NCBI RefSeq assembly: GCF_000014285.2
Contig: NC_008343.2
Location: 558,001-622,000, forward strand
Direction: 5' to 3'
Length of the DNA stretch: 64,000 bases
DNA from: Granulibacter bethesdensis CGDNIH1
Lineage (GTDB): Bacteria; Pseudomonadota; Alphaproteobacteria; Acetobacterales; Acetobacteraceae
Notes under the pieces: generated by a model
What the model was told of the DNA's origin: nothing
The model's database searches: none
The model's input: the letters and a program-made list of their open reading frames with translations, nothing else
Program-made: the position numbers and the translations under genes
Part shown: one piece after another, positions 1 through 64,000 of the stretch
How the letters are laid out: every line of letters begins with the position of its first letter
Position numbering within the stretch: the first letter of the stretch is position 1

Positions 1-354
1 TTCAATCAATACCTGCCCGGTACGTGGTTTCGCGCAGTGACGGATCAGGGCATCAAAGGGGATGCTCCGCCCCTCCTGCTCTGCCGCCATATCCGGGGAG
101 AGAGGGGCGGCAAATCGCCAGGGCGCAATCTCATCAAGGTCGAGGTCATCCGTATCCGGTCCTTCCTGTAGCGCTTTCATCAGCAGATCGGCATCGGTGG
201 GGGGATGGGCCGTGCCGCTGAGTACCGGCTTTAACGCCTGTATCTGCTGTCCGGCCCGGATGAAAGCTTTGATCAAACCGGCTGTGACATAGCTTTTGCC
301 GATATCCGTGCCGGTGGCTGTGATGAAAACAGGGCGCAGGACGGGATCAGTCAT
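1..354 (-). CDS. bioD: Dethiobiotin synthetase BioD (N-terminal part, cut by window edge)
   Basis: Encodes the ATP-dependent enzyme that closes the ureido ring of 7,8-diaminononanoate to give dethiobiotin, the third step of the cytosolic biotin ring pathway. The visible 118 residues begin MTDPVLRPVFITATGTDIGKS; the GTDIGKS segment is the P-loop typical of BioD (GTDTGKT in most members). The last visible residues, GQVLIE, match the start of the conserved VEGAGG motif. The start codon lies inside the 3' end of the upstream CDF gene (8-nt overlap), which suggests translational coupling. The rest of the gene lies beyond the left edge. Identification is firm because the P-loop fits and bioF, bioA and bioB are adjacent. 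Confidence 0.9.
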   Translation of the reverse strand, partial: MTDPVLRPVFITATGTDIGKSYVTAGLIKAFIRAGQQIQALKPVLSGTAHPPTDADLLMKALQEGPDTDDLDLDEIAPWRFAAPLSPDMAAEQEGRSIPFDALIRHCAKPRTGQVLIE

Positions 355-1381
355 GGTTGTGATCATGGTCCGCATGATGGACCTGGCCAGGAAGAGGAGA
401 GAGGCGGCATGGATGGTCGTCGGAGCGTAAGCCGGTTTCCATCTGCACTGTCGCATGCGAGATACCGAACCGGTCGCTCAACCGGTGCTGAATGGCATCG
501 AGAATACGATCCCGGTCCTCGCCCGTCTCCTCTCCGGCTCCGGTCACGGCATGGAGGGTGATCAGCCGGTCATTCCCGGTCAGGGACCATGCGTGCAGGT
601 GATGAACGCGCTGTACACCTGGGATGGTGTGAACCAGATCACTGGCAATGGCATCCAGATCAATATCGGCCGGAGTGCCCTGGAGTAGTACATGGGCCGA
701 TCCTTTGACCACACTCACGGCACCGCGCAGGATCATGGCGGCAAAGATCAGTGACAGCAGTGGATCGGCGATCACCCAGCCGGTTATCATGATGATCAGC
801 GCAGCCAGGATGGCAGCGGCAAAGCCGAACAGGTCGCTCAGCACATGCAGCCACACGCCGCGCATATTAAGGCTGGATTCCCGTCCTTCATTCAGGATGA
901 GCAGGGAGATGGCGTTGGCCACCAGCCCGACCGCGGCAACGGCCAGCATCAGGCCGCCGCCAATCGGTTGGGGATTCAGCAGGCGGCGTACTGCCTCGAT
1001 CACAATCCATATGGAGACAATCAGGAGGGAGGAGCCATTGACGAAGGCTGCCAGCACTTCCAACCGCCGGAACCCGTAGCTGTGGCGTGTGCTGGAGGGA
1101 CGCCGGCCAATGCGTAAGGCCGCCCATCCCATCAACAGGGACAGTACGTCAGATACCATATGGCCCGCATCGGCCAGCAGGGCCAGCGATCCGGACAGCA
1201 GGCCGCCTACGATTTCAGCACCGAGAAAAACCGTGAGAATCATTCCGGCAAGGGCCAGTCTGCGTTCGTCCTTGACCCCCGCACTATGGGAATGCCCCAA
1301 CGCACCATGATCATGGCCCGCATGGCCGTGATCATGATGCGTATGGGAATGAGAGGCCGGCGTGATGATGGCTTCGGTCAT
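347..1381 (-). CDS. Cation diffusion facilitator (zinc-type CDF) efflux protein
   Basis: A 344-residue inner-membrane divalent-cation/proton antiporter, probably exporting zinc. The N-terminus is a His-rich tail (HSHTHHDHGHAGHDH, from residue 11) and the C-terminus ends HHADHDHNHD. Six membrane segments follow the N-tail. The transport-site motifs are H74-x3-D78 in segment 2 (HMVSD) and H179-x3-D183 in segment 5 (HVLSD), the HD/HD arrangement of zinc-type members such as CzcD and ZitB. It sits between bioF and bioD on the same strand and overlaps the bioD start, yet has a separate palindromic operator of ArsR/SmtB type upstream. It may therefore be metal-induced and drive some bioD transcription. 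The metal preference is inferred from the family. Confidence 0.93.
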   Translation of the reverse strand: MTEAIITPASHSHTHHDHGHAGHDHGALGHSHSAGVKDERRLALAGMILTVFLGAEIVGGLLSGSLALLADAGHMVSDVLSLLMGWAALRIGRRPSSTRHSYGFRRLEVLAAFVNGSSLLIVSIWIVIEAVRRLLNPQPIGGGLMLAVAAVGLVANAISLLILNEGRESSLNMRGVWLHVLSDLFGFAAAILAALIIMITGWVIADPLLSLIFAAMILRGAVSVVKGSAHVLLQGTPADIDLDAIASDLVHTIPGVQRVHHLHAWSLTGNDRLITLHAVTGAGEETGEDRDRILDAIQHRLSDRFGISHATVQMETGLRSDDHPCRLSPLPGQVHHADHDHNHD

Positions 1382-1406
1382 GGTGAACCTCTATACGCTT
1401 TCTTAA

Positions 1407-1430
1407 ATATATGAATACATATTCATGTAT
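1407..1430 (-). promoter_or_regulatory. ArsR/SmtB-type metal-sensor operator in front of the CDF gene
   Basis: Perfect inverted repeat ATGAAT-ACAT-ATTCAT at 1411-1426, extended by three more paired bases on each side (1407-1409 with 1428-1430) with one mismatch. The core TGAA-N6-TTCA is the known half-site spacing of SmtB/CzrA operators. It ends about 25 bases from the CDF start codon, where a repressor would block transcription. No ArsR gene is present in the window, so the regulator would act in trans. Confidence 0.6.
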
Positions 1431-1458
1431 GTGCGGTCAAGTCCATATTTCCCGATGG

Positions 1459-2622
1459 TCATCCTGCTGTGTCAGACAGTAAGGGCCTGATCAACTCTGC
1501 CAGACGCATGATGTCGCTGTCAGGGGTCAGGGCAGTGAAAGTCAGCCGCAGACGGGCTGTTCCAGCCGGAACGGTGGGGGGACGGATTGCGGCAGCCAGA
1601 TAATCATGCTCCGCCAGCATCGCCGAGGCAGACAGGGCCGCCTCCGCGGAGCCGAGCAGGATCGGCACGATAGGGCTTTGTGCATCCGGCAGGCTTGTCA
1701 GACGGGTAAACAGCTTCGCTTTTTCCAATGGCTGCATGGTCAGGGCGGGATCGGCGGCTATCAGATCCAGTGCTGTGATCGCCGCTGCCAGCGTGCCGGG
1801 GGGAAGGCCTGTGGTATAGATAAAGCTGCGCGCCCGATTGCGGATCAGCGCCACCACCGGCGCGGAGGCACAGAGATAGCCGCCATACGCCCCTACCGCT
1901 TTGGAGAGCGTGCCCATCTGCAACGGAACGTCATGACCGTATGCGGAGCCGTGCCCCTCGTTCAATACACCGATTCCATGGGCGTCATCGGTCATCAGCC
2001 ATGCATTGTATCGTGCCGAGAGTTCAACCAGCGCTGACATCGGGGCGAGATCGCCATCCATGGAGAATACGCCGTCCGTGACGATCAGCACGTGATCATG
2101 TTGAGGGCGTTCCTGTTCCAACAGCCCGGCCAGCGCCTGCATGTCGTTATGCGGGAACCGTATCGTCCGTGCATGCGCCAGAGCAGCGCCGGCATGGATG
2201 CAGGCATGAGCAAGCTCGTCCACCAGAATAAGGTCGTTGGGGGCGATCAGGGCCGGAATAATACCGATATTCGCCAGAAAGCCGGAACCGAACACGATGG
2301 CGGCCTCGGTGCCTTTCAGGGCTGCCAATCTGACTTCGAGTGCGGTGTAGAGCGGGTGATTGCCGGTCACCAGCCGCGATCCGCCCGCACCGACCCCGAA
2401 CTGAGCGGTGGCGTCGATGGCGGCACGAATGGTGGCGGGATGAGTAGAGAGGTTGAGATAATCGTTGCAGGACAGGCTCAGCATCCGTCGTTCCCCCCGC
2501 ATGACCCACGGGCTGCTGTCTCGGCCGGTTTCATGCAGCACGCGGCTCAACTGTCGTTTTTCCAGCGCGGAGAGCCTGCGTGCGGCGAAATCGTCCAGAG
2601 TCTGCATCGGATTACCCTGCAT
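1459..2622 (-). CDS. bioF: 8-amino-7-oxononanoate synthase BioF
   Basis: PLP enzyme that condenses pimeloyl-CoA or pimeloyl-ACP with alanine, the first step of biotin ring assembly. The 387-residue product has the full alpha-oxoamine synthase core: GSGFLANIG near residue 112, DDAHGIG at 212-218, and the PLP lysine K241 in GTLSKAVGAYGG. Length is normal for the family. Two in-frame ATGs compete for the start (codons 1 and 6); a GGGAG lies about 10 bases before the first. It is transcribed divergently from bioB and is followed on the same strand by the CDF gene and bioD. Confidence 0.95.
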   Translation of the reverse strand: MQGNPMQTLDDFAARRLSALEKRQLSRVLHETGRDSSPWVMRGERRMLSLSCNDYLNLSTHPATIRAAIDATAQFGVGAGGSRLVTGNHPLYTALEVRLAALKGTEAAIVFGSGFLANIGIIPALIAPNDLILVDELAHACIHAGAALAHARTIRFPHNDMQALAGLLEQERPQHDHVLIVTDGVFSMDGDLAPMSALVELSARYNAWLMTDDAHGIGVLNEGHGSAYGHDVPLQMGTLSKAVGAYGGYLCASAPVVALIRNRARSFIYTTGLPPGTLAAAITALDLIAADPALTMQPLEKAKLFTRLTSLPDAQSPIVPILLGSAEAALSASAMLAEHDYLAAAIRPPTVPAGTARLRLTFTALTPDSDIMRLAELIRPLLSDTAG

Positions 2623-2754
2623 GGTGCGTCGACTCCCTTTCCCCCACAGAGGGGCAGGCCAGAGGGGAAGGCTAAGGGGCAGGCGGGCGGAGGAATGCGT
2701 GACAGAAACATTTCATCCGCTTCGGAACTGCTTTAGTCTGGTTCGGCTGATGAA

Positions 2755-2766
2755 CGGTTATAACCG
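2755..2766. promoter_or_regulatory. Palindrome in the bioF/bioB divergent intergenic region
   Basis: CGGTTATAACCG is a perfect 12-base palindrome about 10-20 bases before the bioB start, within the only divergent spacer of the biotin cluster. Its GGTTATAACC core is operator-like. It matches neither the long BirA box nor a clear BioR site, so the binding protein is unknown. Confidence 0.35.
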
Positions 2767-2777
2767 CCTGTTCCGGA

Positions 2778-3806
2778 ATGGAAGTGATGCCCGATACGAA
2801 TCTCCCCTGCCAGAGTCTGGCTGACTCCGCCCTGTCCACGACGCGGGAGGCGGGGGCTGAAGCCGTGGTCATCCGTCACGATTGGAGCAGGGAAGAAGTA
2901 CGGTCCCTGCTCGATCTGCCATTCCCCGAACTGCTGTTCCGTGCCGCTGCGATCCACCGTGCCTGTTTTGATCCGCGTGAGGTGCAGATCTCGACCCTGC
3001 TCTCGATCAAGACCGGCGGCTGTCCGGAGGATTGTGCCTACTGCCCGCAGGCAGCCCAGTACGATACCGGGGTCGAGGCCAGTCGTCTGATGCGGGTCGA
3101 CGCCGTGCTGGAGGAAGCCCGTGCGGCGAAGGCCGCCGGAGCCAGCCGTTTCTGCATGGGGGCCGCCTGGCGTTCCCCCAAGGAGCGCGACATGGACACG
3201 GTCTGTGAGATGATCGAGGGCGTGAAGGCGCTGGGCATGGAAAGCTGTGTCACGCTCGGCATGCTGACGGATCAGCAAGCCCTGCGGCTGAAACAGGCCG
3301 GACTGGATTATTATAACCACAACCTCGATACGTCTCCCGAGTATTATGGCGCGGTCATTTCAACCCGCACGTACGAGGATCGGCTGGAAACGCTGGCTCA
3401 TGTGCGGGATGCAGGGATCAATGTCTGCTGTGGTGGTATTCTGGGGCTGGGCGAGGGGCTGGATGACCGTGCCGGCCTGATCGTGGCGCTCGCCAACCTG
3501 CCACGTCACCCGGAGAGTGTGCCGATCAATGCGCTGGTGCAGGTTGAAGGCACCCCGCTGAAAGGGCAGGAGCCGGTCGATACGATTGATTTTGTGCGGA
3601 TGATCGCGGTCGCCCGCATCACCATGCCTCATGCACGGGTCCGTCTGTCGGCGGGGCGCGAGGCTATGACCGATGAGGCGCAGGCGCTGTGTTTCCTTGC
3701 CGGTGCCAACTCGATTTTCTATGGTGAGAAGCTGCTGACGACCGGCAATCCTGCGGCGGAGCGCGATCGGGCGCTGTTGTCCCGCCTGGGTATGCGGCTG
3801 GTCTGA
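2778..3806 (+). CDS. bioB: Biotin synthase BioB (radical SAM)
   Basis: Radical-SAM enzyme that inserts sulfur into dethiobiotin, the last step of biotin synthesis. The 342-residue product carries the SAM [4Fe-4S] motif C82-x3-C86-x2-C89 within [12 protein letters not shown], and the family segments [12 protein letters not shown] and [13 protein letters not shown], which hold residues around the second iron-sulfur cluster. A downstream ATG at 2787 is an alternative start. bioA follows 16 bases after the stop, so the two form an operon. The N-terminus is about 40 residues longer than the minimal enzyme before the first conserved block, which is common in this family. Confidence 0.96.
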
Positions 3807-3822
3807 CCGGTGAGCATCAGGC

Positions 3823-5100
3823 GTGATGTCGCCATCGGATCAGGCAGACGGTTCCCGTCTTTGGCTGCCGTATACGCAGATGCAGATTGCTGCTCCGCCG
3901 CTGCGGGCGGCGCGGACTTATGGTACCCGCATCGTGCTGGAGGACGGGCGCGAACTGGTGGACGGAATCGCCAGTTGGTGGACCGCCTGCCACGGCTATA
4001 ACCACCCTGCGATCATGGAGGCAATGCGGGAGCAGCTCGCCCGGATGCCGCATGTGATGCTTGGCGGTCTGGTGCATGACCCTGCCGAGACGCTGGCCAG
4101 CCGTCTCTGTGCCATTGTGCCGGGGGCGATGGAGCGGGTGTTCTTCTCCGATAGCGGCAGTGTCGCGGTTGAGGTCGCGATGAAAATGGCGATCCAGCAC
4201 TGGCTGAATCGCGGAGACAGGCGGCGTAGTAAAATCCTCGCTTTTCGCGGCGGATATCATGGCGATACCTTTGCCACCATGGCGGTGTGTGATCCGGAAG
4301 AAGGCATGCACAGCCTGTTTCAGGGCGTGCTGCCGCAGCATGTGATTGCTGATCTGCCTTGTGATGACGCATCACAGGCAAGGCTTGCCGACATTCTGAA
4401 CCGGTATGGCGATGAACTGGCCGCCATTCTGGTAGAACCGCTGGTACAGGGTGCAGGAGGAATGCGGTTTCATGCACCGGACGTGCTGCGGTGTCTGCGG
4501 GCGGCAGCAGATCAGGCGGGGATTTTCCTGATCCTGGACGAGGTGTTTACCGGGTTCGGGCGCACAGGGAGCATGTTTGCCTGCGAACAGGCCGGGATTG
4601 CCGCCGATATCGTCGTACTGTCGAAAGCATTGACGGGCGGGGTCTCTCCTCTGGCGGCCACGTTGGCGAATGGAAAGGTGACGGCCGCTTTCTGGAGCGA
4701 CCGACCGGACCATGCGCTGATGCATGGCCCGACCTATATGGGGCACGCGCTGGGGTGTGCTGCCGCTCTCGCCTCGCTCGATCTGTTCGTGCAGGAGGAC
4801 AGGCTGGCGCAGGTCGCAGCCATATCGGCCCAGCTGGAAACCGGGCTATCCCCATGTCGTGGCAGCAGGCTGGTGCGCGATGTGAGGGTGATGGGTGCGA
4901 TCGGCGTGGTTGAACTCGATCCGATGCCGCCTCTGGCTGATATCAAGGCCCGGTTGGTGGAGAGGGGCGTTTGGGTCCGTCCATTCCGTAATATTATTTA
5001 TCTCACCCCGGCTCTCATCATCGGGAAAGGTGATCTGGCCCACCTGACCGGCGCGGTGTGTGCCGTGGTAGATGAATTGAAGGCTTGCAAGACCGCATAA
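3823..5100 (+). CDS. bioA: Adenosylmethionine-8-amino-7-oxononanoate aminotransferase BioA
   Basis: Class-III PLP aminotransferase that makes 7,8-diaminononanoate from 8-amino-7-oxononanoate, with SAM as the usual amino donor. The 425-residue sequence has the BioA substrate signature LWLPYTQMQ near the N-terminus, ASWWTACHGYNHP near residue 51, the cofactor aspartate in LDEVFTGFGRTG, and the PLP lysine K268 in LSKALTGG. A GTG (3823) is followed directly by an ATG (3826), and either could start the protein. It lies 16 bases after bioB and completes bioF-bioA-bioD-bioB. No bioC or bioH candidate for pimeloyl synthesis is linked here. Confidence 0.95.
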   Translation: MMSPSDQADGSRLWLPYTQMQIAAPPLRAARTYGTRIVLEDGRELVDGIASWWTACHGYNHPAIMEAMREQLARMPHVMLGGLVHDPAETLASRLCAIVPGAMERVFFSDSGSVAVEVAMKMAIQHWLNRGDRRRSKILAFRGGYHGDTFATMAVCDPEEGMHSLFQGVLPQHVIADLPCDDASQARLADILNRYGDELAAILVEPLVQGAGGMRFHAPDVLRCLRAAADQAGIFLILDEVFTGFGRTGSMFACEQAGIAADIVVLSKALTGGVSPLAATLANGKVTAAFWSDRPDHALMHGPTYMGHALGCAAALASLDLFVQEDRLAQVAAISAQLETGLSPCRGSRLVRDVRVMGAIGVVELDPMPPLADIKARLVERGVWVRPFRNIIYLTPALIIGKGDLAHLTGAVCAVVDELKACKTA

Positions 5101-5129
5101 AAAAGAAAAGGCCGCGGAACACCGCGGCC
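5100..5129 (-). terminator. Intrinsic terminator for the pqqA transcript
   Basis: Perfect 8-bp stem GGCCGCGG / CCGCGGCC (5110-5117 and 5122-5129) with a 4-base loop. Read on the minus strand it is followed by a T-rich run (TTTTCTTTT). It sits about 100 bases after pqqA and directly after the convergent bioA stop, so it ends the pqqA message and may also serve bioA. Confidence 0.85.
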
Positions 5130-5232
5130 AGTCATCTTGGGGTCGTCGCAGAATTTATCTGCCCGCTTATCAGTCCCATCATAATCCAGATAGGCCTTTG
5201 CAGGTGCTATCCGATGATGGCTGATAAACGAA

Positions 5233-5313
5233 TTACTTCGTTTCGGCGCAAGCGTAAGCGTTGATCTCGGCGCCCAGGGCAACTTCGACAACCTTCGGGG
5301 TATTCCAGGCCAT
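5233..5313 (-). CDS. pqqA: PQQ precursor peptide PqqA (26 residues)
   Basis: Small ribosomal peptide from which the cofactor pyrroloquinoline quinone is built. It reads MAWNTPKVVEVALGAEINAY (residues 1-20) followed by ACAETK, 26 residues. It contains the obligatory glutamate and tyrosine spaced E16-x3-Y20 that PqqE cross-links, and the typical start MxWxxPxV. A GGAG lies 7 bases before the ATG. The ORF is short and easily missed. It is a single-gene unit: the terminator at 5100-5129 and convergent bioA follow, and no pqqB, C, D or E is in the window. PQQ serves periplasmic alcohol, glucose and methanol dehydrogenases, which fits an acetic acid bacterium. Confidence 0.93.
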   Translation of the reverse strand: MAWNTPKVVEVALGAEINAYACAETK

Positions 5314-5342
5314 GATGTTCTCCATGGATTGATAAAGTAATC

Positions 5343-5360
5343 CGCCTGATTATTCAGGCG
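5343..5360 (-). repeat. Hairpin/dyad in the pqqA leader
   Basis: Perfect inverted repeat CGCCTGA-TTAT-TCAGGCG with 7-bp arms and a 4-base loop, about 30 bases upstream of the pqqA start. It is probably in the 5' untranslated region, or is an operator at the promoter. There is no T-run on the pqqA-sense side, so it is not an obvious attenuator. Confidence 0.5.
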
Positions 5361-5584
5361 TGCTCTCTACATAAGCTGCTCTCATGAAAGGTCCAATGAA
5401 TTATTCTCGGGATCATCATCGGTCTGTTCGATCAACCACGTCTTTCAGGCGATTCTGAACCCTTTTCGAGGGGTGTCGGCATTTTTCGCTGCATGGCAGG
5501 GGACTTTTTTCTGGCTGTGGATGCTGGACGGGATGGTCAGGAAAGCTCTGACTCACCTTCTTGTGACGAAATGTGGACAGATAT

Positions 5585-6190
5585 ATGTGGCTCAGCAGGA
5601 TGATGCTTCGATGGAAGGCCCTGATCGCGCTAGGGGCACTGATGGGTGCATGGGGCATCATGATTCAGGTGGGGTATGCTCATAAGCCCTTGTCGCATCC
5701 GCCTGTCCACGCCCAGCCCGCCGCCACATGCGTTGCCCGTGCGCTCGATGGCGGACAGAGACGGGAATTCACCCGGGCCCCGGTGCAGCCTCCCGGAACG
5801 CTGACCGATCCGGAGGCTCCCCGGCCAGTCTATCGTCTGACCAGCCATTGTTACCCCGATCTTCAGGCGGAGGCCGCCTGTCCCACCGAATATGGGCCTG
5901 ATGCGCATCTGGCCGAATGGTTCGATATTGCGCCTTTGCTGGCGAAAAACGCTGAAGCGGCGCAGGCGCTGGGCTTTGCGATCGGGGATCTGGCATGGCT
6001 CAGTGTCAGCCATTTCAGCTATGACAAGGGGATGCAGTATTATCTGACCCGGCTGGACACGCCGCCGCCAGAGGATGCACTGATCCGTCAAACCGCGCCG
6101 CATGGCTGGATTGTCGGGCAATGGACCGGGCTGGCTCTGCCTTCCTTATGTGAGATCGGGATCAGACCGCTGCCAGCTCCGCAGGAATAA
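5585..6190 (+). CDS. Small exported or membrane-anchored protein of unknown function
   Basis: About 201 residues; not recognised. A GTG at 5573 could give four extra residues. The N-terminus has a basic stretch and a single hydrophobic segment (LIALGALMGAWGIMIQVGYA), which suggests a signal peptide or membrane anchor, followed by a proline-rich linker and a soluble domain of about 150 residues with cysteines in TSHCYP, EAACPTEYG and SLCEIG. The tail is rich in aromatic and acidic residues. It stands alone between pqqA (divergent) and dadA (same strand, 86 bases on). Codon use resembles its neighbours. Proximity to pqqA is the only functional hint and may be chance. Confidence 0.65.
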   Translation: MWLSRMMLRWKALIALGALMGAWGIMIQVGYAHKPLSHPPVHAQPAATCVARALDGGQRREFTRAPVQPPGTLTDPEAPRPVYRLTSHCYPDLQAEAACPTEYGPDAHLAEWFDIAPLLAKNAEAAQALGFAIGDLAWLSVSHFSYDKGMQYYLTRLDTPPPEDALIRQTAPHGWIVGQWTGLALPSLCEIGIRPLPAPQE

Positions 6191-6276
6191 CGGTTCTCTC
6201 TCTTCTCATCTCTGGCGAGGATCGGCGACGGGATGTAAATAGAATCCTGATCGCATGAACCGAGGATGCAGGCATC

Positions 6277-7533
6277 GTGAGAGTTCTGATTCTTGGCAGC
6301 GGAGTCGTCGGCGTTGCCACAGCCTATTATCTATCCCGGGAAGGGCATGAGGTGGTGGTGGCTGACCGCCGGGACGGTCCGGGCATGGAAACCAGCTTTG
6401 CCAATGCGGGGCAGGTATCCCCCGGCTATTCATCGCCCTGGGCCGCCCCCGGTATTCCCCTGAAAGTGCTGCGCTGGATGACGCAGCCTCGCAGCCCGTT
6501 CGTGCTTCGCCCCAAACTGGATTGGGCACAGTGGCGCTGGATGACGCAGATGCTGGGAAATTGCACCGCGAATGCCTATGCCCGCAACAAGGCCCGCATG
6601 GTCAGGTTGGCCGAATACAGCCGTGACCAGTTGCGCGATCTGCGTGACGAAACCGGTATTGCCTATGATAACCGTGAACGCGGTACGCTACAGCTTTTCC
6701 GCACCCAGAAGCAGATGGATCATACTGCGGATGATATTGCGGTTCTGAAATCCTACGGCGTTGCTTATGAAGTTCTCGATCGTGCCGGATGCATCGCCGC
6801 GGAACCGGGGCTGCAATGGGCACAGGTTCCGCTGGTCGGCGGCTTGCGTCTACCCGGGGATGAAACCGGTGATGCTCATCTGTTCACGCGGGAACTGGCC
6901 CGTATCTGCATGGAACGCGGCGTTTCCTTCCTGTTCGGAACGCAGATCCATGGATTCAGCACGCAGGGCGACAAGATTACGGCTATCCGTTCCTCACGGG
7001 GAGATCTGATGGCGGATGCCTATGTCTGTGCGCTGGGCAGTTATTCACCGCTGCTGCTGAAGCAGATCGGCATAGCCGCGCCGATTTACCCGGTGAAGGG
7101 CTATTCAATGACCATTCCCATCACGGATGAAACCCATGCCCCGGTCTCAACGGTGATGGACGAGACCTACAAGATCGCGATTACCCGTCTCGGCAATCGT
7201 ATCCGCGTCGGTGGCACGGCGGAGCTGGCCGGGTACGATACACGTTTGCGTCAGGAAAGGCGTATGACGCTGGAGGGATCCGTAAAGGAGCTGTTTCCGG
7301 ATTCCGGCGATTTGCCAGCGGCGACATTCTGGTCCGGGCTGCGGCCAATGACGCCGGATGGCACCCCCATTATCGGTCCGACGCGCTATCGTAACCTGCA
7401 TCTCAACACGGGGCATGGCACGTTGGGCTGGACTATGTCCTGTGGCTCCGGTCGGTTGCTGGCGGATATGATCAGCGGCAAGCGCCCCAACATCGACCAT
7501 GCTGATCTGGCGATCGCCCGCTACGCAGGCTGA
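6277..7533 (+). CDS. dadA: D-amino acid dehydrogenase, small subunit (DadA)
   Basis: FAD enzyme at the inner face of the cytoplasmic membrane that oxidises D-amino acids (typically D-alanine) to 2-oxo acids and passes electrons to the quinone pool. The 418-residue product begins with the dinucleotide-binding motif [20 protein letters not shown] and then the DadA signature [14 protein letters not shown]. The C-terminal FAD-binding block is [14 protein letters not shown] followed by [16 protein letters not shown]. The start is GTG, with GAGG 12 bases upstream. No dadX racemase is adjacent. The length matches the family. Confidence 0.92.
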
Positions 7534-7570
7534 GGCCCCGGATCAATTCTGACCCGCACAGGAGCATTTG

Positions 7571-10207
7571 ATGCAGGCTACTGAACAGACTGCTGAAGGA
7601 CGACGGCTGTCTGCATCGCAGCAATGGCGGCGCTGGGGGCCATATCTCAGTGACAGGCAATGGGGCACGGTGCGGGAGGATTACAGCGCGCATGGAGATG
7701 CCTGGGATTATTTCCCGTTCGACCATGCCGGTGCACGGGCCTATCGCTGGGGCGAGGATGGGCTGGCAGGGTTTGGCGATGATCGGCTGTACTGGTGCCT
7801 CGGGCTGGGATTGTGGAACGGGCGTGATCCGTTTCTGAAAGAACGCCTGTTCGGCCTGAACAATGCGGAAGGCAATCACGGCGAGGATGTGAAGGAAATC
7901 TATTTCCACACTGACGGCCTGCCGAGCCACGCCTTCATGCGGATGGAATACAAATATCCGCATGCGGCTTTTCCGTATGAGGCTTTGCGGCGGGAAAACG
8001 CGGCGCGCGGTCTGCATGATCCCGAATATGAGATTGAAGATACCGGCATCTTTGCAGAGAGCCGTTACTTTGACATCGACATTGTCTATGCCAAAGGAGA
8101 TGCGGACGATATTCTTTGCCGGATCACCGTACTTAATCGCGGCCCGGATGCAGAGGATATCCATCTCCTGCCAATGCTGTGGGCGCGCAACATATGGAGC
8201 TGGAAGCCCGATGCGGAGAAGCCATCCCTGACGATCATCGGCCCCCGCAGCGTTTCCGCCGAACATCCTTATATGCCGACCATGCGCTGGGATGTGGATG
8301 CCGAAGATGCAACGCTGTTGTTCTGCGAGAACGAGACGGACCCAACTTTATTTGGACAGCCCACGCGTCCTTACTGCAAGAATGCCATCAATCAAGCGGT
8401 AGTTGCAGGCAATGCATCCGCCGTTAATCCAGCACAAACCGGCACGCGTTGCGCCGCCTGGGTGAAGCGCCGTCTGGCTCCCGGTGAGCAATGCTTGATC
8501 CGTCTGCGTTTTTCAGTTCATACGCAGGTGGTTGATCCGTTTGCCGATTATGATGCGGTCATGGCCCGCCGTCAGGATGAGTGTGATGAATTTTATGAAG
8601 CTGTACAAAAGAACATTTCTGATCCAAACCTGAAACGCATCCAGCGTCAGGCATTCGCCGGAATGCTGTGGACCAAGCAGCTTTATTATTATGATGTTCA
8701 TGCCTGGTTGAATGGCGATCCGGGGCAGATCCAGCCACCTCCCTCCCGAATGCTGGGAAGGAATGCGGACTGGCAGCATTTCAATGCCTGCGATGTGATC
8801 TCCATGCCGGATAAGTGGGAATATCCGTGGTTTGCATCCTGGGATCTGGCCTGTCACTGCGTCACTTTCGCACTGATCGATCCGGATTTTGCCAAGAAGC
8901 AGCTTCTGCTGCTGGTGCAGGACTGGTTCAGCCATCCCAATGCCATGATGCCGGCATATGAGTGGGAGTTCAGCGATGCGAACCCGCCCTTGCATGCCTG
9001 GGCAACATGGCGTGTGTACTGTATGGAGCAGGAGCGTTGCGGGCGCGGAGACCGCCAGTTTCTGGAGCGTATGTTTCTGCGCCTGACGATGAACTTCACC
9101 TGGTGGGTCAATCGCAAGGATGCGGACGGGCGCAATATCTTTCAGGGTGGCTTTCTGGGGCTGGACAATATCGGTATTTTCGACCGTTCCAAACCGCTGC
9201 CGACCGGCGGACATATGAGCCAGTCCGATGGAACGGCGTGGATGGCCTCCTATGCGCTGAACCTGATGCGGATCGCCATGGAGCTGGCGGTTGAAGATCC
9301 GGTTTATGAAGATCTGGCGGGGAAATATTTCGAACATTTCCTGTTGATCGCCCGGGCGGCTTCCCAGGAAAATGGATTATGGGATGAGCAGGATCAGTTC
9401 TTCTACGACGTTCTGGTGCTGCCTGACGGGCAGAGGATGCCGCTGCGCATCCGCTCCCTGGTCGGGCTGATTCCGCTGCTGGCGGTGGCCACATGGGAAT
9501 CAGAAACCGTAGAGCACTTGCCGGATTTTCGGGCCAGAACACACTGGCTTCTGCAAAACCGGCCTGATCTCGCAAAGCTGGTGTCACGTTGGGAGGAGCC
9601 GGGCGGTGGGCGTTCGGCCCTGCTATCGTTGTTACGTGGGCACCGGATCAAGAAGCTGCTGGCGCGGATGCTGGATGAGGAGGAGTTCCTGTCTCCGCAC
9701 GGGATACGTGGTCTGTCACGTTATCATCGCGATCATCCGTATGTTTTCTCCTACGGTGGTCATAGCGTTTCGTTGCACTATACTCCGGGAGAAAGCGATA
9801 CGGGCCTGTTCGGAGGCAATTCCAACTGGCGGGGTCCGGTCTGGATGCCGGTCAATGTTCTGCTGATCGAGGCGCTGCGTGAATTCCACCGTTACTATAG
9901 CGATGATTTCCGGGTGCAGTACCCCCCTGGCAGTGACAGCACAGCATCATTGAAAGACCTGGCCGATGAGTTGTCACATCGTTTGATGACGTTGTTTCTG
10001 CCGGGGGAAAACGGTCGAATCCCGGCTTTGGGGGACAGCATCCTGTTGCAGGATGATCCCGGGATGAAAGGGAGAATGCTGTTCCATGAATATTTCCATG
10101 GTGATAGCGGACGCGGGTTGGGAGCTTCGCATCAGACGGGATGGACCGGGATGGTGGCCTTGCTGATCGACATGTTCCACCATACCCCTGAAGAAACGGG
10201 TGTATGA
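7571..10207 (+). CDS. Glycoside hydrolase, GH63/MGH1-like glucosidase
   Basis: An 878-residue cytosolic protein with no signal peptide, resembling bacterial GH63-related glucosidases that hydrolyse alpha-glucosides on an (alpha/alpha)6 barrel. Supporting blocks are FGLNNAEGNHGEDVKE near residue 95, FASWDLACHCVTFALIDPDFAKKQ near 415, GGFLGLDNIGIFDRS near 520, QSDGTAWMASYALNLM near 548, and GPVWMPVNVLLIEALR near 755. Acidic residues in the first and last blocks probably include the catalytic pair, but I cannot assign them. AGGAG sits 7 bases before the ATG; a TTG one codon earlier is less likely. Its stop overlaps the start of the next gene by 4 bases, so the two are co-transcribed. The natural substrate is unknown. 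Confidence 0.82.
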   Translation: MQATEQTAEGRRLSASQQWRRWGPYLSDRQWGTVREDYSAHGDAWDYFPFDHAGARAYRWGEDGLAGFGDDRLYWCLGLGLWNGRDPFLKERLFGLNNAEGNHGEDVKEIYFHTDGLPSHAFMRMEYKYPHAAFPYEALRRENAARGLHDPEYEIEDTGIFAESRYFDIDIVYAKGDADDILCRITVLNRGPDAEDIHLLPMLWARNIWSWKPDAEKPSLTIIGPRSVSAEHPYMPTMRWDVDAEDATLLFCENETDPTLFGQPTRPYCKNAINQAVVAGNASAVNPAQTGTRCAAWVKRRLAPGEQCLIRLRFSVHTQVVDPFADYDAVMARRQDECDEFYEAVQKNISDPNLKRIQRQAFAGMLWTKQLYYYDVHAWLNGDPGQIQPPPSRMLGRNADWQHFNACDVISMPDKWEYPWFASWDLACHCVTFALIDPDFAKKQLLLLVQDWFSHPNAMMPAYEWEFSDANPPLHAWATWRVYCMEQERCGRGDRQFLERMFLRLTMNFTWWVNRKDADGRNIFQGGFLGLDNIGIFDRSKPLPTGGHMSQSDGTAWMASYALNLMRIAMELAVEDPVYEDLAGKYFEHFLLIARAASQENGLWDEQDQFFYDVLVLPDGQRMPLRIRSLVGLIPLLAVATWESETVEHLPDFRARTHWLLQNRPDLAKLVSRWEEPGGGRSALLSLLRGHRIKKLLARMLDEEEFLSPHGIRGLSRYHRDHPYVFSYGGHSVSLHYTPGESDTGLFGGNSNWRGPVWMPVNVLLIEALREFHRYYSDDFRVQYPPGSDSTASLKDLADELSHRLMTLFLPGENGRIPALGDSILLQDDPGMKGRMLFHEYFHGDSGRGLGASHQTGWTGMVALLIDMFHHTPEETGV

Positions 10208-11016
10208 CGATGTATTTGAAAAGCTTGGGAAAATGCCTGCAATCTTTGCGTGGCAAAGCCATTCCGGTGCTGGAGCTGAAAGGTATTCTGTCCCGGCGCG
10301 GACCACTGTCTTTCGAGACGGTCGAACCCGCTATCCGCAAGGCGGCAGCACTGGCTGAGAAGCGTGGTGCGCTGATCCTCTCTATCGACAGTCCCGGCGG
10401 CTCGCCGGTGCAGTCCGATCAGATCGCCGCCCTGATCCGACGCGAGGCGGAGGAGAAATCCTTCCGGGTCTATGCCGTCATTCAGGAGGTCGGAGCCTCG
10501 GGCGGGTATTGGCTGGCCTGTGCGGCGGATGAGATCATGGCCAGCCCGATGAGCATTGTCGGCTCGATCGGCGTCGTGGGCGGAGGTTTCGGGCTGAACC
10601 GGCTGATCGAGCGGCTGGGTATCGATCGCCGCCTGCATACGGCGGGGCAAAACAAGCGCCGGGGTGATCCATTCCTGCCGGAAAAGCCGGAGGACGTGGC
10701 CTTCATCGCCGGGCTGATGGAGGATATCCATGCCTCATTCAAGGACTGGGTCAGGCAGCGTCGGGGCGCCCGTCTGACCAGTGATGAGAGTGCCATTTTC
10801 GATGGCGGCTACATGCTGGGCCGTCAGGCGGTGACGCTGGGTCTGATCGACGGACTGACCGATCTGACAGCTCTGGTGGAGCAGCTGGGCGGGAAGGGGG
10901 CACAGCCGAAGCTGTTCCGTCCCCGCCTCCGGCGGGGGCTGCTGTCCCGTCTGCCTTCGCTGAGCGCAGGTGCCCTGCTGGATGCCATGGAGGAAAGGCG
11001 GTTGGATCTGCGCTGA
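10204..11016 (+). CDS. Signal-peptide-peptidase-like serine protease (SppA/S49 family)
   Basis: A 270-residue member of the S49 family with a single catalytic domain. The Ser/Lys dyad appears to be S99 (VGASGGYW) and K151 (NKRRGDPF). The spacing of 52 residues equals that of Bacillus SppA. Other family blocks are SIDSPGGSPVQS at 60-71 and GSIGVVGG near 120. No N-terminal membrane segment or signal peptide is evident, unlike classical SppA, so it may be cytosolic or peripheral. The start overlaps the GH63 stop (ATGA). It ends 9 bases before the convergent regA stop. Confidence 0.88.
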   Translation: MTMYLKSLGKCLQSLRGKAIPVLELKGILSRRGPLSFETVEPAIRKAAALAEKRGALILSIDSPGGSPVQSDQIAALIRREAEEKSFRVYAVIQEVGASGGYWLACAADEIMASPMSIVGSIGVVGGGFGLNRLIERLGIDRRLHTAGQNKRRGDPFLPEKPEDVAFIAGLMEDIHASFKDWVRQRRGARLTSDESAIFDGGYMLGRQAVTLGLIDGLTDLTALVEQLGGKGAQPKLFRPRLRRGLLSRLPSLSAGALLDAMEERRLDLR

Positions 11017-11025
11017 GCCGCTTGA

Positions 11026-11577
11026 TCAGGTGACGCGCCGCTTTTCCAGCTTCCGCGCCAGTGTGCGGCGATGCATGCCCAGCCGGCGGGCGGTTTCGGA
11101 AATGTTGAAGTCGGTCTCTGCCAGCGTTTCGTGAATACGCTCCCATTCCAGTGTCTTGATGGAGGTGGGGCGGGCACTGACCGGAACGGAGGAATCACCG
11201 CCTTCTTCCCGTTCGAAGGCGGCGATGATGTCATCCGTGTTGGCCGGCTTGGGCAGGTAGTGGCAGGCACCCAGCTTGATGGCCTCGACGGCGGTGGCGA
11301 TGCTGGCGAAGCCCGTCAGCACGACGATGCGCATGTCGGGGAAACGGTCATGCAGAATCCGGACGCATTCAAGCCCGGAGCCAATGCTCAGCTTCAGATC
11401 GACCACCGCGTAAGAAGGCTTGTTGCCATCCAGCGCGCGGTCGATTCCGTCCTGAGTCTCTGAATGGAAGACGCGGTAGCCCCGCCGCTCGAAAGAACGC
11501 CGAAGCGTTTTGGCAAAGGTCGCATCATCCTCAATAATCAGCAGGGCAGGGTCAATCTCGATCGGTTCAGTGTTCAT
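11026..11577 (-). CDS. regA: Response regulator of the RegA/ActR/PrrA family
   Basis: A 183-residue DNA-binding response regulator for global redox control. The receiver domain has the acidic pocket (IIEDD, residues 14-18), the phosphorylation aspartate D60 in VVDLKLSIG, and the late lysine in YLPKPA. A linker leads to a Fis-type helix-turn-helix at the C-terminus (ISETARRLGMHRRTLARKL), which is highly conserved in RegA proteins. It begins 2 bases after the regB stop, so kinase and regulator are one operon. In known relatives the pair controls respiration, carbon fixation or nitrogen metabolism; the regulon here is unknown. Confidence 0.92.
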   Translation of the reverse strand: MNTEPIEIDPALLIIEDDATFAKTLRRSFERRGYRVFHSETQDGIDRALDGNKPSYAVVDLKLSIGSGLECVRILHDRFPDMRIVVLTGFASIATAVEAIKLGACHYLPKPANTDDIIAAFEREEGGDSSVPVSARPTSIKTLEWERIHETLAETDFNISETARRLGMHRRTLARKLEKRRVT

Positions 11578-11579
11578 AG

Positions 11580-12911
11580 TCAGTGCTCTCCGTCGGCCTT
11601 ATCCTCTATCACCATGGCCGCCAGGGGAAGCTGCACGGTAATGGAGGCTCCTCCGCCTTTCCGATTGGTGGCATGCACGGTGCCACCCAGTTTGCGGATG
11701 ACATTGGCCACCAGAAAAAGCCCGACACCACTGCCCTGCTTTCCCTTTGTGCTGCGATAAGGCTTGCCGAAATCGGCAAGGATCGTGTCGGTAAAGCCCG
11801 GCCCTTCATCCTGCACGACAATGGTGAGGGTGTTATCCTGTTTTCTGGCGGTGACGCCGATCCAGCCAGGTGACGCTTCCAGGGCGTTATCGAGCAGGTT
11901 GAACAAGACCTGTTTCAGCGCGATGTCAGAAACAATGGCGGGGTCGGGGGTGATGCCGATACGCACATCCAGCCGGGAAGGGGAACATGCTTCCCGCCAT
12001 TCCTCGATCGTGTCTGTCAGAAAGGCTGAGGCTGTGGTGCGTAGCGTGCCCTCGCCGCGCGCATCGCCGGAGGAGAGCAGAATATCGGACACAATGGATT
12101 TGCAGCGGTTTACCTGAGCCTGCATCTCGATAATGTCGTCGCCAAGCTCTGCATCATTATGCAGGCGGGGCATATGCTGCCAGTCATTCAGAATGACGGA
12201 GAGGGTGGAAAGCGGTGTGCCCAGCTCATGCGCCGCGCCGGAGGCGAGAAGGCCCATGCGGACGATATGGGCTTCTTCGGCATTCTGCTGTCGTAATTCC
12301 GCCAGATAGGCGTCACGCTGCTTCAGGTTGCGTTGAATGCGTGAGACGAAAAAAACCTGCAGGCAGGCTGCCAGCACGAAGCCGATATACATCCCCTGAC
12401 TGCGGAGGTGGAAGGGCAGGACATCTCCGGAGCCGGACAGATGAAACGGAATGGCCCGCATTGTCAGAAAGATGAAGCAGAGGCTGGTGACGGCCACCAA
12501 CGCCCAGGCGAACCATGCATCCAGCAAGACGGTGCCGAGAATGACCTGAAGCAGGTAGAGCGAGATAAACGGATTATCAGTGCCGCCACTGAGATAAAGC
12601 TGTGCGGTCAAGGCCGAGACATCCAGCAGAAGGGCCAAGAAAATCTCTGTGTTGCTAAGGATTTTCTGTGACCGGTAGCGTATCAGATCGGTGATATTAA
12701 GCAGCAGCAGGCAGATCAGCACCGCACTCATCGCCCGCACCGGTAAAGCAATACCGAGCAGGCGATGCACAAAGACAATAGTCACAATCTGTCCGATAAT
12801 GGCCAGCCAACGCAGCTGGATCAGCAGCAGGAAATTGCGTCTGTTCGTGGTATCTGCAAAATGGCCCCTGCTCACGCGCTTTCCCGTCCCGACGATCTGC
12901 AAAGCGTGCAT
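11580..12911 (-). CDS. regB: Redox sensor histidine kinase of the RegB/ActS/PrrB family
   Basis: A 443-residue inner-membrane kinase with about six membrane segments in residues 25-190. It has the quinone-binding RegB motif GGTDNPF (109-115) between membrane segments and the unusual H-box AAHELGTPLSTL with H228. The kinase core contains NLLDNALEASP, DEGPGF and GSGVGLFLV. C270, in VNRCKSI about 42 residues after the histidine, sits where RegB carries its redox-active cysteine. It is the first gene of a two-gene operon with regA. Signals are expected to be quinone redox state and thiol oxidation. Confidence 0.93.
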   Translation of the reverse strand: MHALQIVGTGKRVSRGHFADTTNRRNFLLLIQLRWLAIIGQIVTIVFVHRLLGIALPVRAMSAVLICLLLLNITDLIRYRSQKILSNTEIFLALLLDVSALTAQLYLSGGTDNPFISLYLLQVILGTVLLDAWFAWALVAVTSLCFIFLTMRAIPFHLSGSGDVLPFHLRSQGMYIGFVLAACLQVFFVSRIQRNLKQRDAYLAELRQQNAEEAHIVRMGLLASGAAHELGTPLSTLSVILNDWQHMPRLHNDAELGDDIIEMQAQVNRCKSIVSDILLSSGDARGEGTLRTTASAFLTDTIEEWREACSPSRLDVRIGITPDPAIVSDIALKQVLFNLLDNALEASPGWIGVTARKQDNTLTIVVQDEGPGFTDTILADFGKPYRSTKGKQGSGVGLFLVANVIRKLGGTVHATNRKGGGASITVQLPLAAMVIEDKADGEH

Positions 12912-12960
12912 TATCCCGGCTAGAGCAGGAACAGCGCAAGATCACTCCCTGTTGAACATG

Positions 12961-14484
12961 TCAGCGGCTTCCGGCTTCGTGGGTCTGCAGCACGGCATTG
13001 GTGACGGCATCTATCTCCTCCAGCCTGACTTCGTAACCCCACAAATCCGCCAGCCTCTGAAGCACGAGGGTTGCATCCCCACTCTCCAGCAGGATTCCGT
13101 TATGCACGCGATGTTGCAGGATCAGGCGGCGGTCACCGACGAGATCGACATCCACGACTTCCAGTTCCGGTTCCATCCGCACCGTATCGAACTGATCAGC
13201 CAGCGTGCTGCGAATGGTGCGATATCCACGTTCGTTATGAATGGAGCGGACCAGAAGGTCAGATCGGCTATCGTCATGCAGCGCAAACAGCTTGAGTTTA
13301 CGGATCAGCCGCGGACTGAGGAATTGTCTGATAAAACTTTCATCCCGATAATTTTCCCATGCTTCTTTCAGCGTTTCCAGACCGGCCTTGTTTCCGGCAA
13401 TATCCGGGAACCATGCACGATCTTCCTCATCGGGATTTTCGCATATGCGGACAATATCCTCCATCATGGCAAAGCCGAGCGCATAAGGATTGATGCCGGA
13501 ATAGCGGCGATCATCGAAATCCGGCTGAAATACGACACTGGTGTGGGAATGCAGAAATTCCAGAAACGCACCTTCCTGCAAAAAGCCCTGTTCATGCAGC
13601 CGGTTCATGATGCTGTAATGGGTCCAGGTGGCGCAGCCCTCATTCATCAGGCGCGTCTGTTTCTGCGGATAAAAATACTGTGCGACATGACGCACGATCC
13701 GCAGAATCTCCCGCTGCCAGTCTTTCAGCAGAGGTGCTTTCTTCTCAAGAAAATAAAGGATGTTTTCCTCTGGTAGTCCCAGAAGAGATTGTCTTGCCGC
13801 CCGTTCGCTCAATCCTGACGTTCCCCCGGAGCGACCGGGCAAAGTGCGCCAGAGATCGTTGAAGGTACGCTCTGCCTCGGCACGGCGTTCCGCTTCCCGC
13901 CTGGCCTCATCCTGCAGGGTCGGAAGATTGCGGCGTGGATAGCGGCTGACGCCCTGTGTCATCAGGGCATGGGCCGCATCCAGAAGCCGTTCGACCTCTT
14001 CCTCGCCATAGCGTTCTTCGCAGCGGCTGATATAGCTTTTTGCAAAATCCATATAATCGAGAATGCCGCCCGCATCGGTCCATTGCCGGAACAGCGCATT
14101 GTTTTTAAAGAAATGGTTATGCCCGAACGCGGCATGGGCCATGACCAGCGCCTGCATCGCCATGGAGTTTTCCTCCATGATATAAACAATGCAGGGATCG
14201 GAATTGATGACGATTTCATAAGCCAGCCCCTGCTGGCCATTACGGTATAATGTTTCGTCCCGTGCAAAGCGCTTGCCGAAAGACCAGTGCCGATACATCA
14301 GCGGCAGGCCGATAGAGCTGTAAGCATCAAGCATCTGTTCAGAGGTAATCACCTCGATCTGGTTCGGATAGACGTTCAGACCCATTTCATGCAGGGCGAT
14401 CTTTTCGATCCTGTCATAGCTGCGCTGAAGCTGATCAAAGCTCCAGTCACGGCCGGAGGCGATGCCTGGTTCGGGAGCGTTCAT
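12961..14484 (-). CDS. SpoVR family protein (YcgB-like)
   Basis: A 507-residue cytosolic protein of the SpoVR/YcgB family. The family is widespread, its biochemical role is unsettled, and it is almost always encoded with PrkA and YeaH. Typical blocks are WSFGKRFARDE near residue 67, MAHAAFGHNHFFKNN near 113, EGCATWTHYSIMNRL near 284 and PYALGFAMMEDI near 327. Its start overlaps the end of the DUF444 gene by 4 bases (ATGA), and it is the last gene of the three-gene operon. Known orthologues are induced in stationary phase, starvation or sporulation. Confidence 0.92.
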   Translation of the reverse strand: MNAPEPGIASGRDWSFDQLQRSYDRIEKIALHEMGLNVYPNQIEVITSEQMLDAYSSIGLPLMYRHWSFGKRFARDETLYRNGQQGLAYEIVINSDPCIVYIMEENSMAMQALVMAHAAFGHNHFFKNNALFRQWTDAGGILDYMDFAKSYISRCEERYGEEEVERLLDAAHALMTQGVSRYPRRNLPTLQDEARREAERRAEAERTFNDLWRTLPGRSGGTSGLSERAARQSLLGLPEENILYFLEKKAPLLKDWQREILRIVRHVAQYFYPQKQTRLMNEGCATWTHYSIMNRLHEQGFLQEGAFLEFLHSHTSVVFQPDFDDRRYSGINPYALGFAMMEDIVRICENPDEEDRAWFPDIAGNKAGLETLKEAWENYRDESFIRQFLSPRLIRKLKLFALHDDSRSDLLVRSIHNERGYRTIRSTLADQFDTVRMEPELEVVDVDLVGDRRLILQHRVHNGILLESGDATLVLQRLADLWGYEVRLEEIDAVTNAVLQTHEAGSR

Positions 14485-15782
14485 GCCTCCACCTCGTTGA
14501 TGCTGTCGCGTGTGGCTTTGTCACGGGTAAACAGCTGCCGGAACACGGGATAAATCTGCCCGCGGTGGCTGACGTGGCGCATGGCCAGTGGCTGGTCTGA
14601 TTCAGCCACGGTTTTGTAGGCGCGCCATAACTCCGTGTCTCCACCGGGCATGTTTTCGGCACCCACCTCAAGATAGGCGAAATACTGGCATTGCGGCAAA
14701 ATCTCTCGCGTTAAGAGGGCGCAGGCATGGCTGTTGTCGGAAGGCAAATTATCGCCATCCGATGCCTGTGCAGCATAAATATTCCAGTCCTCCTTTGCAT
14801 ATCGGTCCTTCATGATGGCCAGCATTTTTTCCAGCGCGGTGGAAACGACGGTACCCCCTGATTCAGTGCTGGTGAAGAAGGCCTCTTCATCCACTTCCTT
14901 CGCGACATGGGTATGCCGGATAAAGACGATATCGACATGTTTGTAGCGACGACTGAGGAAAAGATAGAGCAGCTTGTAGAACCGCTTGGCCAGATCTTTC
15001 ATATGTTCGGTCATGGAGCCTGAGACATCCATCAGGCAGAACATCACGGCGCTGGCAGCCGGGCGCGGCACGCTTTGATAGCGGTTGTAGCGAATATCGA
15101 TCGGATCGATAAACGGGATACGCCGCCCGCGGGAGCGTGCCTGTTCGATCCTGTGCCGCAGTTCTGCCTGTCGTTCCGGATCGGTCCCGTTTTCGAGCAG
15201 ACTTGCCAGTTCACGTTCTTCTGCCTCGGTTTCCTCAAGGCGGGGGCGGCCCAGCGCAATGCGGCGAGAGAGGCTGTTGCGCATGGTGCGGACCAGATTG
15301 ACATTGGTGGCCGATCCGCTGATCGCATATCCCGCCCGGCGGGGTGTCGCTTCCTCTGCCGAGCGCAACTGACGGCGCAGCAGATCGGGCAGTTCCAGAT
15401 CTTCCAGAAAAAGATCGAGAAATTCGTCCTGTGACAGGGCAAAGGTGAAGGCGTCCTCTCCCTCGCCATCAGGCGCTCCCTCCCGCCCTTTTCCACGACC
15501 TCCGCCGCCCTGACGGCGGATCTGATCACCTTCCACAAACTCCTTGTTGCCGGGCAGCACATGGGTACGGTTTCCGGTGCCGGATGCATGGTGCAGGGTC
15601 GGCTCGCGCAGGGCATCGGTATTGATCCGGATACCTTCGCCGACGCCGGTTTCCCGGATACCCTGACGGGCGGCGGCATCGCGGACTGCCTCCATGATCT
15701 GCCGCCGTGCCTTGCGGATAAAACGCTGACGGTTGGCCAGGCTTTTGCCACGTGGGTTCAGCCTGCGATCAACAATATTCAA
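14481..15782 (-). CDS. YeaH/YhbH family protein (DUF444, vWA-like)
   Basis: A 433-residue partner of PrkA. The N-terminus begins IVDRRLNPRGKSLANRQRF, typical of the family. A Gly/Arg-rich basic stretch follows (RRQGGGGRGKGREG, about residues 89-102). The C-terminal half is von Willebrand A-like, with a metal-site motif in MDVSGSMTEHMKDLAKRFY. It lies 25 bases after prkA and overlaps spoVR by 4 bases, so the three are one transcript and probably a functional complex. In enterobacteria the equivalent genes yeaG-yeaH are induced by nitrogen starvation and stationary phase. Confidence 0.92.
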   Translation of the reverse strand: MNIVDRRLNPRGKSLANRQRFIRKARRQIMEAVRDAAARQGIRETGVGEGIRINTDALREPTLHHASGTGNRTHVLPGNKEFVEGDQIRRQGGGGRGKGREGAPDGEGEDAFTFALSQDEFLDLFLEDLELPDLLRRQLRSAEEATPRRAGYAISGSATNVNLVRTMRNSLSRRIALGRPRLEETEAEERELASLLENGTDPERQAELRHRIEQARSRGRRIPFIDPIDIRYNRYQSVPRPAASAVMFCLMDVSGSMTEHMKDLAKRFYKLLYLFLSRRYKHVDIVFIRHTHVAKEVDEEAFFTSTESGGTVVSTALEKMLAIMKDRYAKEDWNIYAAQASDGDNLPSDNSHACALLTREILPQCQYFAYLEVGAENMPGGDTELWRAYKTVAESDQPLAMRHVSHRGQIYPVFRQLFTRDKATRDSINEVEA

Positions 15783-15807
15783 ATCCTGCCTCCGATCGGC
15801 GGGCGTC

Positions 15808-17754
15808 TCAGCCCGCCTGCTTCGTGCGCATATACCATTCCACCAGGCGCCGGACCTGCCGCTCTGTATAGCCGCGGCTCATCATGCGCTGGACGAACTC
15901 GGTATGTTTCTTCTCTGTCTCCGCTTCTTTCTTGGAGCCAAAAGAAATCACGGGCAGAAGATCTTCCACCTGACTGAACATCCGCCGTTCAATGACCTCC
16001 CGGATTTTCTCATAGCTGGTCCAGGACGGATTGCGGCCGCCATGATTGGCACGGGCACGCAGGGAGAACTTGACGACTTCGTTACGGAAATCCTTGGGAT
16101 TGGCGATCCCGGCGGGTTTCTCGATTTTGGTCAGCTCCTGATTAAGCAGCTCACGATCCATCATCTGGCCGGTATCAGGGTCTTTGAAATCCTGATGCTC
16201 GATCCAGGCGTCTGCGTAATCGACATACCGGTCGAACAGGTTCTGGCCGTAATCATTGTAGCTTTCCAGATAGGCTTTCTGCACCTCATGACCGATGAAC
16301 TCGGCATAGCGTGGGGCCAGTTCGGCCTTGATGAACTCCAGATAGCGTTTTTCAGTGTCCTGGGCCAGTTGCTCACGCCGGATCGACTGTTCCAGCACAT
16401 ACATCAGATGCACCGGATCGGCCGCGACCTCCTGCGTATCGTGGTTGAAAGTCGCGGACAGCACCTTGAAGGCAAAGCGGGTGGAAATTCCGTCCATACC
16501 TTCATCCAGCCCGGCAGCATCACGATATTCCTGTACCGATTTGGCATGAGGGTCCGTTTCTTTCAGACTCTCTCCGTCATAGACGCGCAGTTTCGAAAAC
16601 AGGCTGCCGGAAGCGGGCGGCGTCAGACGTGACAGCACTGCGCAGCGCGCCAGCATTTCCAGCGTGCCGGGTGCGCAGGGGGAGCTGGCCAGATCACTGT
16701 TTCGGATCAGCTTGTCGTAAATTTTTTCCTCTTCGGTGACGCGCAGGCAGTAGGGAACCTTGATCACGCAGATCCGGTCGATAAAGGCTTCATTATTCTT
16801 GTTATTACGAAAGCTCTGCCATTCGCTTTCATTGGAATGGGCCAGGATCACACCCTGAAACGGGATGGCGCCGATATTTTCCGTGCCGACGTAATTGCCC
16901 TCCTGCGTGGCGGTCAACAGCGGATGCAGCATCTTGATCGGTGCCTTGAACATCTCCACAAATTCCAGCATCCCCTGCGTGGCGCGGTTCAGACCGCCGG
17001 AAAAGCTGTAGGCATCGGGATCGTTCTGGCTGAAATGCTCCAGCATGCGAATGTCGACCTTGCCGACCATGCTGGAAATATCCTGATTATTTTCATCGCC
17101 GGGCTCGGTTTTCGCAACGCCGATCTGGCGCAGGCGGGATGGGTAGAGCTTGGCAACCCGGAACCGGTCGATATTGCCGTCAAACTCGTCCAGCCGCTTC
17201 AGTGCCCACGGGCTGAGCAGCCCGGTCAGACGGCGGCGGGGAATGGCGAACTTGTCTTCCAGCAGCGGTCCCATCGCCTCTGGATCGAACAGGCCCAGGG
17301 GGCTTTCGAAAACCGGGCTGATCGCTGTTCCTGCTTTGAGCACATAGATCGGCTCCTGCTCCATCAGGGCTTTCAGTCTCTCGGCGAGCGACGATTTGCC
17401 GCCGCCTACCGGACCAAGCAGGTAGAGTATCTGTTTCCGTTCTTCCAGACCCTGAGCGGCATAGCGGAAGAAGTTGACGATCCGCTCGATCGTTTCCTCC
17501 ATGCCGTAGAATTCGGCAAAGGTGGGATAGACCTTGATGGTGCGGTTCATGAAGACGCGTCCCAACCGCGCATCCCGGGACGTATCAATCACGTCCGGCT
17601 CGCCAATCGCCTTCACCATGCGTTCGGCGGCGGTTGCGTAGGTATCGGGCTTATCCCGGCAGAGCGACAGATATTCGCTCAGCGACATGTCGACTTCACG
17701 ACGGGTTTCGTAAGTGTGCCTGGATTTGGAAAACAGATCGTCCAGCAAGCTCAT
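15808..17754 (-). CDS. prkA: PrkA serine protein kinase / AAA+ protein (YeaG-like)
   Basis: A 648-residue cytosolic protein (E. coli YeaG is about 644). The N-terminal AAA+ part has the Walker A motif GPVGGGKSS at residues 114-122 and a C-terminal PrkA domain. The segments FAEFYGMEETIERIVNFFRYAA and GVILAHSNESEW are family hallmarks. The start at 17754 (MSLLDDLF) is preceded by GGAG 10 bases upstream and matches the normal length. The frame stays open for a further 121 codons upstream, but that extension has no family resemblance. It is the first gene of prkA-yeaH-spoVR. Relatives have been reported as kinase and/or AAA+ protease, so the activity should be regarded as open. Confidence 0.94.
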   Translation of the reverse strand: MSLLDDLFSKSRHTYETRREVDMSLSEYLSLCRDKPDTYATAAERMVKAIGEPDVIDTSRDARLGRVFMNRTIKVYPTFAEFYGMEETIERIVNFFRYAAQGLEERKQILYLLGPVGGGKSSLAERLKALMEQEPIYVLKAGTAISPVFESPLGLFDPEAMGPLLEDKFAIPRRRLTGLLSPWALKRLDEFDGNIDRFRVAKLYPSRLRQIGVAKTEPGDENNQDISSMVGKVDIRMLEHFSQNDPDAYSFSGGLNRATQGMLEFVEMFKAPIKMLHPLLTATQEGNYVGTENIGAIPFQGVILAHSNESEWQSFRNNKNNEAFIDRICVIKVPYCLRVTEEEKIYDKLIRNSDLASSPCAPGTLEMLARCAVLSRLTPPASGSLFSKLRVYDGESLKETDPHAKSVQEYRDAAGLDEGMDGISTRFAFKVLSATFNHDTQEVAADPVHLMYVLEQSIRREQLAQDTEKRYLEFIKAELAPRYAEFIGHEVQKAYLESYNDYGQNLFDRYVDYADAWIEHQDFKDPDTGQMMDRELLNQELTKIEKPAGIANPKDFRNEVVKFSLRARANHGGRNPSWTSYEKIREVIERRMFSQVEDLLPVISFGSKKEAETEKKHTEFVQRMMSRGYTERQVRRLVEWYMRTKQAG

Positions 17755-18256
17755 GAAGGGCGGCTCCGTGACGTTTCGGGTGACAGTCCGACGCTCCCGC
17801 GTGGGACTGTGCAGTCCGTCCGGTATCAGCCTGCCTGAGATGCCGTATCCCGTGGGAGGGAACGGTATGCAGAAAACGGCGATACCGAACCGCCATACGT
17901 CGTCCGCAACAATCGCGCATGTCTCTGTTCCGGACGGCGCAGGCTGTACTTCAACATCCCATATGTGGGAGCGCGGCCTGTCCTGCAGCAGGGGAGGGAG
18001 GAGGAAAAAAAGCGATTTCTGCGCTTGCAGAATGATCGCACCCGTCAGGGCTGCTCCGCCGAACTCCTGAACTGATGGACCGCCGGATCGTCCCGCATCA
18101 TGGAACTTCTGAAACACAGCCTAGCAGTCCGGTAGAGGCATTTCGCAACTATAATCGGAGACATTCCACATTTTTTTGCAATCACTGTGTCACGTCGGCG
18201 CTGTGGTCTTTGGGACACGGTTTTTAACAAGGGCGATTGTCTATGGCCGGCTTTAT
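17755..18256 (-). other. 502-base leader/promoter region of prkA, no credible gene
   Basis: No ORF here has a convincing start or family resemblance; the open frame continuous with prkA looks accidental. A small hairpin (ACAGTCC at 17783-17789 with GGACTGT at 17804-17810) lies just before the prkA ribosome-binding site. At 18177-18192, read on the minus strand, is TGACAC-N5-TTGCA, which resembles a sigma-54 -24/-12 element with one mismatch in the -24 GG. The metY stop borders the region on the right. The long leader suggests regulated transcription from a distant promoter. Confidence 0.5.
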
Positions 18257-19555
18257 TCAGCCCTTTTCCAGGGCCTGATCGAGATCGCGGAGAATATCGT
18301 CGATATGCTCCAGTCCGATCGACAGGCGCACATAACTGGGGGAGACGCCGGTTGCGGCAAGAGCCGTTTCATCCAGTTGGGAATGGGTCGTCGTGGCCGG
18401 GTGAATCGCCAGACTCCTTGCATCGCCGATATTGGCGACATGCAGGAAAAGCTTCAGCCGGTCGATGAAGCGACGCCCTGCTTCCGCACCGCCTGCCAGT
18501 TCGAATCCGACCAGGCCACCTTTGCCGCCAGGCAGGTATTTATCAGCCCGTGCCCGTGCGGCTCCCGTCTGATGGTTCGGGTGGATAACACGAATCACCT
18601 CCTTTCTGCTGGCCAGCCAGTCTGCGACAATGGAGGCATTGCGGCTATGTGCGTCGATCCGCAGAGGCAGTGTTTCCACACCCTGTAGCAGCAGAAACGC
18701 ATTGAAGGGGCTGATCGCCGCCCCCAGATCGCGCAACAGGGTCGTGCGGATTTTGACGATGTAGGCGACCGGGCCAAGCGCCTTGGTTGCTTCCACCCAC
18801 ACCGCGCCGTGATAACTGGGATCAGGCTGGTTCAGTGCGGGCTGGCGCTCTGGATAAGCGGCCCAGTCGAACTGCCCGCCATCGACGATCAGCCCGCCAA
18901 TACTGGTGCCGTGACCGCCGAGATATTTGGTGGCGGAATAGACGACTATGGCTGCTCCATGCTCCAGCGGGCGGATCAGCAGTGGGGCCGCCGTGTTATC
19001 AATAATGAGGGGAATGCCCAGCGGACGGCCCAGTGCGGCCACCTCTGCAATTGGAAAAACGTCCAGCTTTGGATTGGGCAGGCTTTCCGCATACCAGGCG
19101 CGGGTACGATCGTCGCTGGCACGTACGAAAGCGGCCGGCTCGGTGGGGTCTACAAAGCGTACCTCAATACCCTGATCGCGCAGGGTATGGGCAAACAGAT
19201 TCCACGTTCCCCCGTAAAGATCGGTCGAGCTGACGATATTGTCGCCTGCTCTCGCAAGGTTCTGGATTGCGTAAGCCGAGGCAGCCTGACCGGAGGCAAC
19301 GGCGAGAGCCGCAGCGCCGCCTTCCAATGCGGCAATGCGCTGTTCCAGCACGTCATTGGTCGGATTGCCGAGGCGCGTATAGATATTGCCGAGCTGCCTC
19401 AGCCCGAACAGATCGGCAGCATGGGCGGTATCATCGAACTGATAGGATGTCGTCTGATAGATCGGGACGGCAACCGCACGGGTTGCCGGATCACGGCGCC
19501 AGCCCGCATGCAAGGCGAGTGTAGCCGGATGAAGCTGTTCGTCTTTTCCGCTCAT
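18257..19555 (-). CDS. metY: O-acetylhomoserine (O-acetylserine) sulfhydrylase, MetY type
   Basis: A 432-residue PLP enzyme of the Cys/Met metabolism family that makes homocysteine directly from O-acetylhomoserine and sulfide. The PLP lysine is K210 in YSATKYLGGHGTS. Other family blocks are YTRLGNPT (59-66), the tyrosine loop SSTDLYGGTWNLF, and the C-terminal GDARSLAIHPATTTHSQL. The length and the long-loop pattern favour MetY over the shorter MetB/MetC. It has its own promoter region with striking dyads (19562-19667) and diverges from the porin gene. cysH at 48 kb supplies sulfite for the same pathway but is unlinked. Confidence 0.92.
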   Translation of the reverse strand: MSGKDEQLHPATLALHAGWRRDPATRAVAVPIYQTTSYQFDDTAHAADLFGLRQLGNIYTRLGNPTNDVLEQRIAALEGGAAALAVASGQAASAYAIQNLARAGDNIVSSTDLYGGTWNLFAHTLRDQGIEVRFVDPTEPAAFVRASDDRTRAWYAESLPNPKLDVFPIAEVAALGRPLGIPLIIDNTAAPLLIRPLEHGAAIVVYSATKYLGGHGTSIGGLIVDGGQFDWAAYPERQPALNQPDPSYHGAVWVEATKALGPVAYIVKIRTTLLRDLGAAISPFNAFLLLQGVETLPLRIDAHSRNASIVADWLASRKEVIRVIHPNHQTGAARARADKYLPGGKGGLVGFELAGGAEAGRRFIDRLKLFLHVANIGDARSLAIHPATTTHSQLDETALAATGVSPSYVRLSIGLEHIDDILRDLDQALEKG

Positions 19556-19871
19556 TTTACACCATTTTATGGTTAATATTTTATATCACCATACATCATG
19601 GTTTATCCGTTGCAATGCTTAACAGCCTCATGAGTCAAAAGCTTGTGTTGCGCAGGTGCAACACAAGTCATCGGTCGGGTTATTTATTTGTGCGGTGCAG
19701 CAAAAAACAAGGTTTGGGCCACGGTCTTACATCACTTCAGCACAATGTGTTGTGCAAAAATGCCACAGTAACGTGATTACCGCAGAATGACCTTCTGTTA
19801 ATCTTGACGATGCCTAAGCGGTATGGTCGGATCACGAAATAATAATAAACCGAAATTTGGGGGGTCTTTAA
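19556..19871. promoter_or_regulatory. Divergent regulatory region of metY and the porin gene
   Basis: 316 AT-rich bases without a gene. Near metY there is an array of CCAT/ATGG repeats: CCAT-N3-ATGG at 19562-19572, a longer inverted repeat at 19569-19592, and CCAT-N5-ATGG at 19589-19601. Further out is a 10-bp-arm dyad at 19642-19667, and a third (GCACAA-TGTG-TTGTGC) at 19740-19755 nearer the porin. A TTGACG at 19804-19809 could be a porin -35 box, but no good -10 box follows. I see no recognisable SAM riboswitch. Confidence 0.55.
19642..19667. repeat. Perfect 10-bp inverted repeat upstream of metY
   Basis: CTTGTGTTGC - GCAGGT - GCAACACAAG: arms at 19642-19651 and 19658-19667, spacer 6 bases, about 87 bases before the metY start. 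Neither side has a T-run, so an operator (or a short structured RNA) is more likely than a terminator. A related TTGTG/CACAA dyad occurs at 19740-19755. Confidence 0.7.
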
Positions 19872-21407
19872 ATGTCGATAAAGTTCTCGACATGGCTCAA
19901 AGTGAGCACTGTTATTGCCGTGGGCGCTGGTTTTGCAGTTACCCCGGCCTTCGCAGATGATTATACCGATCTGCTGAACATTCTGCGTGCCAAGGGCAGC
20001 CTGACCCAGAACGAGTATGGCGCCCTGATGGCCAAGCATGGCACAGGCTCCCGCGCTGTAAAGGGCCGTACATCCCGCGCCGCCCAGGCGGATGGAGCTT
20101 CTGATGCGCAGGCTGCTGCCGCCAGCGCCGCCGCCAGCGCTGCTGCTGCTCAGGCCGCCGCCCAGTCTGCCCAGTCCTCCCTGCAGGCATCGAACATCAT
20201 CCGCAGCAAGCCTTATGTGCCGGGCAAGGGGATCACCATCCGTGCCGGTGACATCGACCTGAACTTCTCCGGCTTTGTGAACGGGTACTATACCTACAGC
20301 GCCGGCGCGACAGGCAGCGGCAAGGTGGGTGGCGGTCTTGCAGCCCCCAATGGCGACTCCTCTGCCATCCGTGACGGCCTGCTGCCCGCAGCTCTGATCT
20401 TCAAGGCCAGCACCACTCAGGCCGGTATCGATATGTCTGCCGTGTTTGGTATTTACCCGGGCATTAACAGCTCCAATACCGGCACGATCTTCGGTGCCAA
20501 TGGTGGTGGGTCTGCCTATGGCCTCAGCACAGCCGGTATTGATTTCCGTCAGGTCTATGTCACCGCTGGCACGAAGAAATTCGGCACGGTCAAAGTTGGT
20601 CGTGACCTGGGCATCTTCGGTTCTGATGCGATCTTGAGCGATGCGACGCTGCTCGGTGTCGGTGCCGCCGGTGGCAACACGATGCCTGGCAATACCGCGC
20701 TGGGCCGTATCGGTATCGGTTATGTGTATGCCGACTGGCTGCCGCAGATCAGCTACGCCTCCCCGACTTTCGGTGGTGTGCAGATCACCGTGGGTGCCAT
20801 GTCCCCCTACTCCGTTACCAACGCTTTCAGCGGCGAACCGGGTGTAACCAAGACATCCAGCGATACGCTGATGTTCCAGGGCAAAGTCACCTATGACTAT
20901 GCCTTCGGTGCGCTCAATGGCCGTCTATGGAGCAGCTTCCTGGTGCAGCCGCAGCAGAAGATGCAGGGCATTGTCGGTGCCAACGCGCGTGACAGCGTGC
21001 TGTCTGCCGCAATTGATGGCGGTATCAAGGCCAATTATGGCCCGTTCGGTATGGTCGGCTACTACTACCGTGGGTCAGGCCTCGGCACGACCGGTCTGTT
21101 CTTCGACGCGATTGCCGCCAATGGCCGCAAGCGTGATTCCGAAGGCTACTATGTGCAGGGCACCTACAGTGTGACCAAGAAGCTCCGTCTGGTCGCCAGC
21201 TATGGTCAGAGCAATCTGAATCAGGCTCCGGGTGAAGTGAACCCGGATCTGGTTCGCACCAACGAAGCCGCGATCGGTGGCGTGTATTACAGCCTGACCG
21301 ACTGGATGACACTGGTTGGCGAATATGCCTATGTGCAGGCGAAGTCGCATGGCGATACCGCCCTGCATTCCAACAACTTCACCGCCGGCACGATGCTGTT
21401 CTTCTAA
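19872..21407 (+). CDS. Outer-membrane porin with an N-terminal coiled-coil-like region
   Basis: A 511-residue outer-membrane beta-barrel protein. The signal peptide covers about residues 1-28 (hydrophobic core VIAVGAGFAV, cleavage after AFA). A predicted periplasmic helical part follows: a short motif DYTDLLNILRAKGSLTQNEY, then a very Ala/Gln-rich stretch (about 72-105), likely coiled coil. The barrel begins near ITIRAGDIDLNFSGFVNGYY and consists of alternating Gly/aromatic strands to the terminal phenylalanine (TAGTMLFF), the usual BAM recognition end. High codon bias and a strong terminator suggest abundant expression. The solute is unknown. The N-terminal motif resembles that of other acetic-acid-bacterial porins. 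Confidence 0.85.
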   Translation: MSIKFSTWLKVSTVIAVGAGFAVTPAFADDYTDLLNILRAKGSLTQNEYGALMAKHGTGSRAVKGRTSRAAQADGASDAQAAAASAAASAAAAQAAAQSAQSSLQASNIIRSKPYVPGKGITIRAGDIDLNFSGFVNGYYTYSAGATGSGKVGGGLAAPNGDSSAIRDGLLPAALIFKASTTQAGIDMSAVFGIYPGINSSNTGTIFGANGGGSAYGLSTAGIDFRQVYVTAGTKKFGTVKVGRDLGIFGSDAILSDATLLGVGAAGGNTMPGNTALGRIGIGYVYADWLPQISYASPTFGGVQITVGAMSPYSVTNAFSGEPGVTKTSSDTLMFQGKVTYDYAFGALNGRLWSSFLVQPQQKMQGIVGANARDSVLSAAIDGGIKANYGPFGMVGYYYRGSGLGTTGLFFDAIAANGRKRDSEGYYVQGTYSVTKKLRLVASYGQSNLNQAPGEVNPDLVRTNEAAIGGVYYSLTDWMTLVGEYAYVQAKSHGDTALHSNNFTAGTMLFF

Positions 21408-21430
21408 TCGACAGCGTTTCGGATCTACAA

Positions 21431-21464
21431 AAAAGGGGAGGAGCGGGAACGCTCCTCCCCTTTT
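21431..21464. terminator. Strong bidirectional intrinsic terminator
   Basis: Perfect 15-bp stem: AAAAGGGGAGGAGCG (21431-21445) pairs with 21450-21464 around a GGAA loop. It has a T-run on the porin side and a complementary A-run that acts as a T-run on the minus strand. It ends both the porin transcript and the convergent small His-rich gene. Confidence 0.95.
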
Positions 21465-21481
21465 CCATGTCTGGGTCAGTC

Positions 21482-21751
21482 TTATTGCGCGTTGGGCGTT
21501 TTTTCTTTCACGGCACCGGGCACATTCGTTTGAAGGCCGGCTTTGTCATCTTTGGTTGTGCCGGTGCCCATGGCACCATCCGATGTGTTGGATGAAGTGC
21601 CGGTTTTTGCGTCCGGACGTGCTTTATGATGTTTATGATGCGTTTGTTGGTGATTGCTTTCAGTGACCGTGTCCTCGGCATGCACTGACAAGGGCACAGT
21701 GAGACCGAGGCACAGAACAAGAGCGGTACCAAGGGTGGCAGGGCGTTTCAT
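21482..21751 (-). CDS. Small exported His-rich protein, function unknown
   Basis: 89 residues when started at MKRPATLG, where AGGAAGG lies 7 bases upstream; another ATG two codons earlier is too close to that site. It has a clear signal peptide (LVLCLGLTVPLSVHA, cleavage after VHA near residue 25). The mature part is hydrophilic and disordered, with a histidine cluster (HQQTHHKHHK, 34-43) followed by a Gly/Thr/Asp-rich tail. The histidine cluster suggests metal binding in the periplasm, but no family is recognised. It is convergent with the porin and shares its terminator. Confidence 0.7.
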   Translation of the reverse strand: MKRPATLGTALVLCLGLTVPLSVHAEDTVTESNHQQTHHKHHKARPDAKTGTSSNTSDGAMGTGTTKDDKAGLQTNVPGAVKEKTPNAQ

Positions 21752-21848
21752 GGCCATTCCTTCCTGATGATCCGGCCGGGATGGTGCCGGGTTTTCATCA
21801 GGCTCAACGATCATGGCCCCGCTGCGTTCCCCCGCCGATGGGGGCGAT

Positions 21849-23306
21849 TCAGGTGAGTGTCGAGATTTTCTTCACGATTCCAGTGGTTGAACGGCCCGGT
21901 ACCAGATCAATCAACTCCACTTTCCCACCCGCTGCGCGGACGACATCGCCGCCGACCACATCTTCCTCGCGATAATCAGCACCCTTGAACAGCCGGTCAG
22001 GAAGCAGAACGGAGATCACGGAGAGGGGCGTGTCTTCCTGAAATCCGACGACACAATCCACGCTCCTCAGCCCAGCCAAAACAGTGCAGCGATCTTCAAA
22101 TCCATTAATGGGACGGGTTGGTCCCTTGAGGCGCGAAACGCTCGCATCCGTATTGACAGCGACGATAAGCCGGTCACAACGCGTGCGGGCCTCATTCAAC
22201 AGGCTGACATGGCCCGCGTGCAGGATATCAAAGCATCCATTGGTAAAGCCGACGGTCAGACCAAGCTGCTTCCATTTCTTGACGAGAGACCGTGCTTCAC
22301 CAAGACTACGGGCAGAGCCGGTGCTGCCATTGGAGATGGCGGATTCATCCAGTTCTGCGCGCAGTTCGTCCACATTGAGCGTGGCAGTTCCCGCCTTGCT
22401 GACCACAACGCCTGCGGCGGCATTGGAGATTCGCATGGCACTTTCAAGGGTGAGGCCGCTGGCATGCGCCAGGGCGAGGGTGGCGATCACGGTGTCGCCA
22501 GCCCCGGAGACGTCGAATACTTCCCGCGCACGGGCGGGCACGGTGTGAATGGCGATGTCGTCCCGCCCTTCCGCAGGGGCTTCTATCAGCATCATGCCCT
22601 TTTCGGAACGTGTCGCGAGAATCGATGCGCCCTCAGCCTGCTGCATGACAATCCGGGCCGCGGCAATAACGGATGCCTCGTCATCGGCACGCTGATGGGC
22701 GGCGGCGGACAGCTCCTTGACGTTCGGTGTGATGCAGGTCGCACCGGCATAAACCGAAAAATCCAGTCTTTTGGGATCGACGAAAACCGGAATACCGGCC
22801 TGTCGAGCCAGTCCGATCACATGCTTGATCACGGCAGGCGACAGTACGCCCTTGCCGTAATCCGATAAAATGACCGCGCCACACTCTGTGATATGCGTGG
22901 CGACCATGGTCTGTAGCAGCATTTCTTCTGCGGGTTGGGTTGGCAGGTGGCTTTCATCATCAGTGCGAACAACCTGCTGCTGCGCGGCCAGAAAGCGGGT
23001 TTTGCAGATGGTCGGCCGATGGGGGCTTTCCACCAGGGCGTTGACGATACCGGGGACACGCTCCAGATGAGTTCTGAGTGCGATGGCGGTGTCATCATGG
23101 CCGATCAGCCCGACCAGAATGGCTGTGCCGCCCAGATCGGCAATGTTATGGGCCACATTGCCTGCGCCGCCGAGCATGGAATGGGTGCTGGTGATACGCA
23201 GGACCGGCACAGGCGCTTCCGGGGAGATGCGTTCCACGCTGCCATGCATAAATCTGTCCAGCATGACATCACCGATGCAAAGGACGCGCGTGCTCGAAAA
23301 ATCCAT
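21849..23306 (-). CDS. hldE: Bifunctional heptose-7-phosphate kinase / heptose-1-phosphate adenylyltransferase HldE
   Basis: A 485-residue fusion that makes ADP-heptose for the lipopolysaccharide inner core. The N-terminal two thirds is a PfkB-type sugar kinase (GDVMLDRFMHG at 12-22; anion hole and catalytic aspartate in DVSGAGDTVIA). The C-terminal third, from about residue 345, is a nucleotidyltransferase with FTNGCFDILHAGH and the ADP-binding SVSRLKGPTRP. Domain order and length match E. coli HldE (477 residues). It has no co-directional neighbour in close contact; the pcm-like operon upstream ends at a terminator. Confidence 0.95.
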   Translation of the reverse strand: MDFSSTRVLCIGDVMLDRFMHGSVERISPEAPVPVLRITSTHSMLGGAGNVAHNIADLGGTAILVGLIGHDDTAIALRTHLERVPGIVNALVESPHRPTICKTRFLAAQQQVVRTDDESHLPTQPAEEMLLQTMVATHITECGAVILSDYGKGVLSPAVIKHVIGLARQAGIPVFVDPKRLDFSVYAGATCITPNVKELSAAAHQRADDEASVIAAARIVMQQAEGASILATRSEKGMMLIEAPAEGRDDIAIHTVPARAREVFDVSGAGDTVIATLALAHASGLTLESAMRISNAAAGVVVSKAGTATLNVDELRAELDESAISNGSTGSARSLGEARSLVKKWKQLGLTVGFTNGCFDILHAGHVSLLNEARTRCDRLIVAVNTDASVSRLKGPTRPINGFEDRCTVLAGLRSVDCVVGFQEDTPLSVISVLLPDRLFKGADYREEDVVGGDVVRAAGGKVELIDLVPGRSTTGIVKKISTLT

Positions 23307-23378
23307 AAAAATTCCGCTCGTATGAAAAACCGTTTTCTCTTCCGACCGTGTCGGCCAGAGATGAAAACGAAGAGAAAA

Positions 23379-23406
23379 CGGCCCGCCTGAAAAATCAAGC
23401 GGGCCG
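23379..23406 (-). terminator. Intrinsic terminator after the PCMT-like gene
   Basis: Stem CGGCCCGC (23379-23386) pairs with GCGGGCCG (23399-23406) around a 12-base loop. On the minus strand it is followed by GTTTTC. It lies about 55 bases beyond the stop of the PCMT-like gene and upstream of hldE, so the two are separate transcripts. Confidence 0.75.
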
Positions 23407-23460
23407 CTTGCTCATCAGGCACAAAAGCGTGCGTGTGGCTGCAAATATATCCGCCGTTCT

Positions 23461-24429
23461 TTATTCGACGTGAGACCCATTCGCTGGCATTGCTGTGGGA
23501 GATGCCGTCGGAGTGGCTTTCTCCATATGGGTATTATCGGAGCCCGGGCGGGGTGTTTTCATCATCGCGCCGGTCATCGGGATAAAGAACACACCGACAT
23601 CGCGCCGGGAATGGACCTTGCCCTCGGCATCCTTGGTGTAGATGTAGAGAATCTGCCCGCGCTTGAAGGGCTGCCCGATGGGAATGATCATCCGGCCATT
23701 GGGCTTCAACTGCTTCAGCAGATCCGGCGGAGCATATTGGGCGGCACAGGTGACGATGATGACATCGAATCCTCCCTCGACCTCCGGCCAGCCGAAATAG
23801 CCGTCACCGACCCGGCTGGAGATATTGTCATAGCCCAGCGGCCTGAAGATTTTCCCGACCGCCTTACCCAGCGGCTCGATAATCTCGATCGAATAGCTGT
23901 GTTTGACGATGCGGGACAGAAGAGAGCTCTGGAACCCGCTGCCCGTGCCAATTTCCAGCGTCACATGCTCGGGCTTCGCCTCGCAGACCTGAGACATGTA
24001 GGCCTGTCCAAGATAGTCGGACAGCGCCGATCCGTAGCCGAGCGCCCAGGGTTTCGGATCGGCCTCATAAGCCGCGCTTGGGGTCGGCGTATGGGTGTCA
24101 TAGTGATAGTGGTAATACTCGCGCGGTAACTGGCGGAAAGCTTCCATCACCGCCGGATCGGCATGGCCGAGCCTTTCCTTCAGATAGGATTCAATCCGTT
24201 GCAGGGCCGCAGGTTTACGGGCCTGAATGGCATCGAACGTCTTCTGATCGATCTTGCAGGGACGGCCGGACTCGGCCATCGCCTTCTCAAACCGTTCGAG
24301 CGTCCATGGCTGGGCTGCGGCGGCATCGGCTGCACGGGCCTGAGCAAACAGGCGCGGCCCTTTACTGGAGAAGGGCAGAGCAGCACCGGTGGCGGCTCCT
24401 GCAACAATCAGGGAGCGGCGGGAAAACAT
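23461..24429 (-). CDS. Protein-L-isoaspartate methyltransferase-like protein with a Tat-type signal
   Basis: 322 residues from MFSRRSLI. The N-terminus has a twin-arginine motif (SRRSLIV), a hydrophobic core (VAGAATGAALPF) and an A-x-A cleavage site near residue 33. The mature part is PCMT-like: the SAM motif LEIGTGSGFQSS, then SIEIIEPL, VGDGYFGWPE, FDVIIVTCAA and PNGRMIIPIG. Classical PCMT repairs isoaspartate in the cytosol, so an export signal is odd. An extra segment of about 60 residues precedes the fold, and the C-terminus has a Pro/Thr-rich tail. It begins 5 bases after the polytopic gene and is the last of a three-gene operon. Confidence 0.82.
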   Translation of the reverse strand: MFSRRSLIVAGAATGAALPFSSKGPRLFAQARAADAAAAQPWTLERFEKAMAESGRPCKIDQKTFDAIQARKPAALQRIESYLKERLGHADPAVMEAFRQLPREYYHYHYDTHTPTPSAAYEADPKPWALGYGSALSDYLGQAYMSQVCEAKPEHVTLEIGTGSGFQSSLLSRIVKHSYSIEIIEPLGKAVGKIFRPLGYDNISSRVGDGYFGWPEVEGGFDVIIVTCAAQYAPPDLLKQLKPNGRMIIPIGQPFKRGQILYIYTKDAEGKVHSRRDVGVFFIPMTGAMMKTPRPGSDNTHMEKATPTASPTAMPANGSHVE

Positions 24430-24434
24430 GCGGG

Positions 24435-26921
24435 TCAATATCCTTGCCTGAATTCCGCCCGGGTGGCGGAAGGCGTGTGGAACAGAAGGGCAGCCAGCCC
24501 ATACAGCATAGCGGCCCCGATCAGCAGCACGGAATAACCTTTCTGCAAAGCCAACAAATTCGCGAGGGGCGTTGCAACAACCGAAAAAGCGCCATTCACG
24601 CCCCAGGCCCAAGGTAGCAGCCCCGGCGGCGTACCATGCAGGCCCAGCGGAAAAAACAGACCAAGCAGGATGGAAACCGGCGCCAGCACGACACCCAGCA
24701 GTAGCAGTCGCAACATGATCGGCCAGTCCAGCGTGTTCAGCACCAGCGCGGGCAGGCCATACAGGATAGCGGCACACCACACTATGGTCAGTCCGGCCGC
24801 AATGCGCAGGGTGCGAGCCGCCTCCGTGGTAAAGCGCCCGGACAGCATCGCGCCGATCCCGGAAAAAATCAGCATCATGCTGAGCACGGCGGCAAAGGCG
24901 GTGGCCCGATCATTCAACCAGAAAGCGGCCTTGTCGATCAGAACGATTTCAATAAACAGAAAGCCAAGACCCAGAACTGCAAAATAGGCAACGGCGCGGG
25001 CGGTGCCTCCGGCGCTCATCCCGATCCGGCGGGGACGGATCATTGGCAGCACCAGCACGATCATGGCAAGCAAGGCGGCCTGGGCCAGTACGGCGAGATT
25101 GACCAGAGGACCGATCTCTTGTTGCGGCAGCATTTCCAGACGCTGGAGAATGGTTCCGAGATGCGACAGGCGCAGCACCGAATAAAAGAAGGGCCGATCC
25201 TCCGTGATAGGCGAGAGGTTGAAGGCACGTTGCGATCCGGTTCGCAGATCGGCATCATCCCGCTCTGACAGGACGGGCAAGGCTTCCTCTGCCACGGCAT
25301 CGGCCGGGCCGCTTCCACTGCCCACCGACCCATCCTCGAATGAAACCGGTGGCAGATCATTGTAAATCGAGGCTTTGGCGGCCTGTAGATCAATGCCGGG
25401 GAAATAGGGGACGTCGAAAGAACGCTGATCGGCAAAGTGGCGCGCAGTGGTAATCGTGCCTGCGGAGAATGGTTGATTACTGACCAGGATGCGCAGGTTC
25501 CATGCCGAGCGGTACACGATCACCCGCGTCATGGGATCGACCCCGCGTGCACGCAGCGCATCCCGTACTGTGGCCAGCAATCGCACGGCATAGGCAGGAA
25601 ATTCACGGATCGAAACAGGCAGGGACAGCACCCCGCCCGGTGCCAGGGCTCCGATCAGGGTATCGAGCGATTCACGGGTAAAGACATGGGCATTGGCTTC
25701 CTGTTCGTCGAGAAAATCCGACGAGACATCGATCATTGCAAAGGTCGCCGGATGGCGGCGTGCCACGCCGACGGGATTGGCGCCGGAGAGTTCGAAACCT
25801 CCGGGCATCAGCTTGCGCAGGATCGGGTCCGGTTCCAGTGCCGTGACATGGGCGGCTCCGAGAGCTTTGGCCTCGGCGATCCTGAATCCTCCGCCACTGC
25901 CGATCAGCAACACCTGTCCGCCTGCTTTCAGGGCTGCGCTTTCCAGTATGTAGGGCAATGCATTCAGGGCAGCAGGAGCATAGCGTGCATCAAGCCCGGG
26001 CTGCCCCGGGCCACTCAGCGGCAGGGCGGCGATCCGGTTGCCGTCGCGATAGACGCCGAGGGTCCTGGGCGGTCCGGGCAGATTGAGCATGCCGGCATCA
26101 TTGGAGATATCGGTATCGACCCGTTCCGTAAAATCCGCCAGCACATTGTAAAGACCACGCGGGGAGTCGACTTCCTGCACCATCCGTGCGCCTTCGACAT
26201 GCAGGGGGGCATAGATCGGCTTGAAATCGTTAAACGCCGCGCTGTCGTAATGCAGCGCTCCTATACCTGTTGCAAACAACAGCAGCGCCAGCGCGGTATG
26301 GGCAGCGCGTAGCCGTGGGGGCAAACGTGATCCGGCCAGCCAGCAGGCCAGCAGCAATAAAGGCAGCATGCAGGGCATCAGCTGAAATGGATGCACATAT
26401 TGCATCAGCACCAGCACCAGCAGTGCCCCGCCGCCCGCTCCGGCAAGATCATAGCCATATGTCTTGCCAAGCCTGGCCGAGCCGAGGATGAAAGACAGGC
26501 TGATATACAACCCGGTCAGAAAGAAAAACGGCAGCAAGGCCGCATAATACAGCCCGATCAGCCAGAGCTGTGGTCCGTACGTGGCCGGGTTCTGCAACTG
26601 GAGCGGATTGAACGGATTGGCCGTCACACACAGATAACCGCCTACTGCTGCGGGCAGCAGCAGCAGCGGCAAGATGGCTTGCAAGGCAGTCCCGTATTTC
26701 GTCAGAGTCTGTCGAGCCAGCGCGGTCGCAACCCCGGACAGGGCCAGACCGGCCATGACGATGGAAATGACCCAGTACCCATATTCCGACCATTTCGCGA
26801 CGGCAAAATAGCGGGTCAGGGCGGTTTCATACCCGACCGCCGCCCCGGAAATCAGGGCCAGTGCCAACAGCGGTGCTGGTCTTAATCCTGTGTTGTGATC
26901 GGAGGAGAGAGGGACACTCAT
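24435..26921 (-). CDS. Polytopic membrane protein with a spermidine-synthase-like domain
   Basis: 828 residues. The N-terminal 230 residues form about seven membrane helices (starting ALALISGAAVGYETALTRYF). The middle is a Rossmann domain of the aminopropyltransferase/SAM-methyltransferase type with LLIGSGGGFRIAEAKALG and VTALEPDPILRKLM. The C-terminus returns to membrane helices after ITEDRPFFY, a signature of membrane-bound spermidine-synthase homologues. The usual GGGDG loop reads GSGGGF, and the catalytic aspartate block is not apparent, so true aminopropyltransferase activity is doubtful. It overlaps the upstream hydrolase gene by 4 bases and is followed 5 bases later by the PCMT-like gene. 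The substrate is unknown. Confidence 0.8.
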   Translation of the reverse strand: MSVPLSSDHNTGLRPAPLLALALISGAAVGYETALTRYFAVAKWSEYGYWVISIVMAGLALSGVATALARQTLTKYGTALQAILPLLLLPAAVGGYLCVTANPFNPLQLQNPATYGPQLWLIGLYYAALLPFFFLTGLYISLSFILGSARLGKTYGYDLAGAGGGALLVLVLMQYVHPFQLMPCMLPLLLLACWLAGSRLPPRLRAAHTALALLLFATGIGALHYDSAAFNDFKPIYAPLHVEGARMVQEVDSPRGLYNVLADFTERVDTDISNDAGMLNLPGPPRTLGVYRDGNRIAALPLSGPGQPGLDARYAPAALNALPYILESAALKAGGQVLLIGSGGGFRIAEAKALGAAHVTALEPDPILRKLMPGGFELSGANPVGVARRHPATFAMIDVSSDFLDEQEANAHVFTRESLDTLIGALAPGGVLSLPVSIREFPAYAVRLLATVRDALRARGVDPMTRVIVYRSAWNLRILVSNQPFSAGTITTARHFADQRSFDVPYFPGIDLQAAKASIYNDLPPVSFEDGSVGSGSGPADAVAEEALPVLSERDDADLRTGSQRAFNLSPITEDRPFFYSVLRLSHLGTILQRLEMLPQQEIGPLVNLAVLAQAALLAMIVLVLPMIRPRRIGMSAGGTARAVAYFAVLGLGFLFIEIVLIDKAAFWLNDRATAFAAVLSMMLIFSGIGAMLSGRFTTEAARTLRIAAGLTIVWCAAILYGLPALVLNTLDWPIMLRLLLLGVVLAPVSILLGLFFPLGLHGTPPGLLPWAWGVNGAFSVVATPLANLLALQKGYSVLLIGAAMLYGLAALLFHTPSATRAEFRQGY

Positions 26922-27832
26922 TTCAGGACTGTCCGCGGCCAGACTTTTCGAGTGATAAATGATTCCATCAGCCTGTTGAATCGGTCGGCCTCATCGATGA
27001 ACAGCGCGTGACCTGCGGTGCGGAAGATGCTGATTTCCGCATTGGGGTGGCGGGCGGCAAGATTCATGGCCTGTCCTTCGAAAGCCGGGCGCACGGCATA
27101 CAGAACCGGTTTGGCAGTCGCATACACGGCTTCTTTCCAGTAGGTGCGGGGAACGGGATAGCGCAGCAGGGCCGCCGCGACATCGGGAGGGGTATGGAGT
27201 GCATCCTGGGTCAGCTGTTCCAGAAAAGCAGTTGATTGCGGCTTATGGAACATGCTGCGCACAAAAGCCTGCATTGAAGCCTGCCGATTGAGAGGGTGCG
27301 CTTTCCTGCCTCCTCGTCGCTTGCCGGAGACTGCTCCGGGGGCTGGGTTCTCGCCAATGGAATTGTCGATCAGTACCAGCCCGGCAATATGCGAATCTCC
27401 ATGCTCATGCAGATAGGCCAGCACGTCCAGCACACCGAGCGACCAGCCCACCAGCAACACGCCCGCGCCTGTGTCTCCGCCGAGTTGGGCAATGGCATCG
27501 GCAATATCCTGCCCGCGTCGCCATGGATCATAGCCGGTGGAGGGAATGTCGCTTTCCCCCTGTCCGCGCGGGTCCAGAGCGGCAACGTGAAAGCGTCTGC
27601 TGAAGAAGGTGAGCTGCCGGTCCCAGATCCAGGCGGGCATGCACCAGCCCGGCACAAACAGGATCGATGGTGCGGAGGCAGAGCCTGCCTCAATCATGTG
27701 CAGACGGATGCCATCACTGGCCGAAATGAACCGGTTATAATCAGCCGCCCGGACAGCGCGGGGTGCGCAGAGGCTGATCGCACCTGCTCCGAGCAACGCG
27801 TTCAGAAACGGTCTGCGTGACAGGAAAGCCAT
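26918..27832 (-). CDS. Alpha/beta hydrolase with a twin-arginine signal
   Basis: 304 residues from MAFLSRRPFLNALLGAGA. The SRRPFLN motif, hydrophobic stretch and A-x-A site near residue 28 indicate Tat export. The mature enzyme is an alpha/beta hydrolase: oxyanion block FVPGWCMPAW, nucleophile elbow GWSLG and late histidine in TAGHALFIDEADRF. An AAGG about 9 bases before this ATG supports the start; the frame is open for 33 codons further upstream. It is the first gene of an operon with the spermidine-synthase-like and PCMT-like genes (4-base overlap). The natural ester or amide substrate is unknown. Confidence 0.85.
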   Translation of the reverse strand: MAFLSRRPFLNALLGAGAISLCAPRAVRAADYNRFISASDGIRLHMIEAGSASAPSILFVPGWCMPAWIWDRQLTFFSRRFHVAALDPRGQGESDIPSTGYDPWRRGQDIADAIAQLGGDTGAGVLLVGWSLGVLDVLAYLHEHGDSHIAGLVLIDNSIGENPAPGAVSGKRRGGRKAHPLNRQASMQAFVRSMFHKPQSTAFLEQLTQDALHTPPDVAAALLRYPVPRTYWKEAVYATAKPVLYAVRPAFEGQAMNLAARHPNAEISIFRTAGHALFIDEADRFNRLMESFITRKVWPRTVLK

Positions 27833-28071
27833 GCCGGATGCCTTTTCATGTCCATACCGGACAGCAGAGGCGCCAAAGGAAAGTCTTGCGCATGAGGCGA
27901 TCAGGCAAGACCGGGCGGCCCGGTGTGTCAACCTGTGCTGCTGTCTGCCGGCTATTGTGGAAGTCTACAGAAAGTTTGGTTACGCGGTGGCGCAAGGATT
28001 GCTTCCATCTTACAACCGGAAGCACGGCACTTCACGCCGCCTATTCCGCCGGTGAAACAGTTGGACACCCC

Positions 28072-31000
28072 ATGTCGATCCATGTCGCTCTTACCCACCG
28101 CACTTCCTACCGGTATGAAAAGCCCGCGGCTCTGGGGCCACAGATCATCAGGCTGCGCCCCGCACCACATGCCCGCACCCCGGTGCTGTCCTATGCGCTG
28201 AAGGTCGAGCCTCAGCCGCATTTCATCAACTGGCAGCAGGACCCCCAAGGCAATTTTCAGGCGCGGGTCGTGTTTCCGGAAAAAGTCACTCATTTCGATG
28301 TGACGGTCGATCTGGTTGCCGATATGGCAACGATCAATCCGTTCGACTTCTTTCTGGAACCGGAAGCGGAAATCTGGCCCTTCGCCTATGATCCGGTGCT
28401 GGAGCATGAGCTGGCTCCCTTCCGTCGCCAGGAAGAAGCCGGCCCTCTGCTGAAGGCGTTTCTGGATGAACTGCCTAAGCCGGATGGGGAGGGCGATGGA
28501 CTGCCCACCATCAACATGCTGGTCGATCTGAACCGCCGGGTGCAGGAGCGTGTCAATTACGTCGTCCGCCTGGAACCCGGCGTGTTTACGCCGGAGGAAA
28601 CGCTTGAAAAGCAGCTTGGCTCCTGCCGTGACAGCGCGTGGTTGCTGGTGCAAGTGCTGCGGCATCTCGGTTTCGCGGCGCGGTTCGTCTCCGGCTATCT
28701 GATCCAGTTGACGGCGGATGTGAAGCCGCTGGATGGCCCGGCTGGCCCGGATGAGGATTTCACCGATCTGCATGCCTGGGCCGAGGTGTACCTGCCCGGC
28801 GCGGGCTGGATCGGGCTGGATGCGACCTCCGGCCTTATGGCGGGGGAGGGGCATATCCCGCTGGCCGCGACGCCGGAACCGGCTTCGGCAGCCCCGATCT
28901 CCGGCCTGATCGAAAAGGTGGAAACCGAATTCGACTTTGCTATGGGCGTGACGCGGATCAAGGAAACACCGCGCACCACCAAACCTTATATCGAGAAAAC
29001 CTGGCAGGATATTCTGGCCGCTGGTGCCCGGACCGACCGTGCGCTGAACGCCGGTGATGTGCGCCTGACCATGGGGGGCGAGCCGACTTTCGTCTCTGCG
29101 ACCGATTTCGAGTCTGCGGAGTGGAAAACGGATGCGCTGGGGGAGACCAAGCGCGCTTATGCCGGTCGTCTGATGCGTCGCCTGACGGCCCTCTGGTCAC
29201 CGGGGGCTGCGATGCATCTGGCGCTCGGCAAGCATTATCCGGGTGAGCAATTGCCGCGTTGGGCCCTGTATGCGCACTGGCGGGTGGATGGGGAGCCGGT
29301 CTGGACCGATCCGGCCCTGCTGGCGGATGACGACACGGTCGATCACGCGACCCCGGAGGATGCGCGTCGTTTTGCCCGGGCGCTGGCAGAGCGGCTGGAG
29401 GTCGATGCCGGTCTGGTCGCACCTGCTTATGAGGATATCCATTACTATCTGTGGCGCGAATCCCGTCTGCCCGCCAATGTTCTGGCGGAAGGCAGCAAAC
29501 TGCGTGATGCGGCGGAGCGGGCAAGGCTGGCGCGTGTGTTCGGGCAGGGGCTGGATGCGGAAGTCGGCAGTATCCTGCCGCTGCGCCGCGCCATTCTCGA
29601 TGGGCGCCGTATCTGGCAGTCCGGGCGCTGGTTCTTCCGGGGGGATACGCTGTTCCTGATCCCCGGCGATGCCCCGATCGGCTTCCGTCTGCCGTTGCAA
29701 AGTCTGCCATGGGCCGATCCGTCCAGTCTGGATACCGATTTTCCGCTGGACCCGTTTGCGCCCAGAAATCCATTCGCGCCCCGTGCCGCCTACAGTTGGG
29801 GACATGGTGGTCCATCCCGTGAGGGCGGTCCGTCACGGGATGGTATGGAAGCCGCCTATGCGACCCGCAGCGGGCAGGGTGCCCTTTATCGGCAGGGCGC
29901 GACGGCCTATGTCTCTCCCGGTGCATGGCTGGAACGTCCGGTCCGGCAGGAAGCGCCGGTCATCGGGCGCGATGAACCCGATGTGGTCCGCACCGCGCTG
30001 GCGGTTGAGGCGCGTGGTGGTGTGCTGCATGTCTTCCTGCCACCGCTCTACGATGCGGAGGATTGGCTGGAACTGGTCGCTCGGGTGGAGGACACGGCCC
30101 GCGCCGAAGGCCGTCCCGTGGTGCTGGAAGGCTATGCGCCGCCGGAAGATCCGCGTCTGCTGTCTTTCTCCATCACCCCTGACCCTGGCGTGCTGGAAGT
30201 GAACGTGCATCCCTCGGAAAACTGGGCGGTGCATGTGGAGCGGACCGAACAGCTCTACGAAGAAGCGCGCGCGGTCGGGCTGGCGACCGAAAAATTCATG
30301 CTTGACGGCACCCATGTCGGCACGGGTGGCGGCAATCACGTGGTGATGGGTGCGGCCCATGCTGCCGACAGTCCGTTCCTGCGGCGGCCCGACCTGCTGA
30401 AGTCGATGCTGGGTTTCTGGCATAACCATCCCAGCCTGTCCTACCTGTTCAGCGGATTGTTCATCGGCCCGTTCAGCCAGCATCCCCGCATCGACGAGGC
30501 GCGGGAGGACAGCGTGCGGGAGCTGGAGATCGCGTGCGAACGGGTCTCCCCCTTCAGCCCCACTCCGCCCTGGCTGACCGACCGGATTTTCCGCAACATT
30601 CTGGCGGATGTGACCGGCAACACGCATCGTACCGAGTTCTGCATCGACAAGATGTATGCGCCGGAGAGCAGCTCCGGCCGTCGTGGTCTGGTCGAGTTCC
30701 GGGCGTTCGAGATGCCGCCTCATGCGCGTATGTCCGCGGCGCAGGCTTTGCTGATGCGGGCGGCTGTGGCGGCATTCTGGCAGTTCCCTTATGAGCGCCG
30801 TCTGATCAGGTGGGGTACGCGCCTGCATGATGATTTCATGCTGCCGCATTACGTCGCGCAGGATCTGAAGGATGCGCTGGAACATCTGGCGGGTGCCGGG
30901 CAGCGTCTGGATCCGGACTGGTTCCTGCCGCATCAGGAGTTCCGCTTCCCGTTGGTCGGTGAAATCGCCGTGCGCGACATGGTGGTGGAACTGCGGCATG

Positions 31001-31488
31001 CCCTGGAGCCATGGCACATTCTGGGCGAGGAGCCTGCTGCCGGCGGCACCGTACGCTATGTGGACAGCGCGGTCGAGCGTTTGCAGGCACGGGTCACCGG
31101 ATGGTCAGCGGAACGTTACGTCCTGTCCTGCAATGGCGCAGAGGTGCCGTTGCAGAAAACCGAAACGCAGGGCGAATACGTGGCAGGTGTCCGGTTCAAG
31201 GCCTGGTCACCGCCAAGCTCCCTGCACCCCACCATTCCGGCGCATGGGCCCTTGGTATTCGATGTGTATGACAGCTGGACCGGGCGTTCGCTGGGCGGCA
31301 TGACCTATCACGTGTCTCATCCGGGCGGACGGAACTATGATCGTTTCCCTGTAAATGCGAACGAGGCCGAGGCGAGGCGTCGCGCCCGTTTCTTCCCGTT
31401 CGGCCATACATCCGGGCCGATGGAGCGTCCTCGCCTTCTGCCTAACCCGGAACAGCCGCGGACGCTCGATCTGCGGCGGGGACACTGA
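28072..31488 (+). CDS. Transglutaminase-like domain fused to DUF2126 putative amidoligase
   Basis: 1138 residues from MSIHVALTHRTSY. Residues 1-290 are a bacterial transglutaminase/protease-like domain with its beta N-terminal part and a Cys-His-Asp triad: C185 (GSCRDSAW), H234 (LHAWAEVY) and D250 (GLDATSG). From about residue 335 (DVRLTMGGEPTF) to the end is the large DUF2126 region, which Pfam describes as a putative amidoligase; conserved blocks include NVHPSENWAVH and GTGGGNHVVMGA. The frame is open 85 codons further upstream, but that part overlaps the divergent hydrolase gene and has no family features. It is the first gene of the amidoligase-type cluster. The product it makes is unknown. 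Confidence 0.88.
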   Translation: MSIHVALTHRTSYRYEKPAALGPQIIRLRPAPHARTPVLSYALKVEPQPHFINWQQDPQGNFQARVVFPEKVTHFDVTVDLVADMATINPFDFFLEPEAEIWPFAYDPVLEHELAPFRRQEEAGPLLKAFLDELPKPDGEGDGLPTINMLVDLNRRVQERVNYVVRLEPGVFTPEETLEKQLGSCRDSAWLLVQVLRHLGFAARFVSGYLIQLTADVKPLDGPAGPDEDFTDLHAWAEVYLPGAGWIGLDATSGLMAGEGHIPLAATPEPASAAPISGLIEKVETEFDFAMGVTRIKETPRTTKPYIEKTWQDILAAGARTDRALNAGDVRLTMGGEPTFVSATDFESAEWKTDALGETKRAYAGRLMRRLTALWSPGAAMHLALGKHYPGEQLPRWALYAHWRVDGEPVWTDPALLADDDTVDHATPEDARRFARALAERLEVDAGLVAPAYEDIHYYLWRESRLPANVLAEGSKLRDAAERARLARVFGQGLDAEVGSILPLRRAILDGRRIWQSGRWFFRGDTLFLIPGDAPIGFRLPLQSLPWADPSSLDTDFPLDPFAPRNPFAPRAAYSWGHGGPSREGGPSRDGMEAAYATRSGQGALYRQGATAYVSPGAWLERPVRQEAPVIGRDEPDVVRTALAVEARGGVLHVFLPPLYDAEDWLELVARVEDTARAEGRPVVLEGYAPPEDPRLLSFSITPDPGVLEVNVHPSENWAVHVERTEQLYEEARAVGLATEKFMLDGTHVGTGGGNHVVMGAAHAADSPFLRRPDLLKSMLGFWHNHPSLSYLFSGLFIGPFSQHPRIDEAREDSVRELEIACERVSPFSPTPPWLTDRIFRNILADVTGNTHRTEFCIDKMYAPESSSGRRGLVEFRAFEMPPHARMSAAQALLMRAAVAAFWQFPYERRLIRWGTRLHDDFMLPHYVAQDLKDALEHLAGAGQRLDPDWFLPHQEFRFPLVGEIAVRDMVVELRHALEPWHILGEEPAAGGTVRYVDSAVERLQARVTGWSAERYVLSCNGAEVPLQKTETQGEYVAGVRFKAWSPPSSLHPTIPAHGPLVFDVYDSWTGRSLGGMTYHVSHPGGRNYDRFPVNANEAEARRRARFFPFGHTSGPMERPRLLPNPEQPRTLDLRRGH

Positions 31489-31612
31489 ACAGGGTGGGAT
31501 TGTTTGACAGAGGGGGTGGGTGCATGCCGAACTGTGCATGTGCTGTCGAAAGAAGGTGGACACCCCCTGATGCGCCGCTAAAACCAGTGTTCATGGCAGA
31601 TGGACAAGGCAT

Positions 31613-34141
31613 GTGAGCGTCGTCGAAGGGCTGGATGAGATGGTCGATGGCCAGGGGAGCATACGCCCCCACTGGCGCTCCATCCTTGGAACCCTGACCG
31701 CGCTGGGGGATGGAGGCATCGCTCAGCGCGCCCGCCGGCTGGACCGCATGTTCGAGCAGGAGGGCGTCTCCAGCTTGATTCCCGGCACGGTCGAGCGTGA
31801 GGGGTGGCGGTGCGATCCGGTGCCTTTGCCCATCACGGCGCGGGAGTTCTCGACCCTGGCGCGGGGGCTGGCACAGCGTGCCTCCCTGCTGTCGGCCATG
31901 GTGCAGGACGTCTATGGACCGCAACGGGTTTTGTCGGAAGGCTGGCTGCCTCCCGCACTGATTTATGGAAACCGGGCTTTTCTGCGCGCCTGTCGCAGTC
32001 AAATGGATCGTCCTTCCGACGGGCATAATGGCACTGCCTCGGGTCAGAGGCTCGATTTCTACTCCGCCGATCTGATCCGGGCGCCGGATGGGCGATGGCA
32101 TGTGCTGGCAGACCGGACATGCGGCTGTGCGGGGCTGGGCTATGCGCTGGAAAACCGGCGCATTCTGGCCCGTGTGATGCCGGAATCGTTCCGCGTCGCG
32201 CATGTGCGCAGGTTGCGGCCTTTCTTCGATTTCTGGCTTGACCGGTTGCAGGAAATTGCGCCGCACAGCGAGGATGGGCAGCCGCAGCATAATCCGATGA
32301 TCGTGCTGCTGACACCCGGTTATCGCTCGCCGCAATGGTTCGAGCATATGTTTCTGTCGCGGGAATTGTCCTGTGCGCTGGTTGAGGGCGGCGATCTGAC
32401 CGTTCGCAATGGTCGGGTTTTTCTGAAAACCCTGCGTGGGTTGCAGCCGGTGGATGTCGTCATCCGCCGGACAGACGGGATGGCGGTAGATCCGCTGGAG
32501 CTCGCACCGGGGCCGGGAACGGTCGGTCTGCTGGAAGCGGCGCGCAGCGGCAGTGTCACCATCACCAATTCCCCCGGCACGGATATGGCGGAGGCCCCGG
32601 GCCTTGCCGCGTTCATACCGTTGCTGGCCGAAAAAATGCTGGGCGAGGCATTGCATATTCCCCAGGTGCCTTCGCTCTGGCTGGGGGAGGAAACGGCGTG
32701 GGCGGAGGTCCGGCAGGATCTGTCCCGCTGGGTGCTTCGTTCGGCCATGGATAGCAGTGAGACCCCCATTATTGCCGGTGCTTTGTCGGAGGATGAGCGG
32801 GCTGCACTGGAAAAGACCATTGCCGTGAATCCCGGCCGCTGGTCCGCCTTCGCGCATATGGTACCTTCCCGGGCACCTTGCGCCGGGCCTGATGGGCTGA
32901 CGCCACGGCCCATCACGCTGCGTGTCTTTCTGGCCTGGGATGGCACAGCATGGCGTGCCATGCAGGGTGGGCTTGCTTATGTCGTGCAGGAGGGGCAGGC
33001 GGGAGGTGCGCGTCTGGCTTCCCATGGCATGAGCAAGGATGTCTGGGTTCTGGCGGATGATCATCAGGATCTGGCCGGTCCTGCTTTGCGCGTTGTCACG
33101 CGACTGGCACCCCGCCGCACGGCGGCTGCCGTGCCGAGCCGGGTGGCTGATAATCTTTATTGGCTGGGGCGTTATGTGGAGCGGCTGGACAGTGATGCGA
33201 GGCTGGCCCGTGCCGTATTGATCCGGTTGAATCGTGGCCTTCTGCTGCCGCATGAGATGGTGGAGCTGGATACGCTCGGTCAATGTCTGGCGACCTCCGG
33301 CCTGCTTTCATCGCCGGTGGGGGCGGGGGCGCATGGTCTGTTGGCCAGCGGATTGCTCTCGGCAACACGGGATGATGGCGCGCTGGGGATTCTGCTGGGT
33401 CGGGTTGCCCGGTTGACGGAGCTGGTGCGGGATCGCCTGACCGATGAAATGTATGCCACCTTCACCACCACCCTGCGCAGTGCGCGGGCAGAGACGTTGA
33501 TCACCGGCAAAAGTCTGGATCAGATGGCGCAGGCCATGGCGGAAATATCCCGCTTCTGCACGGCCGTTTCCGGTGCTGCGGCGGAAAATATGGTGCGCGG
33601 TGGCGGCTGGATGTTTCTGGAGCTTGGGCGTCGGATCGAACGGGCATGGACATCCGCCGGTATGCTCGCAACAGTTCTGGATACGCGCCCGTCCTGGCTG
33701 GAGACAGGTCTGCGCATCGCACTGGAATTATGCGACAGCGCCATAACCTACCGGAATCGGTATCTGACGGCGATCCAGCCTGATCCGGCGCTGGATCTGG
33801 TGATTGCCGATCCCGACAATCCACGCAGCCTGTTTTTTCAGCTCGTTGCGATCAAGGAGCGGTTGATGCAGGTCGCCGAGGCCGCACAGCAGCCGGACGA
33901 GGCAGCCGGTTTGATTGCGGCCGCAAACGCGTTGGGTGAGGACGCTGTCGCCATTGCCGGAGATGTGGTCAAGGCGGATGATCCATATGCTGCCACGTTG
34001 ACGGCGGCGAAGCGTTTGCGGGGGCTGGAAACAGGTGTGGCCGCTCTTTCCGACCAGATTACCCGTCAGTATTTCACCCTGCTGCCCAGCCAGTCCGTCG
34101 GACAGCCGCGGCTGGCGGAGGAAGATGGGGTGGTATCGTGA
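31613..34141 (+). CDS. Circularly permuted ATP-grasp protein fused to an alpha-E domain
   Basis: 842 residues starting at GTG (AAGG six bases upstream). Residues about 1-490 match the circularly permuted ATP-grasp family (DUF404/407): RLDFYSADLIRAPDGRWHVL, then NPMIVLLTPGY, GLAAFIPLLAEKMLG and the catalytic-region segment VNPGRWSAF. From about residue 505 the alpha-E (DUF403) domain begins with its signature SRVADNLYWLGRYVERLD and continues as a helical bundle. In many bacteria the two are separate genes; here they are one polypeptide. ATP-grasp ligases form peptide-like bonds. It lies 124 bases after the DUF2126 gene and overlaps the next transglutaminase by 4 bases. Substrates are unknown. 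Confidence 0.88.
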   Translation: MSVVEGLDEMVDGQGSIRPHWRSILGTLTALGDGGIAQRARRLDRMFEQEGVSSLIPGTVEREGWRCDPVPLPITAREFSTLARGLAQRASLLSAMVQDVYGPQRVLSEGWLPPALIYGNRAFLRACRSQMDRPSDGHNGTASGQRLDFYSADLIRAPDGRWHVLADRTCGCAGLGYALENRRILARVMPESFRVAHVRRLRPFFDFWLDRLQEIAPHSEDGQPQHNPMIVLLTPGYRSPQWFEHMFLSRELSCALVEGGDLTVRNGRVFLKTLRGLQPVDVVIRRTDGMAVDPLELAPGPGTVGLLEAARSGSVTITNSPGTDMAEAPGLAAFIPLLAEKMLGEALHIPQVPSLWLGEETAWAEVRQDLSRWVLRSAMDSSETPIIAGALSEDERAALEKTIAVNPGRWSAFAHMVPSRAPCAGPDGLTPRPITLRVFLAWDGTAWRAMQGGLAYVVQEGQAGGARLASHGMSKDVWVLADDHQDLAGPALRVVTRLAPRRTAAAVPSRVADNLYWLGRYVERLDSDARLARAVLIRLNRGLLLPHEMVELDTLGQCLATSGLLSSPVGAGAHGLLASGLLSATRDDGALGILLGRVARLTELVRDRLTDEMYATFTTTLRSARAETLITGKSLDQMAQAMAEISRFCTAVSGAAAENMVRGGGWMFLELGRRIERAWTSAGMLATVLDTRPSWLETGLRIALELCDSAITYRNRYLTAIQPDPALDLVIADPDNPRSLFFQLVAIKERLMQVAEAAQQPDEAAGLIAAANALGEDAVAIAGDVVKADDPYAATLTAAKRLRGLETGVAALSDQITRQYFTLLPSQSVGQPRLAEEDGVVS

Positions 34142-35025
34142 AATTCCGTGTCCGCCATCTGACCCGCTATCACTATGAAGATCCGGTCGATCTTGCCAGC
34201 CATATCCTGCATCTGACGCCGCGTGATTGTCGCGGGCAACAGGTTCTGACAACAGGGTTGGACATCGAACCTGCCCCTTCCCGTCGCGTGGATGGGCGGG
34301 ACCATTTCGGCAACCATCTCTCATGGCTTTCACTGGATCAGTCGCATCAGGTTTTTTCCGTCATGGCGGAAAGTATAGTGGAAGCCTTTTTCCCGCCTCC
34401 TCCACCCGATGAAGAGACGCCTGCCTGGGAAGAGGTCGCGGCCTTGGCCCGTGCGGGCAGTGGTACGGCTATGGAGGCGGCGGAATATGTATTTCCCAGT
34501 GTGATGGCCCCGGCTGATCCCGATGCAGGCCGCTATGTCGCTGTCAGCTTTCCTCCTGGACGGCCTGTTCTGGCTGCGCTGCGCGATCTGCTGGCGCGGA
34601 TCAGGGGAGAATTCAAATTTCGGGCCGGCATTACCGATCTGCACACGCCGGTTTCGCGGGTGGTAGCCCAAAAGGCGGGTGTCTGTCAGGATTTCAGCCA
34701 TATGGTGATTGCTGGCTTGCGTTGGCTCGGCCTGCCGGCCCGCTATGTCTCCGGATATATCCGTACCTATCCTCCGCCGGGACAGAAACGGCGGGAGGGA
34801 ACGGATGCATCCCATGCCTGGGTCGGATGCTGGCTTGGTCCTGCGCATGGCTGGGTGGATATCGACCCCACGAATAACCTGATCGTGTCCGATGAACATG
34901 TGGTGGTCGGCTGGGGCCGTGATTATGATGATGTCAGCCCGGTACGTGGCATCATTCTTGGCGGCGGCCGCCATGATATGCTGGTCAGTGTTGACCTGGC
35001 ACCGCTGGAGGAGGAGGTCACCTGA
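34138..35025 (+). CDS. Transglutaminase-like protein (bacterial transglutaminase/protease family)
   Basis: 295 residues starting at a GTG that overlaps the previous stop (GTGA). It has the N-terminal beta domain (FRVRHLTRYHYEDPV) and a papain-like core with triad C183 (GVCQDFSH), H226 (ASHAWVG) and D243 (DIDPTNN). All three catalytic residues are intact. No signal peptide is present, so it acts in the cytosol. In this widespread cluster the transglutaminase-like protein is thought to cleave or transfer peptide bonds on the product of the ATP-grasp and amidoligase partners. It is the last gene of the cluster; the antiporter gene follows 36 bases later on the same strand. Confidence 0.9.
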   Translation: MKFRVRHLTRYHYEDPVDLASHILHLTPRDCRGQQVLTTGLDIEPAPSRRVDGRDHFGNHLSWLSLDQSHQVFSVMAESIVEAFFPPPPPDEETPAWEEVAALARAGSGTAMEAAEYVFPSVMAPADPDAGRYVAVSFPPGRPVLAALRDLLARIRGEFKFRAGITDLHTPVSRVVAQKAGVCQDFSHMVIAGLRWLGLPARYVSGYIRTYPPPGQKRREGTDASHAWVGCWLGPAHGWVDIDPTNNLIVSDEHVVVGWGRDYDDVSPVRGIILGGGRHDMLVSVDLAPLEEEVT

Positions 35026-35061
35026 CTTCTTTGTCCTCCTGTCAGCAGGAGCAGGATACGC

Positions 35062-36672
35062 TTGGAACAGTTCGAGTTTCTGATTCTTCTGCTGGCAGCC
35101 ATTGTCGGGTTGGAGGTGCTGGCCCGTAGGCTGCATCTGCCCGCCGCCGCGGCTTTCATTCTGGGTGGTGGTGCGCTGGCACTCATACCCGGGATAGGGA
35201 TGCCGGATGTTGATCCCGACCTGATTCTGGTGATTTTTCTGCCGCCTCTGCTGATGAGCGGCGCATATATGACTGTGTGGCGTGATTTCCGGCAGAATCT
35301 GCGGGGTATTTTGCTCCTGGCTGTGGGAGCCGTAATTTTCACCACTATGGTGGTGGGTATCGGCGTCAAATGGTTGCTGCCCGACCTGCCATGGGCGGTG
35401 TGTTTTGCGCTTGGCGCCATTGTGTCGCCCCCGGATGCGGTTGCGGCCAACGCGGTACTGGAACGGGTGAGTCTGCCGAGCCGCATCACCGTGCTGTTGC
35501 AGGGCGAAAGCCTGCTGAATGATGCCGCCGGGCTGGTGCTGTTCCGTTTTGCGATTGTCGCGGCATTGACGGGAACGTTCAGCCTGTCTGGCGCACTGAC
35601 CTCGTTTTGTGTTCTCTCGGTGGGTGGTGTGGCGCTGGGGGCTGTGATTGCGTACGCCGGATTGCTGGCGATCCGCTGGCTGCATGGCCATGGTGAGGCC
35701 GTCGTGACGGTCACGCTGTTGATGGCCGCCATATCCTATATCGGCGGAGAGAAACTCCATGTTTCCGGCGTTCTGTCGACCGTGACAACTGGCCTTATCG
35801 TCGGCTGGCGACAGCATGAGGTGTTTTCGGCCGATACGCGGATGCGTGCCCATGCCGTGTGGGGCAGTCTGGTGTTTCTGCTGGAATCTGTCCTGTTCAT
35901 GTTTATCGGCCTTTCCCTGCGAGGCGTGCTGGGAAGGCTGGAAGATCAGGGGAACGCCGTTCAAGCCTTTCTGCTCCCCTCCCTTCTGGTAGTGTCCCTT
36001 GTTGTTGTCTCCCGGTTTGTCTGGCTATATGCGGCGGACGGATTTTATTCTCTGATGCGGGTTATTGGCGTCAGACATGGGCCGGCGCCTTCTCTGGCAG
36101 CGTCTACCATCATGGGTTGGGCGGGAATGAGGGGGGTGGTGAGTCTGGTCGCGGCATTATCCGTCCCGGAAACCATGCCGGGCCGTGATTTCATCCTGAT
36201 CGCTACCTTCCTGGTTATTCTGGTGACGGTCCTGGTGCAGGGTACCACACTGGAACCGCTTATCCGGCTGCTGCGTCTGAGTGGCGCCGAGGAACTGGAA
36301 ATGAAGCGTCACTCGGAAGACCGGGCATGGGCTTCTATGACAGCGGCGCAATACCGGGCCATCCAGAGGGCTTCTCACACCCCTGATGGCAAGGAACGTC
36401 ATCCCCGTCTGCTGGAGCAATATGCCCATCGGGCAAGTGTCGCGTCTATCTATGCGAAAAATCCGGACGAGCATCGCCCGCATGAAATTGACCATTTCAT
36501 GGCGATACTGGAAGCCATCAAGGCAGGGCGGCATGAGGTTCTGCGCCTGCACCGCGCCGGAGAAATTACTGACGCCGTGCTCCACGACATGGAGCAGGAG
36601 CTTGATTTACAGCAATTGGTTGCTGAGGCCCGGGTCACTAAGGACGGGGAGGAATTGATCCTCCCCGCATAG
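35062..36672 (+). CDS. Na+/H+ antiporter, CPA1 family
   Basis: A 536-residue inner-membrane antiporter with about 12 membrane segments in the first 400 residues. CPA1 blocks are FLPPLLMSGAYMTVW, GAIVSPPDAVAANAVLER with the ion-site aspartate, and GESLLNDAAGLVLFRFA with the ND pair. The C-terminal 130 residues are hydrophilic and charged, a probable cytoplasmic regulatory tail. The start appears to be TTG (AGGA about seven bases upstream); no nearer ATG fits. It exchanges sodium or potassium for protons, but the ion is not determinable here. It may be co-transcribed with the preceding cluster and converges with hss across 15 bases. Confidence 0.9.
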   Translation: MEQFEFLILLLAAIVGLEVLARRLHLPAAAAFILGGGALALIPGIGMPDVDPDLILVIFLPPLLMSGAYMTVWRDFRQNLRGILLLAVGAVIFTTMVVGIGVKWLLPDLPWAVCFALGAIVSPPDAVAANAVLERVSLPSRITVLLQGESLLNDAAGLVLFRFAIVAALTGTFSLSGALTSFCVLSVGGVALGAVIAYAGLLAIRWLHGHGEAVVTVTLLMAAISYIGGEKLHVSGVLSTVTTGLIVGWRQHEVFSADTRMRAHAVWGSLVFLLESVLFMFIGLSLRGVLGRLEDQGNAVQAFLLPSLLVVSLVVVSRFVWLYAADGFYSLMRVIGVRHGPAPSLAASTIMGWAGMRGVVSLVAALSVPETMPGRDFILIATFLVILVTVLVQGTTLEPLIRLLRLSGAEELEMKRHSEDRAWASMTAAQYRAIQRASHTPDGKERHPRLLEQYAHRASVASIYAKNPDEHRPHEIDHFMAILEAIKAGRHEVLRLHRAGEITDAVLHDMEQELDLQQLVAEARVTKDGEELILPA

Positions 36673-36687
36673 GTGTCGTTGCAGTAG

Positions 36688-38094
36688 TCAGACCAGGATA
36701 TTTTTGAAGCGATAGGGCTCGCTGCGGTCAAGATCTTCCGGGAACAGCGTTTCCCGGCCATCAAGCGGCGTCCAGTCGGAGTAGGCACCTGCCATTTCGC
36801 CCAGATAAGGGCGCATGATATCCAGGGCGCGCACATGGTCGATTTCGTCGGCTTCGACCACGCCGCGGGCCGGATTTTCGATCGCCCAGACGATCGCGGC
36901 CAGCACCGCGGCCGTCACCTGCAGGCTGGTGGCGTTGTTATGGGGGGCGAGCTTGCGGGCTTCCTCAATGGTCAGGCGGGAGCCGAACCAGTAGACGCCG
37001 CGCTCATGACCCATCAGCAGGACGCCGAGTTCGTCCATACCGCTTTCGATTTCGTTCATCATCAGACGCTGGCGGGGCTGCATCTGCCAGTTTTTGCCCG
37101 CCAGTTCATGCACCGACAGAACTGCGTCATCGCAGGGATGGTAGGCATAATGAACGGTCGGGCGATAGCGAACGGAGCTGCCTTCCCGCACGGTAAAGTA
37201 ATCGGCGATCGAGATCGCTTCGTTATGCGTGATCAGGAAGCCATGATACGGGCCTTCCAGCGGCGTCCAGCTACGCACCCGGGTGGAAGCGCCGGGGCGC
37301 ATCAGGTAGATCGCCGCACCGCAGCCGAAATCGTGATGGCGCCCGCCGGACGGCAACTCCGCCTCATGCGTGCCCCAGCCCAGCTCGGCAGGCTGGCAGC
37401 CTTCACCGACGAAACCGTCAATGGACCAGGTATTGACGAACTCGCCGACTGCTTTGGGACGGTTGCTGACCTGGGTATCGCGCTCGGCGATATGGATCGC
37501 CTGAATGTTCAGTGTCTGCGCCAGGGCCGCCCAGCCTTCGCGCGTGGTCGGGGCGGTGATTTCGTGGCCGGTATCGCGGGCAATGGTTAACAAAGCGTCC
37601 TTGACCAGATGGGAAACGAAACCGGGATTGGCACCATGGGCGATCAGCGCGGTCGGGGCGTCTTCCGGACAGCCTTCACGCAGCGCCAGAGCACTTTCAC
37701 GCAACGCATAGTTGGAACGCTGGGAGGGTGTCAGATCGGGATCGGTATATCCGCCCGGCCATGGCTCAATGCAGGTATCGGTATAAAGCGCCCCCAGTTC
37801 ACGGCAGAGCAGGATCAGGGCGACGGAAGAAACCTCTACCGACAGATTGACCAGAAAATCCCCTTTGCCGAGTAGTGGCAACAGGATATCCCGGTAGTTT
37901 TCACGGGTCAGCTGTATAACATGATGAGCGATCCCATATTCAGCCGCGATAGCCGCACCGCGATCATCGGCGGTGACAATGGTGATCCGATCTGAGGGCA
38001 TCGCGACATGACGCAGGATCAAGGGCAGTACGCCCTGGCCGATACTGCCGAAGCCAAGAATGACCATCCGACCGTCGAAGCTGAGAGAGACCAT
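36688..38094 (-). CDS. hss: Homospermidine synthase
   Basis: A 468-residue NAD-dependent cytosolic enzyme that joins two putrescine molecules (or putrescine and spermidine) to form homospermidine. The saccharopine-dehydrogenase-like fold starts with the NAD motif ILGFGSIGQG. Family blocks are DTCIEPWPGGYTD, HGANPGFVSHLVK, NTWSIDGFVGEGCQPAELGWGT and EGPYHGFLITHNEA. Length fits alphaproteobacterial Hss (about 470-480). It is divergent from a PLP decarboxylase that would supply putrescine, so this pair is a compact polyamine route. Start choice is weakly supported because no strong Shine-Dalgarno sequence precedes it. Confidence 0.95.
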   Translation of the reverse strand: MVSLSFDGRMVILGFGSIGQGVLPLILRHVAMPSDRITIVTADDRGAAIAAEYGIAHHVIQLTRENYRDILLPLLGKGDFLVNLSVEVSSVALILLCRELGALYTDTCIEPWPGGYTDPDLTPSQRSNYALRESALALREGCPEDAPTALIAHGANPGFVSHLVKDALLTIARDTGHEITAPTTREGWAALAQTLNIQAIHIAERDTQVSNRPKAVGEFVNTWSIDGFVGEGCQPAELGWGTHEAELPSGGRHHDFGCGAAIYLMRPGASTRVRSWTPLEGPYHGFLITHNEAISIADYFTVREGSSVRYRPTVHYAYHPCDDAVLSVHELAGKNWQMQPRQRLMMNEIESGMDELGVLLMGHERGVYWFGSRLTIEEARKLAPHNNATSLQVTAAVLAAIVWAIENPARGVVEADEIDHVRALDIMRPYLGEMAGAYSDWTPLDGRETLFPEDLDRSEPYRFKNILV

Positions 38095-38316
38095 AAATAA
38101 GAAAATCCCCGGATACTATGATGCGGGCCATACCTGAACAGCCAGAGTCATCAGGCTGTATTTTGTCCAGGCACAAAGGCACCGTTGGGGAACGTCTGCC
38201 AGCCTGCTTTTTCCCTCAAGAGAAATATTAAAGACATTTGCATTCTGGAGCCTTTTCCCCCTGCAGAAGACTGGCCCGGACCGCTATAGCCACATGACGA
38301 CTCAAGGGAGCCTGGA

Positions 38317-40671
38317 ATGGAATACGGACGCCGCTTCAAATTTCTGGTCTGCGCACCGACCTTTAACCCGGACGATCTGGAAGGTATCCGCCTTCAACAG
38401 ATTCTGGAGGAGATCGAGCAGGACGGATATTTCGTGCTGCGCGCCCGCCGGGATGACGATGCGGAGCTGGCCATCCGTACCGACGCCGCCATTGGTTGCG
38501 TCATCGTTGACTGGGGCAAGAAAGGGGCGGCTGGTAAGGCGGCCGGGCTGATTGAACTGATCCGCAAGCGCGGTCTGGATGTGCCGATCATCGTGCTGGT
38601 ACGTCGCCACAGGCTGGAAGATATCCCGGTCGCTGTGCTGGACAATATCGACAGCTTTATCTTCCTGGCTGACGAAACGCCTGACTTTATCGCGAAAAAC
38701 CTAGTCGCACGCCTGCGGCAATATGCCGATACGCTGAAGACGCCTTTTTTCGGCCAGTTGGTCGACTATGCCGAGCAGGGCAACATGTTGTGGACCTGTC
38801 CGGGGCATAATGGCGGCGTGTTCTATCGCCGCAGCCCGATCGGCCGCATTTTCGTTGAGCATTTGGGCGAGGCGATCTTTCGTGACGATCTGGACAATTC
38901 CGTGCTTCAGCTGGGTGATCTGCTGACCCATGAAGGTCCGGCCCTGAAAGCCCAGCGGGAAGCCGCCACGATTTTCGGAGCCGAGCGGACGTATTTCGTG
39001 CTGAATGGCACCTCGACCTCCAACAAGATCGCGCTGAATGCTCTGTTAGCGGAAGGCGATCTGGTGCTGTTCGACCGTAACAACCACAAGGCGGCGCATC
39101 ATGGCGCTTTGCTGTTGAGTGGGGCTGTGCCGGTTTATATTGATACCGCCCGCAACCCGCATGGCATGATCGGTCCGATGCGGCGGGATGCGTTGAATGA
39201 AGAGGCGCTGAGAGAAGCGATCCGCACTCATCCGCTGGTGCGCGATCCGGAAGCGTGGCGCAAGCCTCGCCCGTTCCGCGTGGCGATGATCGAGCAGTGC
39301 ACCTATGACGGCACTATCCATTCGGCTGAGGAAGTGCTGGCGACGATCGGCCATCTGTGTGACTATATCCTGTTCGATGAAGCATGGGCCGGTTTCATGA
39401 AGTTCCACCCGCTGTTCCGGGGGCGCTTCGGCATGGGTCTGCGCAATCTGGGTGAGAACGATCCCGGTATCATCGTGACACAGAGCACGCACAAGCAGCT
39501 CGCTTCTTTCTCTCAGGCATCACAGATCCATGTGAAGGACAGTCATCTGAAAGGGCAGGACCGTCAGATCGGTCACAACCGTTTCAACGAGATGTTCCTG
39601 CTGCACGCCTCCACCAGCCCGTTCTATCCGCTGTTCGCCTCCCTTGATGTCGGTGCGCAGATGATGAAAGGCCGCTCCGGCGAGGTATTGTGGGACGATA
39701 CGGTCCGGTTGGGGATCGAACTGCGCAAAAAGATCAGGCTGACGCGGAAAGAATACAAACAGGCGCAGACCAGCCCCGATCTGCAGTGGTTTTTTGAGCC
39801 GTTCGTCCCCAAGCGTGTGCAGCCCTCGGAAAAGGCGGAGGCCTTCGCCGGATTACGTTGGGAAGATGCGCCGACGGATCTGCTGGCTTCGGATCCGGAA
39901 CAGTGGATGTTGCGCCCCGGTGATGACTGGCACGGCTTCCCCGACCTGCATCCTGGCTGGGTTATGACCGATCCGAACAAACTGACCTTGCTGACACCCG
40001 GTTTTGATGGACGCAACGAGGACAACTACGCCGATCATGGCGTGCCGGCGCCGGTGGTGGCGGAATATCTGCGTCAGAACCGCATCGTGCCGGAAAAGAA
40101 CGATCTGAATTCTCTGCTGTTTCTTCTGACGCCCGGTATTGAAAGCAGCAAGGCGGGAACGTTGCTGTCCTATCTTGTCACGTTCAAAAACCTGCATGAT
40201 CAGAACGTGCTGTTGTCCGACGCCATTCCGGATTTCGTGGCACGTCGACGGGAGCGCTATAAGAACGTGCGTTTGCGTGATCTCTGCGCGGAAATGCACG
40301 CTTTCTATCGAGACCGGCAGGTCAGCCGGTTACAGGCGGAACAGTTCATGGCGCAGCACCTGCCCGAGATGGCCATGCTGCCGCACGAGGCCATGCGCGA
40401 ACTGGTGCGCAACAATGTCGATTACCTGCCCCTGGAAGAAGCGCAGGGAAGAATCGCCGCGACATTGTGGCTGGTTTATCCGCCGGGTATCGCGACCATC
40501 GTTCCCGGTGAAAGGCTCGGTCCCAATGCGGAGCCTATGGTCGCCTATCTGAAAGCTTTTGAAGATGCGGCAAATCAGTTCCCCGGATTTGAAAATGAGA
40601 TTCAGGGCTTATATCGAGAAAATAAAGATGGCAGGATTCGTTTTTATACATATTTTGTAAGGGAGCGCTGA
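38317..40671 (+). CDS. Ornithine/lysine/arginine decarboxylase (fold-type I PLP)
   Basis: 784 residues of the large inducible-type basic amino acid decarboxylases. The N-terminal 130 residues form the receiver-like wing domain (LVCAPTFNPDDLEG and DVPIIVLVRRH). The PLP core contains MLWTCPGHNGGVFYRRSP, LNGTSTSNKIALNALL, LFDEAWAGFMKFHP and the PLP lysine K393 in TQSTHKQLASFSQ. A C-terminal domain follows. Substrate cannot be fixed from sequence alone, but divergence from homospermidine synthase favours ornithine (giving putrescine). A hairpin terminator follows the stop. Confidence 0.9.
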   Translation: MEYGRRFKFLVCAPTFNPDDLEGIRLQQILEEIEQDGYFVLRARRDDDAELAIRTDAAIGCVIVDWGKKGAAGKAAGLIELIRKRGLDVPIIVLVRRHRLEDIPVAVLDNIDSFIFLADETPDFIAKNLVARLRQYADTLKTPFFGQLVDYAEQGNMLWTCPGHNGGVFYRRSPIGRIFVEHLGEAIFRDDLDNSVLQLGDLLTHEGPALKAQREAATIFGAERTYFVLNGTSTSNKIALNALLAEGDLVLFDRNNHKAAHHGALLLSGAVPVYIDTARNPHGMIGPMRRDALNEEALREAIRTHPLVRDPEAWRKPRPFRVAMIEQCTYDGTIHSAEEVLATIGHLCDYILFDEAWAGFMKFHPLFRGRFGMGLRNLGENDPGIIVTQSTHKQLASFSQASQIHVKDSHLKGQDRQIGHNRFNEMFLLHASTSPFYPLFASLDVGAQMMKGRSGEVLWDDTVRLGIELRKKIRLTRKEYKQAQTSPDLQWFFEPFVPKRVQPSEKAEAFAGLRWEDAPTDLLASDPEQWMLRPGDDWHGFPDLHPGWVMTDPNKLTLLTPGFDGRNEDNYADHGVPAPVVAEYLRQNRIVPEKNDLNSLLFLLTPGIESSKAGTLLSYLVTFKNLHDQNVLLSDAIPDFVARRRERYKNVRLRDLCAEMHAFYRDRQVSRLQAEQFMAQHLPEMAMLPHEAMRELVRNNVDYLPLEEAQGRIAATLWLVYPPGIATIVPGERLGPNAEPMVAYLKAFEDAANQFPGFENEIQGLYRENKDGRIRFYTYFVRER

Positions 40672-40679
40672 CTGATCAT

Positions 40680-40702
40680 GGCCTGACATCTGATGTCAGG
40701 CC
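40680..40702 (+). terminator. Terminator hairpin after the decarboxylase gene
   Basis: Stem GGCCTGACAT (40680-40689) pairs with ATGTCAGGCC (40693-40702) around a 3-base loop, followed by TTCTCC. The stem is strong and the T-run weak. It starts 8 bases after the decarboxylase stop. Confidence 0.7.
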
Positions 40703-40777
40703 TTCTCCTGATGGACATTTTGAAAAATAAGTTTGAGGCCGCATTGAATATTTGATTTCCATATTTTTTTCTGCGTT

Positions 40778-40807
40778 AATTTTCCTAAATTTTTATTCAG
40801 GAAAATT
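40778..40807 (+). promoter_or_regulatory. Hairpin enclosing the ribosome-binding site of the pepsin-like gene
   Basis: AATTTTCCT (40778-40786) pairs perfectly with AGGAAAATT (40799-40807) around a 12-base AT-only loop apart from its last base. The right arm contains the Shine-Dalgarno AGGA, 8 bases before the ATG at 40811. In RNA this would hide the ribosome-binding site in a weak, mainly A-U stem, a layout seen in RNA thermometers. Confidence 0.5.
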
Positions 40808-40810
40808 GAA

Positions 40811-41857
40811 ATGATTACGAATAAATTATACCGATCCTTTGTTTTAGCAGGTTTGTTTCTGGCAACGACCCCGCTGGCATATACCCAGTTTGCACATGCC
40901 CAGTCTTGGCAGGCTTCCTCATCTGTCAAAGTAAGTCGCTCTGTCTCTGTTACCAGATCTTCCTCTCCTATGCCGAAGAGTGTCGGCATTCCTCTTTTCC
41001 CGATCAGGGCAGGCAATGTTCCTGTTATGGTCCATATTTCTATCGGTGGCGGACCGACAACATCTGTTTCGGTGGATACAGGCTCGGCAGGTCTTTACGT
41101 CATGCAGAAGGATGCCGGGCCTGATCTCGTGGCACTTCCGACACGGGTCCGGCAGGGTTATACGGATGGCACCAGATTCGATGGATACTGGGCCAAGACA
41201 ACCATTGCATTTCCGGATTCTCAAGGACCGGTGACAACAAGGCAGCCGATTGTCGTCGGTGTGATCACGCGGGTTTACTGCGCGGCTACCCAACCCAATT
41301 GCCCGGGCAGTATCAACAAGCCCGGCATTATGGGAATCAGCATGAACACAAGCACCAGTCTGGTCAGCCCCTTGGCGCAGCTGCCTACTCCATTATCGAA
41401 TGGGTATATTATTGATGTCCGGGACAGAAAAACACCGACTCTGACAGTCGGGCTGACCCAGGAAAATACGGCAAAATTCAGCTTTGCAGCGCTTAAACCT
41501 ACTAAAGCAGGCCCATCTGGTGCGCCGTCATGGACGGGAACATCTTTAACAGGCTGTTATACCGTCAATGGGGAGGCTGCCTCATGCACACCGATTTTGT
41601 TTGATACCGGTGCTTCCTATGGGGTTTTCAATATAGGAAATGCAAATCCGAAACTGAGCAGGACAGGCTGCCTGTCACAGGGGCAGAAATTCGAGATTGA
41701 TTTCAAGGATGTTTTTCATCTGGCTTTGATGACGACCGCGAACACGGTTTTTTGTGTCTCTAAAACGGCCACATCTTCCAATATTGGTTCTGCGCCGTTC
41801 CGCTATATGGCGGTTGCCTATGACGCACAGAATGGCCGATTGGGATTTATGCAGTAA
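40811..41857 (+). CDS. Exported pepsin-like (A1-type, bilobal) aspartic protease homologue
   Basis: 348 residues with a signal peptide (LAGLFLATTPLAYTQFAHA, cleavage near residue 30). Two aspartic-protease active-site motifs lie in one chain: D89 in VSVDTGSAG and D265 in ILFDTGASY, 176 residues apart (183 in pepsin). A flap-like segment GYTDGTRFDGYWAKT near 117-130 resembles the Y-x-x-G-T flap of pepsins, and GIMGISM at 172-178 matches the G-I-x-G loop of lobe 1. Cysteine pairs (157/164, 249/259) could form disulfides. The gene and its flanks are visibly more AT-rich than their neighbours, suggesting recent acquisition. Bacterial A1 homologues are uncommon. Activity is not proven. Confidence 0.75.
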   Translation: MITNKLYRSFVLAGLFLATTPLAYTQFAHAQSWQASSSVKVSRSVSVTRSSSPMPKSVGIPLFPIRAGNVPVMVHISIGGGPTTSVSVDTGSAGLYVMQKDAGPDLVALPTRVRQGYTDGTRFDGYWAKTTIAFPDSQGPVTTRQPIVVGVITRVYCAATQPNCPGSINKPGIMGISMNTSTSLVSPLAQLPTPLSNGYIIDVRDRKTPTLTVGLTQENTAKFSFAALKPTKAGPSGAPSWTGTSLTGCYTVNGEAASCTPILFDTGASYGVFNIGNANPKLSRTGCLSQGQKFEIDFKDVFHLALMTTANTVFCVSKTATSSNIGSAPFRYMAVAYDAQNGRLGFMQ

Positions 41858-41868
41858 GAGAGAGATTA

Positions 41869-41906
41869 TAAAAAACGCCGCATGCTTTGTTACCGGGCAT
41901 GCGGCG
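41869..41906 (-). terminator. Intrinsic terminator after the Fae-like gene
   Basis: Stem CGCCGCATGC (41876-41885) pairs with GCATGCGGCG (41897-41906) around an 11-base loop. On the minus strand it is followed by a TTTTTTATAA run (41866-41875). It ends the Fae-like transcript and faces the stop of the pepsin-like gene. Confidence 0.9.
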
Positions 41907-41929
41907 CTTGCTATGATCGGGATAGAGAA

Positions 41930-42478
41930 TCAGATTTTCCCGTCCAGTCCCATCTGATGATATTTGTGAATGATCTTGTCCTGGTTTTCGAGCAGCCAGT
42001 CGATTGACGGTTCGTTCTGCATGGCCTTGCGGATGGCTTCCGTTGTGCCTTTGCGCTGGATTTCGAACAGCGCCTTATGATCCAGATTGTCGTCATTGAT
42101 CACAGACGGCGCCAGCCACACGGAACAGATGATGCCAAGATCATTGACCTGATCTTTCGGCAGATAGCCTTCCCGTACGGCATCCAGAACACCGTTGGCG
42201 ATGGCGAATTGAACCGTGCCCATCAGGATATTGGTGTAGCGCTGGCTTTTCACGGTTACTTTGGACACGCACAGAGTCACTGGGCGAACCTGTATCCCGG
42301 TGTTCAGAATGGCGAAAACACGACTGTGACCGGCAACCTGATCGCCTACCAGAGTGGCGAGAGCAGTGCCGACCGGCCCGTCCAGCGCACCGATGACGAC
42401 TTCCGGTTCTGCCGCGGTGCCGGGTGGTCCGCCAGCGACCAGAGCCTCACCGGTACGCAGGATAATACGTTCGCTCAT
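41930..42478 (-). CDS. Formaldehyde-activating enzyme (Fae) family protein, divergent
   Basis: A 182-residue member of the Fae family, whose founding enzyme condenses formaldehyde with tetrahydromethanopterin in the cytosol. Matching blocks are GEALVAGG near the N-terminus, IGALDGPVGTALA, PVTLCVSKVTVKS and GTVQFAIANGVLDAV; the last two line up with the classical KPxTxxxxKVT and GPAQxxVAxAV segments. The proposed catalytic histidine of classical Fae (H22, in EVAHIDLIIG) is replaced: the aligned stretch here reads AAEPEVVIG. This suggests a paralogue with altered or lost activity. GGAG lies 8 bases before the ATG. pcaL lies 84 bases upstream on the same strand. Confidence 0.82.
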   Translation of the reverse strand: MSERIILRTGEALVAGGPPGTAAEPEVVIGALDGPVGTALATLVGDQVAGHSRVFAILNTGIQVRPVTLCVSKVTVKSQRYTNILMGTVQFAIANGVLDAVREGYLPKDQVNDLGIICSVWLAPSVINDDNLDHKALFEIQRKGTTEAIRKAMQNEPSIDWLLENQDKIIHKYHQMGLDGKI

Positions 42479-42562
42479 GGAGGGGTCTCCTTATCGGATG
42501 AGGGGAAGGAAATGAGGGGGCTGACAGATTGGCCGTATCGAATTCTGCCCGCCTCAGAGATA

Positions 42563-43726
42563 TCACGCGCCAGAATGATCGGGGAGTATGGCCCGGGCAA
42601 TGCGCATAGCAGCATTTGCCGCCGGTATGCCCGCATAACACGCGACATGCATCAGTGTTTCTGCGACATCGCCGGGGGAGGCCCCGGTATTCCTTGTGGC
42701 GCGGCAATGGCCTTTGAACTCCTCCTCAGCACGCAGAGTGGCCAGGACGGCCAGAGTGATCAGACTGCGGGTGCGACGATCCAGGCCGGGGCGTGACCAT
42801 GGCCCGCCCCAGGCGGCCTCCGTCATCCATGTCTGGAAATCCCGCTCGAAGGGGGAGGCATGGTCGAAGGCACCCTGAACGAATTCCTCCCCCATGACAG
42901 CGCGGCGCGTGGCCAGTCCTCGCGTCAGTGCATCGGCCTGTGCCTGTGCACCGATAAAGCGGTGGATCGCCTCCACAACCTGTCCGGGCTGTTCGGTGCA
43001 GATCATATGGGCAGCATTTTCAATGATGGTGAAGGCCGCTCCGAGCCGATCGCGAAGCGCTTCAGCCATGGGGATCGGGGTGGATCGGTCCTGATCCCCC
43101 ACCAGTACAAGCGACGGTGCCAGAATGGCTTCGGCATGATCCGACAGATCGGCGACGGAGAGGGCCTCGCACGCCGCGGCATATCCTTCCGGATCGGTCC
43201 GGCAGAGCATTGTATACAGGCCGTGCGAGGCGGGATCAGTCAGAAACTCCTCCGTCACCCAGCCGGGCAGCACCTGATCTGCCAGCAATGCCATCCCTTC
43301 CGCTCTCGCCAGCGCGGCGCGGTCCAGAAAACGGGACGGTTCTGCCATCGCCAGACCGGTATCGCAGAGAATCAGCGAACGCACCCGGGCCGGAGCGATG
43401 GCTGCGAGCATCTGTGCGACCATCCCGCCCAGAGAAATGCCCGCAACATGCGCTTCATCCACGCCCAGCGCATCCAGCACCGCCAGCGCATCCCGTGCCA
43501 GCATGTCGATGCTGTATGGTCCCTGCGTCACCTCCGTCAGCCCATGTCCGCGCAGATCGGGGCGGATGACGCGATAGCTTCGGGCCAGTTCCGCTGCCAT
43601 GCCGTCCCAGGCTGCTCCGGTCGCACCGAGCGCATGGAGGAGCAGGAAAGCGGGTGCTCCCTCCGGACCATCAACCGTCAGATGGATGTTCAGATCTCCA
43701 GCCAATTCCCCGGTGCGTAGAAACAT
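42563..43726 (-). CDS. pcaL: Fused 3-oxoadipate enol-lactonase / 4-carboxymuconolactone decarboxylase (PcaL type)
   Basis: A 387-residue two-domain enzyme for the protocatechuate branch of the beta-ketoadipate pathway. Residues 1-255 are an alpha/beta hydrolase of PcaD type, with HALGATGAAWDG, nucleophile S98 in GISLGG and late histidine in NAAHMICTEQP. Residues about 265-385 are a carboxymuconolactone decarboxylase domain (RRAVMGEEFV, RTRSLITLAVLATL, EFKGHCRATRNTGAS). Such PcaD-PcaC fusions are known as PcaL. No other pca gene is in the window. The Fae-like gene follows 84 bases downstream. Confidence 0.88.
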   Translation of the reverse strand: MFLRTGELAGDLNIHLTVDGPEGAPAFLLLHALGATGAAWDGMAAELARSYRVIRPDLRGHGLTEVTQGPYSIDMLARDALAVLDALGVDEAHVAGISLGGMVAQMLAAIAPARVRSLILCDTGLAMAEPSRFLDRAALARAEGMALLADQVLPGWVTEEFLTDPASHGLYTMLCRTDPEGYAAACEALSVADLSDHAEAILAPSLVLVGDQDRSTPIPMAEALRDRLGAAFTIIENAAHMICTEQPGQVVEAIHRFIGAQAQADALTRGLATRRAVMGEEFVQGAFDHASPFERDFQTWMTEAAWGGPWSRPGLDRRTRSLITLAVLATLRAEEEFKGHCRATRNTGASPGDVAETLMHVACYAGIPAANAAMRIARAILPDHSGA

Positions 43727-43862
43727 CCGTCTTTATCCTCTTCCATGCTGAAGCCGTTCTGGACTTGCCGCGATGCTTCATGCAACGCATGGGCCAATAA
43801 AATGACGCGGCGACAGAGTCGTGAAGGCTGGTCACCCATGCTGAAAGAGGAAGTCGGATATC

Positions 43863-44309
43863 ATGAGCGATACAGGACAAGATACAGTGCTGACACTGAA
43901 CAAGGCGCAGGCAATCGTTACGGCCAGCCTCGAAAAGGCGGCCTCTGCCGGGATGAAGCCGCTGGCGATTGCGGTGCTGGATGCACGCGGAGCGCTGAAG
44001 GCTTTCGGGGCGTCGGATGGTACCAGCCTGCGCCGGGGTGAGGTTGCGATTGGCAAGGCACATGGCGCGGTGGCGCTGGGTATGGGCAGCCGGGCAATTG
44101 CTGATCGTGCCGCAACGGATCCGAGTTTTGTGGCGGCGGTGACTCATGCCGTTGGCGGCTCCCTGATTCCCGTACCGGGCGGGGTGCTGATCATGGCGGG
44201 CGACACCCTGCTGGGTGCGGTTGGTGCGTCGGGCGATACATCCGACAATGACGAGGCGGCTGTGGTCGCGGGGATCGAGGCCGCAGGATACACCGCGCGC
44301 ATCCGTTAA
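43863..44309 (+). CDS. GlcG/HbpS family protein (DUF336)
   Basis: 148 residues matching the GlcG/HbpS family almost end to end. Blocks are LTLNKAQAIVTASLEKA near the start, PLAIAVLDARGALKAF, the Gly-rich GGSLIPVPGGVLI, and the closing GAVGASGDTSDNDEAAVVAGI. Members bind haem or small oxidised metabolites, or accompany glycolate and aldehyde oxidation genes; the role here is unknown. No signal peptide is visible, so it is cytosolic. It is divergent from pcaL and upstream of a periplasmic binding protein on the same strand (35-base gap). Confidence 0.88.
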   Translation: MSDTGQDTVLTLNKAQAIVTASLEKAASAGMKPLAIAVLDARGALKAFGASDGTSLRRGEVAIGKAHGAVALGMGSRAIADRAATDPSFVAAVTHAVGGSLIPVPGGVLIMAGDTLLGAVGASGDTSDNDEAAVVAGIEAAGYTARIR

Positions 44310-44344
44310 CAGTGATGCGGACAGGGAGGCCATAAGCGGCGTTC

Positions 44345-45541
44345 ATGGCGGGGCATAAGACCGGATCATCTCTGCCGGGGCGTCGGATGGCGCTTGCGTG
44401 GGCGGCATCCCTGTTGACGGGTGCTCACAATGCATGGGGGCGGGAGGAAGGGCATTCCGGTATTCGGCATGCTCTTCCCCGGACACCTTCTGCCCCGGCT
44501 GCTGTTGCGCCTGATGCGACCGCCAGCCTGCTGCACCGTGTGGTCATGGGATGCAGCGGTGAGGATTATGCCAGCGCCGTGCAGGCGGTGGCAGGGCAGA
44601 GGCTGGGGCGTCTTCAGACGAGGTTGGTGGTCGATGTCACCGATACGCTGCCGAGGATGGAAAGTATCCGGCAGGCCCGCATTCTGGCACGGCCGGCGCC
44701 TTGCGATGTGCTGCTGCTGGACGACATCGCCATGTATACCCTGTCCCTGATCCAGCCCTTTCGCCCCGCCACACCGCAATTTCTTCCGGCTCTGATCGGT
44801 GTCGAACCGGATCTTCGGCTGCCCTATGCTGCTCCGCAGATGCAGAGCGGTCTGGTCATCGTCCGCCGTGCGTCCCTGACAAAGGACATGGTGCTGTTGC
44901 GCTATGGTGATCTGGCTTCACCGCGGCTGCATGGGCGGGTCGGATTTTCGGATGCGCAGTATCTTCAGGTCATGGGCGCTGCCACCTTGGCCATGGGTGG
45001 GAGCATGACATATTACGCGCCCGGTCTGACCTGGCTGCGCCGCCTGCGTCACCATGGAGCGCGGAGCTATCCGAGCGATGAAGCATTGGGCAATGCCCTC
45101 CGTACCGGAGAGATCGTTGCCGCCCTGACCTTGCAGGCCAATGCAGTGATCTGGCAGCAGATGGTAGGCGACCTGGCCTGGCATGCGGCAGAGGAGGGGG
45201 TCATTCCCGTTATCATGCAGGCAGCCATGCTGCGCAATGATGCCGACCCTGCCGCTGCCGCCCTGGCCTGTAATATGTTGCTGGAACCGCCGGTGCAGAC
45301 CGATCTGATGCACCGTACCGGTTTCCTGCCGACCGTAACCTCCCTGCTTGAAGATCACGAAACGATCCGGGCCTATGGTTTTTCCACCTATCAGCGGGAC
45401 CGGTTCCAGTGGCCGGCTTATTCCTATCTGGCAGGAGAGATGATGGCGCTGTGGAAACAGTGGATTGCCATTTTTGATGCCCGGCCCGTGCGTTCGCCCC
45501 ACCGTCCGGCGGGGCATCCGAAACCGGTGACCAGACCGTGA
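44345..45541 (+). CDS. Probable periplasmic solute-binding protein (ABC type, family 1-like)
   Basis: 398 residues. The N-terminus has a basic region with RR and a hydrophobic core (ALAWAASLLTGAHNAWG), likely a signal peptide. The body resembles extracellular solute-binding proteins of the PotD/AfuA kind: CDVLLLDDIAMYTL, APQMQSGLVIVRRAS, RLHGRVGFSDAQ, AALTLQANAVIWQQ and PVQTDLMHRTGFLPT. No permease or ATPase gene is adjacent, so the transported molecule and partners are unknown. A GGAGG lies 15 bases before this ATG, further than usual, leaving the start uncertain. The C-terminal 20 residues are Pro/His/Arg-rich and probably disordered. Confidence 0.7.
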   Translation: MAGHKTGSSLPGRRMALAWAASLLTGAHNAWGREEGHSGIRHALPRTPSAPAAVAPDATASLLHRVVMGCSGEDYASAVQAVAGQRLGRLQTRLVVDVTDTLPRMESIRQARILARPAPCDVLLLDDIAMYTLSLIQPFRPATPQFLPALIGVEPDLRLPYAAPQMQSGLVIVRRASLTKDMVLLRYGDLASPRLHGRVGFSDAQYLQVMGAATLAMGGSMTYYAPGLTWLRRLRHHGARSYPSDEALGNALRTGEIVAALTLQANAVIWQQMVGDLAWHAAEEGVIPVIMQAAMLRNDADPAAAALACNMLLEPPVQTDLMHRTGFLPTVTSLLEDHETIRAYGFSTYQRDRFQWPAYSYLAGEMMALWKQWIAIFDARPVRSPHRPAGHPKPVTRP

Positions 45542-45559
45542 TGAGGAGGGCGGGAAAAT

Positions 45560-45588
45560 TTGACTTTTGGATGAACGCTCTCTATAGG
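45560..45588 (+). promoter_or_regulatory. rpsD promoter (-35 TTGACT, -10 TATAGG)
   Basis: TTGACT at 45560-45565 and TATAGG at 45583-45588 with a 17-base spacer, the ideal housekeeping-sigma spacing. It lies about 130 bases before the rpsD start and just after the stop of the binding-protein gene, leaving a structured leader. Confidence 0.75.
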
Positions 45589-45637
45589 GCCGCCCTCATG
45601 GCCGGGAACGCGGACGGACCTTCGGGGTTCGCGCCCG

Positions 45638-45657
45638 CCGGATGCAGCTGCATCCGG
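45638..45657 (+). repeat. Perfect 20-base palindrome in the rpsD leader
   Basis: CCGGATGCAG is followed directly by its reverse complement, CTGCATCCGG. It lies between the predicted promoter and the rpsD start, so in RNA it forms a hairpin. Position fits a leader element for S4 autoregulation, but no known S4-binding fold is evident. Confidence 0.6.
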
Positions 45658-45719
45658 ACTACCGGTGCAACAAAAGACTCAAGGCGCATGCCGGGTCACA
45701 TAAAGAAGGCTGTCCTGCG

Positions 45720-46337
45720 ATGACCAAACGCGCAGAATCGAAATTCAAGATCAATCGCCGCCTCGGCGTCAACCTGTGGGGCCGCGCCAAGTCTCCGCTG
45801 AACAAGCGTGACTACGCACCCGGCCAGCATGGTCAGCGCCGTAAAGGCAAGCCGAGCGATTTCGGCATTCAGCTGATGGCGAAGCAGAAGCTGAAGGGCT
45901 ATTACGGCAATATCAGCGAGAAGCAGTTCCGCAAGTATTATGAGGAAGCGGTCCGTCGCAAGGGTGATACCTCCGAGAACCTCATTGAGCTGCTGGAACG
46001 CCGCCTGGATGCCGTCATTTATCGTATGAAGTTCGCGCTGACCCCGTTCGCGGCGCGTCAGTTCGTGAACCACGGCCATGTGCTGGTGAACGGCAAGCGC
46101 GTGAACATCCCGTCCTATCTGGTGAAGGTCGGTGACGTGGTGGAAGTGCGTGAGAAGTCGAAGCAGCTCGCCATGGTGCTGGACGCCACCCAGAGCGGTG
46201 AGCGCGATGTGCCGGAATATCTGCACGTCGATCATCGCCTGATGAAGGGCACCTATGCCCGCTATCCGAAACTGTCCGATGTGCCGTACCCGGTGCAGAT
46301 GGAACCGAATCTGGTCATCGAATACTATTCTCGCTGA
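45720..46337 (+). CDS. rpsD: 30S ribosomal protein S4
   Basis: A 205-residue primary rRNA-binding protein of the small subunit, which nucleates assembly of the 16S 5' domain. The start [16 protein letters not shown], the [21 protein letters not shown] segment and the S4 RNA-binding domain ([32 protein letters not shown]) are unmistakable. Length is typical. GAAGG lies 10 bases before the ATG; an open frame 26 codons longer lies within the leader and is not used. It is monocistronic here, outside the alpha operon where S4 sits in enterobacteria, which is normal for alphaproteobacteria. Confidence 0.98.
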
Positions 46338-46361
46338 TCCGGTTTTTATCGGTACGTTTTT

Positions 46362-46393
46362 CAACGCCGGGCATGGCAGCATGTCCGGCGTTG
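46362..46393 (+). terminator. Hairpin after rpsD, possible terminator
   Basis: CAACGCCGG (46362-46370) pairs with CCGGCGTTG (46385-46393); an inner CATG/CATG helix extends the stem. No T-run follows on the plus strand, so termination may be weak and allow read-through into prfC, which starts 44 bases later. Confidence 0.45.
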
Positions 46394-46436
46394 CCGTTTC
46401 TGCCGCTGCTTGTCCTGATGGGGTGCGCTTCGCGTT

Positions 46437-47975
46437 ATGACCGCGCTTGCCAATGAAATCCGCCGCCGTCGCACCTTTGCGATCATTTCCCACCCTGACG
46501 CGGGTAAAACCACCCTGACCGAGCGGTTGCTGGTCGCTGGTGGGGCCATTCAGCTTGCAGGAAATGTCCGCGCCAAAGGGGAGCGGCGCCGCACCCGGTC
46601 GGACTGGATGGCCATTGAGCGGGATCGCGGCATTTCCGTCGTCACCTCGGTGATGACGTTCGAATACAAGGATTGCGTGTTCAATCTGCTGGATACGCCG
46701 GGCCACGAGGACTTTTCGGAAGATACCTACCGCACACTGACGGCGGTGGACTCGGCGGTGATGGTGATTGACGCTGCGAAAGGTATCGAGGCCCGCACAC
46801 GCAAGCTGTTCGAGATCTGCCGTCTACGCGATATTCCCATCATCACCTTCATCAACAAGATGGATCGTGAGGCGCAGGACCCGTTTGCGTTGCTGGACGA
46901 GGTCGCGAATACGCTCGCGCTGGATACCGCGCCGGTTACCTGGCCGGTGGGCAGGGCGGCGGATTTCATCGGCACCTATGACCTGCGTTTGCAGGAATAC
47001 CGTCTGACGCAGCAGGTTCCGGAATCCGATCCTCGCATGCAGGGGGTGGCGGAGGAGCTGGAGCTGGTCCGTGCCGCCCTGCCGGAATTCGAGGTTGAAG
47101 GTTTCATGGAGGGCCATTTGACCCCGGTTTTCTTCGGTGCGGCGATCAAGGATATCGGCGTGACCGATCTGCTCGATGCGCTGTCCGCCTTCGGGCCGCC
47201 GCCCCGGGCGCAACCGGCGGATACCCGTATCGTCTCGGCGGAAGAAGAAACAGCCACTGCGCTGGTGTTCAAGATTCAGGCGAATATGGATCCCAATCAT
47301 CGGGACCGGATTGCCTTTGCCCGCGTGTGCTCCGGCAAGATCGTGCGCGGCATGCGGATGAAGCAGGCCCGCACCGGCAAACAGATTCCGCTGCATGCAC
47401 CGCAATTCTTCTTCGCGCGCGACCGTCAACTGGCCGAAGAAGCCTTTGCCGGTGACGTGGTGGGAATTCCCAATCACGGCACGCTACGCATCGGCGATAC
47501 GCTGACGGAGGAAGAAGGGCTGAACTTCACCGGTGTCCCTTATTTCGCCCCGGAAATCCTCCGCCGCGTGCAGATCAAGGACGCCATGAAAGCCAAAAAG
47601 CTCAAGCAGGCTTTGCAGGAACTGGCCGAAGAAGGCGTCGTACAGCTGTTCCGCCCGCGCGATGGCTCCCAGCCGATTGTCGGTGTGGTCGGGGTGTTGC
47701 AGCTGGATGTGCTGATGGCGCGGCTGGCCAATGAGTACGGGGTGCCGATTACTTTCGATCAGACACCGTTTTCGCTGGCGCGCTGGGTGTCCGGGGAGAA
47801 AGCGGCACTGGAAAAATTCATTGATGCGCAACGCAGCGCCATGGCGGATGATGTCGACGGCGATCCGGTCTTTCTGGCAAGCTCCGCCTTTATGATGCGG
47901 CGTACGGCGGAACTGAGTCCCGATATTACGTTCCGGGACGTCAAGGACATGCATGCGGATGCTGTTTCTGCATAA
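46437..47975 (+). CDS. prfC: Peptide chain release factor 3
   Basis: A 512-residue translational GTPase that recycles RF1 and RF2 from the ribosome. G motifs are present in order: G1 SHPDAGKTT (18-26), G2 region RDRGISVVTS, G3 DTPGHEDFSEDT, G4 NKMDREAQDP. The sequence GERRRTRSDWMAIE after G1 is typical of RF3 rather than EF-G. The C-terminal domains include VVQLFRPRDGSQPIVGVVGVLQLDV, also characteristic. Length is close to E. coli RF3 (529). It follows rpsD on the same strand. Confidence 0.97.
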   Translation: MTALANEIRRRRTFAIISHPDAGKTTLTERLLVAGGAIQLAGNVRAKGERRRTRSDWMAIERDRGISVVTSVMTFEYKDCVFNLLDTPGHEDFSEDTYRTLTAVDSAVMVIDAAKGIEARTRKLFEICRLRDIPIITFINKMDREAQDPFALLDEVANTLALDTAPVTWPVGRAADFIGTYDLRLQEYRLTQQVPESDPRMQGVAEELELVRAALPEFEVEGFMEGHLTPVFFGAAIKDIGVTDLLDALSAFGPPPRAQPADTRIVSAEEETATALVFKIQANMDPNHRDRIAFARVCSGKIVRGMRMKQARTGKQIPLHAPQFFFARDRQLAEEAFAGDVVGIPNHGTLRIGDTLTEEEGLNFTGVPYFAPEILRRVQIKDAMKAKKLKQALQELAEEGVVQLFRPRDGSQPIVGVVGVLQLDVLMARLANEYGVPITFDQTPFSLARWVSGEKAALEKFIDAQRSAMADDVDGDPVFLASSAFMMRRTAELSPDITFRDVKDMHADAVSA

Positions 47976-48073
47976 GCACATGTGCTGATCTGATGAATGA
48001 GAATGCTGGTGGTTCTTCAAGCTAGGGCCCTGCCTGATTATGTAGGTGTTTCAGACTCCGCCGGGTAAGGACG

Positions 48074-48823
48074 ATGCAGATGCAGGATGCCGCGCTGGAA
48101 AAGCAGTTACAGGATGATGCTACGGCTGCTCGGGAGGCCTCGTTGCATCCGGTGACGGAGGCGGTTTCAGTCCCTCATGGCGCGGGCCTGCCGTTGTTGC
48201 GTCAGGCCATCATGGAAGAATTCGCCGGTCGCATTGCCGTGGTCTCATCCTTCGGGGCCGAATCCGCCCTGCTGCTCGCGCTGGTGGCGGAGATAGACCC
48301 TGCGACACCGATTGTCTTTCTGGAAACGGAGCGCCATTTTCCGGAGACTCTCGCCTATCGGCAGCAATTGGCCAACCTGCTTGGTCTGACCGGCATCCGC
48401 GATATCCACCCGGATCCGGAAGAGGCAGCGGCTCAGGACCCTGATGCCGAGTTATGGTATTTCGATGCCGATGCATGTTGCGCCCTGCGTAAGGTGCGTC
48501 CGCTGGAAAAGGCTTTATCCGGTTTCGATGCCTGGATCAGTGGGCGCAAACGCCATCAGGCCAGCACGCGCGCGGCGCTGCCCTTCCGGGAGGTCGAGGG
48601 CAAGTTTACCAAATTCAATCCGCTGGCCGACTGGGGGGCTGCCGATATCGAGGCGGAAATGACGCGGCGCCAGTTGCCGCGTCATCCTTTGGTGGCAAAA
48701 GGATACCCGTCAATTGGTTGTGCCCCCTGCACCCAGCCGGTGGCACCCGGAGCCGATCCGAGATCAGGTCGATGGAGAGGCCGCGCCAAAACTGAATGCG
48801 GTATTCATCGGCCAACGGGCTGA
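48074..48823 (+). CDS. cysH: Assimilatory adenylyl-sulfate (APS/PAPS) reductase
   Basis: A 249-residue cytosolic enzyme that reduces activated sulfate to sulfite. Nucleotide-binding blocks are SSFGAESALLL (58-68) and ISGRKRHQASTRA. Four cysteines, C135-C136 (DACCALRK) and C216-x2-C219 (GCAPCT), form the [4Fe-4S]-site pattern of APS-preferring reductases, and the catalytic C242 is in ECGIH near the end. It therefore resembles the iron-sulfur APS reductase type rather than the E. coli PAPS enzyme. Two ATGs two codons apart compete for the start. No other cys gene is adjacent. Confidence 0.93.
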   Translation: MQMQDAALEKQLQDDATAAREASLHPVTEAVSVPHGAGLPLLRQAIMEEFAGRIAVVSSFGAESALLLALVAEIDPATPIVFLETERHFPETLAYRQQLANLLGLTGIRDIHPDPEEAAAQDPDAELWYFDADACCALRKVRPLEKALSGFDAWISGRKRHQASTRAALPFREVEGKFTKFNPLADWGAADIEAEMTRRQLPRHPLVAKGYPSIGCAPCTQPVAPGADPRSGRWRGRAKTECGIHRPTG

Positions 48824-48851
48824 CAGTGCAGCCCGTTGCATCCAGGAGGTA

Positions 48852-49886
48852 TCAGCCGACAGGGAAGGGGTTACGCTCTGAGAAGTGGGCTTGATGCCAG
48901 TAGGGATAGATTTTCGGTACCTCGCTGGCTGCATCCAGTCTGGCAACCTGATCCTCCGTCAAATGCCAGCCGATGGCGCCAAGATTATCGCGTAGCTGCT
49001 GCTCATTGCGGGCACCGATGATCACATTGGCGACCCCCGGGCGTTGCAGCAGCCAGTTCAGGGCGATCTGCGGGACGGTTTTTCCGGTTTCCTGAGCGAT
49101 TTCGTCCAGCGCATCGACAACTTTATACAGATAATTGTCATCGACCTGCGGCCCCGGATCGGCAGCACGATGCAGCCGGCTGGTTTCAGGCAGAGGTTGA
49201 CCGCGTCTGATTTTACCCGTCAGCCGTCCCCAACCGAGTGGACTCCACACCATGCAGCCCACTCCTTGATCGAGACCGAGCGGCATCAATTCCCACTCAT
49301 ATTCCCGACCGACGAGGCTGTAATAGGCCTGATGCGAAATATAGCGTGGCAGATTATAGGCCTGCGCATAGGCCAGTGATTTCATCAGATGCCAGCCGGA
49401 GAAATTGGAGCACCCGACATAGCGGATTTTTCCTGCCCGGATCAGATCATCCAGCGTGTTCAGCACTTCCTCGACCGGGGTTTTCGCGTCGAAACCGTGC
49501 AGATGGAACAGGTCGATGTAATCGGTTCCCAGACGCTTCAGGGATGCTTCGACCGAGCGGATCAGATGCAGGCGTGATGACCCGACATCGTTATAGCCAC
49601 TCCCGGCACGAAAAGTGGCTTTGGTGGAAATAAGAACCTGATCCCGTCGCCCGGCAATGGCACCGCCCAGTACTTCTTCAGCGATACCGGCTGAATAAAT
49701 ATCGGCGCTGTCAAAAAAATTCAGACCGGCCTCCAGGCAGATATCGACCAGCCGCGTTGCTGCCTGAACATCTGTATCGCCCCATTCCTTGAAAAGCGCT
49801 CCCTTGCCGCCGAAAGTGCCGGTACCAAGGCTGAGCACGGGAACAAAAAGCCCTGATCGGCCAAGCTGTCTGGTTTCCACACGCAT
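48852..49886 (-). CDS. Aldo/keto reductase
   Basis: A 344-residue NADPH-dependent oxidoreductase with a TIM-barrel fold. The catalytic tetrad is D59 and Y64 (FFDSADIYS), K89 (ISTKATF) and H130 (LFHLHGFD). Cofactor-binding segments near the C-terminus are WSPLGWGRLTG and IIGARNEQQLRDNLGAI. It resembles the YajO/Tas-like bacterial group; the physiological carbonyl substrate is unknown. A strong AT-rich palindrome at 49916-49939 lies 30 bases before the start codon, so expression is probably controlled by a dimeric regulator, perhaps responsive to reactive aldehydes or quinones (inference). Confidence 0.93.
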   Translation of the reverse strand: MRVETRQLGRSGLFVPVLSLGTGTFGGKGALFKEWGDTDVQAATRLVDICLEAGLNFFDSADIYSAGIAEEVLGGAIAGRRDQVLISTKATFRAGSGYNDVGSSRLHLIRSVEASLKRLGTDYIDLFHLHGFDAKTPVEEVLNTLDDLIRAGKIRYVGCSNFSGWHLMKSLAYAQAYNLPRYISHQAYYSLVGREYEWELMPLGLDQGVGCMVWSPLGWGRLTGKIRRGQPLPETSRLHRAADPGPQVDDNYLYKVVDALDEIAQETGKTVPQIALNWLLQRPGVANVIIGARNEQQLRDNLGAIGWHLTEDQVARLDAASEVPKIYPYWHQAHFSERNPFPVG

Positions 49887-49915
49887 TCTCCTGTCGATAA
49901 GAGATCATCGGGATC

Positions 49916-49939
49916 ATATAATAACGTAAGTTATTATAT
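49916..49939 (-). promoter_or_regulatory. Perfect AT-rich palindrome at the aldo/keto reductase promoter
   Basis: ATATAATAAC - GTAA - GTTATTATAT: 10-bp arms at 49916-49925 and 49930-49939. It ends 30 bases before the start codon, probably overlapping the promoter. The TAAC/GTTA core is of the kind bound by small winged-helix regulators. No regulator gene is next to it. Confidence 0.6.
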
Positions 49940-50052
49940 AGTCACCTTCTAAAATTCAGCTATTTGCAGCGCCACGGCATGATTGCTTTCCTTTTTTGGG
50001 CAAAATGCGTCTAGGCTTGGGTTTCCTGTCGATAAGCGGAATCGAGGTCTCG

Positions 50053-51516
50053 ATGAGTCCTGATAAAATCGCTGTCATCGGCGCGGGTTTCAGCGGGACG
50101 TTACTGGCCCTGCATGCCCTCCGACGATGTCCCCATAATACCACCGTCACATTGATCGAACGCAACCGCCAGTTCGGGCGGGGTCAGGCTTACGCCACTG
50201 GCAATCCGAGCCATCTGCTCAATGTCCCTGCCGGACGCATGAGCGCCTTTCACGATAATCCCCATCATTTTGTTGCCTGGTTGCGGGAGCATCCGCAGGA
50301 GGCCGCAGCCTTGGGTGTGGCACCGGGCACCGAAGAAGGCGCTTTTGTGCCGCGCTCCCTGTTCGGTAGTTATGTCCGCTCCCTGCTCAATGCCGAGCTT
50401 AAGGAGGATGAGCGGCTCGAACTGGTGAGGGGCGATGCGCATGATCTGTGCTGTGGTCCTGACGGCAGGTTGCAGATCATGCTCGGGCAGGGCGCAACCG
50501 AGCGCGTGGTCGAGGCGGATCGTGTCGTTCTCGCCACCGGTAATTTCCCGCCGGCACCACCGCCGGTCGAGGATCCTTCTTTTTTCGATACGCCGTTCTA
50601 CAGTCCTGATCCGTGGGCCACGGATGCACTGACAGGGCTGGAGCCGGAAGCTCCGGTTTTCCTGATCGGCACCGGCCTGACCATGGTGGATGTCGCAGTT
50701 TCCCTGCTGGATCAGGGCCATCATGGTCCGATCATGGCTGTGTCCAGACGAGGGCTGGTTCCGCTGCGTCATGGTGGAGGGGCGTTGCCGCCTCTGCGCT
50801 CCAGCGCCCGGCAGAGCCATCCGGATACTGAATTGTCACCGGATGACGCTGCCTTTCCGACCACCATCAACGATTTGCTCCGCTTTTTACGTCAGGAAGC
50901 CGCCCGTTCCATCGCGTCGGGGGAAAGCTGGCAGCCGGTGGTGGACAGCCTGCGTCCTTTTACGATCGATGTGTGGCAAACCATGCCGATGCGGGACAGG
51001 GCCAGATTTCTGCGCCATCTGCGACCATGGTGGGATATTCACCGTCATCGCGTACCGCCTGCCACGGCTGACCGGATTACCGATGCCAGGGCACGGGGGC
51101 AGTTGAGGATTGCGGCCGGACGAATCAGGGCTTTCGATATCACAGATCAAGGCGAGGTTCTGATCCGCTGGCGGAAGCGGGGGGAGGCCGATCTGACGTC
51201 GACCCGTGCGGTACGAGTCATCAACTGCTCCGGCCCCTGTGCCGATTATGCCCGGATCGGCCATCCACTGATTCGTGCCCTGCTCGATCGGGGATCGGTC
51301 AGGCCGGACCCGCTCGGGTTGGGGCTGGAAGTCACTGGGAACTGTGCCTTGCTGGACAAGGCCGGGCGTATTTCACGGCGGCTGTTTGCCGTGGGACCGA
51401 TCACCAAAGGGGCATTCTGGGAAATGACCGCTGTGCCAGATATCCGGCGACAGGCCGAGTTTGTGGCCGGGCATCTCGCCGCCCTTATCAAGGCCTCCCC
51501 CTGCCGCGCTGCGTAG
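50053..51516 (+). CDS. FAD/NAD(P)-binding oxidoreductase (COG4529-like)
   Basis: 487 residues from MSPDKIAVIGAGFSG, with GAGG five bases upstream; the frame is open 19 codons further upstream without ribosome-binding support. The N-terminal dinucleotide motif is IAVIGAGFSGTLLALHAL. Next come the family block GRGQAYATGNPSHLLNVPAGRMSAF, VVLATGNFPPA, a second GxGxxxxD motif (LIGTGLTMVDVAVSLLDQGH) and SRRGLVPLRHG. Homologues often accompany hydroxylases or siderophore enzymes, but none is adjacent. The reaction is unknown. It is convergent with the TonB-like gene. Confidence 0.85.
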   Translation: MSPDKIAVIGAGFSGTLLALHALRRCPHNTTVTLIERNRQFGRGQAYATGNPSHLLNVPAGRMSAFHDNPHHFVAWLREHPQEAAALGVAPGTEEGAFVPRSLFGSYVRSLLNAELKEDERLELVRGDAHDLCCGPDGRLQIMLGQGATERVVEADRVVLATGNFPPAPPPVEDPSFFDTPFYSPDPWATDALTGLEPEAPVFLIGTGLTMVDVAVSLLDQGHHGPIMAVSRRGLVPLRHGGGALPPLRSSARQSHPDTELSPDDAAFPTTINDLLRFLRQEAARSIASGESWQPVVDSLRPFTIDVWQTMPMRDRARFLRHLRPWWDIHRHRVPPATADRITDARARGQLRIAAGRIRAFDITDQGEVLIRWRKRGEADLTSTRAVRVINCSGPCADYARIGHPLIRALLDRGSVRPDPLGLGLEVTGNCALLDKAGRISRRLFAVGPITKGAFWEMTAVPDIRRQAEFVAGHLAALIKASPCRAA

Positions 51517-51534
51517 CTGCAACGGGAAATGGGA

Positions 51535-52518
51535 TCAGCGCCGCTGGAGAATATAATTGCCGGTATAGGTGATGGTGATGGAATCCTCCTTGGTGCCGGG
51601 GGGGAAAGGCGGCACGCGGGAGCCGCGCCAGACGGAGGTCCAGGCCATATCCAGCGCTTGCGATCCCGAGCTTTCCAGCATCTGCACGTCCGTCACCACG
51701 CCGAAGCGGTTGATTGTCAGCTGAAGCGTCACAGGCCCGTCCTCCCCGCGCATAGCCGCGTCACGCGGGTAGTAGCCGTGTTCCTGCACCCAGCGGCGGA
51801 GCGCGGCTTTCCAGTCATTTCCAAGGGCCAGATTATTCGGCATCGAGGCGAACGGATTATTATGCCGCAAACCGCGTGCGGCTCCCCCCAGTGAATAGTT
51901 CAAGGGAGAGGAAAGCGAACTGCCGGGTGCTTCCCGGACCTTGCCCGGCGGACGCGATGATGTTCGGGGCGTCGCTTTGGGCGCGCGCACCGGGGGTTGC
52001 GGCATGGTCCGGGGCTGTGGCGGGGAGGGGGGCGCCGGAGGGGACTCGGTCGTTGGCGGCGGTGGGGCGAGCGGCACGGCATCGGGCGCCGGCTCTGGCG
52101 GCAAGGGGATATCAGGCACGGGTGCAGGCGGCTGTTGCGCCGGTGTTGTTGATGGCGCCTGAGACTGCGGAGCGGGCGGCACGGGAGCGACCTGCGGCGG
52201 AGCCTCCTGCGGTTGAGGAGGTGCAGGCGGGTTGGGCGGGGCTGATGATGGAGAGGGTTGGGAGGTATCAGGCTTGTCCTCCGGCGTGGGGGGAGGCGTT
52301 CCCGGCTTGTCGGACAAGGCAGCCGAATCGGTCTTGCTGTCAGGGCTGGTATTGGACGGGGCTTTCTCTCCTCCGGCCTCGAACACCATGGCGACATCGC
52401 TGGGGGCTGACAGATCCTGTGGGGGCCGCCCGACATGCAGGAACAGCAGCGCCGCCAGAAGCAGGGCGTGAACGGCAATCGACAGGACGAGCGTAACCGA
52501 CAGGCGGTCTCGCCCCAT
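51535..52518 (-). CDS. TonB family energy-transducing protein
   Basis: 327 residues from MGRDRLSVTLVLSIAVHALLL, with AAGGGG five bases upstream of this ATG (the frame is open 28 codons further). A single N-terminal membrane helix spans about residues 8-28 with the SxxxH-type pattern of TonB. Residues about 60-200 are a Pro-rich periplasmic spacer. The C-terminal domain carries GYYPRDAAMRGEDGPVTLQ, NRFGVVTDVQMLESSGSQALD and the closing GNYIL. It would work with ExbB/ExbD to energise outer-membrane receptors; neither exbBD nor a receptor is in the window. Confidence 0.88.
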   Translation of the reverse strand: MGRDRLSVTLVLSIAVHALLLAALLFLHVGRPPQDLSAPSDVAMVFEAGGEKAPSNTSPDSKTDSAALSDKPGTPPPTPEDKPDTSQPSPSSAPPNPPAPPQPQEAPPQVAPVPPAPQSQAPSTTPAQQPPAPVPDIPLPPEPAPDAVPLAPPPPTTESPPAPPSPPQPRTMPQPPVRAPKATPRTSSRPPGKVREAPGSSLSSPLNYSLGGAARGLRHNNPFASMPNNLALGNDWKAALRRWVQEHGYYPRDAAMRGEDGPVTLQLTINRFGVVTDVQMLESSGSQALDMAWTSVWRGSRVPPFPPGTKEDSITITYTGNYILQRR

Positions 52519-52726
52519 CCGTTCCCCTTCTCCCCAGGGACCACATGCGGTGAGCTGCCGTTCTGTCATGTCGGGCGACGGTGTTGTCCGGTCAGACGCC
52601 ACGCAAGATCCTTATCGTTCCTGCGATTATGGGCGAATTCAGGCGGCAGGAAAACCTGCCATGCCGCCGGATTGGCAGGGAAATCGGCTTTCTCCCTCGG
52701 GTGAGAGGGAGAAAGCCTCCATCCTG

Positions 52727-54820
52727 TCAGCTACGGCTGGTTTTCTTGCGGCTGCTGCTGCCACCCGGTCCCGCGGTCCGACCACGGGGAGCGGTGTGAC
52801 GACCGGAGGGTGCGGTGGAAGAGGACTTGCCGTAGGACGGCTTGTCTTTCGACGCGCCACGCCGGGGGGCGTCACCTGCATAGGCGGATGAGCCGCTGCG
52901 GGCGGTCCGGGGTTTACCGCCGGCTTTCGAATCGTAGGACTTCGCCTCATAGGGCTTGTCATATGCTTTACGTTCGCCGGAGCGGGGAGCAGTTTTGGAA
53001 GTGCGGCGTGGACGGCCGGTCTCGTCACCCCCGTGATCGGCTTCGCGCATGGCACGGTCGAAGCCGCCTTTGCCGCGTTCCGCGGTTGAGGGGCGCGGTG
53101 TGTAGCCACCTGAAACGCCTGCGGGGGGAGCCGAAGCGGCGGAAATGGCCACTTCATCGGCCTCACGGCCCTCAATGGCGCTGCTGAACGTGTCGGCACG
53201 GGCAGAGTCTATCTCGAAGAAGGTCTCCGTCTCCATGATGCGAATCGCACCGATATCCGGCTTGCGGATGTGACCGGCGCGGCACAGCAGCGGTACGATC
53301 CATTTCGGATCGGCATTGTCGTTGCGACCGACGCTCAGCTTGAACCAGCGTGTGGAACGTGCTTCGCCGTCATTGTCCCGGCGCGGCGCGCGGGCCGGGC
53401 GGTCCTGATCGCTGCGGTCTCTGTCACGGACCCGCTCACGCTGCGGACGGTCTCCACGCTCGCTGTTGCTGGGGCGCTCATGCACGACCTGAACGTCTTC
53501 CGGTTCCGGCAGGCGTCCGCGATGCAGGCGCAGCACGGCGACCGCCAGAGCCTCCGCATCGCGGCCTTCCATCAGGATACGCGCCGCTTCACGCTCATCG
53601 TCAGAGATGGGGGCACTCAGGGCCGGGCTTTCCAGCATGCGCTCCCGGTCACGGATGGAGATTTCCTCGACCGTTGGAACCGGGGTCCATTCAGCGCGAA
53701 TGCCAGCCGTGTGCAGAAGCTGATCGGCCTTGCGCTGACGGTTGACGGGGGCGATCAGCACGCTGACCCCCTTGCGTCCGGCGCGGCCGGTGCGACCGCT
53801 GCGATGCAGCAGGGTGGCGGAATTGGTCGGCAGATCGGCATGGATCACCAGATCCAGCGCGGGCAGATCGAGGCCGCGGGCCGCCACATCCGTGGCGACA
53901 CAGACGCGGGCCTGTCCCTCGCGCAGCAGATGCAGGGCGCGGCTGCGTTCGGTCTGGCTCAACTCGCCGGACAGCGCGACAGAGGAGAAGCCGCGCTCCA
54001 TCAGACTGGCCTGAAAATGGCGGACTTCCTCACGCGTGCCGCAGAACACCATGGCGATGGGAGCGTCGTAGAAACGCAGCACGTTCACCACCGAATGACG
54101 CGCCTCATGCGGCAGCACCCGCACGACGCGATAGTCGATATCGGCATGCGGCTTGTTGCGGGAAACGGTGTCGATGCGCAGCGCATTGGTCTGGTAACGC
54201 TTGGCCAGCGCGGCGATTTCACGGGCGATGGTGGCGGAGAACAGCAGGGTACGGCGTTCTGCGGGGGTGGCGTCGAGGATTTCCTCCAGCTCATCCCGGA
54301 AGCCGAGATCGAGCATTTCGTCGGCTTCGTCCAGCACCACGGCGCGGAGGCGGGAAAGATTCAGGCGCCCGCGTCCCAGATGGTCGCAAAGACGGCCCGG
54401 CGTGCCGACGACGATATGGCAGCCGCGCTCCAGCGCCTGCGCTTCCCGTCTGGCATCCATGCCACCGATACAGGAGACGACACGGGCGCCGGCGGGACCA
54501 TACAGCCACAGCAATTCCTGCTGCACCTGCATGGCCAGTTCGCGGGTCGGGGCCACGATCAGCGCCAGCGGTGCACCGGCCTGGCCGAGCCGTTCGTCAG
54601 CGCCCAGCAGCGTGTCGGCCAGAGCCAGACCATAGGCAACGGTCTTGCCGGAACCGGTCTGGGCGGAGACCAGCAGATCGCGCTCGGCGGCATCAGCGGT
54701 CAGAACAGCATCCTGCACAGGGGTCAGGCTCGTATAGCCCTTGGCATCCAGCGCTGCCTTCAGGGTTGGATGCAGCGCGGGAAACAGGGCCGGGGCTGAT
54801 GCCTCGGCATGGGTGTTCAT
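52727..54820 (-). CDS. DEAD-box ATP-dependent RNA helicase with a DbpA-type RNA-binding domain
   Basis: 697 residues from MNTHAEAS; upstream ATGs (to 54922) are possible and no Shine-Dalgarno decides the start. Helicase motifs in order: Q-motif region LTPVQDAVL, I AQTGSGKT, Ia PTRELAMQ, GG, Ib TPGRLCD, II VLDEADEMLD, III SAT, then the C-terminal RecA domain with VATDVAARGLDLP and HRSGRTGRAGRKG. After it comes a DbpA-like RNA-binding fold (FKLSVGRNDNADPKWIVPLL, then IGAIRIMETETFFEI). A basic, Gly/Ser/Lys/Arg-rich tail of about 130 residues follows. It probably acts in ribosome assembly or RNA decay. Confidence 0.92.
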   Translation of the reverse strand: MNTHAEASAPALFPALHPTLKAALDAKGYTSLTPVQDAVLTADAAERDLLVSAQTGSGKTVAYGLALADTLLGADERLGQAGAPLALIVAPTRELAMQVQQELLWLYGPAGARVVSCIGGMDARREAQALERGCHIVVGTPGRLCDHLGRGRLNLSRLRAVVLDEADEMLDLGFRDELEEILDATPAERRTLLFSATIAREIAALAKRYQTNALRIDTVSRNKPHADIDYRVVRVLPHEARHSVVNVLRFYDAPIAMVFCGTREEVRHFQASLMERGFSSVALSGELSQTERSRALHLLREGQARVCVATDVAARGLDLPALDLVIHADLPTNSATLLHRSGRTGRAGRKGVSVLIAPVNRQRKADQLLHTAGIRAEWTPVPTVEEISIRDRERMLESPALSAPISDDEREAARILMEGRDAEALAVAVLRLHRGRLPEPEDVQVVHERPSNSERGDRPQRERVRDRDRSDQDRPARAPRRDNDGEARSTRWFKLSVGRNDNADPKWIVPLLCRAGHIRKPDIGAIRIMETETFFEIDSARADTFSSAIEGREADEVAISAASAPPAGVSGGYTPRPSTAERGKGGFDRAMREADHGGDETGRPRRTSKTAPRSGERKAYDKPYEAKSYDSKAGGKPRTARSGSSAYAGDAPRRGASKDKPSYGKSSSTAPSGRHTAPRGRTAGPGGSSSRKKTSRS

Positions 54821-55034
54821 GTCGGCATCCGCGTGCGTCGCGGCGGTATCGGAAAACATCAATGCATAAAATCCGGTCGGGGAGATGATGGAGGGCATTT
54901 CTTCAACGGGCCGCACGCCCATCCGTCATCAGCGGCCGAGAGCCGATCCTATAGCAACATTCTTCACGCTGATCCCAGTATAAAGCGCGCTGCCCAGCCC
55001 CGCGTGAATGGCGGTTATGGCCGGGTGTTGCGGA

Positions 55035-55490
55035 TTAGTCCTGACCCGGTTCCAGCCGTCTGGTCCAGGCGGCGAACGCTGCCAAAGTCTCGTCACTGGC
55101 ATGGTGTTCCATACCTTCCGCATCCTGTAGCGCAACTTCGGGTGAGATGCCGAGTATCCGCAGGAAGCGGAACACAATCTGATGCCGGTGGCGTGCACGT
55201 TGTGCCAGCGCTTCTCCCGCCGGGGTCAGCAGAATGGAGCGGTACGGTATGCTATTGACCAGACCATCCCGCGCCAGACGGGCAATGGTGCGGTTCACGG
55301 TGACATGGGTCACCCCCAGTGCGCGGGCAATATCGATGGCGCGGGCCTGTCCATGGTGGGCGATCAGGTCGGCGATCAGCTCCACATAATCTTCGGCAAT
55401 CTCGGTCTGCCGCGCTTCACGCGCACGTGTGAAGCGATTCTCGGGCGCCTCCAAGTCAGCAGAAACGGGTGGGGCAGGCTCAACACTCAT
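55035..55490 (-). CDS. mntR: MntR-like manganese-responsive transcriptional regulator (DtxR family)
   Basis: 151 residues from MSVEPAPP; a longer frame reaches 55547. The winged helix-turn-helix is in QTEIAEDYVELIADLIAHHG followed by ARAIDIARALGVTHVTVNRTI. Then come LARDGLVNSIPYRSILLTPAGEALA and the metal-site region RHRHQIVFRFLRILGISPEVALQDAEGMEHHAS, whose His/Glu ligands fit MntR. The SH3-like third domain of DtxR is absent, as in MntR. Family members repress mntH or mntABC when manganese is sufficient; no transporter is adjacent here. It is divergent from the GT4 gene. Confidence 0.9.
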   Translation of the reverse strand: MSVEPAPPVSADLEAPENRFTRAREARQTEIAEDYVELIADLIAHHGQARAIDIARALGVTHVTVNRTIARLARDGLVNSIPYRSILLTPAGEALAQRARHRHQIVFRFLRILGISPEVALQDAEGMEHHASDETLAAFAAWTRRLEPGQD

Positions 55491-55693
55491 GGGCCGGAGT
55501 GTCTCCGAACCCGTCTTGTGCCGCAAGGGTAAGGTTAAAGATAGCAATAGACATCAAAGGGTCGCTATCATTGCCCTTATCTTGCCACAAAGATGAGATG
55601 ATAGCGGTAGCCAGACCCGATGCAGCCAGCATCGCCGCAAGCTATATTTCATTCCGCCAGCGTGCCAGACAGAGCCAGGGATCATAATCGTCC

Positions 55694-56746
55694 ATGAAGA
55701 TCGCGCAGATTTCACCTTTGTATGAGCGCGTTCCCCCCAGGCTGTACGGGGGTACGGAAAGAATCGTTTCCTTCCTGACGGAGGAGCTGGTGGCGCAGGG
55801 CCACGAAGTCACGCTGTTTGCCAGCGGTGATTCGATTACCAAGGCCCGCCTTGTTTCCCCCTGCGATGTTGCATTGCGGCTGAACCCGGAGGTCAAGCTT
55901 GATCTGCCCTGGCATACGATGCAGCTGGAGCAGGTGCGGCAGATGGCGCACGAGTTCGACGTGCTGCATTTTCATACCGATCTGATCCATTTCCCGGTGG
56001 TGCGTCCCTTTTCCAGCCGGACACTGACGACATTGCATGGACGGCTGGATCTGAAGGATCTGCCCGGCTTCTATCGCATGTTCAGTGAAATCCCGGTCGT
56101 CTCCATCTCCGATAATCAGCGGGCGCCGATGCCACCGGTCAATTGGGCGGGAACAGTCCTGCATGGCCTGCCCGCCGATCTCCTGCCTTTCTCGGCTAAT
56201 CCAAAAGGCGGATATTTCGCCTTCCTGGGCCGTATCTCCCCGGAAAAAGGCCCGGATCGGGCCATCGAGATCGCCACCCGCGCCGGAGTGCGACTGAAGA
56301 TTGCGGCCAAGGTCGACAAGGCCGATCAGCATTACTGGGATACGGTCATCAAGCCGATGGTCGATGCCAATCCGCTGGCTGAATATATCGGTGAGATCAA
56401 TGAGCAGCAGAAGGCCGAGTTCCTCGGCAATGCCACCGCTCTGCTGTTCCCGATCGACTGGCCGGAACCGTTCGGTCTGGTGATGATCGAGGCCATGGCC
56501 TGTGGAACACCGGTGATCGCCTGGCGCAATGGCTCTGTGCCGGAAGTCATGCAGCACGGAAAAAGCGGTATGATCATCAGCAGCATGGATGAAGCCGTTG
56601 CCGCGGTGCGCCATGTGGAAAGCATGGATCGCGCTGGTGTGCGCGCCTGCTTCGATGATCGTTTTACCGCTGCCCGTATGGCGCGTGATTATGTACACTT
56701 GTACGAGCTGGCGGCGCAGGGGGCACCCCTCGCGCGGGTTGCCTAA
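55694..56746 (+). CDS. Glycosyltransferase family 4 (GT-B fold)
   Basis: 350 residues. The N-terminal Rossmann domain begins KIAQISPLYERVPPRLYGGTERIV, typical of GT4 enzymes with the Gly-rich acceptor loop. HFHTDLIHFPV and TLHGRLD are family blocks. The C-terminal nucleotide-sugar domain has AFLGRISPEKGPDRAIEIA, a lysine-bearing KIAAKVD, and the E-x7-E motif in PEPFGLVMIEAMACGTPVIA. No signal or membrane segment is present, so it is cytosolic. Donor and acceptor sugars cannot be assigned. It converges with a polyphosphate-glucokinase-like gene. Confidence 0.93.
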   Translation: MKIAQISPLYERVPPRLYGGTERIVSFLTEELVAQGHEVTLFASGDSITKARLVSPCDVALRLNPEVKLDLPWHTMQLEQVRQMAHEFDVLHFHTDLIHFPVVRPFSSRTLTTLHGRLDLKDLPGFYRMFSEIPVVSISDNQRAPMPPVNWAGTVLHGLPADLLPFSANPKGGYFAFLGRISPEKGPDRAIEIATRAGVRLKIAAKVDKADQHYWDTVIKPMVDANPLAEYIGEINEQQKAEFLGNATALLFPIDWPEPFGLVMIEAMACGTPVIAWRNGSVPEVMQHGKSGMIISSMDEAVAAVRHVESMDRAGVRACFDDRFTAARMARDYVHLYELAAQGAPLARVA

Positions 56747-56768
56747 ATCTTTCTATCGGGTTGAACCC

Positions 56769-56793
56769 GGCGCAGATCATGATGGTCTGCGCC
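56769..56793. repeat. Inverted repeat between convergent GT4 and glucokinase genes
   Basis: GGCGCAGA (56769-56776) pairs with TCTGCGCC (56786-56793) around a 9-base loop, midway in the 64-base convergent gap. There is no T-run, so termination on either strand would be factor-assisted or weak. Confidence 0.45.
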
Positions 56794-56810
56794 GTAGGTC
56801 CGATGACGGA

Positions 56811-57596
56811 TCAAACGCCGGAATGCTCGTTTCGCCACAGGGCAATGCCGCCGGTAATGCCTGCATCGTTTGAAACGATATGAACATTGCCCGGCAGATC
56901 TAAAGTGACTTCTTTTGCGTTGCCGCCGCCGATATAGAGTGTGTCGTAGCAGACCAGCTCGTACAGAATATCGATCACTTTTTGCACATGCCGGTTCCAG
57001 CGCTTCTTGCCGGATTTTTCCAGTGCGACGTGCCCAACGTAATCATTGTAGGTTTTCTTCCGGTGAACCGGATGGTGAGCCAGTTCGAGATGCGGAGTAA
57101 GCCTGCCATTGATAAACAGGGCGGTTCCGGCGCCGGTGCCGAGGGTCAGCACCATTTCAAGCCCGTGTCCCTGAATGACGCCCAGCCCCTGAATATCGGC
57201 ATCATTGGCCAGCCTTGCTGGAGCATGCAGCGCTGATCCCAGTTTTTCGGCAAGCGGGAAATGCTTCCATGTCCCGGTGTCGAAATGGGGGGCGGTTAGA
57301 ACCTTGCCGTCACGTACCATGCCGGGAAATCCGATGGAAATACGCTGGTAAGCGGGCAAAGGCTGCACCAGTTTTTCCAGTGTTTCCAGCATGATGTCGG
57401 GTGGGCAGGGATAGGGCGTCTTGACCCAGACACGCGGCACGACCATCTGGCCGTCGCTGTCCAGTACTGACGCTTTCAGCCCTGTCCCGCCAATATCGAT
57501 GGCCAGCGTGTAAGGAGCTTTTCCCCCAGCTTTTTTCCCCTGTGCCATGCCCTGAAGGGGATTGGCATGGGCTTTATCGTGACTGTCGTCTGGCAT
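56811..57596 (-). CDS. ppgK: Polyphosphate glucokinase-like ROK family kinase
   Basis: 261 residues from MPDDSHDK; AGGA lies eight bases upstream of this ATG (the frame is open 11 codons further). The phosphate-binding motif is LAIDIGGTGLKASVL (31-45). RISIGFPGMVRDGKV, the catalytic NDADIQGLG and TLGTGAGTALFINGRL agree with polyphosphate/ATP glucokinases of the ROK superfamily. The basic segment KKRWNRHVQKVIDIL near residue 200 is also typical of polyphosphate-using members. It would phosphorylate glucose to glucose-6-phosphate. Donor use (polyphosphate or ATP) needs assay. It may be co-transcribed with the ssuCB-type genes upstream (63-base gap). Confidence 0.85.
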   Translation of the reverse strand: MPDDSHDKAHANPLQGMAQGKKAGGKAPYTLAIDIGGTGLKASVLDSDGQMVVPRVWVKTPYPCPPDIMLETLEKLVQPLPAYQRISIGFPGMVRDGKVLTAPHFDTGTWKHFPLAEKLGSALHAPARLANDADIQGLGVIQGHGLEMVLTLGTGAGTALFINGRLTPHLELAHHPVHRKKTYNDYVGHVALEKSGKKRWNRHVQKVIDILYELVCYDTLYIGGGNAKEVTLDLPGNVHIVSNDAGITGGIALWRNEHSGV

Positions 57597-57659
57597 GATT
57601 GTCCTGCCGCTTTCTATTGTAGCGGACAATCATGAAAGCACTCAGAGCATGATGGCAAC

Positions 57660-58376
57660 TCACGCTGCCGCCAGAGCTTCCCTGACGCCCAGCAATCCCA
57701 GCAATTCCAGGCGCAGGCTTGCAAATGCCGCATCGCCGGGGCGGCGGGGGCGGGGAATTGAGATCGTTCGTTCGGCGGCAATCCGCCCGTGCTCCAGTAC
57801 CACGACACGGTCCGCGAGCAACAGCGCTTCGTCGACATCATGTGTCACCAGCAGTACCGCCGTACGGTGAACCTCCCACAACCGTGCCACCAGGCTCTGC
57901 ATCCGCAATCTGGTCAGGGCATCAAGCGCCGCGAAAGGTTCATCAAGCAGCAGGAGCTCCGGCGAGCGGACCAGTGCACGCGCCAGCCCAGCCCGTTGCG
58001 CTTCTCCGCCCGACAGGGTCAAGGGCCAGGCGTCAGCCCGGTGCGCCAGTTCAACTTCGCGCAGGGCCTCCACGGCATGGTCGCGGGTGGGGCGATCCTT
58101 TACGCCCAGCACGACATTGCGCCACACATTCTTCCAGGGCAGCAGCCGGGGTTCCTGAAACACCACAGCCCTGCGTTCCGGCAGGCGCAGATGGCCCTGT
58201 GATGGTGTATCCAGTCCGGCAAGAAGGCGTAGCAAAGTCGTTTTGCCAGAGCCGCTGCGGCCCAGCAGAGCCACGAATTCTCCCGGTGCGATATCAAGAC
58301 TCAACCCGGATAAGATGGTTGTGCTGCCGAATTGCTGGTGGACCTGGTGCAGGGAAACGACGGGTGTTTGTGTCAT
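57660..58376 (-). CDS. ssuB: ABC transporter ATPase, SsuB type
   Basis: A 238-residue nucleotide-binding subunit of a sulfonate/nitrate/taurine-type importer. Walker A GRSGSGKTT (39-47), Q-loop VFQEPRLLPWKNV, signature LSGGEAQRAGLARAL, Walker B LLLLDEPFAALD and switch histidine VTHDVDEAL are all intact. The QEPRLLPW form of the Q-loop is characteristic of the SsuB/TauB/NrtD group. It starts 3 bases after the permease stop, so the two are translationally linked. No SsuA-type binding protein or SsuD monooxygenase is adjacent; sulfonate as substrate is a family inference. Confidence 0.88.
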   Translation of the reverse strand: MTQTPVVSLHQVHQQFGSTTILSGLSLDIAPGEFVALLGRSGSGKTTLLRLLAGLDTPSQGHLRLPERRAVVFQEPRLLPWKNVWRNVVLGVKDRPTRDHAVEALREVELAHRADAWPLTLSGGEAQRAGLARALVRSPELLLLDEPFAALDALTRLRMQSLVARLWEVHRTAVLLVTHDVDEALLLADRVVVLEHGRIAAERTISIPRPRRPGDAAFASLRLELLGLLGVREALAAA

Positions 58377-58379
58377 GGC

Positions 58380-59222
58380 TTATGCTCCAAGCCCTACTGG
58401 ACGCCAGCGCAGGGCGCGGGCCTCAATCCATCGTACAGCCTGATCGGCAATCAGCCCCAGCAGCGCATAAACCAGCAGCCCCACGATAATGATGTCGGTA
58501 CGCAGGAATTCCCGGGCATCAATCATCATGAAGCCGATCCCGCTGTCGGCATTGACCTGCTCGGCCACCACCAGACTCAGCCAGCCAATGCCCACGGCAT
58601 AGCGTAGACCGGTCAGAAAATGCGGAAGCGCCCCCGGCAGGACGATAGCAGTGATGGTTTCACGGCGGCTCAGCCCCAGCGTGCGTCCAGCTTCCAGTAA
58701 CTTGCGATCCACACTCCGGATGCCGGCGAACAGATTCAGATAGACCGGAAACACCGCCCCCAGCGCGACCAGAAGCACCTTGGGCGTTTCCCCGATTCCA
58801 AACCAGAGGATGAACAGCGGCACCAGCGCCAGATGTGGCAGCACCCGCACCATCTGCATCGGGGTATCGACAATTTCTTCCCCCAGCCGGGACAGGCCAG
58901 CCACTAGGGCCAGCACTGTGCCGGCACCGATCCCGATCACCAGACCTGCACTGACGCGCAGCAGGGAAACCGACATATGGCCGATTAGCTCGCCATCAAG
59001 CAGCAGATCCCGGAAAGTTGCCAGAATGGTGAATGGCGCCGCGATGGTCCGGGTGGAGATCAATCCGAAACTTGAACCCGCCTGCCAAACCGCCAGAAGC
59101 AGAAGAAGAGAAACATATCGCCGTCCCCCCTGAAGGCGTCGGCTCAATGTGTCCCTCACGCTGGACCAGGACGGAAATGAGGACATTGCTCTGGCTGGTC
59201 TTGTGAAAACGGACTCAGACAT
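58380..59222 (-). CDS. ssuC: ABC transporter permease, SsuC type
   Basis: A 280-residue inner-membrane permease of the binding-protein-dependent type (BPD_transp_1), with about six membrane helices from residue 38. The EAA coupling loop is in EAGRTLGLSRRETITAIVLPGALPH, and GIGWLSLVVAEQVNADSGIGFMM is characteristic of SsuC/TauC/NrtB. GGGAG lies seven bases before the ATG. It is the first gene of the ssuC-ssuB pair; promoter and dyad elements lie at 59275-59314. The substrate is probably an alkanesulfonate or similar oxyanion, but the binding protein must be elsewhere. Confidence 0.88.
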   Translation of the reverse strand: MSESVFTRPARAMSSFPSWSSVRDTLSRRLQGGRRYVSLLLLLAVWQAGSSFGLISTRTIAAPFTILATFRDLLLDGELIGHMSVSLLRVSAGLVIGIGAGTVLALVAGLSRLGEEIVDTPMQMVRVLPHLALVPLFILWFGIGETPKVLLVALGAVFPVYLNLFAGIRSVDRKLLEAGRTLGLSRRETITAIVLPGALPHFLTGLRYAVGIGWLSLVVAEQVNADSGIGFMMIDAREFLRTDIIIVGLLVYALLGLIADQAVRWIEARALRWRPVGLGA

Positions 59223-59274
59223 GAAGTCTCCCGCCTATTGTCCGGCTGATTGTTTTCTGAATGTACAAACAGAT

Positions 59275-59314
59275 GTGATTTCTGATCAAATATCACATAT
59301 CATGCGTGTGTCAA
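59275..59314 (-). promoter_or_regulatory. Promoter and overlapping dyad upstream of ssuC
   Basis: Read on the minus strand, TTGACA (59309-59314) is a consensus -35 box and TATTTG (59287-59292) a weak -10 box, 16 bases apart. The inverted repeat GTGAT-N12-ATCAC (59275-59296) covers the -10 element, where a repressor or activator would act. The transcript start would be about 50-60 bases before the ssuC ATG. Confidence 0.55.
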
Positions 59315-59491
59315 CATTAATAACTATTTAAGATAGTATTTTATGTATGATTTGATGAATAGGGTATCCGTGAGTTCCATTGCTCACTGGGAGCAGGAGG
59401 CACTGGTATCTCCGGTTTTTTTCGTTAGAACGCGCCTCTTGCCCGATGCGTTCGGGTCATTGCCGCGGTGGTGCGGGCGGAGAGAACAAGC

Positions 59492-61165
59492 ATGAGCCAA
59501 CACAACGAAGTCTTTTGCTCTGATCCTGACATGCTGGAAGGAATCGAGCGGGAGTCAATGGATTTCGACGTGGTGATTGTCGGTGCCGGTCCTGCGGGCC
59601 TTTCAGCGGCGATCCGGCTGAAGCAGCTATCCTCTGATCTCACCGTATGCGTGGTGGAAAAGGGCAGCGAAGTCGGGGCTCATATCCTGTCCGGTGCGGT
59701 GATTGAGCCGCGGGCACTGGACGAGCTGATCCCGGACTGGCGCGAAAAAGGGGCTCCGCTGCACACGGCCGCTTCGGAAGACCGGATGATGTATCTGACC
59801 GAAACGGGGGGATTCCGGCTGCCAACCCCACCGCAGATGCATAATGAAGGAAATTACATCGTCAGTCTGGGTAATTTTGTGCGCTGGCTCGGAGAGCAGG
59901 CCGAGGCGTTGGGGGTGGAGATTTACCCTGGCTTCGCAGCGGCAGGGCTGATTGAGGAAGAAGGCCGCATTGCCGGTGTGATAACCGGTGACATGGGTGT
60001 GGGACGTGATGGTCAGCCCGGTCCGAATTTCCAGCCGGGGATGGAGTTGCGCGCCACCTACACGATTTTCGCGGAAGGCTGCCGCGGGTCACTCAGCAAG
60101 AAGCTGATGCAGCGTTTCAATCTGCGGGAGGGGGTGGACCCGCAGACCTACGGGATCGGCATCAAGGAGCTGTGGGAAATTCCTAAAGAAAACCATCGTC
60201 CCGGGCTTATCGTGCATACGATGGGCTGGCCGATGGACAGCGCCACCTATGGCGGCTCATTCCTGTATCATTTCGGCGATAATCTGGTCTCCTACGGTTT
60301 TGTCGTCGGTCTGGATTACGCCAACCCATGGCTTTCTCCGTTTGATGAGATGCAGCGGCTGAAAGCCCATCCCAAAATGCGGGCGCATTTCGAAGGGGGG
60401 CGTCGCATCGCCTATGGTGCGCGTGCACTCAGTGAAGGCGGTCTCCAATCGATCCCGAAGCTGACTTTTCCGGGCGGATTGCTGGTCGGGGATGCGGCAG
60501 GTTTCCTGAACGTGCCCAAGATCAAGGGCACGCATACGGCGATGAAATCAGGTGTGTTGGCAGCGGAGGCGATTGCCGATGCCTTCATTGCCGACCGTGT
60601 GGCAGAGCCGGTCAGCTACACCGGCAAGATCAGGGAAAGCTGGGTGTGGGAAGAGCTGTCGGCATCCCGGAATATCCGCCCCAGCTTCTCGCGTTTCGGC
60701 AATATTGGCGGTTTTTTGTACTCGGCGGTGGATACTGTGCTTTTCAAGGGACGCGCGCCATGGACGCTGCATCATCCGCATCCGGACCACAAGACATTGC
60801 GCCCGGCGGAGCAAGTGCAGAAGATCGACTACCCCAAACCTGATGGCGTACTGACATTCGACCGCCTGTCTTCAGTTTACCTTAGCGGTACTAATCATGA
60901 GGAACAGCAGCCGGTTCATCTGCGCCTGCGTGATCCCGGACTCTGGAAGTCGCTTAACTGGGATATTTTCCGTGCACCAGAGAGCCGTTATTGTCCGGCT
61001 GGTGTCTATGAGGTGGAGGAGGCGGAGGACGGGCAACCGGCTCTGAGAATCAATGCGCAGAACTGCGTGCACTGCAAAACATGCGATATCAAGGATCCAG
61101 ATCAGAATATAGACTGGGCCGTGCCAGAGGGTGGTGGAGGCCCCAATTATCCCGGTGGGATGTAA
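59492..61165 (+). CDS. Electron transfer flavoprotein-ubiquinone oxidoreductase
   Basis: A 557-residue membrane-associated enzyme passing electrons from ETF (fatty acid, amino acid and one-carbon oxidations) to ubiquinone. The start chosen, MSQHNEVF, has GGAGAG nine bases upstream; a GTG eight codons earlier is also open. The FAD motif is DVVIVGAGPAGLSAAIRLKQL. GYFGGSF-type blocks include WPMDSATYGGSFLYH and GDAAGFLNVPKIKGTHTAMKSG. The C-terminal [4Fe-4S] domain has NCVHCKTCDIKDPDQNI and the terminal GGGGPNYPGGM. All cofactor motifs are intact and the length is normal. It ends at a strong terminator. Confidence 0.96.
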   Translation: MSQHNEVFCSDPDMLEGIERESMDFDVVIVGAGPAGLSAAIRLKQLSSDLTVCVVEKGSEVGAHILSGAVIEPRALDELIPDWREKGAPLHTAASEDRMMYLTETGGFRLPTPPQMHNEGNYIVSLGNFVRWLGEQAEALGVEIYPGFAAAGLIEEEGRIAGVITGDMGVGRDGQPGPNFQPGMELRATYTIFAEGCRGSLSKKLMQRFNLREGVDPQTYGIGIKELWEIPKENHRPGLIVHTMGWPMDSATYGGSFLYHFGDNLVSYGFVVGLDYANPWLSPFDEMQRLKAHPKMRAHFEGGRRIAYGARALSEGGLQSIPKLTFPGGLLVGDAAGFLNVPKIKGTHTAMKSGVLAAEAIADAFIADRVAEPVSYTGKIRESWVWEELSASRNIRPSFSRFGNIGGFLYSAVDTVLFKGRAPWTLHHPHPDHKTLRPAEQVQKIDYPKPDGVLTFDRLSSVYLSGTNHEEQQPVHLRLRDPGLWKSLNWDIFRAPESRYCPAGVYEVEEAEDGQPALRINAQNCVHCKTCDIKDPDQNIDWAVPEGGGGPNYPGGM

Positions 61166-61174
61166 TGGAAAAGC

Positions 61175-61210
61175 AAAAGCGGCCCGACTGAAAATCGGGC
61201 CGCTTTTTTT
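61175..61210. terminator. Strong bidirectional terminator between ETF-QO and the adhesin gene
   Basis: 13-bp stem AAAAGCGGCCCGA (61175-61187) pairs with 61195-61207 around a 7-base loop, with seven T's on the plus strand and A's on the opposite side. It ends the ETF-QO transcript and also serves the convergent adhesin gene. Confidence 0.93.
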
Positions 61211-61242
61211 AATGGCTGATAAAAGCAGAATACAAAAAGGCG

Positions 61243-64000
61243 TTAACCAAAGGCGCTTCTTTCAATGGTTGTCACGTCCAGAAGCGTGATTGTGCTTTGA
61301 TCGGATAGGGTAAATACCCTGCCTGCGGATGTATTGATGGCGTTGGTAAAGGCAGCATCAATATCTGCTGACCCGTAACCGTTCAGCACAATGCGATCTT
61401 CCCAGGTATGGAAGTTCTGGATTGTGTAATGCGCACCGGCCTGACCCGCATTCAGAACAAACAGATCAACAGCTGAATTAGCCTGGCTTGCATTGCCGAT
61501 CAGCGTGTTATCGCCTGTTCCGGCATACATGATTGTTCCGGAACCTTGTGATCCGTCCAGTGTCTCCTGACCACTGCCGGCAATCAGGATATTGTTTTGG
61601 CCCCGTGATGTCAGAACATCCCCGTTGCCGCCACCAGTGACTGTTGAGTTATTGCCTGCCTGGATAAGATTGTTACCTGCGGCACCTCCTTTGAAATATC
61701 CATTCTGGCCACTCCATACAGTTACATTACCTGTGCCGCCTTCGATGGTATCGGACGTATTGGGGTAACCTGTATTGCCAAAATAAAGCACGTGCCCACT
61801 GCCATTAAAGACAGTTGTGTTGGCACTTCCCGTGGCAACAGTTGCATTGCCGGAATCCAGAATGACCAGACCACGGGCATTACCGGCATAATATGTCAGA
61901 TCACCGGCTCCGCCGAACAGTGTGGGTGAGCCTGATTCCGTGATGCTGCCAACAACAGTGCTGGCACCTGTTCCATTGATGAAAGTCGTGGAGTTCCCCG
62001 TCGTCATATAGACGCCGGCATTGCTGCCAACGACGGTATTGGCAGCACCGGCCGCGTAAATTGTATCCGCGCCCTGGCTCCAGGTCAGATTGCCATCGCC
62101 GACAAGCTGTACTTGGCTCCCCGCCTGACCAGTCAGGATTTTGCTGCCTGCTCCCACGGCTTCAATCGTATCGTGTCCCTGGCCGCCATAAATTGTAGTA
62201 TTACCAACATGATCAACAAAATTTGTACTTCCGCCTCCACCAACAAGCTGCGACCCGCGGCCGTATGCATTCAGTGTACCGCCATTCGGCCCGCTGACCA
62301 GCGTATCCGCTCCACTGCCTCCCATAATAAGATCACGGGATGAGCCCCCTACCAGCAGGCGGGGAGTGGATGAGTTGTTCTGAATTGTAATAGGCGCGGA
62401 CGCAGATGTCTGAACCTGGGGAGAAAGCGAAACGCTTTCAGGATGGAGAGGCGAGAAGGCAAGCTGTTGAAGGGCTGTCGAGACCTGACTGACGGTCCCG
62501 GTAACAGTATAGGTTTTTCCATCAGCGCTCAGCGTGCCGTTGCCAAGATGACTATAGGTTCCTTCAGCATTGGCCCCCAGTGTTGCTGTGGCCGTGATAA
62601 TGGTATTGGGATCAACCGCGCTGAAAACCTGATCTGCAAACGGGAGTAACGCGGATCTCAGGGCTATGATTCCGCTGCGGGATGTTGTGCCTGCGTTATT
62701 CGTCACAGTCAGGTTAATTGCTGAGGTTGTAACCTGCCCGGTTGCAGCCTGCCCTGCGGTCTGTGTGAATGTAAGTGTATTCAGAACGTTGGTGACGTGG
62801 GCGGGGCTGCCGGAAATAGTGAAAGTTTTTCCGTCAGCGCTGACAGTTCCATAAAGGCTTGGGTCGGTAAATGTGCCACTGGCACCGGTGATGGTGACCG
62901 CGGCTGTTATACCTTCTCCACTCTGCTGGGAGACGGCCACACCCGACAGAATGGACAGCGGAACCTGATCTGTGCCGGACTGGTTGGAATTGAAGCCAGT
63001 GATTGTTGGTGTCAGTGAATCCTCGATAGCAAGTTTGGAGGAGCCATCGGAATCCTGGATCACGGCAACCCGTTTGGCAGCGTAGTTGCCTGTCAGCTGC
63101 AGAGTATACGATGTCGTGCCATCGGTGACCGTCAAACGATCTGTTGCGCTATCAATCGTTGCTGACACGGCGCTGGTATAGGACAGGGTGTTGAGGTCAA
63201 TGTAATCACCATTGGAAAAACCCTGGATGATTGCATTCTGACTGGCTGCCGGATCATTGATTTGAAGCAGGCCGCCTGTACCCTCCAGATCAATTGTTCC
63301 GGACAGATGGCCGCCTGAAGAGACGATCAGGGTTCCGTTGCCGGACACAATCGTATTGGCCGCTGTGCCACCGGAGGAGATTATCTGCATGCCTCCGCTA
63401 TTGACAGTGGTCCCGCTGGCGATCCCTCCGTTCATAACCAGCATCGATGAAACCGTGCTTGTATCAAGCAACACGCTGCTGGAGGTGATCCCCGACGATA
63501 CAATGATACTTTCCTGACGGCCGGTGATCAGGGTGCTTCCATCTCCGCTATCCTGTGTCTCGCTGAAGGCCCAGCCGCTGTAATCACCCTGTAATTTGAG
63601 GTGATAAGCTTGGCCTGATCCGGAAATAGTCAGTAAATGACTGGTATTATCATAAGAAACCGTTCTGCTGCCCTGCATGTATCGAAGTGCATTCAGGTCA
63701 ATAATGTCGCCATTGCTGAAGCCATTGATCTGTGCGCCTGATGCCAGGGCTGTGGGTGATGCAATCTCAAGCCTCGCCCCTGTTCCGCTCATGGTCAGGG
63801 TTCCAGAAAGTGTGCCGCCATTCTGGACGGTCAGCGTACCAGCTCCATCGATGACCGAATTCGATGCAACGCCACCTTGATAGACATATTGCAGCCCACC
63901 ACTATGAATAATGGAGGCAGAGGCTCTTCCGCCTGCGGAAACACGTTGCGTTCCTCCGCTGGAAATAGCTGTCTGGCCGGCATAACCAAGAACAAGCTGT
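61243..64000 (-). CDS. Large repeat adhesin with AIDA-type repeats and an RTX-like C-terminus (N-terminus outside window)
   Basis: The visible 918 C-terminal residues stay in frame to the right edge, so the start lies beyond it. At the window edge are AIDA-type repeats (SGGTQRVSAGGRASASIIHSG, then further GG...SGG copies). Two copies of a module of about 70 residues follow, each starting GFSNGD-I/Y-IDLN-x-L-x-Y. Two Ig- or cadherin-like beta repeats come next (SADGKTFTISGS and SADGKTYTVTGT). The last 350 residues are Gly/Asn/Asp-rich RTX-like beta-roll sequence (GGSGADTLVSG, AGTGDNTLIGNAS), closed by FHTWEDRIVLNGYG. No C-terminal beta-barrel is present, so type I secretion is more likely than autotransport. 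Base composition is lower in GC than neighbours. Confidence 0.85.
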   Translation of the reverse strand, partial: QLVLGYAGQTAISSGGTQRVSAGGRASASIIHSGGLQYVYQGGVASNSVIDGAGTLTVQNGGTLSGTLTMSGTGARLEIASPTALASGAQINGFSNGDIIDLNALRYMQGSRTVSYDNTSHLLTISGSGQAYHLKLQGDYSGWAFSETQDSGDGSTLITGRQESIIVSSGITSSSVLLDTSTVSSMLVMNGGIASGTTVNSGGMQIISSGGTAANTIVSGNGTLIVSSGGHLSGTIDLEGTGGLLQINDPAASQNAIIQGFSNGDYIDLNTLSYTSAVSATIDSATDRLTVTDGTTSYTLQLTGNYAAKRVAVIQDSDGSSKLAIEDSLTPTITGFNSNQSGTDQVPLSILSGVAVSQQSGEGITAAVTITGASGTFTDPSLYGTVSADGKTFTISGSPAHVTNVLNTLTFTQTAGQAATGQVTTSAINLTVTNNAGTTSRSGIIALRSALLPFADQVFSAVDPNTIITATATLGANAEGTYSHLGNGTLSADGKTYTVTGTVSQVSTALQQLAFSPLHPESVSLSPQVQTSASAPITIQNNSSTPRLLVGGSSRDLIMGGSGADTLVSGPNGGTLNAYGRGSQLVGGGGSTNFVDHVGNTTIYGGQGHDTIEAVGAGSKILTGQAGSQVQLVGDGNLTWSQGADTIYAAGAANTVVGSNAGVYMTTGNSTTFINGTGASTVVGSITESGSPTLFGGAGDLTYYAGNARGLVILDSGNATVATGSANTTVFNGSGHVLYFGNTGYPNTSDTIEGGTGNVTVWSGQNGYFKGGAAGNNLIQAGNNSTVTGGGNGDVLTSRGQNNILIAGSGQETLDGSQGSGTIMYAGTGDNTLIGNASQANSAVDLFVLNAGQAGAHYTIQNFHTWEDRIVLNGYGSADIDAAFTNAINTSAGRVFTLSDQSTITLLDVTTIERSAFG

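Follow-up and report, generated by a model that had tools for sequence, protein, structure and literature searches.

The window, a 64,000-nucleotide stretch of the Granulibacter bethesdensis CGDNIH1 genome (2,708,434 bases, single contig), contains three adjacent minus-strand genes, labelled A, B and C (Table 1). A overlaps B by four bases (ATGA, 26921-26918), B is separated from C by a 5-base gap (24434-24430), and an intrinsic terminator lies 3′ of C; this layout, described in an earlier sequence-only reading of the locus, was recovered in full, and the three genes form one operon and are co-translated. A is an alpha/beta hydrolase (Pfam PF12697, 5.8e-16) and C is a PCMT relative (PF01135, 3.6e-35); B has no Pfam match and no qualifying NCBIfam match. 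A transglutaminase plus DUF2126 amidoligase, a circularly permuted ATP-grasp plus Alpha-E, and a second transglutaminase lie divergent from the operon at 28051-35025 on the plus strand, and this cluster is not kept beside A-B-C in other loci. A larger operon was rejected, as no further neighbour is conserved within the clade.

Table 1 Features of the A-B-C operon, by position in the window
Feature	Positions	Strand	Description
Gene A	26918..27832	-	alpha/beta hydrolase, predicted exported, 304 aa
Twin-arginine signal of A	27746..27832	-	MAFLSRRPFLNALLGAGAISLCAPRAVRA; segment MAFLSRRPFLN
Gene B	24435..26921	-	14-TM MFS-fold protein, 828 aa (P0002)
Spermidine-synthase-like domain of B, residues 229-549	25275..26237	-	inserted between TM7 and TM8; predicted periplasmic
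Gene C	23461..24429	-	PCMT-like methyltransferase, predicted exported, 322 aa
Twin-arginine signal of C	24328..24429	-	MFSRRSLIVAG...AQARA
Loop of C at the position of the PCMT isoaspartate loop GxGQTISQPY	23995..24039	-	GYGSALSDYLGQAYM
SAM motif I of C	23929..23958	-	LEIGTGSGFQ
Intrinsic terminator 3′ of C	23376..23409	-	15 pairs and T-rich tail

Conservation of the gene order

Close relatives of the operon were collected as 80 loci retrieved by similarity to C. The A-B-C order recurs in nearly all of those that extend far enough, in Acetobacteraceae and relatives, Caulobacteraceae, and Rubrivivax and other Burkholderiales, with protein identities of ~61-79% for C, 45-58% for B and 41-58% for A. 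When all open reading frames around the C loci were clustered, every other neighbour was confined to ~9 loci or fewer. Since the order recurs at 41-79% identity across Alpha- and Betaproteobacteria and other neighbours do not exceed ~9 loci, the linkage is greater than expected by chance. Conserved linkage outside the genus had been proposed as the strongest test of the sequence-only reading, and it was found, with a core of B and C reaching into remote relatives.

When 398 genomes of the phylum were searched with a profile of B, remote homologs with 25-30% identity emerged, and a PCMT gene lies directly upstream of B in the remote loci with enough sequence. A second, broader profile gave 26 loci that carry about 11 different family labels, with repeated sampling of one family; in this phylum-wide sample a PCMT is adjacent to B in 23 of the 23 strong-scoring loci and in none of the three weakest-scoring ones. 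The pair is annotated as "protein-L-isoaspartate O-methyltransferase / SAM-dependent methyltransferase" on plasmids of Phyllobacterium, Microvirga and Paraburkholderia, and both genes are unannotated on a Rhizobium jaguaris plasmid, where the PCMT has a Tat signal. Remoter B-like fusions of MFS and spermidine-synthase-like parts have no adjacent PCMT at L172, L173, L174 and L186 (Legionella adelaidensis plasmid), and possibly have different partners. Downstream of the C-B pair at one locus, L138, positions 9745-10422 encode a Phage Tail Collar domain protein (PF07484) that appears to have a signal sequence.

One complete Caulobacteraceae-type genome lacks A, which identifies B and C as the core and the hydrolase as an optional partner. 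In a Brevundimonas-type locus without A (L136), an LD-carboxypeptidase-like gene (5006-5896) lies ahead of B, with a gene for an Mpl-like ligase further out on the opposite strand; both were recognised by eye.

Export signals of the hydrolase and the methyltransferase

Signal sequences were assessed by motif and hydropathy only, using a rule for choosing start codons that demanded a basic and hydrophobic N-terminus and did not demand RR. A, C and the C orthologs have the features of a Tat signal, namely a twin-arginine motif, a hydrophobic stretch and an AxA cleavage site, and in Caulobacteraceae C orthologs the RR is followed by a lipobox. The sequence-only reading had assigned twin-arginine signals to both A and C, which holds for the two proteins of this operon and for C as a family (RR near the N-terminus in 81/81 orthologs), but not for the A family, where the signal is mostly Sec-like and only 23 of 58 orthologs have the RR motif. 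A PCMT repair enzyme is expected in the cytosol, whereas the motifs conserved throughout the C orthologs predict an exported protein. Export of A and of C is supported by these sequence features. Wrong start codons behind the RR segments were rejected as an explanation, as orthologs keep the signal, including in lipobox and signal-anchor forms; a true start downstream of the twin-arginine segment, named beforehand as grounds for abandoning the export claim, was not borne out.

Remote B-linked PCMTs have Sec-type signals and, in a few cases, Tat signals. The B-linked PCMT of one genome (L183) has a signal anchor followed by a long charged stretch and no cleavable signal, and the same genome encodes a second PCMT without a signal. 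Among PCMTs of relatives that do not adjoin B, nine of ten have no signal, and two unlinked, signal-less PCMTs nest beside linked exported ones in the tree, indicating that export tracks linkage to B and not ancestry alone. For some remote PCMTs (Phyllobacterium, Paraburkholderia) the RefSeq start falls inside or after the signal, and at L185:2360 and L188:3200 the RefSeq start codons remove signal peptides of exported PCMTs or cut into them; misplaced RefSeq starts may have hidden exported PCMTs from surveys. Sec export unfolds proteins, so Sec-routed members cannot carry SAM out with them, and transport of the cofactor within the folded enzyme, possible for Tat, therefore cannot explain the whole family.

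Structure and conserved residues of C and B

Structure prediction, proposed as a check in the sequence-only reading, gave a PCMT fold for C, and every SAM-site residue is retained. The AlphaFold2 core of C is confident (pLDDT mostly >90 for residues 41-120 and ~80-97 across most of the Rossmann domain), and its closest structures are PCMTs, E. coli Pcm (Z 20.5) and the PCMT-like subunit of Paracoccus complex I (Z 20.7). C has SAM motifs I, post-I and II; E159, G161, T162, G163, S164, G165, E182, D209 and G210 are invariant in 59 C sequences, and most are also present in remote members. C shares with PCMT/Pcm the C-terminal F(I/V)P(L/M) motif in addition to the fold and SAM motifs, but differs in its predicted export, in having extra N-terminal helices (residues 32-70) and in its constant neighbour B. 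It also scores below the NCBIfam equivalog cut-offs (141 vs 188 bits for NF001453 and 102 vs 159 for TIGR00080). The genome encodes two clear PCMT-family proteins, C and one with a degenerate loop.

A further difference from PCMT is in the substrate loop. The PCMT loop GxGQTISQPY aligns without gaps to GYGSALSDYLGQ, which is nearly invariant within the clade, and in the 59 orthologs the TISQP-type loop is absent, with S-A/V-L-S-D-Y-L-G-Q in its place; the substrate choice of C has thus probably changed. Remote B-linked PCMTs retain TISQP or TISGP and score as PCMTs, which would suit extracytoplasmic isoaspartate repair, with a periplasmic C mending aged envelope proteins (which are long-lived), B acting as a scaffold or second enzyme, and SAM arriving by an unrelated route. 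However, the almost invariant change from Q-T-I-S-Q-P to S-A-L-S-D-Y in the window's clade and the sub-threshold NF001453 score of C argue against repair, which also leaves the tight linkage of B and C unexplained, and we regard it as unlikely. The sequence-only reading had offered modification or repair as alternatives; the replaced loop makes repair less likely for this clade, and, judged from the loop, such a role would be likelier for the remote relatives that keep TISQP.

C also has an added set of conserved His and Tyr residues (H107, Y108 and Y110). Together with the altered substrate loop, and with SAM not being expected in the periplasm, these could indicate that the SAM sites are relics and that C and B are non-catalytic or, once exported, bind something other than SAM, for instance a peptide or a metal. 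Relics drift, whereas the motifs through which C contacts SAM do not vary among the 59 orthologs and are kept in most remote members, and this explanation appears very improbable.

The model of B (pLDDT 89, pTM 0.91) consists of seven helices, a 370-residue domain and seven further helices. The membrane part has an MFS fold, and MFS transporters of the SV2A and FLVCR1/2 type are its closest structural relatives (Z 22-28), with SV2A at Z 28.3 (356 residues, rmsd 3.4) and the choline transporter FLVCR2 at 24.7, ahead of XylE at 19.1, although B has two extra helices flanking the Rossmann domain and no Pfam MFS match. SV2A has a large non-cytoplasmic loop after TM7, as is predicted for B. Summed K and R over 57 B orthologs average 13.9 in the even (cytoplasmic) loops and 1.8 in the odd loops, which places the inserted domain outside, in the periplasm; a cytosolic Rossmann domain is disfavoured by this positive-inside count and by the seven preceding helices.

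Residues 229-549 of B form a confidently modelled spermidine-synthase fold of the aminopropyltransferase type (Z ~15-18 against spermidine synthases). Unlike spermidine synthases, P0002 is below Pfam detection for PF01564, and the domain lies within a 14-TM protein. The Rossmann domain noted in the sequence-only reading is present in the membrane protein, but its GGGDG loop, described there as lost, is altered to GxxGG and not absent. G341xxG344G345 and E363 are invariant in 57 close orthologs, in which D398/D402 are also conserved; R37, W44, S53, K234, E363 and E658 are invariant even across the broad family, and the glycine loop varies in remote members, so that the domain may have a different ligand or no ligand at all.

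An alternative in which B itself catalyses the principal reaction would account for the spermidine-synthase fold, the invariance of E363 and the conservation of D398/D402. As an aminopropyl- or methyltransferase anchored in the membrane, B would modify a lipid, a polyamine or a small molecule through its periplasmic Rossmann domain, and C and A would catalyse the subsequent steps of a small pathway in the envelope. Some remote B proteins score weakly as aminopropyltransferases, and three of the 15 sequences in the broad B alignment match PF01564. Against B as the main enzyme stand the missing Pfam match of P0002 and the altered GGGDG loop, and transport is suggested by the MFS fold together with R37 and E658, two conserved residues located in membrane helices. 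We consider an enzymatic role of this kind for B improbable.

A candidate module for carboxyl methylation outside the cytoplasm

The reading that we favour, with a confidence slightly short of even, is that A-B-C constitutes an extracytoplasmic SAM-dependent carboxyl-methylation module. C, derived from PCMT and exported by Tat, would convert a carboxylate to its methyl ester in the periplasm with SAM as donor, and its target in the window's clade would probably not be the standard isoaspartate, given the altered loop. SAM is not known to occur in the periplasm. B would most likely deliver SAM across the membrane, or exchange SAM for SAH, for its neighbour C; supply by the polytopic partner, as suggested in the sequence-only reading, fits the MFS fold and the periplasm-facing SAM-type domain. 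A, as a predicted exported esterase, would most likely hydrolyse or resolve the methyl ester, making the modification reversible. Computation supports the operon, its conserved linkage, the export signals, the retained SAM site of C, the folds of B and C and the topology of B; we infer activity of C outside the cytoplasm, movement of SAM by B and the target of A.

S131 (GWSLG), D156 and H275 are invariant in A orthologs. In the TISGP subtype, a different hydrolase-like protein follows B in 12/14 loci, often overlapping the B stop codon, and has Ser, Asp and His in alpha/beta-hydrolase-like positions, with a signal sequence in several cases. Only the nucleophile-elbow region of this second protein aligns with A (hhalign 32%). 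Members of this family (L143:9035-10036, L147:9340-10275, L148:8845-9936 and relatives) have invariant S191, D217 and H286, and no Pfam or NCBIfam match. Recruitment of a hydrolase by two subtypes would fit either a writer-and-eraser or a product-processing role.

To our knowledge, bacterial SAM-dependent enzymes are taken as confined to the cytoplasm. In the open-access literature searched, neither exported PCMTs nor their pairing with B were found to be described. PCMT-derived enzymes have been recruited for peptide modification as RiPP-associated PCMT homologs, the graspetide methyltransferases (PMC8939145). C matches the graspetide methyltransferase family TIGR04188 at 5e-15, below its cut-off (56 vs 380 bits); graspetide methyltransferases sit in ATP-grasp maturase loci and have no B partner, whereas C pairs with B.

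These findings suggest a mode of extracytoplasmic carboxyl methylation that has not been described. That many Proteobacteria perform periplasmic SAM-dependent protein carboxyl methylation, served by an MFS-type carrier of SAM or SAM/SAH that is devoted to this task and encoded beside the exported methyltransferase, with an exported esterase removing the mark, is a broader proposal that we advance tentatively and consider somewhat doubtful. If true, it would assign a role to a widely distributed membrane protein that has no Pfam match in this clade and whose homologs are often annotated only as "SAM-dependent methyltransferase", and the combination of an exported methyltransferase with a transporter-shaped partner would make a periplasmic methyl-donor pool directly testable.
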